Assembly (NCBI GenBank): GCA_011109175.1
Contig: RDEW01000003.1
Span: 1-64,000, forward strand
Direction: 5' to 3'
Length of the DNA: 64,000 nt
Source of the DNA: Dicyema japonicum
Taxonomy: Eukaryota > Dicyemida > Rhombozoa > Dicyemidae
The notes beneath the pieces are model-generated. The model searched no databases and was not told where the DNA came from. It worked only from the letters and a program-made list of their open reading frames with translations. Positions 1 through 64,000 of the stretch are shown piece by piece. Position 1 is the first letter of the stretch. Each line of letters begins with the position of its first letter. The position numbers and the translations under genes were made by a program.

Positions 1-460
1 GCAACGAAATTATTCAGTTTTTCAGAGAATTTTGAAATTCTTGATCAAAATCTATTATTTTTTAAATTCAGTATTCGGCATGCTTTATTTAGGAATTTGA
101 CAATTTAGAAAATCGCAAAATTGAGGAAGAAGAGTTAAGTTACGAATTAATTTCAATGACTTCTCTAATAACCTCTTTAGGAGTCAACGATTCTGAGCAG
201 GAAGAAATATATAAGAAATTATACTCCGTCCCACATCAAGAGGAATTTGAAGAAGAAAAAGAGTAGCTTTCGTTTAATGAGGGAGATTCAAATTTTCAGC
301 TCCAGAAGAAAAGTATTTCCACTACCGAATTGGAGATGCTGGAATAGTTCCAATGGAAAGCGATGTTTTTTTAGCAAATATAAAGAAGAAAAGATCTAGG
401 GTGATAGGAAACAAAACATACATGAAATATCTTATTAAAAAAATATCTGATAAAGTTTAG
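1..460 (+). CDS. CFAP157: CFAP157-like cilium protein, 3' exons only (entering the window)
   Basis: This is the C-terminal end of the gene seen complete at 13889-15521. After an exon beginning near 109 (ENRKIEEEELSYELISM), the conserved end reads YRIGDAGIVPMESDVFLANI and terminates at TAG 458-460. That tail resembles the C-terminal motif (Y..GD.G.VP) of animal CFAP157. Short introns such as about 269-287 separate the exons. Copies 2 and 3 carry other bases around the last 20 codons, and copy 2 has lost one A in the run after TTTTTTTAGCAAATATA. The 5' part of this copy lies outside the window. Confidence 0.7.
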
Positions 461-717
461 TGATGTACTAATTTTAGATTAAGAAATTCTTTAGTGAAGA
501 AATATCTTCTAATATTGTTGAAGACTAATTTTTAATGACTTTTAATAAAATAATATTTATTTCGTCCAGTAACATATGTTCGAAAGTTCACAGGGACACT
601 TTGATGTACTCAGTAAAGATCGATCGGATAATCTCTGAAATTGAGTCCTTTGCTAATTTAATCAATTGAAATGTCTCCGAAATCACTCGAATTACAACGT
701 AAGATGTTCCCTTAGAC

Positions 718-1120
718 CAGTGGTTCCTAACCTGGGTTCCGCAATTTAATAAAAATAAAAATTTTAGTTAAAAAATTAGCACGTTATATATTTAGGCTCA
801 GTTCAAAATACGGAATAAATATTCCGGAAACTGTAGATTGCGTAATATGCAAGCCATTAATGTCAGACACCCCTATTGCTCCTGTGAGACATTTACCAAT
901 GAAGCGTTCTCATATTAAAAACAAGGATTTGGCTAACATCTGTTTATCAAAAGGAAATCGTTTGCTTTTCGTTTTTAAGGAAAATCTCCATCAATCAAGG
1001 ACTATATTGTATTCAGTTGTACTTGAAAACATCAAAGTTCATCTAAAAGCATACATGAAAACATTATTAAATATTTTCCTGAAAATTTTGATAAAGACTG
1101 GATCAAAAATCTATTCTTAG
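718..1120 (+). mobile_element. hAT-type DNA transposon remnant with BED-finger start (R1)
   Basis: CAGTGGTTCCTAACCTGGGT at 718 matches the familiar terminal inverted repeat style of hAT elements. Downstream, from about 795, the plus frame reads ...DCVICKPLMSDTPIAPVRHL and then SHIKNKDLANICL. The spacing C-x2-C, then R-H, then H-x-K-N-K is that of ZBED-type BED fingers at the N-terminus of hAT transposases. No RNase-H-like catalytic domain or right-hand terminal repeat was found, so this is a 5' fossil. It lies in the spacer downstream of CFAP157. Confidence 0.5.
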
Positions 1121-1825
1121 GTAGGGAGCATTTATTGAAAAATGTTCGTTGTATTTGGATATTCTAAAAAGCAAAAATTTTATTTAGGAAAGAAAGGAGA
1201 GCAAATGATCACATAGCGGCTGACTGCGTGGCTATTCTCTCTCAGGAAGACAAGTGAGATTCGCTCTAATAACCAACAGCGCTCACGAGGGTCTTCTGAT
1301 CGTGTAGAAATCCGATTCCCCGAACGTATTCTAAATTATAGACGTTAACCCAAACGGTCATTATTAACAATTTGTTTCGTTCGTTATTCTTCTCTTTTAA
1401 AAGCGTTCATAAGGAAGACTTACTGCTAGTTTCTGTTTTCAAGATAATGCTAATTATTTTTCAATTATTTTTACGTAATTTTTAATTTAGATAAAATTTA
1501 CTGATTTTATAATTTATGACAAAATCAATATATTTTTTATATAATTAATGCTTTTTGATCTAACCTTGATGACCACGGGCAGATCACGTTCTCTCGTGTC
1601 CTAGCCCGCTATATGTGTCTTCCCCGCACGTAATTAACCCTTTGGATCTCTGGGAACGTCCGTTATTGACAGTTACTGGGCAAAAGGCCTGATAGCCTCA
1701 GGTTAGTTTTTAATTATCAATTATATAAAAAGATTTAAATTGTTTGATCTTACTGGAAAAACTAATTGGTTGTTTTACAGAAAATATAAGAAAAAATATT
1801 TTAAGTCAAATAAAATTAATCAAAT

Positions 1826-2311
1826 TAAAATTGGTCTTCAACGTGGAAGTATTCTCCTTTCCAGTTTTTTCTGAACAATTGACCATTTCCGTATACTCTG
1901 TAAACGTATGTCCCGTCAAGATTTACATATACGACATGTTCTCTAACATGATTATTTCTTCTTTTTTAAATAAAATAAGCTAAGAATTTTTCATGTAACA
2001 ATCTCATTAGCTCAAAAAAACATCAAGGAAAACTTCTGATAGTGTCATCATAAACATTCTAAAAACTTCTGGAAACAGTTGATAAAACATTAACATTATT
2101 TCTACGCAAACAATTGGGTTTATTGTCGTATGATACACCATGAATGCTATAAATATGTCAACGTCGGTCACCTCGGGATGGTTATTTAAAAAGTATAGAA
2201 AAACTTCTATATCCAACATGTTTGGGTATTCTAAATTATAGACGTTAATCCAACAGGTCATTTTTAACAATTTGTTCGTTCGTATTCTTCTCTTTTATAG
2301 GCGTTCATAAG
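1826..2311 (-). pseudogene. Broken copy of the 161-residue unknown protein (R1)
   Basis: Homologous to the intact minus-strand ORFs at 16593-17078 and 29580-30065. In R1 the run of A bases near 2013 is one base shorter than expected, so the frame stops after LSEVFLDVF. Further indels near the N-terminus (around 2275-2290) displace the start. The middle block (NVYNLEYPNMLDIEVFLYFL) is conserved. The first part of this sequence is also present as a partial duplicate at about 1330-1420, so the locus has been locally rearranged. Confidence 0.55.
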
Positions 2312-2339
2312 GAAGACTTAACTGCTACTTCCTGTTTGT

Positions 2340-3190
2340 CGGTATATTTAAAATTCAATTTCAATTTATAGTTTCTAATTTACTGAGCCACTATGGAAAT
2401 TCCCTCAACTTATCAATGAAATCACCCTACATCAACTACTACGGGCCGATCTAAAACAAACCTAAAGAAGATCGCCTTCCATGCAACAGTTACACAAATC
2501 CTCCAACGTTTTTCGACTATCCTGTTACGACCAACACTATCCGAAACTCTTATGAAGAGAACGGAAGATCAAATAATAACCCCGAAAAACCGGTGTGTTC
2601 CCCAAGTTTATAGAATGTCTGTTTGGTCGCGGGAGGAATATTGAGAAAAGTTGATAAGGCATCTAAGCAAAGCAGGAATCACCTAGTGGACTGTATAATA
2701 AAGACCCTTGGAAAATCTAGTATAGTGGTGAGATCAAAAAGCTTTTATGTTTATTCTCAACTCAATGAGCTTAATTATAAGCTGAACACACTAATTAACT
2801 GGCTGATATTTCATGTCTTTTTCATGGCACCACCTTCTCCGACTATTCAGAGGATACCACATGTTGTGTTGCGAATGAGGAATCAGGGTTAACAAATTCC
2901 ACTCCATTGAGTTTTATTTGTAGCCTATTAGGTAATGTACCAGTGATGTCCAACATTACTACGGACACCAAATCGAAGAATTTCGTCAACATACCTCCGA
3001 ATTCTTTGGTAGTTTACGGGACTGATTATTTCGCTACTAGGTGACGCCGTGTGGGCTTTAGTTCGGAAGATCTGTAAAACTTTAAAACACTGAAGTAGAT
3101 TTTGGAGAGATTCGAGGAAGATTCTTGTACTGTAAGCCAAATTATTATTTATTATAAGCAACATGCGTAAAATCATAATAGTTATAATTT
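2340..3190. other. Spacer without a recognised gene (R1; equivalents 17110-17950 and 30100-30940)
   Basis: About 850 bp between the unknown minus-strand ORF and the RT fossil. Open stretches exist on both strands, but none resembles a known domain, and they drift in frame among the three copies. The part nearest the RT fossil (2930-3190) is probably its 3' untranslated tail, because the minus-strand frame of R3 runs into it from the RT C-terminus. Confidence 0.5.
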
Positions 3191-4350
3191 CACTCGTGCA
3201 GCATTCAAAATAATCCTCTGACCAACTTCGTCTAACCTCCTCGATCGTAAGAAAATTTCCTTAGCTCGTCCAGGTCGTCTCCAATTTTTAGACTGTTGTT
3301 CACGAGCTTTAGATCTCCGTCAAGTGTTTCGTAGTACGTCCACGAAAACACGGTCCCTGTCTCATGAAGAAATCCTCCATTGATATTCTGGAGCACCCAA
3401 GTCCATACTTAAGATATGTCCAAATAGCCTCTAACGCATATCAACAATTTCGAGACTCAGTGGACTCGTATAACACCTCTTATATAGTGATTCCTTGTTT
3501 AATCTTGCTGGCCAGTTCAGTCCTAGTAAGGATCTAAGTTGTCTTTGATGGAAAGAGTCAATTCCAAGTTGTTCAGTTTTGGACGTCCCTAAGGTCGATG
3601 AATTGTATATTAGGATCGGCTTGACAAAGGCTTCACACAATCTCAAACTAAGTGATGTGCAGGATCGTCGTTTGTCAATCCACTCTTTCTTCAACTTGTT
3701 CATCTTTACCCAAGCGATGGCCTTCCTTCTGGCAATATTTTGACTGTCTCCAGGTAAAGAGCCAAGTTTTTTTCGTTTTTCGCCATGTTTCACTTGATCT
3801 GCTTTCCATTCTCCTGATTTCCACAATGTCGGATTTTGCGGTGTTCATTCCAAGGAATCACCAATTTGTTTTTTGACACAAAGAAGACGTCGTCCGCGTA
3901 AGCAATTTCGACGATGTTGTAATGAGTACCAACATTGCACGTAAATTCACAGAAAAACGTCTTACCGACCCGCACTCTGAGCTTCGTGCTAGCTAGCAAC
4001 ACTCTGATCATAATGACAGAACCAGGGTCCAAGAATTGTTCCAGTATCCTGATAAGTAGACCACAGCGGACCGTGTCAAAGGCCCTAGAGAAGTCTATTC
4101 CCAGGACTGTTGTTGCACTTTCAAATCTCTGGTTGATAGCGCAGCGCCACTTGTTGCTCATACTACATCAGCAGTGGATCTTCCTGTCCTGAATCCACTG
4201 TGACTAGGGGATAGATAGTTGTCAACTTGTTCTCTGATTCGGTTTAACGTAACTAATGCCAGAAGTTTCTGTAAGGTGTTTAGCAGGATTATTGGACGTA
4301 GGTTTTCAACAGGACCAGCATGCTTGTTAGAGTTTCCATTTTCTTTGATC
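3190..4350 (-). mobile_element. Non-LTR retrotransposon RT fossil, antisense (R1)
   Basis: Read on the minus strand, the segment holds, in order, a fingers motif (ENLRPIILLNTLQKLL), SGFRTGRSTADVV, the palm block VLGIDFSRAFDTVRCGLL with catalytic Asp, the AYADDVFFVS catalytic box, and a C-terminal region (LCEAFVKPILIYNSSTLG, DSFHQRQLRSLLGLNWPAR, then IVDMRWR). The block between the first Asp motif and YADD is shortened (the expected QGD motif is missing) and frames change several times, so it is inactive. It is 5'-truncated by the endonuclease fossil upstream. The C-terminal RRRWRLFGHI-type motif is typical of marine invertebrate LINEs. Confidence 0.85.
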
Positions 4351-4439
4351 CCAAATAGCTGAAATTTCGGATAGACAAATTGCCAAGATCAGTAATCAAA
4401 TGTGGGAATACCACGTTTAAACATTTTTTAATTAGTCGC

Positions 4440-4862
4440 AGAGGACAAGGTCTCCATTATGGCCTGCATGCATTAAACACGCAAAGCGAGTCACTCCTCA
4501 TGATTGCCAAGCCGTCCAATTAACCTGATTAACTCAGACGTGCTCGGACCAAGAACGCCAGACGCCTCAACGGAGATCGGCTGGAATACGAACAGATCAG
4601 TAATTCCGCAGTACTTTCCCCTTTTCGAATCTTTAGTATTACTCGCTGCAGAAGCCGTGCGCAACGACGACTTGATCAGATTTACGGCTGAGAAAGTGTC
4701 CTTGCACGTTGAATCCCAAACAAATCACCTCCCTTGGCTACACAGCGAAATCGTTAGCCATCCATCCTCTTGCCGTCACCTCTGTGAATTCCGACGAGTT
4801 CCAGAATACAAGTAAACCTGGTGTCTTCGATAGCCCTCCTGACAGTCGAATTCAACGGCGTG
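4440..4862 (-). mobile_element. Restriction-like-endonuclease fragment of a non-LTR retrotransposon (R1)
   Basis: On the minus strand the frame reads ELVGIHRGDGKRMDG, then FVWDSTCKDTFSAVNLIKSS, then EASGVLGPSTSELIR. This is the same domain as in the element at 40678-43744 (LEPVGLDRGDGKRPDG, LVWDATCIDTFSSTN, SSGAVGPMTAEFL), where the RPD..D pattern marks the nuclease. Here RPD has become RMD and a stop interrupts the segment before FVWD, so it is dead. It sits directly upstream of the RT fossil on the same strand, but from a different family. Confidence 0.72.
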
Positions 4863-5040
4863 ACGAGAGATCTCCCTTGCGAATCTTTGGCAAAAAGTAA
4901 AATATCGTGAATTATTAATAAGAATATACTCGTTATTCTGTTTGAATTATGAATAATTGTGAAATTTTTATTATTCAGTTTATTATGAAGAATTATTAGA
5001 TTAGGAGCGTTTTCAATTATTATTATTAATAGCATCCCTT

Positions 5041-5400
5041 TCAACAGATGTCAAAGGATCTTGGGTGTGACAATTGATATGCATCTCTGTTTAACACCAC
5101 ACGTAGAAAATATTCTATTGAAATGCGAGAAGAAACTGAACGTATTGAAAAGTTTATCGGGAATATGGAAGAGTGGTACTCACCCAGTCTTGATGAACGT
5201 GTACAACAGTACATCGAGCCATGTTTCTCAAATGCATGCGCCTCATGGGGACCGTCCATATCTTGGACAAATATTAGGAAAATTGAGGAAATGAAAAAAA
5301 GAGCTTACAGAGTAACGAAGCGTTGGATTTGTGAAGATCACAGAACCGGAGGCCCTAATGAGACTAGACTCCAGATCACGGGAAGGTGGCCCTGAAAATT
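5041..5400 (+). mobile_element. LINE RT thumb/C-terminal fragment (R1 only)
   Basis: The plus strand reads LGVTIDMHLCLTPHVENILL followed by CEKKLNVLKSLSG, then in the next frame QQYIEPCFSNACASWGPSIS and KIEEMKKRAYRVTKRW. This is the conserved region after the RT palm in many LINEs (LGV..D..L....H, then a.W.p). One frameshift near 5150 separates the two halves. It is absent from R2 and R3. Confidence 0.72.
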
Positions 5401-5479
5401 CAGGCAGTCGTCCTATACGTTCATGCGCGGGCACGAAGGAAGAACACCAGGCAAAGATGAGGTCTCTATTAGAATGCAT

Positions 5480-6125
5480 CGTAATCACGTGATAATTAGT
5501 TTGGTTTTACCGTGGTCTTGGGTTAAATAAATAAAAAAATAAGTAAACATAGAGTCATATTGACAATGATCCAATACATGCTGTTTGACAGATGATCTTC
5601 AAGTTTTTTCAATTTTCGACTGAAAAATGTCAATTGGTCGGTAATATAGTGATGACACATGGGTGGTGACAGACTCAGAATACTTCGGAAACCCGAAGTT
5701 TTGAAGAAATTGTATATACTTGATCTAAAGAAAAAGTAAAAATAGTTTTCTACCGTTTATGATAGCAGTTTTATTATAGTAAAAAATCCTTCATAATGAG
5801 GTTACATGATGTCACCACATCCATACGAAGAATATGCTCAAAAAGTCGCCAAAAGATTTTAACACTTCTTGGCTCACGTTTGTATATCTCATAAAAAATC
5901 TCGTTTTTAATTTCTCCGGTCAGTAGATGTCTAATATTTCTTTCTGCTATGCTATCTTTTAAGATCCGCTTTCAGCGTTCCCCACGTGTCTGAGTCTTAC
6001 AGTTTACGAATGCATTTAACTCCAGAATGTACATCATTTTTCTGTGCCTTTGGCGTAGCAGTAAGTCATCGATGGCTCCAAACGATATTAACGGTTAATC
6101 TTCCCCGTCTAAATCTGTTTTAATT
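5480..6125. other. R1-only stretch with no recognised feature
   Basis: About 650 bp between two oppositely oriented LINE fragments, retained only in R1. I see no coding frame with recognisable domains and no terminal repeats. Confidence 0.45.
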
Positions 6126-6129
6126 TGAC

Positions 6130-6375
6130 TTAATTTAATTTATTAATCCAATTCAGTAGTTTCTTAGCGTGGCGCGGTGATCCAACATCGAGTCCACACA
6201 AGCATATATTAGAGATGTTGGAGTTCCAAAAATCCATTGGTCTGTCACTCTGTATGTTCTTTTCTGTGCGATCGTATCTTAAGGGAATTGGTCCAAGAGA
6301 TGAATGGATCCCAGGAAGCACATACATAGGCGATGCATTGTTCAATGAACTGTTTGTAGACAGAATTCAGGACTG
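6130..6375 (-). mobile_element. LINE C-terminal fragment, inverted relative to 5041-5400 (R1 only)
   Basis: On the minus strand the frame LNSVYKQFIEQCIAYVCASW and then DPFISWTNSLKI aligns with the plus-strand fragment at 5123-5300 (QQYIEPCFSNACASWGPSIS) and with the minus-strand fragment at 44030-44690 (IYKQFIESPIGYACNFWG). It is a short dead piece. With 5041-5400 it forms a diverged inverted pair about 750 bp apart. Confidence 0.62.
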
Positions 6376-6465
6376 ACAATAGTTAGGCCACATCAAGCTT
6401 ATCTCCCCCCTCCCCATGAATAAAGAAGTCTTCCGACATGAAGACCCTTAGTTAAAATTTTCCGT

Positions 6466-7215
6466 TAGTTTCTTCAATTTCTACCGCCTTTGTTGCTTGT
6501 ATTGCACCCAAACGCCGTATTTTCATGCTTGGGTCGCCGCATACGATCAGGTTTTTGCAGAACTCCGTCATCTTTTTTCATTTCTCGAAACATTTGCTGC
6601 AGAGCCTTCAATTATGACTCATCCATTTTGTTTGAACGTCTATTACCACAAATTAACATTAGGGAGATCCAATGACTTAGATTTCACGTTTTTAGATCAT
6701 ATCTGTGAAACAAAGGTGTTTCCGTCCCAACAACCGGCTTTCCGCTTATCTTATCTTCAAAGCTTAGGGGGAGGGGGTTTCAAAGTTTGACCTTTTTCTC
6801 GTTTATAATGAAGATATCGACTACTTTGACCGCCATCAGAAAAGGTTGTTCTCTGTTTTTATTCTTAGCACAAGATTTTCAGACCATGGATTATTTTTAC
6901 ATAGTTCTCTGGGCCCTCCAGAACCAGAGCCATTATTTTTTAGTAAATTCACCTCCGACTGAAAACCATTGTCTTCCTTCTTACCGTGAACCTGGAAGAG
7001 ATGATTGACTCGGAGACATCGGAAACTCCAATTTCTGAAAAAAGGAATTTTCGGGTGAACGTAAGATCCGGATTCTATTCCGTCCAACCAAAAATTAGAA
7101 GAACTTGAAGGATCAAAAAATCAAAATCAGATTTTAATTTAGCCAATTTGATGGCTTCAAATTTTTTAAACAAATAAGAAGAATAACTTAAAATATGACT
7201 AATATCCAAATCCAT
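6466..7215 (-). pseudogene. Unknown minus-strand multi-exon gene (R1)
   Basis: Starts at ATG 7215 (MDLDISHILSYSSYLFKKFE) and reads into DPSSSSNFWLDGIESGSYVH and, after a likely 33-nt intron near 6975-7007, SEVNLLKNNGSGSGGPRELC. Further short exons appear possible downstream (PFLMAVKVVDIFIINEKK; EDKISGKPVVGTETPLFHRY), separated by gt..ag segments of 28-48 nt. I do not recognise the family. In R1 one A is missing in the run at about 7116, which frameshifts exon 1 after DFD. It is divergent from polybromo, with 287 bp between the two start codons. Confidence 0.4.
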
Positions 7216-7502
7216 GAATTCAAATCGTTAATATTAGAATATTTCCTTAGAAATTACTCTTGCTCTTTGTCCGTTGAAAAAGTTTCCAAACCAAATTTTC
7301 AATTTTTTGGAACGTTAGAGCCAAAATATTCCTAGTGAGTAATTTCCTCTGAATCGAGTCAAAAGTTTTCCGTGGTTTCAAAAAACGTAGAACCACATGT
7401 TAGAACAATTCATGAATGATTGAAATTTATTAATGAATTTACTCTTTATTAAAATAAAATAAATATTTAAAAATAAATCTTTTTGTGTTCATTGATTCGT
7501 TT

Positions 7503-10500
7503 ATGAGTACGGAAATACTGGAAGAGGATAATGACAATAACAATCGAGACATACAAATACCCGGTGATTTAACAGACTTTCAAGCTTCTGTCCACTTATT
7601 TCAGTTAATTTACGACCGCAGGGGTGCGAGAAAACGAAGATTATCTGAAGCATTCTTAATTTTGCCTTCAAAAGAGGTTCTTTATTCTAATAAATAATAG
7701 GAAAATCCTGAATATTACCAAATTATCACAAATCCAATGGATATGAAGTCGGTCGCCTGCAGTATTAAGAAACGTGATAAATCCTTCCCAGAAGTTGTGA
7801 GTGGTCTAAAGCTTATATTTGACAACGCCATGTATTACAACGAGGCTGACTCTCAAATTCATAAAGTACTATATTTATAAATGAAGGATGCCAATACACT
7901 AAAAAACACAATTTCCTCTTTTATTGAGGACCCACATGCTTATAATCTGAACAGAGATCCCTCTTCGTTTTACAAATTGGTAGCTGATCTTCAAAGCAGT
8001 GACGAAGACGGAAAAACAGATGACGAAGAATGCAATAGTTCTGATTCCCAAGGTCCCTTAGATTCCGTCCCCTCACAGAGTTTGCTTCAGCAAATTATTT
8101 TTCTCATTCAAAGTCGGATCGATGAGTTGTATAAACTTTAAACATTGTAGTCCCAGCTACGTGTTAGACGAGGGAAAAGTCACTAAGGAAATGGATGAAT
8201 TTAGTAAACAAAAATTTCGAAATTTGGGAGAAATGCGTGCAAAATTTTCATTATTTTTGGAAAATAACCCAAGTCTTGACTTTAATTTCTCCCTTTCTTC
8301 TGAAGCTCAGAGATTATTTGCCGAGTACGATCGCCTCTATACAAAATTGAATGACGCATTTCATCACCTTTTATTAGTACAGGGAATTTTTAGTTTTAGG
8401 ACATTGAAGAGTCTACTATTTTGCATATTCAGAAAATCCCCGAAAAATCGAAGAATTCTGATTATTATAAAGTTGTAGACAAGCCAATTGACCTGAAAAT
8501 GATTTTTTCTAAGATTAACCGGGTAGAGGTACTGATTGGCTATATTTGCAGTATAACCACGTGAGTGAGATGATCAACGATTTCAAATTACTGATAAGAA
8601 ATGTCAGAGTCTATAACCGGGCCAAAGTCTCAAATCGTTCAGGACCTTACTGTTCTTTCTAATAGACTGGAGAAGTTCAAATCTTCCAAAAGTTCAAAAA
8701 TGAGGTTATTTAAACAAAACATCCAGAATTGATAATCATAGCTCAGTGCAGTCTGCCCTCTCTATGCTTTATAAAAATCTCACATCTTTGACTGATGACG
8801 ATAACCGACGATTGTCTACTCCCTTCAAGACCCTTCCTTCAAAAATTGTAATATTGATTGATAATTTGTAGAAATTTAGGGAATACTACGAAATAATATC
8901 CCAACCTATCGATTTAAAAACAATTAAAGATAACATTTCTAAGAATTATTATGCAAAAATTGAGGATGGGTTCAGCGATTTTAAGAAAATGTTGGACAAT
9001 GCGCTCTTTTTTAATGATCCACGCTCTCAAATATACAGGGTTAGGACTGACTACTTAATCTAGGATACTTTACAATTATATCATTTACTAGTGGAAAATA
9101 TTTCACATTATTATAGGCAAACAAGGTTATTGCCTGATCATCAAGTCGAAACTTTTCTAGTCTTTGTGGCAATTTTCGTAAATACTTATAACCTAAAGGT
9201 GAAATTATCAGATAAATATTAGGATGAGGAATCTGTGTGTTCAGATAGTCTGTCATCAAAGGAAGTTGAGTTTTACACTGATTTGTACGATGACGAATTC
9301 GACGCCTTCTCCAAGTCTCAGATATTAGAGCACAAGTAAGTAATATTCTCTACTTAGAAATTACTTAAGTTGGGATAAAATTGCCAAACGTTTATTTGAG
9401 GTATTAAGATGTATTATTTTAGGGATTTTACCGAAGATTGGATGCATTTCAGAATGATATACTCACAACCATAGAATACGGCATTCAATTCTCACAGTCA
9501 GAATCGATGGTTGCTTGTTTTGTAAAGTTAGATGTATAACTATTCAATCAAACTAAGAAAATTCTACTATGATTGTAGAGACAAAATGACTGAGAAAGGG
9601 AAGGTGCTATGGTCTCCAGCATTGAAGAATACCGCCTCGAATGATTCGCTTTTTCTTCCAAAGGCAGATTCTGGAATAGAATTAGTATTATTGCTTATAT
9701 ACTCCAGGACACATTCCTGTCTATAAGCCTTAATGGGGACTCATATTCTGTAGGGGATTACGTATATATCAGATTAAAGTTAGTCTTGTAGTTATCCCAG
9801 TACAGGGCATAAACGAATTATGCTGATTTTAAATTTATTTAATTATTCTAACACGACTTTTGCCAGAGGACCCACATTTTATTACCCACATGAAGTTTTG
9901 AAGATGTGTGAGGAAATTGGGAGTTTAAAAGCTATGAATCAGGTTTTTGCTTTGTTTTACTCCAAGGAAGTTTTCAAAGCAGTTGAGAATTCTGAAATAT
10001 CTGTTCAGTTTTTTGAGGGAAAGTGTTTTATTTTATGCATAAATGATTACTATAATTTGTACCCACAAGTTTCAACCGTGTATTTACTGTAGAATTTTGA
10101 TAGTGGGGATGTGTTTGTGTGTGAGTTCTCATTCTGTTTAAAGAATAAAAAATTTATAAAAATTGATGTTTTCAGTTTGTTTTATATTTAGAATTGGGAT
10201 ACTATTTCTAGTTCTGTGAAACTCATTCAGAGGAATACTAGTGTGGACAATTTTCGTCATGATTTCAATTCCGAGTCTTTTTCTTACATGTCTAATGTAT
10301 TACTAACCTTGCATGTTTAGTTTAATATATATTCGAAATTAATTGAAAGAAAGCAGCACTACATTCAAATCAACGGTCCATCTTTGATGGGACTTTTAAG
10401 AATTGGTAGGTTTTATGTTCATTTCAGGCTTTTCTTACTTGATCAGAGTGGGGGATGTGGATAAATGTATTTTGTGCGAGCAAATTTGGATGTTTAAAAC

Positions 10501-11064
10501 AGTTTGTAATATTTAGTGAAGAAAATGGTGAAACCTATATTGAAGGAGTAATATATGATTTTATGCAAAATTATGTGTCTTCTAATTTGTCTCCCAGTGG
10601 ATTTTTTCAAGTAATACTAACGCCTTTTCGACATCGGTGTTCACTCAACCATGTTAAGTGCCGAGTTGATATTGTTGGGTTTAACAAATTCTGTTCATGT
10701 ATGTGTTTTGACTTTATATTAGCTCGATCAACCGAGATCCCTAATTACAGAGTTTTATTGTGTCGTGACGCTGTTCACAATGATTTGATTGTCCCTCTTC
10801 CTAATGATTACATTTTGCCCAAAATTTTGGTTTTGAATCTAATGCTTTTTCAAACAAGATGAGATTTTTCACTTCTCGGGACCTTTCCCTTTTCTGTACG
10901 ATTAATATTCATTTTCTCAGCAATTCGTTTCATGCGGTGAAATGAATAGCGTTTATGCTGCAGATGCAGTGATGCCGATGACTATATTGACAAATTCTTT
11001 TAGTCATCAACTTTATGGGCATAATTTGGATGCTATTATGAGTAATTGTGGATTATATTGTTAG
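7503..11064 (+). pseudogene. PBRM1: Polybromo/PBRM1 (BAF180) homologue, R1 copy, frameshifted
   Basis: Chromatin-remodelling (PBAF) subunit that reads acetyl-lysine through several bromodomains. Exons read MSTEILEEDNDNNN..., a first bromodomain (YYQIITNPMDMKSVACSIKK, LIFDNAMYYNEADSQIHK), a second (KNSDYYKVVDKPIDLKMIFS), a third (EYYEIISQPIDLKTIKDNIS), a degenerate fourth, then BAH1 (PTFYYPHEVLKMCEEIGSLK; DSGDVFVCEFSF) and BAH2 (SEENGETYIEGVIYDF; ARSTEIPNYRVLLCRDAV). No HMG box follows; the gene ends CGLYC at 11064. Introns of 21-25 nt lie at 7677-7700, 7866-7886, 8126-8150, 8377-8399, 8529-8551, 8848-8871 and 9040-9063, and one of 37 nt at 8705-8741. An extra C near 8614 breaks bromodomain 2, so R1 is probably inactive. 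Splicing after BAH2 is not fully resolved. Confidence 0.85.
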
Positions 11065-11081
11065 ATACCCCCACATCTTTT

Positions 11082-11699
11082 ATGCCAAAGAAACGAAGAG
11101 GAAGGAAAGTTCATAATTTAATGTTAAGTGGTAGAGTAAATCTTTTCTGAGGGATCTTCAAGCTGAACAAGGTAGACCACCGCTCAAACTAGAAATGCAT
11201 CGGTGTGTGACAGATATTCAGGAGTTACATAGTTGCTTACTATTTTATTTGAAGATCAACCACCTCCCTCGCAAATTAAAAAAATATCTGATTCAGGTTC
11301 CACTGGTTTTTCTATCCAACGACAAACTCATTCTGATTTCCAATCACGGATACCTAATCTTTCTGTTTGTGCGAACACTTTGATGTCGAATTATCCATGT
11401 AAAATGAACGTCCCTGACGAATCCCCTAAGTCTCAAGTGCGACCTGAATTGTTGGATGTTTATGGAAAATTCATAGAAATAATGAAAAATAAGAGAAAAT
11501 TATTAAGCGATTGGGATTCTATTTGAATTTTGGTATTAGAGACCTTAAGCGTCCAATTGATGCTCGTGTTGCTGAAATTTTGTTACAACAAGATTTGGGG
11601 GGATTGAGTCAAGAACAAATTGCTGTTAAATTGGTGCAATATAGGGACCAGTTAATTGCTGATTTAATTAGTATCTCTTCTTGTATTAATAAAATGTAA
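11082..11699 (+). pseudogene. Unknown protein with basic N-terminus, R1 copy, frameshifted
   Basis: Lies 17 bp after the polybromo stop on the same strand. The first exon probably reads MPKKRRGRKVHNLML. After a roughly 24-nt intron comes DLQAEQGRPPLKLEMHRCV, then a 23-nt intron (11232-11254), then a long exon (QPPPSQIKKISDSGS, DVYGKFIEIMKNKRKLLSDW, DARVAEILLQQDLGGLSQEQ). The phase of the first intron does not fit cleanly, so translation may instead start at ATG 11195. R1 has lost a T near 11520, splitting the long exon. I do not recognise the family. Confidence 0.5.
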
Positions 11700-11798
11700 T
11701 CTTTATTTTCAAAATATGAATTAGTAAGCAGTTCTCGTGATTGAGCGAATTATCACTTGCAATTTGTAAGGAAATGGTTTCGATTAACTATATAATTA

Positions 11799-13384
11799 CA
11801 GTCGAAAAAACATTTCTTCTTTCATTAATACCGGATCAGTCATTTCAAGATTAATTCAAATAGATGAAGTTAAACAAGTTTCTAATGAAGTCAATCAATT
11901 TGAAAAACTTGACGAATTAACTTTTAATGCTTTTCGTCGTTTGAGGGATGATTCCTTTTCTATTTCTGGTACTTTAATCAAAGCCATCGCGAAAAAAATA
12001 TCGACAAAATTGAATTATTCAACATCTTTTAAAGCCTCAAACGGTTGGTTAGACAGATTTAAGAAGAGACATGATCTGGTTTTTAAAGCCATTTGTGGTG
12101 AAAAAAATTCAGCAGATAAAAGTAATTTGGCAAATTTTTTCTTTCAATTCGATAATTTGTTGAAAACTTATGGTCATGAAAATATTTTTAACTGTGATGA
12201 AACATCTTTGTATGTTAAAAAATTTCCTTCAAGATCTTATGTCGAATCTATAGAAACATGTCATGGTACAAAATTCAGTAAAAAAAGAGTAACAGTTCTC
12301 CTTTGCTGTAATGCATCAGGAAATAAATTAAGACCCCTTGTTATTGGAAAATACAAATCACCTCGTTGTATGAAAAGTTTGCTTAATTATATTTTAACAT
12401 AGATTTTGATTGTGAAAAATTCGGTATTTTATATGCAGCGTCAAAAAATTCCTGGATGAATAGAGAAATTTTCAAAATGTGGCTTTCAAAGATTAACGAC
12501 GACTTTCTCTCACAAGATAGAAAAATACTTTTAATAATGGATATTACTACATGACATTATTTATTGGAATACTCAAATGTTAAATTGTTTTTTCTTCCGA
12601 AAAAGACAACATCTTTGATTCAACCTTTAGACATGGGTATAATAAAGTGTTTTAAAGTACATTACATAAACTTCCTAATGGATTTTATGCTCAATTTGGA
12701 AGAAGATACAACAATTAATCTTAAATTTTTAAAAAAAATATAGATATGCGACAGATTATGGTACTTGCTAAAAAGGCGTGGATGGAAGTTAAAGAAACAA
12801 CAGTAATTAATTGTTGGAAGAAAATTGAGGAAAATAAAGAAGAATCAGTTGAAGATAAAAATTGTGGGGAAGAACTCCTGGAAGAAATAGTAACTGAAGT
12901 AATATCTGAAGAAAACGAAGATCTAGTCAAGAGTTGCGAGTTTTATAATGGAGTTAACACAGGGGACAAAACAACGATGTCAGAAACTTATGAAATGATG
13001 GATAAGTTAGAAAATGTAGCGCAAAATACATCTTTTGAGACACTCCAAAAATATTATGAGTTTAGATTTCAGCTTGGAAAAGATTTAAGAAATAAGAAAA
13101 ATTTGAAATTGACTGATTATTTCAAAAAATGTTTTAAAAATAATGATTTATTAATTAATCAAAGTCAAATAAAAAACATAGAATAGAAATCTATCAAACT
13201 ATGAAGCAAAAAAGCACAACTTATTATATAAACACTTTGGAAGATGTGAGAAGTTCTTTGTTTGCAAAGTAAACAAAAATGGAAGTTAAATGAACTATAA
13301 TTCAATAGTTTGAACCAAACCCCGGTTTGGAAGGGCACCTCCGCTTTTTGGGGCACTTTGATGACCCACCCCGGGGTTCGACTG
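11799..13384 (+). mobile_element. Dead Tigger/pogo-like DNA transposon (R1)
   Basis: The ends read CAGTCGAA at 11799 and TTCGACTG at 13377-13384, each flanked by TA (11797-11798, 13385-13386), the target duplication of this superfamily. Inside, the plus frame has a CENP-B-type DNA-binding helix-turn-helix (FKASNGWLDRFKKRHDLVFK), the first catalytic Asp (NCDETSLYVKKFPSRSYV), KKRVTVLLCCNASGNKLRPL, and after a frameshift near 12390 the second Asp region LLIMDITT followed by an in-frame TGA, then FFLPKKTTSLIQPLDMGI. A third piece (12746-13186) matches the AW..V...T..NCW region. The N-terminal half of the usual DNA-binding domain is missing. Confidence 0.85.
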
Positions 13385-13396
13385 TAATTAACACAG

Positions 13397-13510
13397 CCAT
13401 CCAAATTGGACCCTTCCGACATTATCGACGTTGCGTTGCTTCTCAAGACTGCAACAGAGATCAACTGGAGAAGTCTCCGGGTCTCACGTGTCGTGGTTTT
13501 TTACATTAAC
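13397..13510 (+). repeat. Dispersed repeat A (R1 copy)
   Basis: About 110 bp beginning CATCCAAATTGGACCCTTCC and ending at GTCGTGGTTTTTTAC. It recurs next to the Tigger element in R2 and R3 and independently at 50880, so it is an interspersed repeat rather than part of the transposon. Its 3' half also resembles 53700-53770. No coding potential. Confidence 0.65.
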
Positions 13511-13888
13511 TATATCGGTTGCCCTTCATCCTTTTTACTATCAACGGTCCGATGACGCGTGAAAGGAATCCCAAAATTTCCTATTCGACGGACTGGAAAT
13601 ATCAAGGTTATCGTTTTTCCATAATTATTTCCTTCGTGGTCGTGAAAATACAAGTGAAACCACCTTCTTATAGTTTTAAGACTGAACTACAGTTCAAGTC
13701 ATCCTTTCCAACACATTTTTGAGTCTCCTGTAGATTTAACGAAACAAGAAGTGAAATTTATTTATTAACCCCAAGCTTACAATCTTTGGTAAGCTCAGCA
13801 CAAACAGTCAATTATTAATCCAAGGAAGGAACCCAGCGGAGAACTTCTTGTCCATTTTCCAATAGTCCATTACATGCTTCCGCTTTTG

Positions 13889-15521
13889 ATGGGAGGTGGA
13901 GAAGTAGGTTCACCCTTTACCAGAAAGCTGCTGGAAAAAAGCCTGAAAGTCCCCAACCATTGCCTGAGGTCCTTAATCCAGACGAAAAGAAAGTTTTCAT
14001 CAAAATAATTCAAGAACTTGAAAACCGGATAAACAAGTAACTTTAAAAATTTCAAAGATAAATATCAAGGTCTCTGTGACTACCTGAGCGTTACTAACAC
14101 AAAGTATGAATACGAGCTGAATCAGCAAATATCCGAGAAAAAGGACATAACAAACTACCTCAAGAAAAACCTTCAATCGAAAGGTTTCAATGAAATGTGT
14201 AAATTGTCAGGATTCGAAATATGTCAGCTAAATAACAAATTGACAGACTTGAATGAAGAAAAGGACAAAGAGCGGCAATCTTTTGAAAGCCAGCTGAGGT
14301 TACTAAAACAAGAATTTCAGGAAACCAAGGACGCCTTGAGTGTAGAAAATATTACATTAGGTTTTGTCTTTTGGTTAAACTCAAAGCCGGAAAGATTGCC
14401 TCTTTAGAGGAATTCAAGGTACAAAAGGAGGACATTTTGTCAAAAATAAGCAGATTAGAAAATGAAATAAAGGAAAATGAGGTCAAAAGAAAGGAAGAGC
14501 TATATCAGCTAGAAAAACAAAACATCCTCGATCGTCACACGTAAATTCTAATAACACTAAAGACTCCAAAAAGTGACTCTGCACAAACTAATCGACATCT
14601 CGACAAAATTCCGCGAGGAAACTAATCGACAGATGGCAGAAACAACGATACGGTCAATTCAAGAGAATACGGCCTTATCTAATGACTACAAGAAACTCAA
14701 AAACAAATGTGCGGGAATTCTCGAGGAAAATAAAAAATTAAAAGAAAGGGCAGCGATTCAAAAAGTAAACGAAGAAATATCTCAGGCTGTGAAAAAAAAC
14801 CTATCAACCAAGAACATTAGCCTAATAGGGGTATGATTAGGCTAACAATCCGAAAGATCATCAAAATACTGATGGAGACAAACAAATGTCTTAAATCCAA
14901 GCTTAAAAGCCAACAGTTCAAACAACCGATGGATGAAACTCCAAACATACAAGAAAGTGAGGATAATGAGCTGAATAATTCAAAACTAAATAATGACACA
15001 AACGACTCCCAGTTACTTGAATTGACTATCTCGGAGTCACAAAATAATGAGTTGTTGCAACGAAATTATTCAGTTTTTCAGAGAATTTTGAAATTCTTGA
15101 TCAAAATCTATTATTTTTTAAATTCAGTATTCGGCATGCTTTATTTAGGAATTTGACAATTTAGAAAATCGCAAAATTGAGGAAGAAGAGTTAAGTTACG
15201 AATTAATTTCAATGACTTCTCTAATAACCTCTTTAGGAGTCCACGATTCTGAGCAGGAAGAAATATATAAGAAATTACAGTCCGTCCCACATCAAGAGGA
15301 ATTTGAAGAAGAACAAGAGTAGCTTTCGTTTAATGAGGGAGATTCAAATTTTCAGCTCCAGAAGAAAAGTATTTCCACTACCGAATTGGAGATGCTGGAA
15401 TAGTTCCAATGGAAAGCGATGTTTTTTTAGCAAATATAAGAAGAAAAGATCTAGGCTGATAGGGGACAACAAAACATACATGAAATATCTTATTAAAAAA
15501 ATATCCGATAAAGTTCAGTGA
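13889..15521 (+). CDS. CFAP157: CFAP157-like cilia/flagella protein, spanning the R1/R2 junction
   Basis: Coiled-coil protein of the ciliary axoneme/basal body. From ATG 13889 the exons read MGGGE, then (after the 20-nt intron 13904-13923) KAAGKKPESPQPLPEVLNPD and IKIIQELENRINK, then KDKYQGLCDYLSVTNTKYEY, KDITNYLKKNLQSK, then LTDLNEEKDKERQSFESQLR followed by QEFQETKDALSVENITL, then GKIASLEEFKVQKEDILSKI, LEKQNILDR, TNRQMAETTIRSIQEN and LEENKKLKERAA, ending in the Y.IGDAGIVP tail. The EFQETKD.L..ENI.LGGK.A.LEEF..QKE run is the signature of animal CFAP157. One step near 14037 (INK to NFKNF) needs an unusual splice or is a shared frameshift. The R2 3' end lacks one A near 15436, altering the last 25 codons. 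Stop 15519-15521. Confidence 0.8.
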
Positions 15522-15775
15522 TGTACTAATTTTAGATTGAGACATCCGTTAATGAAGAAATATCTTCTAATATTGTTGAAGACTAATTTTTAATGACTTT
15601 TAATAAAATAATATTTATTTCGTCCAGTAACATATGTTCGAAAGTTCACAGGGACACTTTGATGTACTCAGTAAAGATCGATCGGATAATCTCTGAAATT
15701 GAGTCCTTTGCTAATTTAATCAATTGAAATGTCTCCGAAATCACTCGAATTACAACGTAAGATGTTCCCTTAGAC

Positions 15776-16229
15776 CAGTGGTTCCTAACCTGGGTTCCGC
15801 AATTTAATAAAAATAAAAATTTTAATTAAAAAATTAGCACGTTATATATTTAGGCTCAGTTCAAAATACGGAATAAATATACCGGAAACTGCAGATTGCG
15901 TAATATGCAAGCCATTAATGTCAGACACCCCTATTGCTCCTGTGAGATATTTACCAATGAAGCGTTCTCATATTAAAAACAAGGATTTGGCTAACATCTG
16001 TTTATCAAAAGGAAATCGTTTGCTTTTTTGTTTTAAGGAAAATCTTCATCAATCAAGGACTATATTGTATTCAGTTGTACTTGAAAACATGAAAGGTCAT
16101 CCAAAAGCATACATGAAAACATTGTCGTTAATCTTCTCTTTTATAGGCTTTCATAAGGAAGACTTACTGTTAGTTCCTGTTTTCAAGATAATGCTAATCA
16201 TTTTTCAATTATTTTTACGTAATTTTTAA
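15776..16229 (+). mobile_element. hAT remnant, R2 copy
   Basis: This corresponds to the R1 element, with the left terminal repeat at 15776 and the BED-like reading frame through 16229. R2 and R3 lack about 290 bp found in R1 after the LKAYMKTL stretch and read directly into a phenylalanine/leucine-rich tail. The insertion therefore predates the segment duplication. Confidence 0.5.
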
Positions 16230-16592
16230 TTTAGATGAAATTTACTGTATTTTATAAGTTATGACGAAATCAATATATTTTTTATATAATTAATTGGTCC
16301 AAGAAAAGTCTGCACTCTTTTTTTTATGTCACCTTGATGACCACCGGCAGATCACGTTCTCTCGTGTCCTAGCCCGCTATATATGTCTTCCCCACACGTA
16401 ATTAACCCTTTGGATCTCTGGGAATGTCAGTTATTGACAGTTGCCAGGCAAAAGGCCTGATGGTCTCAGGTTAGTTTTTAATTATAAATTATATAAAAAG
16501 ATTTAAATTATTTGATCCTACAGGAACAACTTATTGGTTGTTTTACAGAAAATATAAGAAAGAATATTTTAAGTCAAATAAAATTAATCAAA

Positions 16593-17078
16593 TTAAAATT
16601 GGTCTTCAACGTGGAAGTATTCTCCTTTCCAGTTTTTTCTGAACAATTGACCTTTCCCGTTTACTCTGTAAACGTATGTCCCGTCAAGATTTACATATAC
16701 GACATGTTCTCTAACATGATTATTTCTTCTTTTTTTAATAAAATAAGCTAAGAATTTTTCATATAACAATCTCATTAGCTCAACAAAAACATCAAGGAAA
16801 ACTTCAGATAGTGTCATCATAAACATTCTAAAAACATCTGGAAACAGTTGATAACACATTAACATTATTTCTACGCAAACACTTGGATTTATTGTCGTAT
16901 GATACACCATGAATGCTATAAATATGTTAACGTCGATCTCCTCGGGATAGTTATTTAAAAAGTATAGAAAAACTTCTATATCCAACATGTTTGGGTATTC
17001 TAAATTATAGACGTTAACCAACCGGTCATTTTTAACAATTTGTTTCGTTCGTAATTCTTCTCTTTTATAGGCGTTCAT
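16593..17078 (-). CDS. Unknown 161-residue protein (R2)
   Basis: An open frame from ATG (17078) to the stop at 16593 gives 161 residues. I do not recognise the family. The protein begins MNAYKREELRTKQ, has hydrophobic helices in the middle (FIAFMVYHTTINPSVCVEI and a Phe/Met-rich stretch near residues 75-105), then a basic patch (KKRRNNH), and ends in a beta-like segment VVYVNLDGTYVYRV. There is no clear signal peptide. It is identical in R3 and broken in R1. Purifying selection cannot be judged from copies this young. It lies between a hAT fossil and an antisense RT fossil, so it could itself be part of a mobile element. Confidence 0.4.
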   Translation of the reverse strand: MNAYKREELRTKQIVKNDRLVNVYNLEYPNMLDIEVFLYFLNNYPEEIDVNIFIAFMVYHTTINPSVCVEIMLMCYQLFPDVFRMFMMTLSEVFLDVFVELMRLLYEKFLAYFIKKRRNNHVREHVVYVNLDGTYVYRVNGKGQLFRKNWKGEYFHVEDQF

Positions 17079-17959
17079 AAGGAAGACTTAACTGCTACTT
17101 CCTGTTTGTCGGTATATTTAAAATTCAATTTCAATTTATAGTTTCTAATTTACTGAGCCACTATGGTAGTTGCCTCAACTTATCAATGAACTCACCCTAC
17201 ATCAACTACTACGAACCGATCTAAAACAAACCTAAAGAAGATCGCCTTCCATGCAACAGTTACACAAATCCTCCAACGTTTCTCGACTATCCTGTTACGA
17301 CCGACACTATCCGAAACTCTTATGAAGAGAACGGAGGATCAAATAATAACCCCAAATACCGGTGTGTTCTCCAAGTTTATAGAAAGTCTGTTGGGTCGCG
17401 GGAGGAATATTAAGAAAAGTTGAGAAGGCTGCTAAGCGAAGCAGGAATCACCTAGTGGACTGTATAATAAAGACCCTTGGAAAATCTGGTATTGTGGTGA
17501 GATCAAAAAGCTTTTATATTTATCTTCAACTCAATGAGTTTAATTATAAGCTGAACACACTAATTAACTGGCTGCGATTTCATGTCTTTTTTATGGCATC
17601 AGCTGGTCCAACTATTTAGAGGAAACCACATGTTGTGTTGCAGATGAGGAATCAGGGTTAACAAATTCCACTCCATTGAGTTTTATTGGTAACCTCTTAG
17701 GTAGTGTACCAGTGATGTCTAACATTACTACGGAGACCAAATCAAAGAATTTCGTCAACATACCTCCGAATTCTTTGCTAGTTTACGGGACTGACTATTT
17801 CGCAATTAGGTGACGCCATATGGGCTTTAGTTCGAAAGATCTGTAAAACTTTCAAACACTGGAGTAGATTTTGGAGAGATTCGAAGAAGATTTTTGTACT
17901 GTAAGCCCAATTATTATTTATTATAAGCAACATGCGTAAAATCATAATAGTTATAATTT

Positions 17960-19117
17960 CACTCGTGCAGCATTCAAAATAATCCTCCACTTCCAACCTC
18001 CTCGATCGTAAGAAAATTTCCTTAGCTCGTCCAGGTCGTCTCCAATTTTTAGACTGTTGTTCACGAGCTTTAGATCTCCGTCAAGTGTTTCGTAGTACGC
18101 CGGCGTCCACGAAAACACGGTCCCTGTCTCATGAAGAAATCCTCCATTGATATTCTGGATCACCCAAGTCCATACTTATGATATGTCCAAATAGCTTCCA
18201 ACGCATATCAACAATTTCGAGACTCAGTGGACCCGTACAACATCTCTTATATAATGATTCCTTGTTTATTCTTGCTGCCCATTTCAGTCATAGTAAGGAT
18301 CTAAGTTGTCTACGATAGAAAGAATCTATTCCAAGTTGTTCGGTTTTTGACGTCCCTCAGGTCGATGAATTGTATATTAGGATCGGTTTGACGAAAACTT
18401 CATACAATCTCAAACGAAGTGAAGTGCAGAATCGTCGTTTTCCAATCAACTCTTTCTTCAACTTGTTCATCTTTACCCAAGCGAGGGCCTTCCTTTTGGC
18501 AATATTTTGACTGTCTCCAGATATAGAGCCAAGTTTTTTTCGTTCTTCGCCATGTTTCACTTGATCTGCTTTCCATTCTCATGATTACCACAATGTCGGA
18601 TTTTGCGGTGTTCATTCCAAGGAATCACCAATTTGTTTTTTGACACAAAGAAGACGTCGTCCGCGTAAGCAATTTCGACGATGTTGTAATGAGTACCAAC
18701 ATTGCACGTAAATTCACAGAAAAACGTCTTACCGACCCGCACTCTGAGCTTCGTGCTAGCTAGCAACACTCTGATCATAATGACAGAACCAGGGTCCAAG
18801 AATTGTTCCAGTATCCTGATAAGTAGACCACAGCGGACCGTGTCAAAGGCCCTAGAGAAGTCTATTCCCAGGACTGTTGTTGCACTTTCAAATCTCTGGT
18901 TGATAGCGCAGCGCCACTTGTTGCTCATACTACATCAGCAGTGGATCTTCCTGTCCTGAATCCACTGTGACTAGGGGATAGATAGTTGTCAACTTGTTCT
19001 CTGATTCGGTTTAACGTAACTAATGCCAGAAGTTTCTGTAAGGTGTTTAGCAGGATTATTGGACGTAGGTTTTCAACAGGACCAGCATGCTTGTTAGAGT
19101 TTCCATTTTCTTTGATC
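17960..19117 (-). mobile_element. Non-LTR RT fossil, antisense (R2)
   Basis: Same element as at 3190-4350. The central YADD block (18557-18928) is unchanged, but the C-terminal half has extra substitutions and a stop-containing frame, for example after VKPILIYNSST. It is more decayed than the R1 and R3 versions. Confidence 0.83.
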
Positions 19118-19206
19118 CCAAATAGCTGAAATTTCGGATAGACAAATTGCCAAGATCAGTAATCAAATGTGGGAATACCACGTTTAAACATTTTTTAATT
19201 AGTCGC

Positions 19207-19466
19207 AGAGGACAAGGTCTCCATTATGGCCTGCATGCATTAAACACGCAAAGCGAGTCACTCCTCGTGATTGCCAAGCCGTCCAATTAACCTGATTAAC
19301 TCAGACGTGCTCAGACCAAGAACGCCAGACGCCTCAACGGAGATCGGCTGGAATACGAACAGATCAGTAATTCCGCAGTACTTTCCCCTTTTCGAATCTT
19401 TAGTATTACTCGCTGCAGAAGCCGTGCGCAACGACGACTTGATCAGATTTACGGCTGAGAAAGTGT
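19207..19466 (-). mobile_element. Endonuclease fragment, cut by the R2/R3 deletion (R2)
   Basis: Only the 3' part of the R1 fragment remains. The RGDGKRMDG half is missing because the deletion joins the DTFSAVNL end at 19466 directly to sequence equivalent to R1 position 6464. Confidence 0.7.
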
Positions 19467-20201
19467 TAGTTTCTTCAATTTATACCTCCTTTGTTGCTTC
19501 TATTGCACCAAAACACCATATTTTCATGCTTGAGTCGCCGCATAGGATCAGGTTTTTGCAGAACTTAGTCATCTTTTTTCATTTCTCGAAAAATTTTCTG
19601 CAGAACTTCCAACTGCGACTCATCCATATTGTTTGAACGTCTATTACCACAAATTCACATTAGGGAGATCCAATGACTTAGATTTCACGTCTCTAGATCA
19701 TATCTGTAGAACAAAGGTGTTTCCGTCCCAGCAACCGGCCTTCCGCTTATCTTATCTTCAAAGCTTAGGGGAGGGGGTTTCAAAGTTTGATCTTTTTCTC
19801 GTTTATAATGAAGATATCGACTACTTTGACCGCCATCAGAAAAGGTTGTTCTCTGTTTTTATTCTTAGCACAAGATTTTCAGACCATGGATTATTTTTAC
19901 ATAGTTCTCTGGGCCCTCCAGAACCAGAGCCATTATTTTTTAGTAAATTCACCTCCGACTGAAAACCATTGTCTTCCTTCTTACCGTGAACCTGGAAGAG
20001 ATGATTGAAACTCAAATTTCTGAAAAAAGGAATTTTCGGGTGAACGTAAGATCCGGATTCTATTCCGTCCAACCAAAAATTAGAAGAACTTGAAGGATCA
20101 AAAAAATCAAAATCAGATTTTAATTTAGCCAATTTGATGGCTTCAAATTTTTTAAACAAATAAGAAGAATAACTTAAAATATGACTAATATCCAAATCCA
20201 T
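19467..20201 (-). CDS. Unknown minus-strand multi-exon gene, 3'-truncated (R2)
   Basis: Exon 1 is open here (20201 back to 19836 in one frame if no intron is removed), giving MDLDISHILSYSSYLFKKFE, a Ser-rich turn DPSSSSNFWLDGIESGSYVH and a Gly/Asn-rich segment. The downstream end is lost at the deletion junction at 19466, so the natural stop is missing. Function is unknown. The 288 bp to the polybromo start is probably a shared bidirectional promoter. Confidence 0.4.
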
Positions 20202-20488
20202 GAATTCAAATCGTTAATATTAGAATATTTCCTTAGAAATTACTCTTGCTCTTTGTCCGTTGAAAAAGTTTCCAAACCAAATTTTCAATTTTTTGGAACG
20301 TTAGAGCCAAAATATTCCTAGTGAGTAATTTCCTCTGAATCGAGTCAAAAGTTTTCCGTGGTTTCAAAAAACGTAGAACCACATGTTAGAACAATTTATG
20401 AATGATTGAAATTTATTAATGAATTTACTCTTTATTAAAATAAAATAAATATTTAAAAATAAATCTTTTTGTGTTCATTGATTCGTTT

Positions 20489-23400
20489 ATGAGTACGGAA
20501 ATACTGGAAGAGGATAATGACAATAACAATCGAGACATACAAATACCCGGTGATTTAACAGACTTTCAAGCTTCTGTCCACTTATTTCAGTTAATTTACG
20601 ACCGCAGGGGTGCGAGAAAACGAAGATTATCTGAAGCATTCTTAATTTTGCCTTCAAAAGAGGTTCTTTATTCTAATAAATAATAGGAAAATCCTGAATA
20701 TTACCAAATTATCACAAATCCAATGGATATGAAGTCGGTCGCCTGCAGTATTAAGAAACGTGATAAATCCTTCCCAGAAGTTGTGAGTGGTCTAAAGCTT
20801 ATATTTGACAACGCCATGTATTACAACGAGGCTGACTCTCAAATTCATAAAGTACTATATTTATAAATGAAGGATGCCAATACACTAAAAAACACAATTT
20901 CCTCTTTTATTGAGGACCCACATGCTTATAATCTGAACAGAGATCCCTCTTCGTTTTACAAATTGGTAGCTGATCTTCAAAGCAGTGACGAAGACGGAAA
21001 AACAGATGACGAAGAATGCAATAGTTCTGATTCCCAAGGTCCCTTAGATTCCGTCCCCTCACAGAGTTTGCTTCAGCAAATTATTTTTCATTCAAAGTCG
21101 GATCGATGAGTTGTATAAACTTTAAACATTGTAGTCCCAGCTACGTGTTAGACGAGGGAAAAGTCACTAAGGAAATGGATGAATTTAGTAAACAAAAATT
21201 TCGAAATTTGGGAGAAATGCGTGCAAAATTTTCATTATTTTTGGAAAATAACCCAAGTCTTGACTTTAATTTCTCCCTTTCTTCTGAAGCTCAGAGATTA
21301 TTTGCCGAGTACGATCGCCTCTATACAAAATTGAATGACGCATTTCATCACTTTTATTAGTACAGGGAATTTTAGTTTTAGGACATTGAAGAGTCTACTA
21401 TTTTGCATATTCAGAAAATCCCCGAAAAATCGAAGAATTCTGATTATTATAAAAGTTGTAGACAAGCCAATTGACCTGAAAATGATTTTTTCTAAGATTA
21501 ACCGGGTAGAGGTACTGTTTGGCTATATTTGCAGTATAACCACGTGAGTGAGATGATCAACGATTTCAAATTACTGATAAGAAATGTCAGAGTCTATAAC
21601 GGGCCAAAGTCTCAAATCGTTCAGGACCTTACTGTTCTTTCTAATAGACTGGAGAAGTTCAAATCTTCCAAAAGTTCAAAAATGAGGTTATTTAAACAAA
21701 ACATCCAGAATTGATAATCATAGCTCCGTGCAGTCTGCCCTCTCTATGCTTTATAAAAATCTCACATCTTTGACTGATGACGATAACCGACGATTGTCTA
21801 CTCCCTTCAAGACCCTTCCTTCAAAAATTGTAATATTGATTGATAATTTGTAGAAATTTAGGGAATACTACGAAATAATATCCCAACCTATCGATTTAAA
21901 AACAATTAAAGATAACATTTCTAAGAATTATTATGCAAAAATTGAGGATGGGTTCAGCGATTTTAAGAAAATGTTGGACAATGCGCTCTTTTTTAATGAT
22001 CCACGCTCTCAAATATACAGGGTTAGGACTGACTACTTAATCTAGGATACTTTACAATTATATCATTTACTAGTGGAAAATATTTCACATTATTATAGGC
22101 AAACAAGGTTATTGCCTGATCATCAAGTCGAAACTTTTCTAGTCTTTGTGGCAATTTTCGTAAATACTTATAACCTAAAGGTGAAATTATCAGATAAATA
22201 TTAGGATGAGGAATCTGTGTGTTCAGATAGTCTGTCATCAAAGGAAGTTGAGTTTTACACTGATTTGTACGATGACGAATTCGACGCCTTCTCCAAGTCT
22301 CAGATATTAGAGCACAAGTAAGTAATATTCTCTACTTAGAAATTACTTAAGTTGGGATAAAATTGCCAAACGTTTATTTGAGGTATTAAGATGTATTATT
22401 TTAGGGATTTTACCGAAGATTGGATGCATTTCAGAATGATATACTCACAACCATAGAATACGGCATTCAATTCTCACAGTCAGAATCGATGGTTGCTTGT
22501 TTTGTAAAGTTAGATGTATAACTATTCAATCAAACTAAGAAAATTCTACTATGATTGTAGAGACAAAATGACTGAGAAAGGGAAGGTGCTATGGTCTCCA
22601 GCATTGAAGAATACCGCCTCGAATGATTCGCTTTTTCTTCCAAAGGCAGATTCTGGAATAGAATTAGTATTATTGCTTATATACTCCAGGACACATTCCT
22701 GTCTATAAGCCTTAATGGGGACTCATATTCTGTAGGGGATTACGTATATATCAGATTAAAGTTAGTCTTGTAGTTATCCCAGTACAGGGCATAAACGAAT
22801 TATGCTGATTTTAAATTTATTTAATTATTCTAACACGACTTTTGCCAGAGGACCCACATTTTATTACCCACATGAAGTTTTGAAGATGTGTGAGGAAATT
22901 GGGAGTTTAAAAGCTATGAATCAGGTTTTTGCTTTGTTTTACTCCAAGGAAGTTTTCAAAGCAGTTGAGAATTCTGAAATATCTGTTCAGTTTTTTGAGG
23001 GAAAGTGTTTTATTTTATGCATAAATGATTACTATAATTTGTACCCACAAGTTTCAACCGTGTATTTACTGTAGAATTTTGATAGTGGGGATGTGTTTGT
23101 GTGTGAGTTCTCATTCTGTTTAAAGAATAAAAAATTTATAAAAATTGATGTTTTCAGTTTGTTTTATATTTAGAATTGGGATACTATTTCTAGTTCTGTG
23201 AAACTCATTCAGAGGAATACTAGTGTGGACAATTTTCGTCATGATTTCAATTCCGAGTCTTTTTCTTACATGTCTAATGTATTACTAACCTTGTATGTTT
23301 AGTTTAATATATATTCGAAATTAATTGAAAGAAAGCAGCACTACATTCAAATCAACGGTCCATCTTTGATGGGACTTTTAAGAATTGGTAGGTTTTATGT

Positions 23401-24046
23401 TCATTTCAGGCTTTTCTTACTTGATCAGAGTGGGGGATGTGGATAAATGTATTTTGTGCGAGCAAATTTGGATGTTTAAAACAGTTTGTAATATTTAGTG
23501 AAGAAAATGGTGAAACCTATATTGAAGGAGTAATATATGATTTTATGCAAAATTATGTGTCTTCTAGTTTGTCTCCTAGTGGATTTTTTCAAGTAATACT
23601 AACGCCTTTTCGACATCGGTGTTCACTCAACCATGTTAAGTGCCGAGTTGATATTGTTGGGTTTAACAAATTCTGTTCATGTATGTGTTTTGACTTTATA
23701 TTAGCTCGATCAACCGAGATCCCTAATTACAGAGTTTTATTGTGTCGTGACGCTGTTCACAATGATTTGATTGTCCCTCTTCCTAATGATTACAATTTGC
23801 CCAAAATTTTGGATTTGAATCTAATGCTTTTTCAAACAAGATGAGATTTTTCACTTCTCGGGACCTTTCCCTTTTCTGTACGATTAATATTCATTTTCTC
23901 AGCAATTCGTTTCATGCGGTGAAATGAATAGCGTTTATGCTGCAGATGCAGTGATGCCGATGACTATATTGACAAATTCTTTTAGTCATCAACTTTATGG
24001 GCATAATTTGGATGCTATTATGAGTAATTGTGGATTATATTGTTAG
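20489..24046 (+). pseudogene. PBRM1: Polybromo/PBRM1 homologue, R2 copy, several indels
   Basis: Same exon order as the R1 copy. R2 has lost CT near 21090 (between bromodomains 1 and 2) and a C near 21351, and gained an A near 21450. The last two compensate, but the first leaves a net frameshift, so everything after bromodomain 1 is out of frame. The R1-specific extra C in bromodomain 2 is absent, so the two copies decayed independently. BAH1 and BAH2 exons are intact as separate frames (22802-23074 and 23437-23844). Confidence 0.82.
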
Positions 24047-24063
24047 ATACCCCCACATCTTTT

Positions 24064-24682
24064 ATGCCAAAGAAACGAAGAGGAAGGAAAGTTCATAATT
24101 TAATGTTAAGTGGTAGAGTAAATCTTTTCTGAGGGATCTTCAAGCTGAACAAGGTAGACCACCGCTCAAACTAGAAATGCATCGGTGTGTGACAGATATT
24201 CAGGAGTTACATAGTTGCTTACTATTTTATTTGAAGATCAACCACCTCCCTCGCAAATTAAAAAAATATCTGATTCAGGTTCCACTGGTTTTTCTATCCA
24301 ACGACAAACTCATTCTGATTTCCAATCACGGATACCTAATCTTTCTGTTTGTGCGAACACTTTGATGTCGAATTATCCATGTAAAATGAACGTCCCTGAC
24401 GAATCCCCTAAGTCTCAAGTGCGACCTGAATTGTTGGATGTTTATGGAAAATTCATAGAAATAATGAAAAATAAGAGAAAATTATTAAGCGATTGGGATT
24501 CTTATTTGAATTTTGGTATTAGAGACCTTAAGCGTCCAATTGATGCTCGTGTTGCTGAAATTTTGTTACAACAAGATTTGGGGGGATTGAGTCAAGAACA
24601 AATTGCTGTTAAATTGGTGCAATATAGGGACCAGTTAATTGCTGATTTAATTAGTATCTCTTCTTGTATTAATAAAATGTAA
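24064..24682 (+). CDS. Unknown protein with basic N-terminus, R2 copy
   Basis: Intact last exon (from about 24237 to TAA 24680-24682), encoding roughly 148 residues with a helical C-terminal half (RPELLDVYGKFIEIMKNKRK ... QLIADLISISSCINKM). A KKRRGRK patch in the putative first exon could be a nuclear localisation or AT-hook-like signal. It lies 17 bp from polybromo, so either transcription is operon-like or the promoter is extremely compact. Function is not recognised; the neighbourhood does not prove a chromatin role. Confidence 0.55.
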
Positions 24683-24781
24683 TCTTTATTTTCAAAATAT
24701 GAATTAGTAAGCAGTTCTCGTGATTGAGCGAATTATCACTTGCAATTTGTAAGGAAATGGTTTCGATTAACTATATAATTA

Positions 24782-26368
24782 CAGTCGAAAAAACATTTCT
24801 TCTTTCATTAATACCGGATCAGTCATTTCAAGATTAATTCAAATAGATGAAGTTAAACAAGTTTCTAATGAAGTCAATCAATTTGAAAAACTTGACGAAT
24901 TAACTTTTAATGCTTTTCGTCGTTTGAGGGATGATTCCTTTTCTATTTCTGGTACTTTAATCAAAGCCATCGCGAAAAAAATATCGACAAAATTGAATTA
25001 TTCAACATCTTTTAAAGCCTCAAACGGTTGGTTAGACAGATTTAAGAAGAGACATGATCTGGTTTTTAAAGCCATTTGTGGTGAAAAAAATTCAGCAGAT
25101 AAAAGTAATTTGGCAAATTTTTTCTTTCAATTCGATAATTTGTTGAAAACTTATGGTCATGAAAATATTTTTAACTGTGATGAAACATCTTTGTATGTTA
25201 AAAAATTTCCTTCAAGATCTTATGTCGAATCTATAGAAACATGTCATGGTACAAAATTCAGTAAAAAAAGAGTAACAGTTCTCCTTTGCTGTAATGCATC
25301 AGGAAATAAATTAAGACCCCTTGTTATTGGAAAATACAAATCACCTCGTTGTATGAAAAGTTTGCTTAATTATATTTTAACATAGATTTTGATTGTGAAA
25401 AATTCGGTATTTTATATGCAGCGTCAAAAAATTCCTGGATGAATAGAGAAATTTTCAAAATGTGGCTTTCAAAGATTAACGACGACTTTCTCTCACAAGA
25501 TAGAAAAATACTTTTAATAATGGATATTACTACATGACATTATTTATTGGAATACTCAAATGTTAAATTGTTTTTTCTTCCGAAAAAGACAACATCTTTG
25601 ATTCAACCTTTAGACATGGGTATAATAAAGTGTTTTAAAGTACATTACATAAACTTCCTAATGGATTTTATGCTCAATTTGGAAGAAGATACAACAATTA
25701 ATCTTAAATTTTTAAAAAAAATATAGATATGCGACAGATTATGGTACTTGCTAAAAAGGCGTGGATGGAAGTTAAAGAAACAACAGTAATTAATTGTTGG
25801 AAGAAAATTGAGGAAAATAAAGAAGAATCAGTTGAAGATAAAAATTGTGGGGAAGAACTCCTGGAAGAAATAGTAACTGAAGTAATATCTGAAGAAAACG
25901 AAGATCTAGTCAAGAGTTGCGAGTTTTATAATGGAGTTAACACAGGGGACAAAACAACGATGTCAGAAACTTATGAAATGATGGATAAGTTAGAAAATGT
26001 AGCTCAAAATACATCTTTTGAGACATTACAAAAATATTATAAGTTTAGATTTCAACTTGGAAAAGATTTAAGAAATAAGAAAAATTTGAAATTGACTGAT
26101 TATTTCAAAAAATGTTTTAAAAATAATGATTTGTTAATTAATAAAAATCGAATAAAAAACATAGAATAGAAATCTATCAAATTATAGAGCAAAAAATCAC
26201 AACTTATTTTATAAACACTTTGGAAGAGGTGAAGAAGTTCCTTTTTCGCAAAGTAAACAAAAATTTAAGTTAAATCAACCATAAATCAATAGTTTGAACC
26301 AAACCCCGGTTTTGGAGGGCACCCCCGCTTTTTAAGGCACTTTGATGCCCCACCCCGGGGTTCGACTG
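24782..26368 (+). mobile_element. Dead Tigger/pogo-like transposon (R2)
   Basis: Same insertion with TA duplications (24780-24781, 26369-26370), the same frameshift and the same TGA after IMDITT. It was therefore dead before the segments were duplicated. A handful of substitutions lie in the 3' 200 bp. Confidence 0.85.
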
Positions 26369-26382
26369 TAATTAACACAGCC

Positions 26383-26500
26383 ATCCAAAGTGGACCCTTC
26401 CGACATTATCGACGTTGCGTTGCTTCTCACGACTGCAACAGAGATCAATTGGAGAAGTCTCCGGGTCTCAGGCGTGTCGTGGTTTTTTACATTAAATATA
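26383..26500 (+). repeat. Dispersed repeat A (R2 copy)
   Basis: Same family as at 13397, with the same position relative to the Tigger element. Confidence 0.65.
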
Positions 26501-26874
26501 TCGGCTACCCCTCATCCTTTTTACTATCAACGGTCCGATGGCGCGTAGAAGGAATCCCAAATTTTCCGATGCGACGGACTGGAAATATCAAGGTTATCGT
26601 TTTTCCATAATTATTTCCTTCGTGGTCGTGAAAATACAAGTGAAACCACCTTCTTATAGTTTTAAGACTGAACTACAGTTCAAGTCATCCTTTCCAAAAC
26701 ATTTTTGAGTCTCCTGTAGATTTAACGAAACAAGAAGTGAAATTTATTTATTAACCCCAAGCTTACAATTTTTGGTAAGCTCAGCACAAACAGTTAATTA
26801 TTAATCCAAGGAAGGAACCCAGCGGAGAACTTCTTGTCCATTTTCCAATAGTCCATTACATGCTTCCGCTTTTG

Positions 26875-28505
26875 ATGGGAGGTGGAGAAGTAGGTTCACC
26901 CTTTACCAGAAAGCTGCTGGAAAAAAGCCTGAAAGTCCCCAACCATTGCCTGAGGTCCTTAATCCAGACGAAAAGAAAGTTTTCATCAAAATAATTCAAG
27001 AACTTGAAAACCGGATAAACAAGTAACTTTAAAAATTTCAAAGATAGATATCAAGGTCTCTGTGACTACCTGAGCGTTACTAACACAAAGTATGAATACG
27101 AGCTGAATCAGCAAATATCCGAGAAAAAGGACATAACAAACTACCTCAAGAAAAACCTTCAATCGAAAGGTTTCAATGAAATGTGTAAATTGTCAGGATT
27201 CGAAATATGTCAGCTAAATAACAAATTGACAGACTTGAATGAAGAAAAGGACAAAGAGCGGCAATCTTTTGAAAGCCAGCTGAGGTTACTAAAACAAGAA
27301 TTTCAGGAAACCAAGGACGCCTTGAGTGTAGAAAATATTACATTAGGTTTTGTCTTTTGGTTAAACTCAAAGCCGGAAAGATTGCCTCTTTAGAGGAATT
27401 CAAGGTACAAAAGGAGGACATTTTGTCAAAAATAAGCAGATTAGAAAATGAAATAAAGGAAAATGAGGTCAAAAGAAAGGAAGAGCTATATCAGCTAGAA
27501 AAACAAAACATCCTCGATCGTCACACGTAAATTCTAATAACACTAAAGACTCCAAAAAGTGACTCTGCACAAACTAATCGACATCTCGACAAAATTCCGC
27601 GAGGAAACTAATCGACAGATGGCAGAAACAACGATACGGTCAATTCAAGAGAATACGGCCTTATCTAATGACTACAAGAAACTCAAAAACAAATGTGCGG
27701 GAATTCTCGAGGAAAATAAAAAATTAAAAGAAAGGGCAGCGATTCAAAAAGTAAACGAAGAAATATCTCAGGCTGTGAAAAAAAACCTATCAACCAAGAA
27801 CATTAGCCTAATAGGGGTATGATTAGGCTAACAATCCGAAAGATCATCAAAATACTGATGGAGACAAACAAATGTCTTAAATCCAAGCTTAAAAGCCAAC
27901 AGTTCAAACAACCGATGGATGAAACTCCAAACATACAAGAAAGTGAGGATAATGAGCTGAATAATTCAAAACTAAATAATGACACAAACGACTCCCAGTT
28001 ACTTGAATTGACTATCTCGGAGTCACAAAATAATGAGTTGTTGCAACGAAATTATTCAGTTTTTCAGAGAATTTTGAAATTCTTGATCAAAATCTATTAT
28101 TTTTTAAATTCAGTATTCGGCATGCTTTATTTAGGAATTTGACAATTTAGAAAATCGCAAAATTGAGGAAGAAGAGTTAAGTTACGAATTAATTTCAATG
28201 ACTTCTCTAATAACCTCTTTAGGAGTCCACGATTCTGAGCAGGAAGAAATATATAAGAAATTACAGTCCGTCCCACATCAAGAGGAATTTGAAGAAGAAC
28301 AAGAGTAGCTTTCGTTTAATGAGGGAGATTCAAATTTTCAGCTCCAGAAGAAAAGTATTTCCACTACCGAATTGGAGATGCTGGAATAGTTCCAATGGAA
28401 AGCGATGTCTTTTTAGCAAATATAAAGAAGAAAAGATCTAGGCTGATAGGGGACAACAAAACATACATGAAATATCTTATTAAAAAAATATCCGATAAAG
28501 TTTAG
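26875..28505 (+). CDS. CFAP157: CFAP157-like cilia/flagella protein, spanning the R2/R3 junction
   Basis: Second complete copy, almost identical to 13889-15521. The tail is in frame here (the A missing at 15436 is present), ending at TAG 28503-28505. It is one of two near-identical full-length copies in the window. The presence of a cilium gene fits a ciliated animal such as a dicyemid. The step near 27023 (INK/NFKNF) is unresolved as in the other copy. Confidence 0.8.
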
Positions 28506-28762
28506 TGATGTAATAATTTTAGATTGAGACATCCGTTAATGAAGAAATATCTTCTAATATTGTTGAAGACTAATTTTTAATGACTTTTAATAAAATAATA
28601 TTTATTTCGTCCAGTAACATATGTTCGAAAGTTCACAGGGACACTTTGATGTACTCAGTAAAGATCGATCGGATAATCTCTGAAATTGAGTCCTTTGCTA
28701 ATTTAATCAATTGAAATGTCTCCGAAATCACTCGAATTACAACGTAAGATGTTCCCTTAGAC

Positions 28763-29216
28763 CAGTGGTTCCTAACCTGGGTTCCGCAATTTAATAAAAA
28801 TAAAAATTTTAATTAAAAAATTAGCACGTTATATATTTAGGCTCAGTTCAAAATACGGAATAAATATACCGGAAACTGCAGATTGCGTAATATGCAAGCC
28901 ATTAATGTCAGACACCCCTATTGCTCCTGTGAGATATTTACCAATGAAGCGTTCTCATATTAAAAACAAGGATTTGGCTAACATCTGTTTATCAAAAGGA
29001 AATCGTTTGCTTTTTTGTTTTAAGGAAAATCTTCATCAATCAAGGACTATATTGTATTCAGTTGTACTTGAAAACATGAAAGGTCATCCAAAAGCATACA
29101 TGAAAACATTGTCGTTAATCTTCTCTTTTATAGGCTTTCATAAGGAAGACTTACTGTTAGTTCCTGTTTTCAAGATAATGCTAATCATTTTTCAATTATT
29201 TTTACGTAATTTTTAA
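28763..29216 (+). mobile_element. hAT remnant, R3 copy
   Basis: Essentially identical to the R2 copy, with the terminal repeat at 28763 and the BED-like frame to 29216. Nothing suggests activity: there is no catalytic domain and no paired terminal repeat. Confidence 0.5.
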
Positions 29217-29579
29217 TTTAGATGAAATTTACTGTATTTTATAAGTTATGACGAAATCAATATATTTTTTATATAATTAATTGGTCCAAGAAAAGTCTGC
29301 ACTCTTTTTTTTATGTCACCTTGATGACCACCGGCAGATCACGTTCTCTCGTGTCCTAGCCCGCTATATATGTCTTCCCCACACGTAATTAACCCTTTGG
29401 ATCTCTGGGAATGTCAGTTATTGACAGTTGCCAGGCAAAAGGCCTGATGGTCTCAGGTTAGTTTTTAATTATAAATTATATAAAAAGATTTAAATTATTT
29501 GATCCTACAGGAACAACTTATTGGTTGTTTTACAGAAAATATAAGAAAGAATATTTTAAGTCAAATAAAATTAATCAAA

Positions 29580-30065
29580 TTAAAATTGGTCTTCAACGTG
29601 GAAGTATTCTCCTTTCCAGTTTTTTCTGAACAATTGACCTTTCCCGTTTACTCTGTAAACGTATGTCCCGTCAAGATTTACATATACGACATGTTCTCTA
29701 ACATGATTATTTCTTCTTTTTTTAATAAAATAAGCTAAGAATTTTTCATATAACAATCTCATTAGCTCAACAAAAACATCAAGGAAAACTTCAGATAGTG
29801 TCATCATAAACATTCTAAAAACATCTGGAAACAGTTGATAACACATTAACATTATTTCTACGCAAACACTTGGATTTATTGTCGTATGATACACCATGAA
29901 TGCTATAAATATGTTAACGTCGATCTCCTCGGGATAGTTATTTAAAAAGTATAGAAAAACTTCTATATCCAACATGTTTGGGTATTCTAAATTATAGACG
30001 TTAACCAACCGGTCATTTTTAACAATTTGTTTCGTTCGTAATTCTTCTCTTTTATAGGCGTTCAT
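29580..30065 (-). CDS. Unknown 161-residue protein (R3)
   Basis: Residue-for-residue the same as the R2 ORF. The frame is uninterrupted from ATG at 30065 to the stop at 29580, and I see no ultrashort intron inside. Function is not recognised. Possible readings are a real orphan gene or an accessory ORF of the surrounding mobile sequences. Confidence 0.4.
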   Translation of the reverse strand: MNAYKREELRTKQIVKNDRLVNVYNLEYPNMLDIEVFLYFLNNYPEEIDVNIFIAFMVYHTTINPSVCVEIMLMCYQLFPDVFRMFMMTLSEVFLDVFVELMRLLYEKFLAYFIKKRRNNHVREHVVYVNLDGTYVYRVNGKGQLFRKNWKGEYFHVEDQF

Positions 30066-30939
30066 AAGGAAGACTTAACTGCTACTTCCTGTTTGTCGGT
30101 ATATTTAAAATTCAATTTCAATTTATAGTTTCTAATTTACTGAGCCACTATGGTAGTTGCCTCAACTTATCAATGAACTCACCCTACATCAACTACTACG
30201 AACCGATCTAAAACAAACCTAAAGAAGATCGCCTTCCATGCAACAGTTACACAAATCCTCCAACGTTTCTCGACTATCCTGTTACGACCGACACTATCCG
30301 AAACTCTTATGAAGAGAACGGAGGATCAAATAATAACCCCGAAATACCGGTGTGTTCTCCAAGTTTATAGAAAGTCTGTTGGGTCGCGGGAGGAATATTA
30401 AGAAAAGTTGAGAAGGCTGCTAAGCGAAGCAGGAATCACCTAGTGGACTGTATAATAAAGACCCTTGGAAAATCTAGTATTGTGGTGAGATCAAAAAGCT
30501 TTTATATTTATCTTTAACTCAATGAGCTTAATTATAAGCTGAACACACTAATTAACTGGCTGCGATTTCATGTCTTTTTTTATGGCATCAGCTGGTCCAA
30601 CTATTCAGAGGAAACCACATGTTGTGTTGCAGATGAGGAATCAAAGTTAACAAATTCCACTCCATTGAGTTTTATTGGTAACCTCTTAGGTGGTGTACCA
30701 GTGATGTCTAACATTACTACGGAAACCAAATCAAAGAATTTCGTCAACATACCTCCGAATTCTTTGCTAGTTTACGGGACTGACTATTTCGCAATTAAAT
30801 GACGCCATATGGGCTTTAGTTCGAAAGATCTGTAAAACTTTCAAACACTGAAGTAGATTTTGGAGAGATTCGAAGAAGATTTTTGTACTGTAAGCCCAAT
30901 TATTATTTATTATAAGCAGCATGCGTAAAATCATAATAG

Positions 30940-32110
30940 TTATAATTTCACTCGTGCAGCATTTAATCCACTTCCTCGATCGTAAGATAGATCCTCGATC
31001 GTAAGATAGTTTCCTTAGATCGTCCAGGTAGTCTCCACCTTTTAGACTTTTGTTTACGAACTTTAGATTTCCGTCAAGTGTTTTGTAATACGCCGGCGTC
31101 CACGAAAACACGGTCGCTGTCTCATGAAGTAATCCTCCATTGCTATGCTGGATCACTTAAGTCCATACTTATGATATGTCCAAATAGCCTCCAACGCATA
31201 TCAACAATTTCGAGACTTAGTGGACCCGTACAACATCTCTTATATAGTGATTCCTTGTTTATTCTTGCTGGCCAGTTCAGATCTAGTAAGGATCTAAGTT
31301 GTCTTCGATGGAAAGAGTCAATTCCAAGTTGTTCAGTTTTGGACGTCCCTAAGGTCGATGAATTGTATATTAGGATCGGCTTGACAAAGGCTTCACACAA
31401 TCTCAAACTAAGTGATGTGCAGGATCGTCGTTTGTCAATCCACTCTTTCTTCAACTTGTTCATCTTTACCCAAGCGATGGCCTTCCTTCTGGCAATATTT
31501 TGACTGTCTCCAGGTAAAGAGCCAAGTTTTTTTCGTTTTTCGCCATGTTTCACTTGATCTGCTTTCCATTCTCCTGATTTCCACAATGTCGGATTTTGCG
31601 GTGTTCATTCCAAGGAATCACCAATTTGTTTTTTGACACAAAGAAGACGTCGTCCGCGTAAGCAATTTCGACGATGTTGTAATGAGTACCAACATTGCAC
31701 GTAAATTCACAGAAAAACGTCTTACCGACCCGCACTCTGAGCTTCGTGCTAGCTAGCAACACTCTGATCATAATGACAGAACCAGGGTCCAAGAATTGTT
31801 CCAGTATCCTGATAAGTAGACCACAGCGGACCGTGTCAAAGGCCCTAGAGAAGTCTATTCCCAGGACTGTTGTTGCACTTTCAAATCTCTGGTTGATAGC
31901 GCAGCGCCACTTGTTGCTCATACTACATCAGCAGTGGATCTTCCTGTCCTGAATCCACTGTGACTAGGGGATAGATAGTTGTCAACTTGTTCTCTGATTC
32001 GGTTTAACGTAACTAATGCCAGAAGTTTCTGTAAGGTGTTTAGCAGGATTATTGGACGTAGGTTTTCAACAGGACCAGCATGCTTGTTAGAGTTTCCATT
32101 TTCTTTGATC
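30940..32110 (-). mobile_element. Non-LTR RT fossil, antisense (R3, best preserved)
   Basis: Contains the same palm block with IDFSRAFDTV and AYADD (31550-31921). A longer open C-terminal region at 31143-31586 runs through IVDMRWRLFGHIISMDLSDP and continues in another frame (30767-31156) with YKTLDGNLKFVNKSLKGG and LDDLRKLSYDRG. This is the usual ending of such LINE proteins. The missing QGD region and the frame breaks still make it non-functional. Confidence 0.85.
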
Positions 32111-32199
32111 CCAAATAGCTGAAATTTCGGATAGACAAATTGCCAAGATCAGTAATCAAATGTGGGAATACCACGTTTAAACATTTTTTAATTAGTCGC

Positions 32200-32459
32200 A
32201 GAGGACAAGGTCTCCATTATGGCCTGCATGCATTAAACACGCAAAGCGAGTCACTCCTCGTGATTGCCAAGCCGTCCAATTAACCTGATTAACTCAGACG
32301 TGCTCAGACCAAGAACGCCAGACGCCTCAACGGAGATCGGCTGGAATACGAACAGATCAGTAATTCCGCAGTACTTTCCCCTTTTCGAATCTTTAGTATT
32401 ACTCGCTGCAGAAGCCGTGCGCAACGACGACTTGATCAGATTTACGGCTGAGAAAGTGT
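32200..32459 (-). mobile_element. Endonuclease fragment, cut by the deletion (R3)
   Basis: Same truncated fragment and same junction as in R2, showing that the deletion happened once, before R2 and R3 separated. Confidence 0.7.
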
Positions 32460-33195
32460 TAGTTTCTTCAATTTATACCTCCTTTGTTGCTTCTATTGCA
32501 CCAAAACACCATATTTTCATGCTTGAGTCGCCGCATAGGATCAGGTTTTTGCAGAACTTAGTCATCTTTTTTCATTTCTCGAAAAATTTTCTGCAGAACT
32601 TCCAACTGCGACTCATCCATATTGTTTGAACGTCTATTACCACAAATTCACATTAGGGAGATCCAATGACTTAGATTTCACGTCTCTAGATCATATCTGT
32701 AGAACAAAGGTGTTTCCGTCCCAGCAACCGGCCTTCCGCTTATCTTATCTTCAAAGCTTAGGGGGAGGGGGTTTCAAAGTTTGATCTTTTTCTCGTTTAT
32801 AATGAAGATATCGACTACTTTGACCGCCATCAGAAAAGGTTGTTCTCTGTTTTTATTCTTAGCACAAGATTTTCAGACCATGGATTATTTTTACATAGTT
32901 CTCTGGGCCCTCCAGAACCAGAGCCATTATTTTTTAGTAAATTCACCTCCGACTGAAAACCATTGTCTTCCTTCTTACCGTGAACCTGGAAGAGATGATT
33001 GAAACTCAAATTTCTGAAAAAAGGAATTTTCGGGTGAACGTAAGATCCGGATTCTATTCCGTCCAACCAAAAATTAGAAGAACTTGAAGGATCAAAAAAA
33101 TCAAAATCAGATTTTAATTTAGCCAATTTGATGGCTTCAAATTTTTTAAACAAATAAGAAGAATAACTTAAAATATGACTAATATCCAAATCCAT
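32460..33195 (-). CDS. Unknown minus-strand multi-exon gene, 3'-truncated (R3)
   Basis: Same as the R2 copy: intact first exon from 33195, same truncation at the deletion junction, divergent from polybromo. Confidence 0.4.
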
Positions 33196-33482
33196 GAATT
33201 CAAATCGTTAATATTAGAATATTTCCTTAGAAATTACTCTTGCTCTTTGTCCGTTGAAAAAGTTTCCAAACCAAATTTTCAATTTTTTGGAACGTTAGAG
33301 CCAAAATATTCCTAGTGAGTAATTTCCTCTGAATCGAGTCAAAAGTTTTCCGTGGTTTCAAAAAACGTAGAACCACATGTTAGAACAATTTATGAATGAT
33401 TGAAATTTATTAATGAATTTACTCTTTATTAAAATAAAATAAATATTTAAAAATAAATCTTTTTGTGTTCATTGATTCGTTT

Positions 33483-36400
33483 ATGAGTACGGAAATACTG
33501 GAAGAGGATAATGACAATAACAATCGAGACATACAAATACCCGGTGATTTAACAGACTTTCAAGCTTCTGTCCACTTATTTCAGTTAATTTACGACCGCA
33601 GGGGTGCGAGAAAACGAAGATTATCTGAAGCATTCTTAATTTTGCCTTCAAAAGAGGTTCTTTATTCTAATAAATAATAGGAAAATCCTGAATATTACCA
33701 AATTATCACAAATCCAATGGATATGAAGTCGGTCGCCTGCAGTATTAAGAAACGTGATAAATCCTTCCCAGAAGTTGTGAGTGGTCTAAAGCTTATATTT
33801 GACAACGCCATGTATTACAACGAGGCTGACTCTCAAATTCATAAAGTACTATATTTATAAATGAAGGATGCCAATACACTAAAAAACACAATTTCCTCTT
33901 TTATTGAGGACCCACATGCTTATAATCTGAACAGAGATCCCTCTTCGTTTTACAAATTGGTAGCTGATCTTCAAAGCAGTGACGAAGACGGAAAAACAGA
34001 TGACGAAGAATGCAATAGTTCTGATTCCCAAGGTCCCTTAGATTCCGTCCCCTCACAGAGTTTGCTTCAGCAAATTATTTTTCTCATTCAAAGTCGGATC
34101 GATGAGTTGTATAAACTTTAAACATTGTAGTCCCAGCTACGTGTTAGACGAGGGAAAAGTCACTAAGGAAATGGATGAATTTAGTAAACAAAAATTTCGA
34201 AATTTGGGAGAAATGCGTGCAAAATTTTCATTATTTTTGGAAAATAACCCAAGTCTTGACTTTAATTTTTCCCTTTCTTCTGAAGCTCAGAGATTATTTG
34301 CCGAGTACGATCGCCTCTATACAAAATTGAATGACGCATTTCATCACCTTTTATTAGTACAGGGAATTTTTAGTTTTAGGACATTGAAGAGTCTACTATT
34401 TTGCATATTCAGAAAATCCCCGAAAAATCGAAGAATTCTGATTATTATAAAGTTGTAGACAAGCCAATTGACCTGAAAATGATTTTTTCTAAGATTAACC
34501 GGGTAGAGGTACTGATTGGCTATATTTGCAGTATAACCACGTGAGTGAGATGATCAACGATTTCAAATTACTGATAAGAAATGTCAGAGTCTATAACGGG
34601 CCAAAGTCTCAAAACGTCCAGGACCTTACTGTTCTTTCTAATAGACTGGAGAAGTTCAAATCTTCCAAAAGTTCAAAAATGAGGTTATTTAAACAAAACA
34701 TCCAGAATTGATAATCATAGCTCAGTGCAGTCTGCCCTTTCTATGCTTTATAAAAATCTCACATCTTTGACTGATGACGATAACCGACGATTGTCTACTC
34801 CCTTCAAGACCCTTCCTTCAAAAATTGTAATATTGATTGATAATTTGTAGAAATTTAGGGAATACTACGAAATAATATCCCAACCTATCGATTTAAAAAC
34901 AATTAAAGATAACATTTCTAAGAATTATTATGCAAAAATTGAGGATGGGTTCAGCGATTTTAAGAAAATGTTGGACAATGCGCTCTTTTTTAATGATCCA
35001 CGCTCTCAAATATACAGGGTTAGGACTGACTACTTAATCTAGGATACTTTACAATTATATCATTTACTAGTGGAAAATATTTCACATTATTATAGGCAAA
35101 CAAGGTTATTGCCTGATCATCAAGTCGAAACTTTTCTAGTCTTTGTGGCAATTTTCGTAAATACTTATAACCTAAAGGTGAAATTATCAGATAAATATTA
35201 GGATGAGGAATCTGTGTGTTCAGATAGTCTGTCATCAAAGGAAGTTGAGTTTTACACTGATTTGTACGATGACGAATTCGACGCCTTCTCCAAGTCTCAG
35301 ATATTAGAGCACAAGTAAGTAATATTCTCTACTTAGAAATTACTTAAGTTGGGATAAAATTGCCAAACGTTTATTTGAGGTATTAAGATGTATTATTTTA
35401 GGGATTTTACCGAAGATTGGATGCATTTCAGAATGATATACTCACAACCATAGAATACGGCATTCAATTCTCACAGTCAGAATCGATGGTTGCTTGTTTT
35501 GTAAAGTTAGATGTATAACTATTCAATCAAACTAAGAAAATTCTACTATGATTGTAGAGACAAAATGACTGAGAAAGGGAAGGTGCTATGGTCTCCAGCA
35601 TTGAAGAATACCGCCTCGAATGATTCGCTTTTTCTTCCAAAGGCAGATTCTGGAATAGAATTAGTATTATTGCTTATATACTCCAGGACACATTCCTGTC
35701 TATAAGCCTTAATGGGGACTCATATTCTGTAGGGGATTACGTATATATCAGATTAAAGTTAGTCTTGTAGTTATCCCAGTACAGGGCATAAACGAATTAT
35801 GCTGATTTTAAATTTATTTAATTATTCTAACACGACTTTTGCCAGAGGACCCACATTTTATTACCCACATGAAGTTTTGAAGATGTGTGAGGAAATTGGG
35901 AGTTTAAAAGCTATGAATCAGGTTTTTGCTTTGTTTTACTCCAAGGAAGTTTTCAAAGCAGTTGAGAATTCTGAAATATCTGTTCAGTTTTTTGAGGGAA
36001 AGTGTTTTATTTTATGCATAAATGATTACTATAATTTGTACCCACAAGTTTCAACCGTGTATTTACTGTAGAATTTTGATAGTGGGGATGTGTTTGTGTG
36101 TGAGTTCTCATTCTGTTTAAAGAATAAAAAATTTATAAAAATTGATGTTTTCAGTTTGTTTTATATTTAGAATTGGGATACTATTTCTAGTTCTGTGAAA
36201 CTCATTCAGAGGAATACTAGTGTGGACAATTTTCGTCATGATTTCAATTCCGAGTCTTTTTCTTACATGTCTAATGTATTACTAACCTTGTATGTTTAGT
36301 TTAATATATATTCGAAATTAATTGAAAGAAAGCAGCACTACATTCAAATCAACGGTCCATCTTTGATGGGACTTTTAAGAATTGGTAGGTTTTATGTTCA

Positions 36401-37044
36401 TTTCAGGCTTTTCTTACTTGATCAGAGTGGGGGATGTGGATAAATGTATTTTGTGCGAGCAAATTTGGATGTTTAAAACAGTTTGTAATATTTAGTGAAG
36501 AAAATGGTGAAACCTATATTGAAGGAGTAATATATGATTTTATGCAAAATTATGTGTCTTCTAGTTTGTCTCCTAGTGGATTTTTTCAAGTAATACTAAC
36601 GCCTTTTCGACATCGGTGTTCACTCAACCATGTTAAGTGCCGAGTTGATATTGTTGGGTTTAACAAATTCTGTTCATGTATGTGTTTTGACTTTATATTA
36701 GCTCGATCAACCGAGATCCCTAATTACAGAGTTTTATTGTGTCGTGACGCTGTTCACAATGATTTGATTGTCCCTCTTCCTAATGATTACATTTGCCCAA
36801 AAATTTTGGTTTGAATCTAATGCCTTTTTCAAACAAGATGAGATTTTTCACTTCTCGGGACCTTTCCCTTTCTCTGTACGATTAATGTTTATTTTTTCAG
36901 CAATTTGTTTCCTGTGGTGAAATGAATAACGTTTATGCTGCAGATGCAGTGATGCCGATGACTATATTGACAAATTCTTTTAGTCATCAACTTTATGGGC
37001 ATAATTTGGATGCTATTATGAGTAATTGTGGATTATATTGTTAG
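33483..37044 (+). CDS. PBRM1: Polybromo/PBRM1 homologue, R3 copy, best preserved
   Basis: None of the bromodomain-region indels of R1 or R2 is present. With introns 33657-33680, 33846-33866, 34106-34130, 34357-34379, 34509-34531 and 34684-34720 removed, the frame runs through bromodomains 1 to 3. Each intron begins GT, ends AG and lies in an exon-compatible phase. The BAH2 tail differs from R1 and R2 over 36790-36920 (several one-base changes, last exon beginning QFVSCGEMNNVYAADAV), and I could not settle its splicing. Compared with human PBRM1 (six bromodomains, two BAH, HMG box), this protein has about four bromodomains, two BAH and no HMG box. A likely nuclear PBAF-type subunit. Confidence 0.85.
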
Positions 37045-37061
37045 ATACCCCCACATCTTTT

Positions 37062-37680
37062 ATGCCAAAGAAACGAAGAGGAAGGAAAGTTCATAATTTA
37101 ATGTTAAGTGGCAGAGTAAATCTTTTCTGAGGGATCTTCAAGCTGAACAAGGTAGACCACCGCTCAAACTAGAAATGCATCGGTGTGTGACAGATATTCA
37201 GGAGTTACATAGTTGCTTACTATTTTATTTGAAGATCAACCACCTCCCTCGCAAATTAAAAAAATATCTGATTCAGGTTCCACTGGTTTTTCTATCCAAC
37301 GACAAACTCATTCTGATTTCCAATCACGGATACCTAATCTTTCTGTTTGTGCGAACACTTTGATGTCGAATTATCCATGTAAAATGAACGTCCCTGACGA
37401 ATCCCCTAAGTCTCAAGTGCGACCTGAATTGTTGGATGTTTATGGAAAATTCATAGAAATAATGAAAAATAAGAGAAAATTATTAAGCGATTGGGATTCT
37501 TATTTGAATTTTGGTATTAGAGACCTTAAGCGTCCAATTGATGCTCGTGTTGCTGAAATTTTGTTACAACAAGATTTGGGGGGATTGAGTCAAGAACAAA
37601 TTGCTGTTAAATTGGTGCAATATAGGGACCAGTTAATTGCTGATTTAATTAGTATCTCTTCTTGTATTAATAAAATGTAA
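37062..37680 (+). CDS. Unknown protein with basic N-terminus, R3 copy
   Basis: Same as R2, with an intact last exon ending at 37680 and one substitution in the first intron (GTGGCAGAG instead of GTGGTAGAG). The first intron's phase problem is shared by all copies. Start is either 37062 or 37175. Confidence 0.55.
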
Positions 37681-37779
37681 TCTTTATTTTCAAAATATGA
37701 ATTAGTAAGCAGTTCTCGTGATTGAGCGAATTATCACTTGCAATTTGTAAGGAAATGGTTTCGATTAACTATATAATTA

Positions 37780-39365
37780 CAGTCGAAAAAACATTTCTTC
37801 TTTCATTAATACCGGATCAGTCATTTCAAGATTAATTCAAATAGATGAAGTTAAACAAGTTTCTAATGAAGTCAATCAATTTGAAAAACTTGACGAATTA
37901 ACTTTTAATGCTTTTCGTCGTTTGAGGGATGATTCCTTTTCTATTTCTGGTACTTTAATCAAAGCCATCGCGAAAAAAATATCGACAAAATTGAATTATT
38001 CAACATCTTTTAAAGCCTCAAACGGTTGGTTAGACAGATTTAAGAAGAGACATGATCTGGTTTTTAAAGCCATTTGTGGTGAAAAAAATTCAGCAGATAA
38101 AAGTAATTTGGCAAATTTTTTCTTTCAATTCGATAATTTGTTGAAAACTTATGGTCATGAAAATATTTTTAACTGTGATGAAACATCTTTGTATGTTAAA
38201 AAATTTCCTTCAAGATCTTATGTCGAATCTATAGAAACATGTCATGGTACAAAATTCAGTAAAAAAAGAGTAACAGTTCTCCTTTGCTGTAATGCATCAG
38301 GAAATAAATTAAGACCCCTTGTTATTGGAAAATACAAATCACCTCGTTGTATGAAAAGTTTGCTTAATTATATTTTAACATAGATTTTGATTGTGAAAAA
38401 TTCGGTATTTTATATGCAGCGTCAAAAAATTCCTGGATGAATAGAGAAATTTTCAAAATGTGGCTTTCAAAGATTAACGACGACTTTCTCTCACAAGATA
38501 GAAAAATACTTTTAATAATGGATATTACTACATGACATTATTTATTGGAATACTCAAATGTTAAATTGTTTTTTCTTCCGAAAAAGACAACATCTTTGAT
38601 TCAACCTTTAGACATGGGTATAATAAAGTGTTTTAAAGTACATTACATAAACTTCCTAATGGATTTTATGCTCAATTTGGAAGAAGATACAACAATTAAT
38701 CTTAAATTTTTAAAAAAAATATAGATATGCGACAGATTATGGTACTTGCTAAAAAGGCGTGGATGGAAGTTAAAGAAACAACAGTAATTAATTGTTGGAA
38801 GAAAATTGAGGAAAATAAAGAAGAATCAGTTGAAGATAAAAATTGTGGGGAAGAACTCCTGGAAGAAATAGTAACTGAAGTAATATCTGAAGAAAACGAA
38901 GATCTAGTCAAGAGTTGCGAGTTTTATAATGGAGTTAACACAGGGGACATAACAACGATGTCAGAAACTTATGAAATGATGGATAAGTTAGAGAATGTAG
39001 CTCAAAATACATTTTTTGAGACATTACAAAAATATTATAAGTTTAAATTTCAACTTGGAAAAGATTTAAGAAATAAGAAAAATTTGAAATTGACTGATTA
39101 TTTCAAAAAATGCTTTAAAAATAATGATTTGTTAATTAATAAAAATCGAATAAAAAACATAGAATAGAAATCTATCAAACTATAGAGCAAAAAATCACAA
39201 CTTATTTTATAAACACTTTGGAAGAGATGAAGAAGTTCCTTTTTCGCAAAGTAAACAAAAATTTAAGTTAAATCAACCATAAATCAATAGTTTGAACCAA
39301 ACCCCGGTTTTGGAGGGCACCCCGCTTTTTAAGGCACTTTTATGCCCCACCCCGGGGTTCGACTG
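37780..39365 (+). mobile_element. Dead Tigger/pogo-like transposon (R3)
   Basis: Same insertion and same inactivating lesions as R1 and R2. Its 3' end is closest to R2, including LLINKNRIKNIE at the C-terminus where R1 has LLINQSQIKNIE. Confidence 0.85.
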
Positions 39366-39378
39366 TAATTAACACACC

Positions 39379-39495
39379 CATCCAAAGTGGACCCTTCCGA
39401 CATTATCGACGTTGCGTTGCTTCTCACGACTGCAACAGAGATCAATTGGAGAAGTCTCCGGGTCTCACGCGTGTCGTGGTTTTTTACATTAACTA
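39379..39495 (+). repeat. Dispersed repeat A (R3 copy)
   Basis: Same family as at 13397. The sequence just downstream (39500-39630) has small deletions unique to R3. Confidence 0.65.
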
Positions 39496-39842
39496 TATCG
39501 GCTGCCCCTCATCCTTTTTACTATCAACGGCGCGTGAAGAGTAGAAGAAGGAATCCCAAAATTTCCTATTCGACGGACTGGAAATATCAAGGTTATCGTT
39601 TTTCCATAATTATTTCCTTCAGTATAGTTTTAAGACTGAACTACAGTTCAAGTCATCCTTTCCAAAACATTTTTGAGTCTCCTGTAGATTTAGCAAAACA
39701 AGAAGTTAAATTTATTTATTAACCCCAAGCTTACAATTTTTGGTAAGCTCAGCACAAACAGTCAATTATTAATCCAAGGAAGGAACCCAGCGGAGAACTT
39801 CTTGTCCATTTTCCAATAGTCCATTACATGCTTCCGCTTTTG

Positions 39843-39876
39843 ATGGGAGGTGGAGAAGTAGGTTCACCCTTTACCA
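39843..39876 (+). pseudogene. CFAP157: CFAP157 start codon and first 34 bp, truncated at the array edge
   Basis: ATGGGAGGTGGAGAA plus most of the first 20-nt intron, then homology ends at 39876. A promoter and start are present but no gene body, so the rightmost CFAP157 is destroyed by the array boundary. Confidence 0.7.
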
Positions 39877-40663
39877 TTTTATCGCACGTCTTACCGGCGC
39901 GGACATCACTTTATTCTTTAACAAAAGAGTTTTCATAATGTAATCTTCATCAGTGATTTAATCAGCGACAAAATTAAAATAGTCAAAAGTGTACTCTTAA
40001 TAATTATCCAGGTGGTAAAGCTTGGTGAAAAAAAATATTTGAAAAAATTTTAAGATTTTCCGTGCGTTGTTCTGAGATATCAAGGTCACTTTGCCAAGCG
40101 TATTCAATGCTTATAGAACAAATTATTTGTATAGTAGCTTAAACGAATGAATAGAAGATACTGGAGAATGTAAAAAATTCTTAAAATTACTCGGGGCTAC
40201 CAGGTTCACACGAGACTTTTCGGCGGTTCTTCAAAAATCAAAGATGTTTAATGTCTCTTGCACGGACCATGTCAACTCGACTCTTCGATATTTTGCTTTA
40301 ATCACGAGATCAGCACCGTACGATTGAGTTTCTTGTTATAGTCAGAAATTCCGAAATTAATATTATTAATAGCACGTTTGTTATCTCAGCTACGTCACCA
40401 ACCATTTAACCAATGAACACTGAACTTGGCAAATCTACATATTGGAGATTTTCGATATTGGGGGTCATTTTATAGCTCAACTGATTCTTATAAACTGGTA
40501 AATCCACATTGTTATCAGTGCATAAGACTATTAATTTTAACAATTATCACATTGAAACTGACAATTCTCTTTTGTAAGTGAAAAACCAAAGTCGATGTTT
40601 CTAAATTGTTTCTTTGACAATGGAAAACATATTGTACTTAATATTATTCTGATTTTTTTATTC
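39877..40663. other. Unique stretch right of the tandem array, no gene recognised
   Basis: About 790 bp, AT-rich, without a long open frame or a repeat shared with the rest of the window. It separates the array edge from a retrotransposon insertion. Confidence 0.5.
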
Positions 40664-43600
40664 AAGACAATTATTTAGCACGTTTATTAAGTGGTGTGGT
40701 GTGACCAACAAAAATCTCATGGAAATTAAAGAACGAAAAGAAGGCAAAGTACGAGGAACAAATCCAGTACGGACAAATCAGGTATGTTTTTTATGTGGAC
40801 AATCGAACATCAGGAAATATGGGATTAACTGCACACAATGTGAATCATTCGCCCATCTGGGCTGCATAAAAATGAGTAAAGCTTGCGCCGAGACGCTGTC
40901 GAGTTGGCTGTGCCCCTCTTGTATTGGAATGGAGGCCCCCAGGCGGGAAAAAATAACTCAGTCAAACTTTACACTGCCACATACAGACCATACTCTCTTG
41001 AAGATCTCGAACCTCAGGAAAGCCATGAAGATCCCAGTAAAAATCCCTAAAGGAGTACGAATTGCCGCAGCAACGTGTCTTTCAGATGCCATTGATCACG
41101 CACTATCCTCTGACAGTTGGGAATCCTGGCTAAAACTTATATGCTTTGCACCTGTCGCACTCGGAATACCTACAAAGGAATCTGAGGACAATAATAAAGA
41201 AACAAACTCCCGACTCAACTTATCCGGGAAACTGAAACGAAACATAATGAATTTTAGCTGTCATAACATACACGCAATACTTGAACATCCACTTAATGTC
41301 AATGAGGTCGAAACCAGAGGAGCATTCATCAAAGATGCCCCCAACAAACTAAAGGAGAGAGTAAACCGGAAACTTCTGGAAGGCGACGTGCGGGCAGCCT
41401 TACGAGTTATCACATCCGATGACACAGTATTGTCTTGTACCCCCGAGGTCCTAAATACCTTAATACTAAAGCATCCAGATGCACCGACTGACTATGAAAA
41501 GTTTTTGAATCCTGAAGGAACCCAGGAGATAATCATTACTGAATCCGAAGTGCGCCACGGAATAACTTCCTTCGCGGCTAGCAGCGGTGGAGGCTTGGAA
41601 GGGTTACGTCCTGGCCATATTAAGGACCTTACGTCCACTTACACCTCGGAAGCTGGACGGTGTCTTGTCAAATCAATTACGGACCTAATCAGAAAAATGG
41701 TTAACGGCGACATCCCAAAATATGCCAGAGAATTGCTCTTCTCTGCAAGGCTACTTGCTTTCAAAAAACCCAACGGAGGAATCCGCCCCATTGCGGTCGG
41801 GAACTATTTTAGAAGACTTGCAGCAAAAGTAGCATCGACCATGGTGAGCAGACAACTCGGAGAGGAGTTCTTTCCTAAACAAATGGGTGTTAGTATCCAG
41901 AACGGATGTGAGGTTGCGGTTCATGCAGCAAGGCGTTTCTTCACACAGAAAAATATTTCAAATGAATGCATTGGAATCAAGTTGGACATAACGAATGCCT
42001 TTAATTCTCTCAGAAGAGACGAAATTATGAAAACGTGTTGGAAGAGGGCTCCAAAGCTTTTCCCTCTTGTCAATCTGTCCTATGGTGAAGATACGTCTTT
42101 GGTTTTTGAAAATGAAATTATTAAATCAAAAACGGGTGTACAACAAGGAGATCCGCTCGGACCTCTATTATTTGCCTTGACCATTGATGAGGTTGTGAGC
42201 TCAATTGATGCTCAGCTAAATCTCTGGTACCTCGATGATGCCACAATTGGAGGATCGTTCAAAGAAACATACAATTCATTACGTAAAGCGTTACCCGCTT
42301 TAAAACATTTGGGCTTGGACATCAATGTTAACAAATCAGAGCTAATAAATGTCTCATATCCATACACCGACTTCCTCTCTATCAAGGAGTCTTTTGAAGA
42401 ACTGCTTCCTGGGATCCCGACTGTGCCAGTTGATAAATTATATTTCCTCGGATGCCCACTCAGCGAAGAAGAACTCAAGAACCATCTACTTTCCAAAAAT
42501 GAAGAATTAACACGCCTTGCGAAAAGATTGTCATGTCTCGACTCTCACACATCTTTCTTTCTATGAGAAACAACATCGGACTACCCAAGCTTTTATATCT
42601 ACTCCGATGTTCACCCTGCTACGAACAATATGACATTCTACTTTCAATGACAAGTCTCTCAAGCAAACAGTCGAGTCAATAATTAACGTCCGCTTCGACG
42701 AACTTGGTTGGAAACAATGCAAGCTTCCCTCTGGATTTGGGGGTGTCGGAATGAGATCGGCGCTGGAGGTTGCGTACCCGGCATACCTATCATCTCTCTC
42801 AAGCTGCAGTCATTTGACACGGCAAGTCCTTCATAACACAATTGGACTTTGCTGGAATGAGTCATTTGACGAAGCTTGTCGGAAATGGAACGGGTCCGGA
42901 CTCAAAATCCCAGAAGACACAACAAGCAAAAAATTGGGATGACATTGTCTGCTCCAAAATTTTGAAGACCTTAAGAAAGAAGCAAATCAACATCGTCTGG
43001 CTTGTTTGGTGTCAGCTTCAAGTCGAGGGAGTGGAGCATGGCTTGGTGCAATACCTTGCCCAAACCTCGGGACCTTTTTGGACGACGATTCTTTGAGGAT
43101 TGGAATCGGACAAAGGCTGGGACTAGACGTTTGCCAGGAGCACCGATGCCGATGCGGGAAAACAGTCGATGCGAAAGGATTGCACCCGCTGTCCTGCAGA
43201 AGAAGCGCCGGAAGGGGACCACGTCATGCTGCTCTGAATGATGTGATCGTCAGAGCTCTGAAGGCTTCAGGCTTCCCAGCACAGCTTGAACCAGTGGGTC
43301 TTGATCGAGGAGATGGGAAGAGACCTGACGGGATGACCCTTTTCCCCTTCACGTCTGGAAGATCTTTGGTCTGGGACGCAACTTGCATAGACACGTTCTC
43401 AAGCACGAACATTTTTAAATCTGTTCAGACACCTGGAGCAGCTGCTTCGACCGGAAAACCTAAAAATCAAGAAATATTCTTGCCTCGGGGATCGCTACCA
43501 TTTACTCCTGTTGCGACCGAATCATCGGGAGCCGTTGGTCCAATGACGGCTGAATTCTTGCAAGAACTCGGAGGATTGCTTGCCAAAAAGAAAAGGGATC

Positions 43601-43762
43601 AACGAGAAGGGCTATGGCTAAGACAAAAGATTGGAATAGCCATACTCCGAGGGAACTCGTTCGCAATCCACGCAGCAGGCTTCCTCAACTGATATTTGTT
43701 TAATTGTTAAAAAAAATTTTTATTAATAAAAAAAAAGAAAAAAAAAGACAATTATTTAACAC
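40664..43762 (+). mobile_element. Full-length non-LTR retrotransposon (restriction-like endonuclease type) with target-site duplication
   Basis: The sequence AAGACAATTATTTAGCAC at 40664-40681 recurs as AAGACAATTATTTAACAC at 43745-43762, one mismatch, giving a target-site duplication of about 14 bp. The element between them (about 40678-43744) starts 41 bp upstream of its first ATG and ends in an A-rich tail after TTAATTGTTAAAA. This arrangement indicates complete reverse transcription and insertion. A 5'-truncated sister copy lies at 47912. Confidence 0.85.
40719..43692 (+). pseudogene. RT/endonuclease polyprotein of the retrotransposon, with frameshifts
   Basis: From ATG 40719 (a GTG-led frame opens at 40701) the protein starts with a PHD-like C4HC3 finger (Cys23, Cys26, Cys38, Cys41, His46, Cys49, Cys65, Cys68). 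The RT follows: FKKPNGGIRPIAVGNYF, the motif A region KLDITNAFNSLRRDE, GVQQGDPLGPLLFALTI and the catalytic LWYLDDATIGG (LDD rather than YADD). After the stop at 42566, continuing frames carry LGWKQCKLPSGFGGVGMRS, then a CCHC knuckle (CRCGKTVDAKGLHPLSC) and the nuclease motif RGDGKRPDGM with LVWDATCIDTF, the RPD..D pattern of the R2/NeSL-type superclade. It ends WLRQKIGIAILRGN... at 43692. Frame changes near 42560, 42646, 42937 and 42968 suggest a recently dead copy or assembly errors. An N-terminal PHD-like finger is unusual for R2-type elements. Confidence 0.85.
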
Positions 43763-43769
43763 AGAAACA

Positions 43770-43960
43770 AATGTTAATTGATGAAGCCTGCTGCGTGGAT
43801 CGCGAACGAATTCCCTCGGAGTATGGTCATTCAAATCTTTTGTCTCAGCCAAAACCATTCTTGTTATCCCTTTTTTCTGGCAACATTCCTCCGAGTTCGC
43901 GCGAGATTCTGAATTCCACAGATAAGTTTACTGCTTTCGACATACTCATCATTGTATTTG
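43770..43960 (-). mobile_element. Inverted 3'-end fragment of the same retrotransposon family
   Basis: The reverse complement of 43772-43920 (GAATTCAGAATCTCGC..., GGCTGAGACAAAAGATTTGA, CGCAGCAGGCTTCATCAA) matches the last about 150 bp of the coding region of 40719-43692 with roughly 80 percent identity. It abuts the full-length element tail to tail, so the element inserted beside a relative or the two ends recombined. Confidence 0.7.
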
Positions 43961-44029
43961 TTTCTGCTGGGACACAACTGGGAAAAGCTTCTTTAAATTA
44001 AATTTATTGAACCAAAAGACCACCGTCAT

Positions 44030-44690
44030 ATCCAAAATAAACAAAATTCAGGTGATCCCTGCCTCCCTCAACAGTCTTTGCATCGTTTTCTCGAGTTCCG
44101 ACTGCGTTCTTGCGCACTTCCGACATGGACGGGGTCCGCATACTCGAGTCCTTCGCTGGGGCACTGCTCCAGTCGCCTCTATCATATTTTCAAGGTTACT
44201 GAGAAGAATTTCCACACGGAAAAAGTTCCTTAGTAGGTTTGCTGCCTTCACTTGAATGTTGCAGATCTTGCCCAAATTCGTCGCAGCAAGGATAGATCCC
44301 CAGAAATTACATGCGTATCCTATTGGAGACTCGATGAACTGCTTGTATATGACATCCAGTCCACTTAAATCTTTTTTGTCTCTTAGGTTTCCCAAGAACC
44401 CCCTCAGGAAGTTGATTTTCTTCGTACAAGTCAATAGCATATTTTCGAAATGTTTTGTAAAGGTTAAGAAGGTGTCAAAGGTAACTCCTAGGATTTTCTG
44501 GAATTTGTTTTGCGGGATATTTTTCCCATCCAACGTCAATTGATACTTTCCCTAGTCTTCTGTTTGTCGTGAATAGACTTAACACCAACTTCTCAGGGCT
44601 AACAATCGATTGATTTTCCCAAAGCCATAAACTTAGTTTATTCAGATTGTCCTGTACTCTTCTCGTTGCATCTTAGAAAAAACGTACAAG
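44030..44690 (-). mobile_element. LINE RT thumb/C-terminal fragment, minus strand
   Basis: On the minus strand: LNKLSLWLWENQSIVSPEKL, a frame change, then ILGVTFDTFLTFTKHFENML, TKKINFLRGFLGNLRDKKDL, IYKQFIESPIGYACNFWG, and a C-terminal Cys/Arg motif (RTRVCGPRPCRKCARTQSEL). This is the typical sequence order after the RT palm in LINEs. It is 5'-truncated. It is related to, but distinct from, the fragments at 5041 and 6130. Confidence 0.78.
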
Positions 44691-45009
44691 AACAGAACCA
44701 AAAGAAATAAAAAAATATTATTAAATAGAAATATTTAATTATTATTGATAATAAAAATACTATTTAAATAAAAGCACGTTAACTATAAATGAATGTGATG
44801 AAGACAAAGTATTTTTTAATTTAAATTAGTTATTCTGTGATTGATGAAATTAAGTCAATATATTCAGGCGGGAAAATACAAGTATCTATGGCCATTTATA
44901 TATTAGCCATCCAAAGAAGGTGATTCATTCCTTTGTCATCTCAAAGTCATGTCAGAATTCACGAGAAATCCGCTCATTTTTCGAGGTTTTCTCAAATTGA
45001 CTATTAAAG

Positions 45010-47494
45010 GAGGATGACCCGATCACTCACTTTAGTCTGTCTCCCGATAACAAAATCTTAATAACAGCTCATAACAGTCTGGCTATTCGCCACTGGGATT
45101 GGGTTTCAGCAAGACTTAACAAAATCTGGAGATCTGGTCACAAAAGTGCTATTAGATGTGTTGAATTTGATCCTTCATCAACCCTCGTCTGCTCTGCTGG
45201 TGACGACAAATTGATAAAGGTGTGGAACTCCCAACAGTTTTACTGCACTCATACCTTCAAAGGTCACTCTTCTCCAATTACGTAATATTCCACTTATTCT
45301 CCAGAATTTGTCGCTTTTTTCTTCAAAGACTCTTTTCTGTGTCTCTTGATGGTGTAATATTCGTTTGGGATCTTACTGAGAGTAAGAAGGTGACAGAAAT
45401 AAGCCTGCATACAGCCCACATCACTGACTGTGTGTTTTACCGTTCGTATTTTTGCAGGTTTTTGCTGTTTAGTTATTTTAGTGTGTCAAATGATTGTACT
45501 ATGGCAGTGTTTGACCTTACCAGTCTTACATTGGTTAAATCGTTGGCTACTGATGAGGAAATGCAGGCTGTTGTGAGTATAGATAAAGGATTACTCACTG
45601 TAAGCTCCAAAGGTATGCTTATATTGTAACTTATAGGAACTGTAATTCTGTGGGATGTTGAAAAATCTACAATTCTTTCAAAATATCAGATATCCGTTGA
45701 GGATTTTTTTCTCACTTCTTTCAATTGTTCGTAAATAACGGATTCCTGGCAACTACCAGCCAAAACAATATCATTATGTTGGATTACAAGTTCAATGTCT
45801 TCAAACAGGTTTTACGACTGCTTTATATTCAGATTCCTGGAGATTATGAAGGTGTAGTGTCCGCAGTTTTTGTCGGGGTGGACTGCTCTCACTTGGTTGT
45901 TGCCAGTTCTACTGCCTCGTCTCTTCGTCTGTGTGGCTTATATAATGGAAAATCTCACTTTTTTACCCGCCATAACTCACCATTAATTTGTGCAACAGTT
46001 TCTCGCGACAGAAAACGAGTAGCTTCTGCTTCCCAGGATGGAATGGTTGTCGTGTGGATGTTTGAGGATGAATCTCTCAAAGTAGAGAGTGTGGCAACTG
46101 GGCATACATCAGCAGTTAATGTACTCGCCTTTGCATAGTAATTTGTTTTGTAATAAATCAGTGATGGGAGCTTTGTTATGAGTGGCAGTGCGAGTGACTG
46201 TCACGTGAAGATCTGGCCTTTGGGGAAACAAGTTTTAAGTTGTAAGAGAACTGTGGAGACTCATAAAAAGACTTTGACTGACTTGGTTGTATCTCCCAAT
46301 GATTCGTTTTTCGCTACAAGTTCGAGAGATAAGGTGATTAAGGTATTTTGATATTAAATTGTTTAGTTGTGGTCTGTCAAAACTTTTGATTTGGTGTCAG
46401 TTCTGAAGGGACACCGTAAAGCTGTACTCTGTCTGTCGTTTTCCCCCGTTGACAAAGTTTTGGCAAGTTCCTCTACCGATGGGGTTATTTTTATTTGGTC
46501 TCTGACAACATACAGTGTCATAAAGACACTTGAAGGATCGCAAGAGTCTGTTTATAATGTTAAATTCATAAGTAAAGGAACTCAGTTGATCTCGAGGTTA
46601 CAGTTTGTCATATTTTTGCAGCTGTGCTGACGGACTTTTACGACTGTGGTCAGTGAAGACTAGTGAATGCATTAAAACTCTAGAGGATCACAAAGACAGA
46701 GTTTATTCGCTAGATTTCAACTTGGATGAGTCACGACTTGTCTCTGCTGGAGAAAATTCGGTGATTTACTTATGGCGAGATACTTCTGAGGATGACAGAG
46801 TCCAAGAATTGACGGAAAATCGGGAACTGATGACAAAGTATTATTTATTTGTTAAATTAGAAAACAAATGCTCGACAACTTTCTCAATTTTGGTAACCTG
46901 GCTGAAGCTCTCCCTTTAACCTTGGAATTAGACAGACCACAGACGTTGTTAACTATAATTCAAAGTATTAGTTGATTAATTGTAATTCAAGAACTTTATA
47001 AGTTATCAAATATTGCTGGTTCTGTTAAAACGTTGAAAAAATCCTTTTCTGAACTTCCACCTTCAGGAATTGGTAATCCTTCATTTTATTTTAAAGAAAA
47101 ACTGTTGGAATTCTGTGTCGTATGGAATGGAAACAGTCGAACATGTTTTGAAGCTCAACTTGCTTTGTCCGCACTTTTGAGAGCATATGAGCCCGAGAAG
47201 TTGATGAAACAAGTCGTTAATATTAATCCGATTCTTGAGGGATTGATTGGTTTTCAGGAAAGGCATTTTGCAAGGATTTCTTCGTTGGCTAATCAAACCG
47301 GTTTCCTCGATTTTATTGGTGCCAACTTCATTGGTCTCAGAGTTGATAGTTCTGTCACTGCTGAGAATAATTTAATTGAGGATGATTGTGCTTATCTGGT
47401 TAATACTTCGCAACCCAAGAAGTTTAAAGCGGAAAATACTGAGGGTTCGCCAGATCTTTCTGTTCTTATAAGAAATAGTATTGGAAATAAATAG
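45010..47494 (+). CDS. TBL3: TBL3/UTP13, WD40 subunit of the small-subunit processome
   Basis: Nucleolar scaffold of the UTP-B complex, required for early 18S rRNA processing. The first firm exon (45010) reads DDPITHFSLSPDNKILITAH; upstream exons and the start codon (44870-44985) are unresolved. WD40 repeats continue in many short exons (CVEFDPSSTLVCSAGDDKLI; VSLDGVIFVWDL; VASASQDGMVVVWMFEDE; FSPVDKVLASSSTDGVIFIW; LLRLWSVKTSECIKTLEDHK). After them comes the Utp13 C-terminal domain: MLDNFLNFGNLAEALPLTLE, FCVVWNGNSRTCFEAQLALS, ALLRAYEPEKL, QERHFARISSLANQTGFLDF. That domain order matches human TBL3. Introns are again tiny (45283-45305, 23 nt; 45613-45636, 24 nt). About 60 residues beyond the domain form an acidic tail. 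No disabling change seen. Confidence 0.88.
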
Positions 47495-47583
47495 TTTATT
47501 TCTTTAACATTTATTTTTAATGTGAATAATTAATTTTGCTCACTTTTTATTACTAATTATGTTATTTTAATATCGTTTAAATA

Positions 47584-48766
47584 CAGTAAACCCTCATTAA
47601 TCCGAACTTAAAAATTTTGGATGCCTTTCGGATTGTGAAGGAAACAAATATATTAATTTCATTGTAGTGACGATTTTGTTCTCGTCGAGCACTTCTGTTT
47701 GAGTTATTTCTTTTTCATAAGCAAGTTCAGTTCGTTCGATGCCCATTCAAAACAGAATCTTGCATTCTCTCCATTAGTAAATTAATCAAGACATTCAATT
47801 GCTTCAGTCTTTTTAAAACAATTTTATGGTCTTTTTATACTTCGTGTGTGAGATACCATAATAATGGCTTTCCGTAAATTCACAAAAAAATTCTTTTTGT
47901 AAATCAAGGGTCCGTTGGTCCAATGACGGCTGAATTCTTGCAAGAACTCGGAGGATTGCTTGCCAGAAAGAAAAGGGATCAACGAGAAGGGCTATGGCTA
48001 AGACAAAAGATTGGAATAGCCATACTCCGAGGGAACTCGTTCGCAATCCACGCAGCAGGCTTCCTCAACTGATATTTGTTTAATTGTTAAAAAAAAATTT
48101 TAATTAAAAAAAAAAAATCAAGGGTATATAATCCAAAATAAGTTTTTTATATAATAATGCTTAAAGTTCTTGACTATGCCTGCATCTATGGTTAAAGATG
48201 TGCAGTTGTGTTTTTTGGAAGGAATAAAATTTCAATTTTTAAAAATATTTCGTTAAAACGTGGAGTATTATCAATCAGTAAAAAGAACTTTTTGTCTGTA
48301 ACATATTAATTCACCACTATGATGACTGATGAAAACATTAAAAAGTTTTGTTGTCATTCAAACCCTTTTATTTACATAGAACAATAATTTTCAAAGTCAA
48401 AATTTTTTTTTTAAATCTTGGTCTTTACTTATGGCTAATAAAAAGGATTAATTTTTATTGTTCCAGTTTTATTAGCACAGAGAGCTATAGTAATCCTCAC
48501 TTTTGATTGCTTTATGCCATTTCTATCTTTAGATGAAATTGTTTTAAAAGGGTAAGATTAAAAAAACAGTCTAGTTTCATCCATTCTTAGCATTACGTCA
48601 GGGTCAACTTCTTTATGATTATATTTGTCTATCAATTAATTTCATTTTGTGTTAAGCTGTCAGCTCCTCCGTGAAGAACGTTTAGTTTAAGAAACTTTGT
48701 AAAATTTTGCTAACTCATCAAAAAAATTTGGATTATTGAAGTTTTCGGATTAATGAGGGTTTACTG
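47584..48766 (-). mobile_element. Tigger-like DNA transposon remnant with intact terminal repeats
   Basis: Terminal inverted repeats CAGTAAACCCTCATTAATCC (47584) and the exact reverse complement ending at 48766, each flanked by TA (47582-47583, 48767-48768). The minus strand carries transposase traces: MLRMDETRLFF, GIKQSKVRITIALCANKTGT, NTPRFNEIFLKI and LPKNTTAHL, i.e. the first and second Asp regions with stops between. A retrotransposon has inserted into it (47901-48125). It lies 90 bp downstream of TBL3. Confidence 0.85.
47901..48125 (+). mobile_element. 5'-truncated retrotransposon copy with 11-bp target-site duplication
   Basis: AAATCAAGGGT occurs at 47901-47911 and again at 48115-48125. 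Between them, 47912-48114 reproduces the last about 160 bp of the coding region and the tail of the 40678-43744 element, with one substitution in the shared coding part (GCCAGAAAG for GCCAAAAAG). Near-identity shows recent activity of the family. Confidence 0.92.
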
Positions 48767-48834
48767 TATATTGTAAAATAAGTATTCGGTCGTTTGACTA
48801 AGTTGTTTTGTCTGTTATTTTTATTTTTTTATTA

Positions 48835-49060
48835 GAGTGGCGGCTAGTACCAGGTTTCTTTGAAAAGGGATCATATCTCTCACTCCATTGGAGGGGTTTC
48901 CACAAATGCAAGGAATGGACGTCTTTTACCCTTTATGCTAGTTCCGGATGGACTTGTGCGTCGTTGAAGCGCTATGATGATGGAAACTGGATACACTTAA
49001 TTAGTTTTTTACTGTTAACTTATTTCTCGCTGTATCCGGGGTTCAAAAGTTAAATTAATT
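48835..49060 (+). repeat. Dispersed repeat B, copy 1
   Basis: About 220 bp sharing landmarks with 56375-56580: GGGTTTCCACAA.TGCAAGGA, TTTTGGATGG/TTCCGGATGG, GTGGAAAC/ATGGAAAC, TTAATTAGTT and TATCCGG. A third partial match lies at 57720-57785. It is probably a SINE or solo element of unknown type and does not code. Confidence 0.55.
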
Positions 49061-49173
49061 GTTAATAAATCAATTGCTACTAATTCAGAGTTTATGTCTC
49101 TTGAAGAACTTGAAAATCGTGTAATCATGTTTTGAACAATATTAAGTGATAATTAGGGTTATATTTATGATTA

Positions 49174-50026
49174 CCGTATTTGCCGGTGTATAAGTCGACC
49201 TTTTTCGATCAAAAATCGACCTCGACTTATACACCGAGTCATGAAATTCAACTTTGTATTCATCGCTTCAAATGTGATGGTAATTACTACACTCTTCACA
49301 CAAAAAATTCTTGCAAATATCAATCTAATTATATAAGTGAATGGTATTAAATGATAACTACGTAAACATTCAATTATTATAATTACCCATGTCTAAACAA
49401 ATGAAATCTCTGCCAAGTTCAAACTGCAAGTTGTAAACTTTGCCGAAGAAACTAACAACTGTGCTGCCTCAAGAAGGTTGGCGTAAATGAGAAACTAGTA
49501 AGAGATTAGAAACGCTATGTAACACAGCTAGCAGTGATTCCAAGAAACAAATGTGCTAATAGAGGGAAAAGCTACCAGTGCCCAGCACTTGAACAAGAAC
49601 TTGCATACTGGGTCGAGGAGCAACGAAAGTGTGAGTTCGTCGTCACAAGAAATATGATACGTCTGCGAGCTTTGGCTTGTCCCAAACAAAACAAGATTAC
49701 CGATTTCAGAGGAACTATAAGTTGGTGTTCACGATTTTTAAAGAGAAATGACCTTTTGCTACGACAAAGAACTACACTTGCTCATAAACTGCCTGAAGAT
49801 TTAGAGGAAAAGATAACTCTTTCAATGGAACGAGCTTTTTGGAAATAGTGACGATGAAGACGGATTTTGAACTCTATGTAAGCACTTTATAATTTTAATT
49901 TATTGTTTCTTAACTAAAAATGAATCACTTTCTAAGATTTTTTATTATTGTTAGTCTCTCGGCACGTAACATCACAGGGTTACAAAGTAAATAGTAGGGG
50001 GTCGACTTATACAGCGGCAAATACGG
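49174..50026 (+). mobile_element. Internally deleted pogo/Tigger-type transposon
   Basis: The left terminal repeat CCGTATTTGCCGGTGTATAA at 49174 continues into GTCGACC. Its inverted partner ends at 50026 (CGGCAAATACGG) with one mismatch over about 27 bp. Both ends are flanked by TA. The frame at 49534-49848 encodes the N-terminal CENP-B/Tc5-type DNA-binding domain (LEQELAYWVEEQRKCEFVVT, ISWCSRFLKRNDLLLRQRTT). It is followed at 49840-49871 by a C-terminal ...GNSDDEDGF-like end in another frame. The whole DDE catalytic domain is missing, so this is a non-autonomous derivative. Confidence 0.86.
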
Positions 50027-50239
50027 TATGTTATATTTTAGGTTCCATGATTATGTCTTGGTTGTGGTTAGAGATAGAAGGTTAAAAGCGAATTTATGTT
50101 AGCACGTACTGGCGTATTATGTCACGCACACAACGCGCAACAAATCATGTGTAAATTAATGTCATGAAATACTTCCAAGCACAAACAGGCATAATAAATT
50201 TCGTCTTCTACAAAAAGCAAGAAATTTCATGATGATCAA

Positions 50240-50610
50240 CGACAAAATGTATCTGAAAGATCAGAATGGAAATCACAAGCTTGTCATTTGTATGGACAAT
50301 CAGATGGATGTTTTAACCTCAGCAATAAACACTACTTCTACATTAAAAGAAGTGTTATCCGCAGAGTAATTAATTTCCTGTGAAATCTGTAAGTTTTCTA
50401 CTTTTTTAAAAGTTTGTTTTTTGGTAATATTTTAATAGATAAGTGATGAAGAACATCAAATCAAAGTTAAAACAAAATGAAAGGTTTAAACTAGATCTTA
50501 TTGATCTGAAAATAATTTATTCTGTCAACGATGAATACAAATAGATGCTCACTGTAATTGATGCATATTCAAAATGTAGGAAATGTTATTAAACATTAAA
50601 ATGAAAAAAC
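50240..50610 (+). mobile_element. Integrase fossil, 5' part
   Basis: Frames read IKSKLKQNERFKLDLIDLKI and, after an in-frame stop, MLTVIDAYSKC. This matches the W/FQ.DLIDM....NDGYKWIL.VID..SK segment that carries the first Asp of retroviral-type integrases found in Ty3-like elements and their domesticated derivatives. It is interrupted by a retrotransposon fragment, repeat A and a SINE, and appears to resume at 51352. Confidence 0.5.
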
Positions 50611-50619
50611 TAAGCGAAA

Positions 50620-50763
50620 ATTAAATTAAGGCATCTGAATGGCCATGCTATTTCCCCTAACAATAGCCAACGAGATACGTTCTCGGAACCAACCAGTCTC
50701 TCGCGGATCCTTGGTCACAGCTTGAATCATGGAACCGATCTTACGAACCAACTCATCTGCTTC
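50620..50763 (-). mobile_element. Retrotransposon 3'-end fragment, minus arm of an inverted pair
   Basis: The reverse complement encodes ADELVRKIGSMIQAVTKDPR followed by ETGWFRERISLAIVRKN. It matches 51934-52077 on the plus strand almost base for base. The WFRERISLAIVRKNSMAI end resembles WLRQKIGIAILRGNSFAI of the element at 40719-43692, so this is the 3' end of a related family. Confidence 0.75.
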
Positions 50764-50879
50764 AAAGTTGACCATAACAAGAAAATTTAAAAACAAATCT
50801 GGTTTTAAAGTAAGATGCTTAAAATAATAATTAAAATTTGTTAATTTATCCCCAGTAAAGCATATTTAAAACTGCCATC

Positions 50880-50990
50880 CATCCAAAGTGGACCCCGCCG
50901 ACATTATCGACGTTGCGTTGCCTCTCACGATTGCAACAGAGATCAACTGGAGTAGCCACTGGTCTCACGTGCGTCGTGGCTTTTTAGTGT
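50880..50990 (+). repeat. Dispersed repeat A, solo copy
   Basis: CATCCAAAGTGGACCCCGCC and the following about 100 bp match the repeat adjacent to the Tigger elements in the tandem array, here without any Tigger sequence. Confidence 0.65.
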
Positions 50991-51155
50991 AGCTAAGCGT
51001 CCAAGTTTCTTTAGGAATGGTACAGAAGTAAAAAATTCATAGAACGAATCAATCAAACCATTACACGGATTCTGTCAAAAACGATGGCAAAAAACACTAA
51101 AAAATCTTGGATTCAAATGTTACCTAGTGCCACTTATATGTATAACATAACTGTA

Positions 51156-51351
51156 GGTTTGACGAGTGACGCCGTCATCAGTGGATAATCACTGTGGAAC
51201 TGGATTGTCTAGAAAGGACACTCACACAAGAAAAAGAAAAAAAGAAGTGAAGATCATTCCTTGGTTCTACGATTAGTAAAAATTAACTGTTCTTTACTTA
51301 AATAAAGTGTGTGTCCTGCCTATGCGGAGCTATAAATACTATGGCCTCGTG
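51156..51351 (+). repeat. tRNA-derived SINE, 5'-truncated copy
   Basis: Begins inside the body at TTGACGAGTGACGCCGTCAT, continues through CTCACACAAGAAAAAGAAAA and AAATAAAGTGTGTGTCCTGC, and ends ATGGCCTCGTG. It shares this body with 53155-53462 (minus) and 58498-58735 (plus) but lacks the tRNA-like head. Confidence 0.72.
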
Positions 51352-51860
51352 AAAAGGCTTTTAAACAAACTGTACATTCGTCGAGCGGAAAAACACCTTT
51401 TGAGATGTATAGAGGCATTCCTAGTGTTAACATTTTTACACTAAATGATGGTTGGTTTTTATTTTTTTTATAATTTGACATATGTTTAGAGAATGATATT
51501 TGCGAGAAGACAGTAAACACTGATGTTGTTTTGTATGATGAGTCGTTAGACGAAACAAATAATGAAGCTACAAAGTCTGTTTGTGAACTGGTTTACAAAA
51601 AAATGATTTTAAAATTAGAAAACTTTCAACTTAAGCTCATAAAACCGAATTTGAATTCACCTTATTTTAAGAGGATGAACAAAAAGATGAATGTTCATCA
51701 TGGTAAATACACTTGTCTATGGGAGATCAAGTTTTTATTAATTAATTAAATGTAGGTTAGAGTTTTACAAGATTATGGAACTAATCCTTCTTTAAGGATG
51801 AATAAATTTGAGAGTCCAAACAGTGAGAATGTAGAAGTTCTAAGTTTATAATCAAACAAT
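51352..51860 (+). mobile_element. Integrase fossil, 3' part
   Basis: AFKQTVHSSSGKTPFEMYRG at the left matches the N.S.HSSTGKSPFE..YG signature just after the integrase catalytic Glu. After a frame change, 51531-51749 reads DETNNEATKSVCELVYKKMI, possibly the linker or C-terminal region. It fits the 5' part at 50240-50610, so the two once formed one element. Confidence 0.45.
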
Positions 51861-51933
51861 CGTGTAGAGGTTAGAATGTGAAAAAAAATTTTTAGGTTCG
51901 TTTATCAAACGTCAGGAATCCTTGGCCCCCAAG

Positions 51934-52077
51934 CAGATGAGTTGGTTCGTAAGATCGGCTCCATGATTCAAGCTGTGACCAAGGATCCGCGAGAGACTGG
52001 TTGGTTCCGAGAACGTATCTCGTTGGCTATTGTTAGGAAAAATAGCATGGCCATTCAGATGCCTTAATTTAATTTTT
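51934..52077 (+). mobile_element. Retrotransposon 3'-end fragment, plus arm of an inverted pair
   Basis: Encodes ADELVRKIGSMIQAVTKDPR and continues to a stop after AIQMP. It is followed by a short 3' tail ending CTATTGTTAAAAAAAA (about 52098-52113). It matches 50620-50763 in inverted orientation about 1.2 kb apart. A third, diverged relative is at 60253-60342. Confidence 0.75.
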
Positions 52078-52113
52078 AATCATTTAATAAAATTTCTTTC
52101 TATTGTTAAAAAA

Positions 52114-52588
52114 AAGTCTGGCCAAGTCCTTATCATAAAGGGTTGGCATTACGTCTCAAGATCGTTTGCAGACTGTGGAGGTGGAGAAAAAGAGGAAGTA
52201 TGACTTGCTCGCAAACGAGATGGGGAAGATGCTTGGTTGCAAGGTCCTCGTTATTCCAATAGTAATGACGTGGGAAGGAATTGCAAAAAAATACTACAAA
52301 GGTTATCTGAGGCAGTTGGGGGTAGATAGGAAGCTCCAGGCCTATCTACAGTCCACTGTGTTAAAGCGGACCCTAGAGAGCTTGACACTGGAGTATAGGA
52401 GGCAGAGCCCTGAGATGCCATATGGGCAGAGGGTTCAATTTGACAATGCGCTCTCGGAGTTGTTTCAGCAACCAGAATCGAACCTGCCTGAGGAGGCTGG
52501 CGAACAGGCAGGCGAGGAAGGTTGTTGATTAATAAATATATTAACTTTTTTATTGTTTGTTAAATAAAGGGGTATTGTTAAAAAAAAA
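52114..52588 (+). mobile_element. 5'-truncated LINE 3' end with C-terminal ORF
   Basis: The frame 52166-52528 encodes about 120 residues (ANEMGKMLGCKVLVIPIVMT, WEGIAKKYYKGYLRQLGVDR, LQAYLQSTVLKRTLESLTLE) ending in an acidic tail EEAGEQAGEEGC. The K..VIP.VM.WDG....Y.K.YL pattern is the usual extreme C-terminus of certain invertebrate RT proteins. The 3' end GTATTGTTAAAAAAAAAG mirrors the tail of the element immediately upstream, into whose poly(A) it seems to have inserted. Confidence 0.65.
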
Positions 52589-52589
52589 G

Positions 52590-53150
52590 TTTATCAACTA
52601 TGAAAAAAATTATTCAAATGTACATGGTCAAGAAAATATAACTAATTTTAATTAAATAACTTTTTTTTGACCAAAATAAAAGTTTAGATTTAAAAAATTA
52701 AATTAACTCAAGATTATCTTATTTCAGTAATTAATCGTGATTCGATTGATATGATTTTGACATATGACATTGATTGACACATGATTTGTTGCGCGTTCTG
52801 CATGGTTGCTCACAGTGTGCGTTCTTCATGTCAGATAGAAAAACAGATTCAAATTACAAAGCTTAATCTTTCAATAGTTTTTAAGTGGAGATATAATATT
52901 GTTTGTCGATCCACTTGTTCTTCATACAAGACCTGAGTTAAAAGCTCGCGGAAATTATCCAAGGATCTCAGACTGTAACTCGCAAGACTGGAGTGCTAGC
53001 TGTTTTGATTGTCACAGCACAATTATATCCAAGAAAAAAAAAGAAAATTGTTGAGGTTTTTGATCTCAAATAACAAGGACTTGAAATAATGATTCCAAAA
53101 TTAGAAAAAGTGGAAAGGCTTTTCCAGAAATGGGATGAAAGTAACAGCTC
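52590..53150. other. AT-rich stretch, no gene recognised
   Basis: About 560 bp with no coding frame and no repeat that I could relate to other parts of the window. Confidence 0.5.
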
Positions 53151-53154
53151 TTTT

Positions 53155-53462
53155 CACGAGAGCCATAATATTTCTAGAACCGGATAGGCAGTACACACAC
53201 TTTTTTGAGCTAAGAACAGTTATATTGACTAATCGTAGTAAGGAGGAAAAAACCAAGGAATGTCTTTTAACTTCTTTTTCTTGTGTGCGAGTTCTATTCC
53301 GACGATCCGATTTCACAGTGAAGCATTCACAGATGATGGCGTCACTCGTCATACCCAAAGCATCATAGATGCGTGGAATCTTCAGTCGGAATTTACAGCA
53401 GCGAGATTCGAACCCGGGGTCATCAGTACTTTGCCCTGTGCTTATGACACTCGCCAAGCTTA
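53155..53462 (-). repeat. tRNA-derived SINE, most complete copy
   Basis: On the minus strand the element starts AAGCTTGGCGAGTGTCATAA, with an A-box-like TTGGCGAGTGTC (53446-53457) and a B box GGTTCGAATCT (53404-53414). Then follow ATTCCACGCATCTATGATGC, TGACGAGTGACGCCATCATC, a central CTCGCACACAAGAAAAAGAA and a tail ATTATGGCTCTCGTG. The spacing of the two boxes fits an RNA polymerase III promoter. About 308 bp. Confidence 0.78.
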
Positions 53463-53469
53463 TTGAAGT

Positions 53470-53972
53470 TATCTGAAATAAGTTTCGATATTCACTTTGC
53501 CTAGAATGAGCAATATATTTTCTATTATATTACTGGGCGATATTAGATCCCGGAAATATATTTCTAGAAATTTTCCATCTTCTAATGGACTTTCTGAGAT
53601 CACTTGATGAGTTGGGTTTGACATCTTTTGTAGTGATCTTGGGTTTTTTTAAATAAATAAAAACATTTACTAAATTCTAACCATTTATTAACGCGGTATT
53701 CGTCTCAGGATAGCAAGATCAACTGTGGGAGCCACTGAGTTTCACGAACGTCATAGCTTGTGTGTGTTGCTGAATAAAAAATTTAAGCAAAAAAAGATTT
53801 CCGGTTCAAGCTGTAAAGAGCTTTAGTTAAACAGTCACAATCAGGTTAGTAATTAAGTTAATCTGAAAATCCCCTATGTATTATTATTAAAGAAAATAGT
53901 CAAAAATATGGTGCTCTATTGAAAGTCGACTAGAATTTCGATAACTATAAGGATCGTTAACCTTTTTATAAA
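53470..53972. other. Region upstream of the micro-exon gene, likely holding its promoter
   Basis: About 500 bp of non-coding sequence, very AT-rich from 53880 on. A partial match to repeat A lies at 53700-53770. No promoter motif stands out. Confidence 0.4.
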
Positions 53973-55964
53973 ATGATTGAGATTTCCATATTACGCATAG
54001 TGCTTGTTTTTATTTTAGGTTTTTTGAATGTTAATTTAAATTCATTAAAAATATTAATATAATGATAAAATGAAAAATAATTTATTTCTATTAAATTAAA
54101 ACATTTTTAAAAATAATTCATTTAAATAATAATCGAAATAAAATATCGGTTGATAAAATAATAAGCCATTATTAATGATTTCGAAAATAAGTTGGTTTTA
54201 TAAGAATTTATAGCAATTTCGCTATATTGCATCAATATAATAATAAGCATGTTAGGAGAACGTGATTTTTATCAAAGCGAAAATACAGGTACATATTAGA
54301 AAATTATCATTTAACCGCATTTTCATAATTATGCTATTTTAGAAAGTGAATCAGCTAACAATTTTGATATTTCGAATAAAAGCAATGAAGGTATACGTTA
54401 ACAAATTTTTATTTCACCATTTTTTTCATAATTGTTATTTTAGATGAATCAATTAACACGGATGATACTTCCAATCTAGGTATATGCTGACAAATCATCA
54501 TTTAATCACTTTTTATGATTATACTATTTTAGGCAAGAGTGTCTATGGAAATGTTGTCATTAAAAAAAGTAAAGATTAATAAAATATCATTAACCACTAT
54601 TTCATTACTTTAGAAACCGAAACACCTATGGGAGAAGACGCTGTTGATTTTTCCAACAAAAGTATATATTAGCAAATTATCATTAACCACTATTTCATTA
54701 CTTTAGAAACCGAAACACCTAAGCGAAAAGACGCTATTGATTCTTCCACCGCAAGTATATATTTGCAATTATCATTTGACTCATTTTTCATAATTATGCT
54801 ATTTTAGAAGCTAAAACAGTTAACACTGATGATATTTCGGGTAAAAACTCAGGTACACGTTAACAGATTTTTATTTCACCACTTTTTCATAATTGTTATT
54901 TTAGATGAATCAATTAACACTGATGATACTTCCAATCTAGGTATACAATGACAAATCATCATTTAATCACTTTTTATGATTATACTATTTTAGGCAAGAG
55001 TGTCTATGGAAATGTTGTCATTAATAAAAGTAAAGATTAATAAAATATCATTAACCACTATTTTACTTTAGAAACCAAAACACCTATGGGAGAAGACGCT
55101 GTTGATTTTTCCAACAAAAGTAAATATTAGCAAATTATCATTTAACCACTATTTCACTACTATAGAAAATAAAAAACCTACTGGGGATGACCAAGTTTCC
55201 ACCGAAAGTATATATTAACAATTACCATTTAACCACTTTTTCTTTACCTTAGAAAATAAAGAACCTGATGGGAAGGAAGATATCTCTGTTAAAAGTAAGT
55301 ATTTTACCAATTTTCGTTACTTTAGATAATGCAAAACCTGATGGCAAAGATGCAATTCCCACTGGAAGTAAATATTAACAAATTATTTTACAATCTCTTA
55401 TATATTACTTTAGAAAATGGTTTAAACCGAGGAATCTCCACCACCCAAGCACAAACTGGTACATACTATCAGATTATCATTTAATCACTTTTTTATAATA
55501 TAACTTTAGATTATACATTTTTTCACACCACACGTACAACTACACGTAGTACTCCCACAAGTACCTACTAACAGATTATTATTCCATTACTGTGATAATT
55601 ATTCTAGAAAGTACAACTACTCAAAATATCTTAATTCGTTTTAATGGTACATATTAAAGGATTATTATTTAATCACTTTATAATAATTATATTAGAAAAT
55701 GAACCTGATTTTCCTAGGAAAGGTAAAAAAATCATTATTTTATCATTTTCATATAATTTATTACTTTAGATGATGACGCAGAATCTATTCCAAAGAAAGG
55801 TATTGACAATTCATTATTTAATCACTGTTGTGCAGTTTATTACCCTTTAAGATAAATCATCGGCTGGTGGAAGCTATAATATTCCAATGAAAGGTATTTT
55901 ATTAATATTTTTATTTTCAGGAACCTTAACCCTTTTCCTTTGGGTAGTACTAGTTACCTTCTAA
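53973..55964 (+). CDS. Micro-exon gene encoding a modular, probably surface/secreted protein
   Basis: Proposed 21 exons, 864 nt of coding sequence, about 287 residues. Exon 1 (53973-54018) encodes MIEISILRIVLVFILG, signal-peptide-like. Nineteen internal micro-exons follow: 54256-54288, 54343-54390, 54444-54479, 54533-54568, 54614-54661, 54707-54754, 54808-54852, 54905-54940, 54994-55029, 55072-55119, 55166-55207, 55253-55294, 55326-55367, 55414-55458, 55510-55560, 55608-55646, 55696-55722, 55770-55799 and 55852-55893. Every one is a multiple of 3 (27-51 nt), every junction is phase 1, every intron is GT..AG, and no stop occurs. The last exon (55921-55964) adds TLTLFLWVVLVTF and TAA. The SSAGGSYNIPMKG before it resembles a GPI-attachment region. 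Residues are mostly Asp, Glu, Lys, Ser, Thr and Asn, with a Thr-rich mucin-like part (HTTRTTTRSTPT). Introns are 27-54 nt except the first (237 nt). Exon 1 is the least certain: translation could instead begin at ATG 54249, which is also in phase. I recognise no family. Confidence 0.8.
54343..54661 (+). repeat. Micro-exon block, first copy of an internal duplication
   Basis: Four exons and their introns (54343-54661) are duplicated at 54808-55119 in the same order and phase. Exons 2 and 3 of the block differ by one substitution each between copies (ACG/ACT; AAA/AAT). Exon 1 is diverged (48 versus 45 nt), and exon 4 differs in one codon (GAA/AAA). Introns are also nearly identical, with small indels. 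Confidence 0.88.
54808..55119 (+). repeat. Micro-exon block, second copy of an internal duplication
   Basis: Partner of 54343-54661. One extra related exon (54707-54754, again beginning ETP after Lys-Thr) sits between the two blocks and derives from the fourth exon of the first, so the array grew by both single-exon and block duplication. Confidence 0.88.
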
Positions 55965-57990
55965 CTTACTCTATCATGGACATGTGTTTTTACTAAATAG
56001 AATTTTCTCAGTCATTTTTTATGCTAGCCAAATCACTAGCTTAGTCATTAAGTTTCAATTTAACATCAAACGGTATTTATTCGTACGTTCCTTGAGTAGA
56101 TACTAACAGGACAATCGATAATAAACAGGAGGTTCAACTTTATAGTTAGATACTAGATCTGATTTATTGTGTGAATGGTTACGTATACGTTACTAGATGT
56201 AATGGGGGTATTGTAAAGGAACTAGCTGACAAATTTTATGCTGTCATTATTCTCGCATGGACTGCGGTTATCACTAATAAAGTGTGCTATTTATGTGAGA
56301 ATTCGGTAAATTCAGTAAGATTTTTGGAACAAGAGTAAGTTAGGAACTGTTTAATATTTACAAAATTACGCAGTTTTGTGTCAAAATGATACAAAAGGGA
56401 CTATTTATCTCCCCCACTTTACTAGAAGGGTTTCCACAACTGCAAGGACAGAACGTTTTCTTCTCTTTTCATTGGTTTTGGATGGCCCTGTGATATAGGG
56501 AGGTCTCTGCTTCTGTGACCGTGGAAACAGGATGCATTTAATTAGTTATTAACTTATTTCTGTGCGTATCCGGCTTATTAAAACATCACTAACATGCTTT
56601 CATAATAAAATAAGAGTCATTATTAAAAATCTCTGAGCTAATATTTCCTAAGAGCCATTTGCTGGACTTTGTAAAATTTTCATTGTACAAATTTTCCCAT
56701 AAGTTGGTTCGAATAGACACACCAAGTCATCATCTTCAATTGTTTTTTTAACAAACTCACTTAAATTGTATGAAAAAATATACCGAGCACTTAATAGAGG
56801 ACAAAAACCTTTCATAGTCAAATAAGGCTCTAGTCTTAGAATCATTCGGATTCTAGTGCTTTTAATGGGAAGCTAGCTCTGAGTGAACATATTGAGAAAA
56901 CAGCTATCCACGATTAAGAATATTTGTCCGATAAAAATCTAAGTCTCTCCAGAATTGAAAGAACCCGGAAGATCATCCGTCTGAAAGTTACATGCATAGG
57001 ATAATAGTTAATGTCGCTAATAAAGCATAACTCTCAAGCAAGGTAGTTGTATTTGTGCGATTTTTTCAACTTTAATGATCTTAATCTCATTCTTCATTTT
57101 TAATATAATAAATATCAGACAAAACCTTTGATCCAAAGTGAGGTGAAGTAGGCATTACGCACATTTATATGCCTCTACCTAAATAACTACCGAGAAAGAT
57201 GGTAATAGTAACCAATTTAGTTAGGTAATCCCAGTTCTCCTTATCACCCTTGGCATATTTATCAGCAAGGGACCCCATTTTCTGATTAATTAACCCCACG
57301 GTTAACTGGTCGTTCAAATATCTTGATTTAATAATTTTCGAAAAAAAATTCATAAATTGAGAGGACTAAGCCATTATTAATGAAATTAAACACAAGTTGA
57401 TTATATCCCCCTCACACCAAATCATTTTATTGGATCCGTGCGAGCGTCTGTGCTTCGCTTTTACGTTCTTAACTGCCAGCTTAACTTGAGGGGCTGAGAA
57501 AGTAAATAATGTTGAGTATGGCTGTGATTGGCTAATGTGGGGTTAATTATTGAACAGCCTGTAGTCAATATCCAAAGGTCACCTTGATGTACTCAAAGTT
57601 GAATTAACAATATTCTTCATTAAATCTAACGAATAATATTTTATTTAAAATAAATAATGATAACAATCTTTGCCTTCTTAACTTCCTGTAATCTACCTGA
57701 CTCAGGAGACGTTCAGTGCCTGGCCGGCATTATAAAGGGACCCTCTTTCCCACTCAAGTTGGAGGGTTCTCACATTGACTATTATTGATAAACATGATTA
57801 TTGGAAAGGTTGCTTCCAAATCCTCCTGGAGTAACTGGATAAAGGCTTTTAAATAAACTCAAATCCTTGACTCATATATTCAAGTACCGGAAATCAAGAA
57901 GAAAAGAAAGCTAATAGTAAAGAGTCCAAGGGATAAGGTAGGACATAAGATGCGCAAGCCCCAGCTTAACATTACTCCTTTTTTTAATGA
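55965..57990. other. Gene-poor stretch with one dispersed repeat
   Basis: About 2 kb downstream of the micro-exon gene. It contains repeat B (56375-56585) and a shorter related piece near 57720. Two minus-strand open stretches (56648-56845 and 57165-57353) lack recognisable domains and flanking splice-compatible exons. No RNA gene was seen. Confidence 0.45.
56375..56585 (+). repeat. Dispersed repeat B, copy 2
   Basis: Diverged partner of the repeat at 48835, in the same order and orientation. No terminal repeats or poly(A) tail are evident. Confidence 0.55.
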
Positions 57991-58034
57991 AGTTTGGTAT
58001 TCGTAGTATTCACTTTTGTGATTATGTACGCTCC

Positions 58035-58153
58035 TTTTGCAAACGAATTGAAGATATTCCATCGATGCAAAGTTAATGTTATTCTTCATGCAAGTTCCAC
58101 GAGACTGTTTGGGCATATCCTGAGAATGGACACTACCCCTCCCCTTTATTTCT
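58035..58153 (+). mobile_element. Small LINE fragment
   Basis: The plus frame reads FHRCKVNVILHASSTRLFGH then ILRMDTTPP, which matches the R.RLFGHILRMD motif of the LINE family that is antisense in the tandem array. It is only about 120 bp and dead. Confidence 0.55.
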
Positions 58154-58497
58154 AATGACATTATGTATAAATTGGTCTTGTTCATTTGATGGATTTCTTT
58201 TAAGCATCATCATAAAATCAAACCTTCGTAAAAACTCTCAATTATTTTTTACTCCGATTAAATTCCATTTAAAAAATTTTAAAATAATATTCAACAGCTT
58301 CAAGCCAACTTTCCCGTCTGGTCAGAAATACTTCAGGTGGATATTCAATTTCAATAAATCTTTATCTTCTTGTGTTGATTTTTATTCGCATGGCACCACA
58401 TGGGTAAATAATTTAATTTCGATCACTTTGCGAGTTGATATAAAATTCGCCAGTAATTTTAAATAATGAATTTTATTAAGTTCCAAACCAAAAAACC

Positions 58498-58735
58498 ATG
58501 AGGTCCCGGGTCCGAATCTCGCTATTTTTTATTCGCTTCCACGCATCTACGATGCTTCTGGGTTGACGAGTGACGTCTTCCTCAGTGTGTCATCACTGCA
58601 GAACTGATCTTATAGGACTCGCACACAAGTAAAAAGAAAAGAACGGGAAGTCAAGAACATTTTCAATGGCTTGGATTAGTTAGCACGATTGTTCTTAAAT
58701 AAAGTGTGAGTTCTGCCTAAACTGAGGTTTAACTA
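58498..58735 (+). repeat. tRNA-derived SINE copy
   Basis: GGTCCCGGGTCCGAATCTCG (B box region) followed by CCACGCATCTACGATGCTTC, GGGTTGACGAGTGACGTC, CTCGCACACAAGTAAAAAGA and AAATAAAGTGTGAGTTCTGC. Body order is identical to the minus-strand copy at 53155-53462. The A box end is missing or too diverged to identify. Confidence 0.75.
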
Positions 58736-59760
58736 ATGGAAATGTCGCACACCATTATGGTTACGCATTCCATAACGGTTACAGTGATAAATAAGGTCAG
58801 TCAAGACCACTGTATTAACTATTGATTTTATTTTATATCAATAATAAAGATCACTGACCTTGTTAAACAGAATCGATCGCTCACCACGAAGAGGAAAAAT
58901 GATAGAATTAAATTAAATTACATTAAAATACACATACATACATAAAGCTGGGAGAATAAAGATTAAAAAGCTGGGAGAAAAGTTCCGAAAAAGATTAATA
59001 ATAAAAAAAGGAGGAAGGGTCTAGGTGTGGAGTCCAAGCCTTATGGTAGGACTCAGATGTAATACCCTCCAGAAATCTCCTTAACTCTTTTGTCAATAAA
59101 TCGTTGTTGTTGTTACATTAAAATATTTCCAAAGACCAATGGTAACCAAACTAACTAACTCCTTGATCACTCGTTCCAGCATTCCAGAACTTGTCACCAG
59201 GTAACGACGTTGTCCCCGGGGAAAGAATTTTTGGATCCTCTTGATGCCGGACAGGCATTGGGCGCCTCCTCAGTAAGGTGGATCCAGTGACGCCATCAGA
59301 AGGAAGGAAAATAATTTTGACAAACAATCCACGTAGCACCACATGGCGCCTAACGTTTTTTTGATAAAAAAAGAAAAAGAAACTGGCTGAGTGAGCGCAT
59401 TTCTTTGAAAATCGTCAGGGGAAATTCGTTCTCCAGTAATTGCTAACTGTTAATTTTTGTCTTTAATTGGCTCAATTAATTCTTAAAAAAAATGTCAAGT
59501 ACTGTAACGTTTATCTTAATGTAACCGTAATGGCATGTGACAGGAAACATTACTACTCCTTGGCGGCAGGGCTGTTATTATTAAACAATGATTATGACTT
59601 TATTGACAAAAATCGCCCCACTAATAATAATCAATTAAAACAATAAATTTGTGTCAATCGTAAGCAAGCTATTTTGAGTCACAATCGATATAATACTAAT
59701 TTATTTTTTTAATGACACCGAATATAAATAAAAAGTCTTGGATAAGGGAATCTGGAGCAT
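58736..59760. other. Non-coding stretch with possible retroelement 3' tail
   Basis: About 1 kb. At 58790-58865 an imperfect inverted repeat (AAGGTCAGT ... ACTGACCTT) encloses an AT-rich loop. At about 58985-59117 sequence ending in GTTGTTGTTGTT looks like a LINE 3' end with a trinucleotide tail, but no coding part remains. Nothing else recognised. Confidence 0.4.
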
Positions 59761-59774
59761 CGTTGAAATATACT

Positions 59775-60000
59775 GAGAATGGAGTTGGTATCTCCACCAA
59801 ACAGAGCAATGGAAAGCTGTTATATCTGTCAAGATGACAGTTTTCGTGGAAGGCCAAGGATAACTTTGCCTGTCGTCCTACAAAAGGATTTCAAAATTTA
59901 AAGAAAGAATTGAAATCCACGACGACTTGGATTCATTAGTGCCCTGGCTAACAATAGAGATGTTTGGAATAGGTTGACATCCCAAATTGTTTATTTTGCT
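59775..60000 (+). mobile_element. LINE C-terminal fragment
   Basis: The plus frame contains FRGRPRITLPVVLQKDFKI, and after a frame change ALANNRDVWNRLTSQIV. These match the conserved C-terminal G.RGRPRTTLP.VL..DL and LA.DR..W..... motifs of the LINE family. It is a dead 3' piece. Confidence 0.65.
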
Positions 60001-60252
60001 GCACATACGGGGATAAGTTCTTAATCATAAAATTCATGAAAGAGGCTTTATCCAGTTCCAACAATGGGAGTAGGACAGATCTTTTCCAAACATCACGTCA
60101 ATCCATATCAGCCATTGTAGAAACCACTCCATTGGAGTATAAAAACGAGGAGTTTTTTGATGTCGACCAGTTATTGGGTGTTACCTAAATTAGGTGTATT
60201 CTTTTAGGAATTTAAGAAGGCGAAAAAGAATTCTTTTACCAAGTGACCAGTG

Positions 60253-60342
60253 GGTGATCGGATTGGCCCAATGATCCAAAGGATCACCAAGGATCTGCTT
60301 GAGACTAGATGGCTTCTAGAGCGTATCTCGATAGCTAAAAAG
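60253..60342 (+). mobile_element. Retrotransposon 3'-end fragment, diverged
   Basis: DRIGPMIQRITKDLLETRWL followed by LERISIAKK aligns with ADELVRKIGSMIQAVTKDPR...ERISLAI at 51934-52077. It is the third and most diverged copy of that 3' end. Confidence 0.6.
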
Positions 60343-60657
60343 TAATTGAATTTTGTAATTTATTAATGTGTCAAGAAATCACAAAAAAGTAAAATATTAA
60401 TTTACATAATCTCAACTTAACCATTAAGTGTATAAAGTATTATTTTTTTCTGAAAATTTTTTTAACACGATCCTTAAATTTACTGAAAAGCACACAGCAT
60501 CTAAGAATAATGGGCAAAAAAACCTATTCCCTCTATCCGCATGTGATATCAATCCACTATCCCCTAATTTCTAAAAATTAATTAAATATATACATCTTTC
60601 GAAGGGAAGTGTGGAGAAGACACATTAACACGTACACGCGGCTTATTGATTATATAA

Positions 60658-61739
60658 CTATACCACAGCAGCATGTCTTCCGATCCAGTCAAAGCCCCAA
60701 TCACAGGTGGAATTCTTTCTATTTAGTAGTTTATGGAACATTCCTCGCAAATTGCTGTAATCAGGTTTCTCGACAAACCCAAGTCCTCGACAGTATGTTA
60801 TATACGAATTGAATTCGCCTAATAATCACTATTCACTATGTACTAGGGAATCCGTGACATAAATCAGAAACAGAGACAGTCTGTTTCGTTTCTCCAATCT
60901 TTCTATATCGTTCAGTCGTGGTTTCTGCTTTGAGTCCCTGCCAAGGAAGAGTCCCTCTCAGAAAGTACATAAGCATATGTCCAAGTGACTCCAAATCATC
61001 CCTCCTACTTTGCTCTATTTATCACAATATGTAGTGACCTATCCCAAGATGTGTATTCACGCTCATATATCTTGCTGTCCCAGTGAGGGCTTTGTGTTCT
61101 CTATATGGCACGTGGTGGCCAGACACGGGGTTTATGTACTCTTTCGCCAAACCAAAGTCGACAGCATGAACAATATGTGTTTTGTTGGATGATTGATGAC
61201 CCACTAGAAAGTTCTCTGGTTTGATATCTCTGTAGATTATTGCTTGTTCGTGAATAAATTCAAGTCGATGTAGCTGTTAAGTGTATCATAATCATACTAA
61301 TTGTATTGCAATCATACAAACTGTTTTCACTGAAAAACGACGATTGCAGCTGTCAAATAAATTCTCAAGAGTGGGGCCCAACAATTCCATTACAAGAGCA
61401 TTATAGTTATTTGTAGAACCATAGTAGAACACGTGGGGGATGCCCTCTGGTGTAAATCACCAATAAACCTCCACCACGAAGTCTTCCGTAAAATTGATAT
61501 TCCTTGTGAAGCTGGACAGACTTTGAATTTATTAATTCCTTTAATAAATTTAATAATAAATACAAGTTTAATGGCCACATATTCGTTAGTATACAAATTC
61601 CTCCCTTAAGATTAAGACTAAAAACACGACCTAATCTGATCTCTCCAAAGTTGCCAGAACCAATCTTTCTTCCCACTCTGTAGTTCGATCCGATCATAAG
61701 TATTCCTTTATCATAATTTGCCTGTTTCCTGTCCTCCAT
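60658..61739 (-). CDS. CSNK1G: Casein kinase 1 gamma-like Ser/Thr kinase
   Basis: CK1 gamma kinases are membrane-associated and act in Wnt receptor phosphorylation and vesicle traffic. On the minus strand from ATG 61739: [20 protein letters not shown] (Gly-rich loop), then [11 protein letters not shown] (VAIK lysine), [13 protein letters not shown], then, in further short exons, [20 protein letters not shown] (DFG) with [40 protein letters not shown] and [16 protein letters not shown] ending in [14 protein letters not shown] at 60658. Retained GARYMS-type P+1 loop (GTARYMS) and EYI.P....PYREHKSLTG identify the gamma subfamily. Introns of about 20-30 nt interrupt the gene and not all boundaries were resolved. 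The protein ends soon after the catalytic core, without the C-terminal palmitoylation tail usual for CK1 gamma. Confidence 0.83.
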
Positions 61740-61881
61740 TATGTTAAGTAGGAATGTCTCACTACATAAAACATTAAGTTATTAAAAAATAATTTACAAT
61801 TTGTTTATAATTAAATATTTAATAATTTCGTTTTGTCTTTTGTTGTACTATTTGCCAATAATAAATTAAAAATCATAGTTC
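61740..61881. promoter_or_regulatory. Bidirectional promoter region between two kinase genes
   Basis: The 142 bp between divergent start codons must hold both 5' untranslated regions and promoters. It is AT-rich (TTATTAAAAAATAATTTAC, TTTATAATTAAATATTTAAT) with no specific factor site that I can name. Confidence 0.5.
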
Positions 61882-63128
61882 ATGGATCCCAAAAAGTTAT
61901 TTGAAAACCTCGAACTAATTGGAAAAGGGTCATTTGGGACAGTTTATAAGGCCTTGGATACTTCCAATGGGAAAACAGTTGCCCTTAAACTGATGGATTT
62001 GAATATTATTGAAATGGAAGTCGAGGACATTCAAAGAGAATTGGCCGGTTTATCCCAAAGTCACTGTCCTTTTATAACGCAATATTACGCCTCATATATT
62101 CAAGTATAAGATCTCTCATAGTTAAAGGATACTACATTATGGATTTCTATGGAATATATGAGTGGGGGGTCTGTTGCTGATTTATTACTTGAGGTAACTC
62201 TTAATGAGGCTCAAGTGGCCATTATTGCAAGCAACGTCTCCCAGGCTCTTATTTATCTACATTCAAAGAGTGGACGAATTCACAGAGACGTTAAATGTAT
62301 AAAATTAACTTAAAATGAAGCTGCGAATATATTACTTTCTGAGACGGGGACGTCAAATTGGCTGACTTTGGCTCCTGTGGAGTAATTAGTGGAACTGATA
62401 AACGGAGTACATTTGTTGGGACTCCTCTTTGGATGGCACCTGAAGTCATTCTTCAGCAGGATTATGATTATAAAGTAAATCAGCTTTTTATTCTCAGATT
62501 GATATTTGGGGGTTGGGAATTACTTGTATTGAAATGGCTATGGGAAAGCCCCCACATTCTGACAAGCATCCAATGAAAGCTCTATTCCTTATCCCCCATT
62601 CAGACTCACCTCAGCTTCCTCCAACTTTTTCGAAGCAATTTCGACAATTCGTGGATCTCTGTTTAAACAAGGACCCTCGTGATGTAAGAATAACTTAGCT
62701 CATGCTAGCGACCACATGCAGAAGTATTAGTGAAGCATCCATTTCTACGAAAGTGTAAGAAGAAACATCATTTGGTTGAAATTATTAAACGATCACGTTC
62801 TAACATTTCCCCAACCATTCCATCCGATTCCTCTCCTAGTGACGATGGGGATTGTGGTAGTCTCCTCTCTCCTATCACTCACTTCAGTTTTTAATAACAC
62901 TGTCCTCTCATCTCCCCCCGCTCGTAACAATTTCCTTACTGATTTCATAAATAATGTAGTTTTATGGTAATCGTTTAGTTCATGAATAATTACAGTTCTG
63001 TACAGTTTAGCGTGTTTGACGGATTGATTAGCTCCCTTCAGTCAATATCGTCAACGAATCCATATTTTAATGACAATTTGGCAAATATTATTGTTACGAA
63101 TTTTGCATCCACCAAGACATCACTATAA
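61882..63128 (+). CDS. GCK-III subfamily STE20 kinase (MST3/MST4/YSK1-like)
   Basis: STRIPAK-associated Ser/Thr kinase family. From ATG 61882: [20 protein letters not shown] (Gly loop), VALKLMDLN (catalytic Lys), an 18-nt intron (62104-62121), [25 protein letters not shown], a 24-nt intron (62297-62320), [30 protein letters not shown], intron 62475-62497, [32 protein letters not shown], intron 62684-62708, [15 protein letters not shown], intron about 62857-62887, [20 protein letters not shown], and a last exon [14 protein letters not shown] ... NFASTKTSL ending TAA 63126-63128, placed like the dimerisation region of family members. One base appears missing at about 62347 (between LLSET and DVKLADFG), so the gene is either damaged or has an assembly error there. 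Confidence 0.82.
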
Positions 63129-64000
63129 CTTGTCTTTTTAATAATTGTATTTGCTATTTAAATTTGTTCAGTTTTATCAATTTTAGTAGATTTCCGTTTT
63201 AGATTTTTCTATTATTGGTGTTTATTCGGTCGCTATGTCCATGACCATATAAAAATGTCGCTTGGCTCACCAATGACGTGGTGGCATTGTACACTGGACG
63301 TGAAAAAGAGCCGCAAACCCACTATCCCCTTCTCCTGGAGACGTGGATGATGTCGTGTATAATGTGGACCTCAAAGTTAGATTTTTCGCTTGGCAAAAAG
63401 AAGAGAGTTGTGGGTTACTAAATGACAGATGTAAAACTATGGAAACGATAAGATGTTAAAACTCAGTTGGTGATCGCAATTACCATGGTTTTAATAATAT
63501 GAGGTAAGAAATCTGATTTTGGCTGAAACTTGCGAATCAGTTAAAACTGCAAAAATCGCTTAGGGGTTTCTTGATAAAAAATTATTTTTTAAAATTTAAC
63601 TGATAAAGCATGAGAGAGAACAACGTAATTCCTTTTTGAAATAGTTTCTTAAGGGTTGATATACGGGGGAGAGCAGTCAAGCATTGGATTGTGACCATAC
63701 GAACAAATTGAACAACGAGCGATATGATCGTGGATAGGATCAAAACTCTAATGAAGGATTTATTAGTCTAAAAAAGACAAAATTCAGATGATATATCAGA
63801 AAATCAATTCTTATATAATCGACCACTTTTCTGAAAATTCAGGTTCTTCTATAATCCACCAATTTTCCTGAACTTTTTCGAAGCTTCCAAATGGCTGATT
63901 CAAGAGGTTTTTATCATTTATTGTGGCCATGATTTATCAATTACCCAAAAATTTACCTTTACTGATAAAATAGATTACGATTTTGTATCTTACATAGTAA
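63129..64000. other. Non-coding end of the window, no gene recognised
   Basis: About 870 bp after the kinase gene with only short frames, no recognisable repeat from elsewhere in the window and no RNA gene seen. Confidence 0.45.

Follow-up and report, generated by a model that had tools for sequence, protein, structure and literature searches.

A candidate dicyemid micro-exon gene with an array of 18 phase-1 micro-exons and its likely relatives in the Dicyema japonicum genome

The locus and its genomic setting

A predicted micro-exon gene of the dicyemid Dicyema japonicum, a tiny parasite of octopus kidneys, was located in a 64,000-nucleotide stretch of DNA (positions 1 to 64,000 of contig RDEW01000003.1, assembly GCA_011109175.1), which was analyzed as a whole and is called the window here. 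All features of the gene lie on the forward (+) strand. A conserved upstream region (54010..54174), read as promoter or 5' UTR, is recognizable by its matches elsewhere in the same genome, and is followed by a proposed exon 1 of 16 nt (54175..54190), which begins with ATG and would encode the signal peptide start MISKI. A proposed intron 1 of 23 nt (54191..54213; GT..AG), of a size typical of the genome, leads to a proposed exon 2 of 75 nt (54214..54288; phase 1-1), which is in frame with exons 1 and 3 and would encode the remainder of the signal peptide and the first mature residues (..TISLYCINIIISMLG/ERDFYQSENT).

From exon 3 on, 18 consecutive micro-exons of 27 to 51 nt occupy 54343-55893, every one of them phase 1-1 and in frame. 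As given by an exon-chain script, they start with exon 3 (48 nt, 54343..54390), exon 4 (36 nt, 54444..54479), exon 5 (36 nt, 54533..54568), and exon 6 (48 nt, 54614..54661), the last of which has a sister in exon 7 (48 nt, 54707..54754). Exon 8 (45 nt, 54808..54852) is followed by three exons that exon comparison identified as copies, namely, exon 9 (36 nt, 54905..54940) of exon 4, exon 10 (36 nt, 54994..55029) of exon 5, and exon 11 (48 nt, 55072..55119) of exon 6. The script then gives exons 12 (42 nt, 55166..55207), 13 (42 nt, 55253..55294), 14 (42 nt, 55326..55367), and 15 (45 nt, 55414..55458), the Thr-rich exon 16 (51 nt, 55510..55560), and exons 17 (39 nt, 55608..55646), 18 (27 nt, 55696..55722), and 19 (30 nt, 55770..55799). 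Exon 20 (42 nt, 55852..55893) encodes the small residues SSAGG, a candidate GPI attachment site, and the last coding exon (44 nt, 55921..55964) encodes a hydrophobic C-terminus, GTLTLFLWVVLVTF, and the stop.

The assembly comprises 64.67 Mb in 191 contigs, with a GC content of 35.0% in the window and 34.8% in a 200-kb sample; the D. japonicum assembly described previously was 67.5 Mb, with 36.7% GC, a mean intron length of 38.2, and 5,012 predicted genes (PMC6736024). Ordinary introns of the genome are mostly 22 to 29 nt long. Script models of the TBL3/UTP13 gene of the window (Utp13 domain; ending at ∼47.5 kb) need introns of 23 to 29 nt, with an extra intron of 59 to 60 nt in three of the four models shown, and the Zic gene of the genome has a 26-nt intron (counted by hand). 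COX1 (PF00115) was searched for in the assembly and not found. Published values for dicyemid introns are a mean of 26.2 nt (n = 16; PMC2222250) and a median of 27 nt, with about two thirds below 30 (PMC6543705). Among the Zic matches listed, the best were ZicA and ZicB of Dicyema acuticephalum (60% and 58% identity over 93% and 88% of the query), followed by "Octopus sinensis" ZIC 4-like (55% over 88%) and, with lower scores, zinc-finger/ZIC proteins of other animals (best 120 of 3740). Together with the dicyemid-sized introns, this bears out the suggestion of an earlier, sequence-only reading of the locus that the host genome is that of a non-flatworm parasite, here a dicyemid other than D. 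acuticephalum. The entry "Zinc finger protein ZIC 4-like [Octopus sinensis]" lies on a 37.7-kb contig and is possibly dicyemid contamination of the octopus assembly.

Positions 1-39620 of the window hold about three tandem copies of a 13-kb unit (6464-26621 versus 19465-39620, 98.8%), in which one repeated open reading frame presumably encodes a pogo/Tigger-like transposase and other open reading frames are repeated too. A LINE with a reverse transcriptase and, by eye, a zinc-finger-like N-terminus lies at 40653-43692; of 7995 candidates scored against it, 107 are relatives (E ≤ 0.001; up to 48% identity). An interspersed repeat (∼75% identity) flanks the micro-exon gene on both sides (53101-53540, 51156-51363, and 58505-58638), and two putative protein kinase genes were read by eye farther downstream, one casein-kinase-1-like (60600-61740, reverse strand) and one STE20-like (61880-62790, forward strand).

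The exon chain and the growth of the array

The sequence-only reading had described 19 consecutive symmetric micro-exons behind a signal-peptide-like exon at 53973, in a frame that closes at 288 codons. Exactly one AG...GT exon chain from 53973 to 55964 was found by script to fit the 19 internal lengths, and it is open from ATG to stop over 287 amino acids plus the stop, so that exon lengths, AG/GT boundaries, phase, and open frame were all re-derived; the probable errors lie in exon 1 and at the beginning of exon 2. With the start moved to 54175 (see below), the micro-exons (<70 nt, divisible by 3) therefore number 18, preceded by a 75-nt symmetric exon. All 19 internal exons of the chain are divisible by 3, while introns 2 to 20 span 27 to 54 nt and are spread over the remainders 0, 1, and 2 in a ratio of 7/6/6. 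The array introns have a median length of 47 nt, about twice the usual intron size in this genome.

The chain is a genuine feature of the sequence and far exceeds what chance would produce. A strict search (GTA donors, TAG/CAG acceptors, exons of 18 to 60 nt, introns of 22 to 70 nt) returned a phase-1 chain of 18 from the window (54256-55799), compared with a longest chain of 5 both in 20 third-order Markov copies of the window and in 300 second-order copies of the array region, and of 4 in a genomic background of 20 stretches of 10 kb (200 kb in total, 10,760 N). Exons 2 to 20 contain no in-frame stop in the coding frame and 5 and 43 in the remaining two frames; order-1 random sequences had a mean of 17.1 stops, and 0 of 5000 were stop-free. 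When exons were predicted by a frame-blind Viterbi procedure with splice weights taken from the array's own introns, 18 of the 19 exons were recovered exactly, all 18 being multiples of 3. When the weights came from just 8 unrelated introns, 10 of 19 exons were recovered and 13 of 19 lengths were multiples of 3, and thus the exact exon boundaries rest partly on the self-consistency of the array. Retention would bring in an in-frame stop for 16 of 19 introns. The last intron (27 nt) contains no in-frame stop and is a multiple of 3, so exons 20 and 21 could form a single exon.

The units of the array are evident tandem duplicates of ∼90 nt, on which a single duplication of a block of some five exon-intron units is superimposed: self-comparison placed block copy 1 at 54286..54789 and block copy 2, 87% identical to it, at 54752..55242. 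The recent block copies differ at 3 of 120 exon sites (1 synonymous and 2 non-synonymous differences) and at 6 of 147 intron sites, and gaps occur in three of the four intron pairs and in no exon. Exons 6 and 7 differ at 8 of 48 sites, all 8 differences being non-synonymous and none synonymous, and introns 5 and 6 differ at 5 of 45. Across the array, introns resemble each other more than exons do; exons have diverged further, which suggests exon diversification, although the excess similarity of the introns could also reflect their homogenization or constraint. Positive selection was sought in the close exon pairs, where dN/dS was indecisive because the counts were too small.

Such a repeat structure might also be expected of a minisatellite, either non-coding or decayed, whose ∼90-nt units carry GT and AG by chance, in which case the gene would be dead or would never have been one. 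The clear tandem origin of the units agrees with this explanation, as does the lack of visible purifying constraint on amino acids when exon and intron differences in close copies are compared. However, it would leave unexplained why the exon lengths vary and are nevertheless all multiples of 3 when the intron lengths are not, why the frame is free of stops throughout, and why gaps between recent copies are confined to introns, and we regard a minisatellite as very improbable.

Proposed translation start and the probable related gene family

The 5' end of the gene was delineated by comparison with the genome itself. A search with the 5' stretch 53850-54258 found three places on C1 (75 to 78%) and one on C170 (71%), namely, C1:375517, C1:368489, C1:358003, and C170:232856 (E values of 3e-10 to 9e-14), each immediately 5' of a gene whose start resembles a signal peptide. 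Homology to C170 as reported by blastn covers 54010-54178 and places the window ATG at 54175 on the ATG of the C170 gene, whereas the blastn matches end at 54146 for C1_375 and C1_368 and at 54113 for C1_358; under another scoring, local alignment extended the three C1 matches to 54176. The aligned ATG is common to two of five relatives, since C1_677 also carries it in addition to C170, and C1_375, C1_368, and C1_358 have ATA at the start position and carry an ATG in frame 9 nt downstream. None of 500 Markov controls reached the upstream alignment scores of C1_375, C1_368, C1_358, and C170, whereas 9 of 500 were as good as that of C1_677. The upstream stretch is AT-rich and gave 6 weak matches in the 200-kb background (E values of 7e-4 to 8e-3), compared with E values of 2e-13 to 9e-17 for four relatives in the same blastn comparison.

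On this homology, we prefer translation from 54175 over translation from 53973, because the relatives align with the window up to that ATG. The preferred model, which consists of the 16-nt exon, the 23-nt intron (GTTGGTTTTATAAGAATTTATAG), and the 75-nt exon, would yield the signal peptide MISKITISLYCINIIISMLG followed by ERDFYQSENT, and a protein of 291 amino acids in total. Its signal peptide is moderately hydrophobic, with a best 11-residue window of 2.22 that is equaled by 137 of 2379 random ATG-led stretches, and its residues gave no significant alignment with those of the C170 signal peptide (1437 of 5000 shuffles as good).

The alternative keeps the signal-peptide-like exon of the sequence-only reading (MIEISILRIVLVFIL, 53973..54018, forward strand), joined by a 237-nt intron to 54256, with the remainder unchanged. 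That exon is strongly hydrophobic, more so than the 54175 start (best window of 2.86; 30 of 3916 random ATG-led stretches reach 2.84), its frame is open through to the stop, and by reading, C1_375 and C1_368 also show a short hydrophobic ATG-led frame at this position. Nevertheless, the relatives do not preserve the AG/GT boundary, an ATG is missing from C170 at this place, and the relatives' proteins begin ∼200 nt downstream in the alignment. Moreover, the donor would be GTTTTTTG, preceded by the acceptor-like TTTTATTTTAG, and the intron would be long for this genome. The last 9 bases of the exon are also the first 9 of the conserved upstream region. We therefore consider a start at 53973 unlikely and the exon probably non-coding.

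The genes downstream of the conserved region belong to a family for which a search with the C170 protein found at least eight loci with strong matches, at 350, 358, 368, 375, 677, and 684 kb of C1 and at 168 and 232 kb of C170, and weak matches (E values of 0.01 to 0.7) on C17, C34, and C101. Five of the eight loci were read (C1:357-380 kb, C1:677 kb, and C170:228-233 kb). The C170 gene has six exons (207, 154, 171, 54, 33, and 80 nt) separated by introns of 22 to 25 nt; it is in phase 1 from the second junction on, contains two symmetric micro-exons, and ends in the C-terminus TILGKLMIFLVGILVI. Its protein had no Pfam match and no meaningful PDB match (best E value of 0.12). Shared traits of the family are a signal peptide, a domain of ∼150 residues, phase-1 micro-exons in runs of one or two, and a hydrophobic C-terminus. 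By reading, three tandem copies of the domain are present in the C1 358 and 368 genes, each followed by micro-exon-like pieces, and the C1_677 copy has one candidate micro-exon. The last stalk acceptor of the 358 and 368 copies has no AG and C1_375 shows an apparent frameshift, also by reading, and for these reasons the three copies may not be intact. A splice-aware scan of four 6-kb relatives' loci gave a longest chain of 4.

Judged from these comparisons, the window gene seems to be a diverged member of the family. The upstream region is common to both (in four of five members above controls), and the window gene also has a start aligned with that of two members, a predicted signal peptide, phase-1 micro-exons in the stalk, and a hydrophobic last exon that may be akin to theirs. 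The similarity of the last exon to the relatives' GKLMIFLVGILVI is weak, with 2 of 5000 nucleotide shuffles and 19 of 5000 amino acid shuffles as good, and neither blastn nor a genome search with the 3' region found a relative of it. The relatives have the ∼150-residue domain and at most two micro-exons in a row, whereas the window gene lacks the domain and has a run of 18; the C170 protein had 44 matches at E ≤ 1, and C115 carries none of them.

Predicted product, splicing, and comparison with known micro-exon systems

The product is predicted to be a secreted or GPI-anchored, disordered, Ser/Thr-rich variable surface protein whose length and sequence would vary by unit duplication. As translated with the earlier exon 1, the protein contains no cysteine, one N-glycosylation sequon, and, in residues 17 to 266, 39 Lys/Arg and 45 Asp/Glu; the proposed exons 1 and 2 add one cysteine, within the signal peptide. 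The hydrophobicity of the C-terminal window is matched by 123 of 11,663 random stop-ended stretches, and the 14-residue tail running to the stop, with SSAGG some residues before it, reads as a candidate GPI signal. A search of 5.8 billion sequences with the whole protein, in its earlier version, yielded 2183 candidates, none of which was a homologue at an E value of ≤10. A match to PF05573 (NosL) was ignored, as it was below the cut-off (17.4 to 17.5 of 24 bits).

Taken as a whole, the locus is probably a dicyemid micro-exon gene, a divergent family member with its start at 54175 and an 18-unit array, coding for a secreted or anchored protein. Points that weigh against this account are the lack of a whole-protein homologue and of a second array, the recovery of 10 of 19 exons with unrelated splice weights, the size of the array introns, the moderate hydrophobicity of the signal peptide and its poor alignment with that of C170, the start codon shared with two of five relatives, the weak background matches of the AT-rich upstream stretch, and the weak similarity of the last exon. 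Translation would begin at 54175, the two short exons would encode the signal peptide, and the 18 phase-1 micro-exons would encode a cysteine-free, charged, Ser/Thr-rich, and probably disordered extracellular stretch, with the hydrophobic tail of the last exon most likely directing GPI anchoring. The starting point may have been the family architecture with its runs of one or two phase-1 micro-exons, from which the array would have grown by tandem duplication of exon plus intron and by the one block duplication of about five units. Since symmetry and phase 1 hold for each internal exon, units could be gained, lost, or skipped without disturbing the frame, and the protein could thus become variable at little cost, over successive generations as units duplicate and among transcripts as exons are skipped. 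The very large number of in-frame isoforms suggested by the sequence-only reading is possible on paper, since all 190 junctions that can be formed between any two exons from exon 2 to the last keep the frame and are free of stops. A Dscam-like scheme of mutually exclusive splicing was set aside because all the exons are symmetric.

It is also quite possible, and nearly an even prospect, that the same gene splices all its micro-exons constitutively, as a repeat-built stalk in which variation arises by exon duplication and divergence rather than by skipping. Very short introns suggest recognition across the intron, in which case exon skipping is not the default and retention is the commoner error. 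The ordinary introns of this genome, at 22 to 29 nt, are of the size usually recognized in this way, and no skipping is needed for symmetric exons to arise when a single phase-1 unit is duplicated in tandem. Set against this, 18 frame-neutral micro-exons with 190 open junctions are what free skipping needs, and array introns twice the ordinary length may permit exon-centered regulation; neither point is decisive.

Comparison with the micro-exon genes (MEGs) of flatworms supports the architecture that the sequence-only reading had recognized, namely, in-frame phase-1 micro-exons, here 18, behind a signal-peptide-like start. A rule published for tapeworms asks for at least 7 exons, of which micro-exons (<70 nt, divisible by 3) make up at least half, with a run of at least 4 (PMC7653826); in the predicted model, 18 of 21 exons are micro-exons and they form a single run of 18. 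In schistosome usage, the product has a signal peptide, two long exons flank the micro-exons, and exon skipping yields variant transcripts (PMC4350168, PMC4671649), and the coding flanks of the window array are 16 plus 75 nt and 44 nt. One of these accounts gives the schistosome micro-exon size class as <36 bp (PMC4671649), and only 6 of the 18 window micro-exons are 36 nt or shorter. Like flatworm MEGs, the window gene combines a signal-peptide-like start with a long run of small symmetric exons and a hydrophilic product; unlike them, it belongs to a dicyemid, has a 5' family in its own genome and introns of 27 to 54 nt, and displays visible tandem duplication. Many tiny internal exons of the same phase are likewise described for the aphid bicycle genes, which encode putative secreted effectors and whose exons are in phase 2, with homology backed by CYC motifs (PMC9168663). 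The window gene resembles them in its very small same-phase exons but differs in that its micro-exons are all in phase 1, no cysteine occurs outside the signal peptide, and the C-terminal tail is hydrophobic.

According to one of the schistosome accounts, MEGs are apparently restricted to platyhelminths (PMC4350168), and a full-text search of a collection of open-licence papers found no mention of dicyemid micro-exon genes. The sequence-only reading had left the origin as either independent or deeply shared with flatworms. Judged against published descriptions of flatworm MEGs, an independent origin appears likelier than descent from one of them: the window gene shares its 5' region with a family in the same genome whose micro-exons come singly or in pairs, and its last exon bears a weak resemblance to theirs. 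We further propose, tentatively and with more doubt than conviction, that this dicyemid MEG evolved independently by exchanging a globular domain for an expandable array diversifying faster than its introns, which would give rise, through skipping and duplication, to a combinatorial GPI-anchored coat facing the cephalopod kidney.

If the gene is as predicted, Dicyemida would provide a case in which the likely source family is present in the same genome and the route was to amplify a stalk micro-exon and drop the domain. It would also be a candidate source of host-facing protein diversity in animals of ∼30 cells, with 5,012 predicted genes in D. japonicum (PMC6736024). Convergence in the variable proteins of parasites could be tested with existing dicyemid transcriptomes. 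Since micro-exon genes are difficult for gene finders (PMC7653826), further such genes may lack annotation.

The sequence-only reading had suggested a search for other phase-1 arrays in the genome, and no second array was found by protein, DNA, or intron motif: neither the full-length protein nor the DNA starting at exon 2 matched anything beyond its own locus, and the most conserved array intron motif had no other genomic occurrence at up to 3 mismatches. Together with the absence of a whole-protein homologue, this gives no sign of cross-species conservation of the array. The splice-aware chain scan covered ∼288 kb (the window, the 200-kb sample, and the four 6-kb relatives' loci). A genome-wide array pattern gave 11 matches, none clustered, versus 42 in the reversed control, and a looser pattern gave 221 versus 867. 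Among the matches listed for the looser pattern, which run as far as part of C115, two overlapping ones fall on C104, two others 0.3 kb apart and on opposite strands fall on C110, and only C115 has three places close together.
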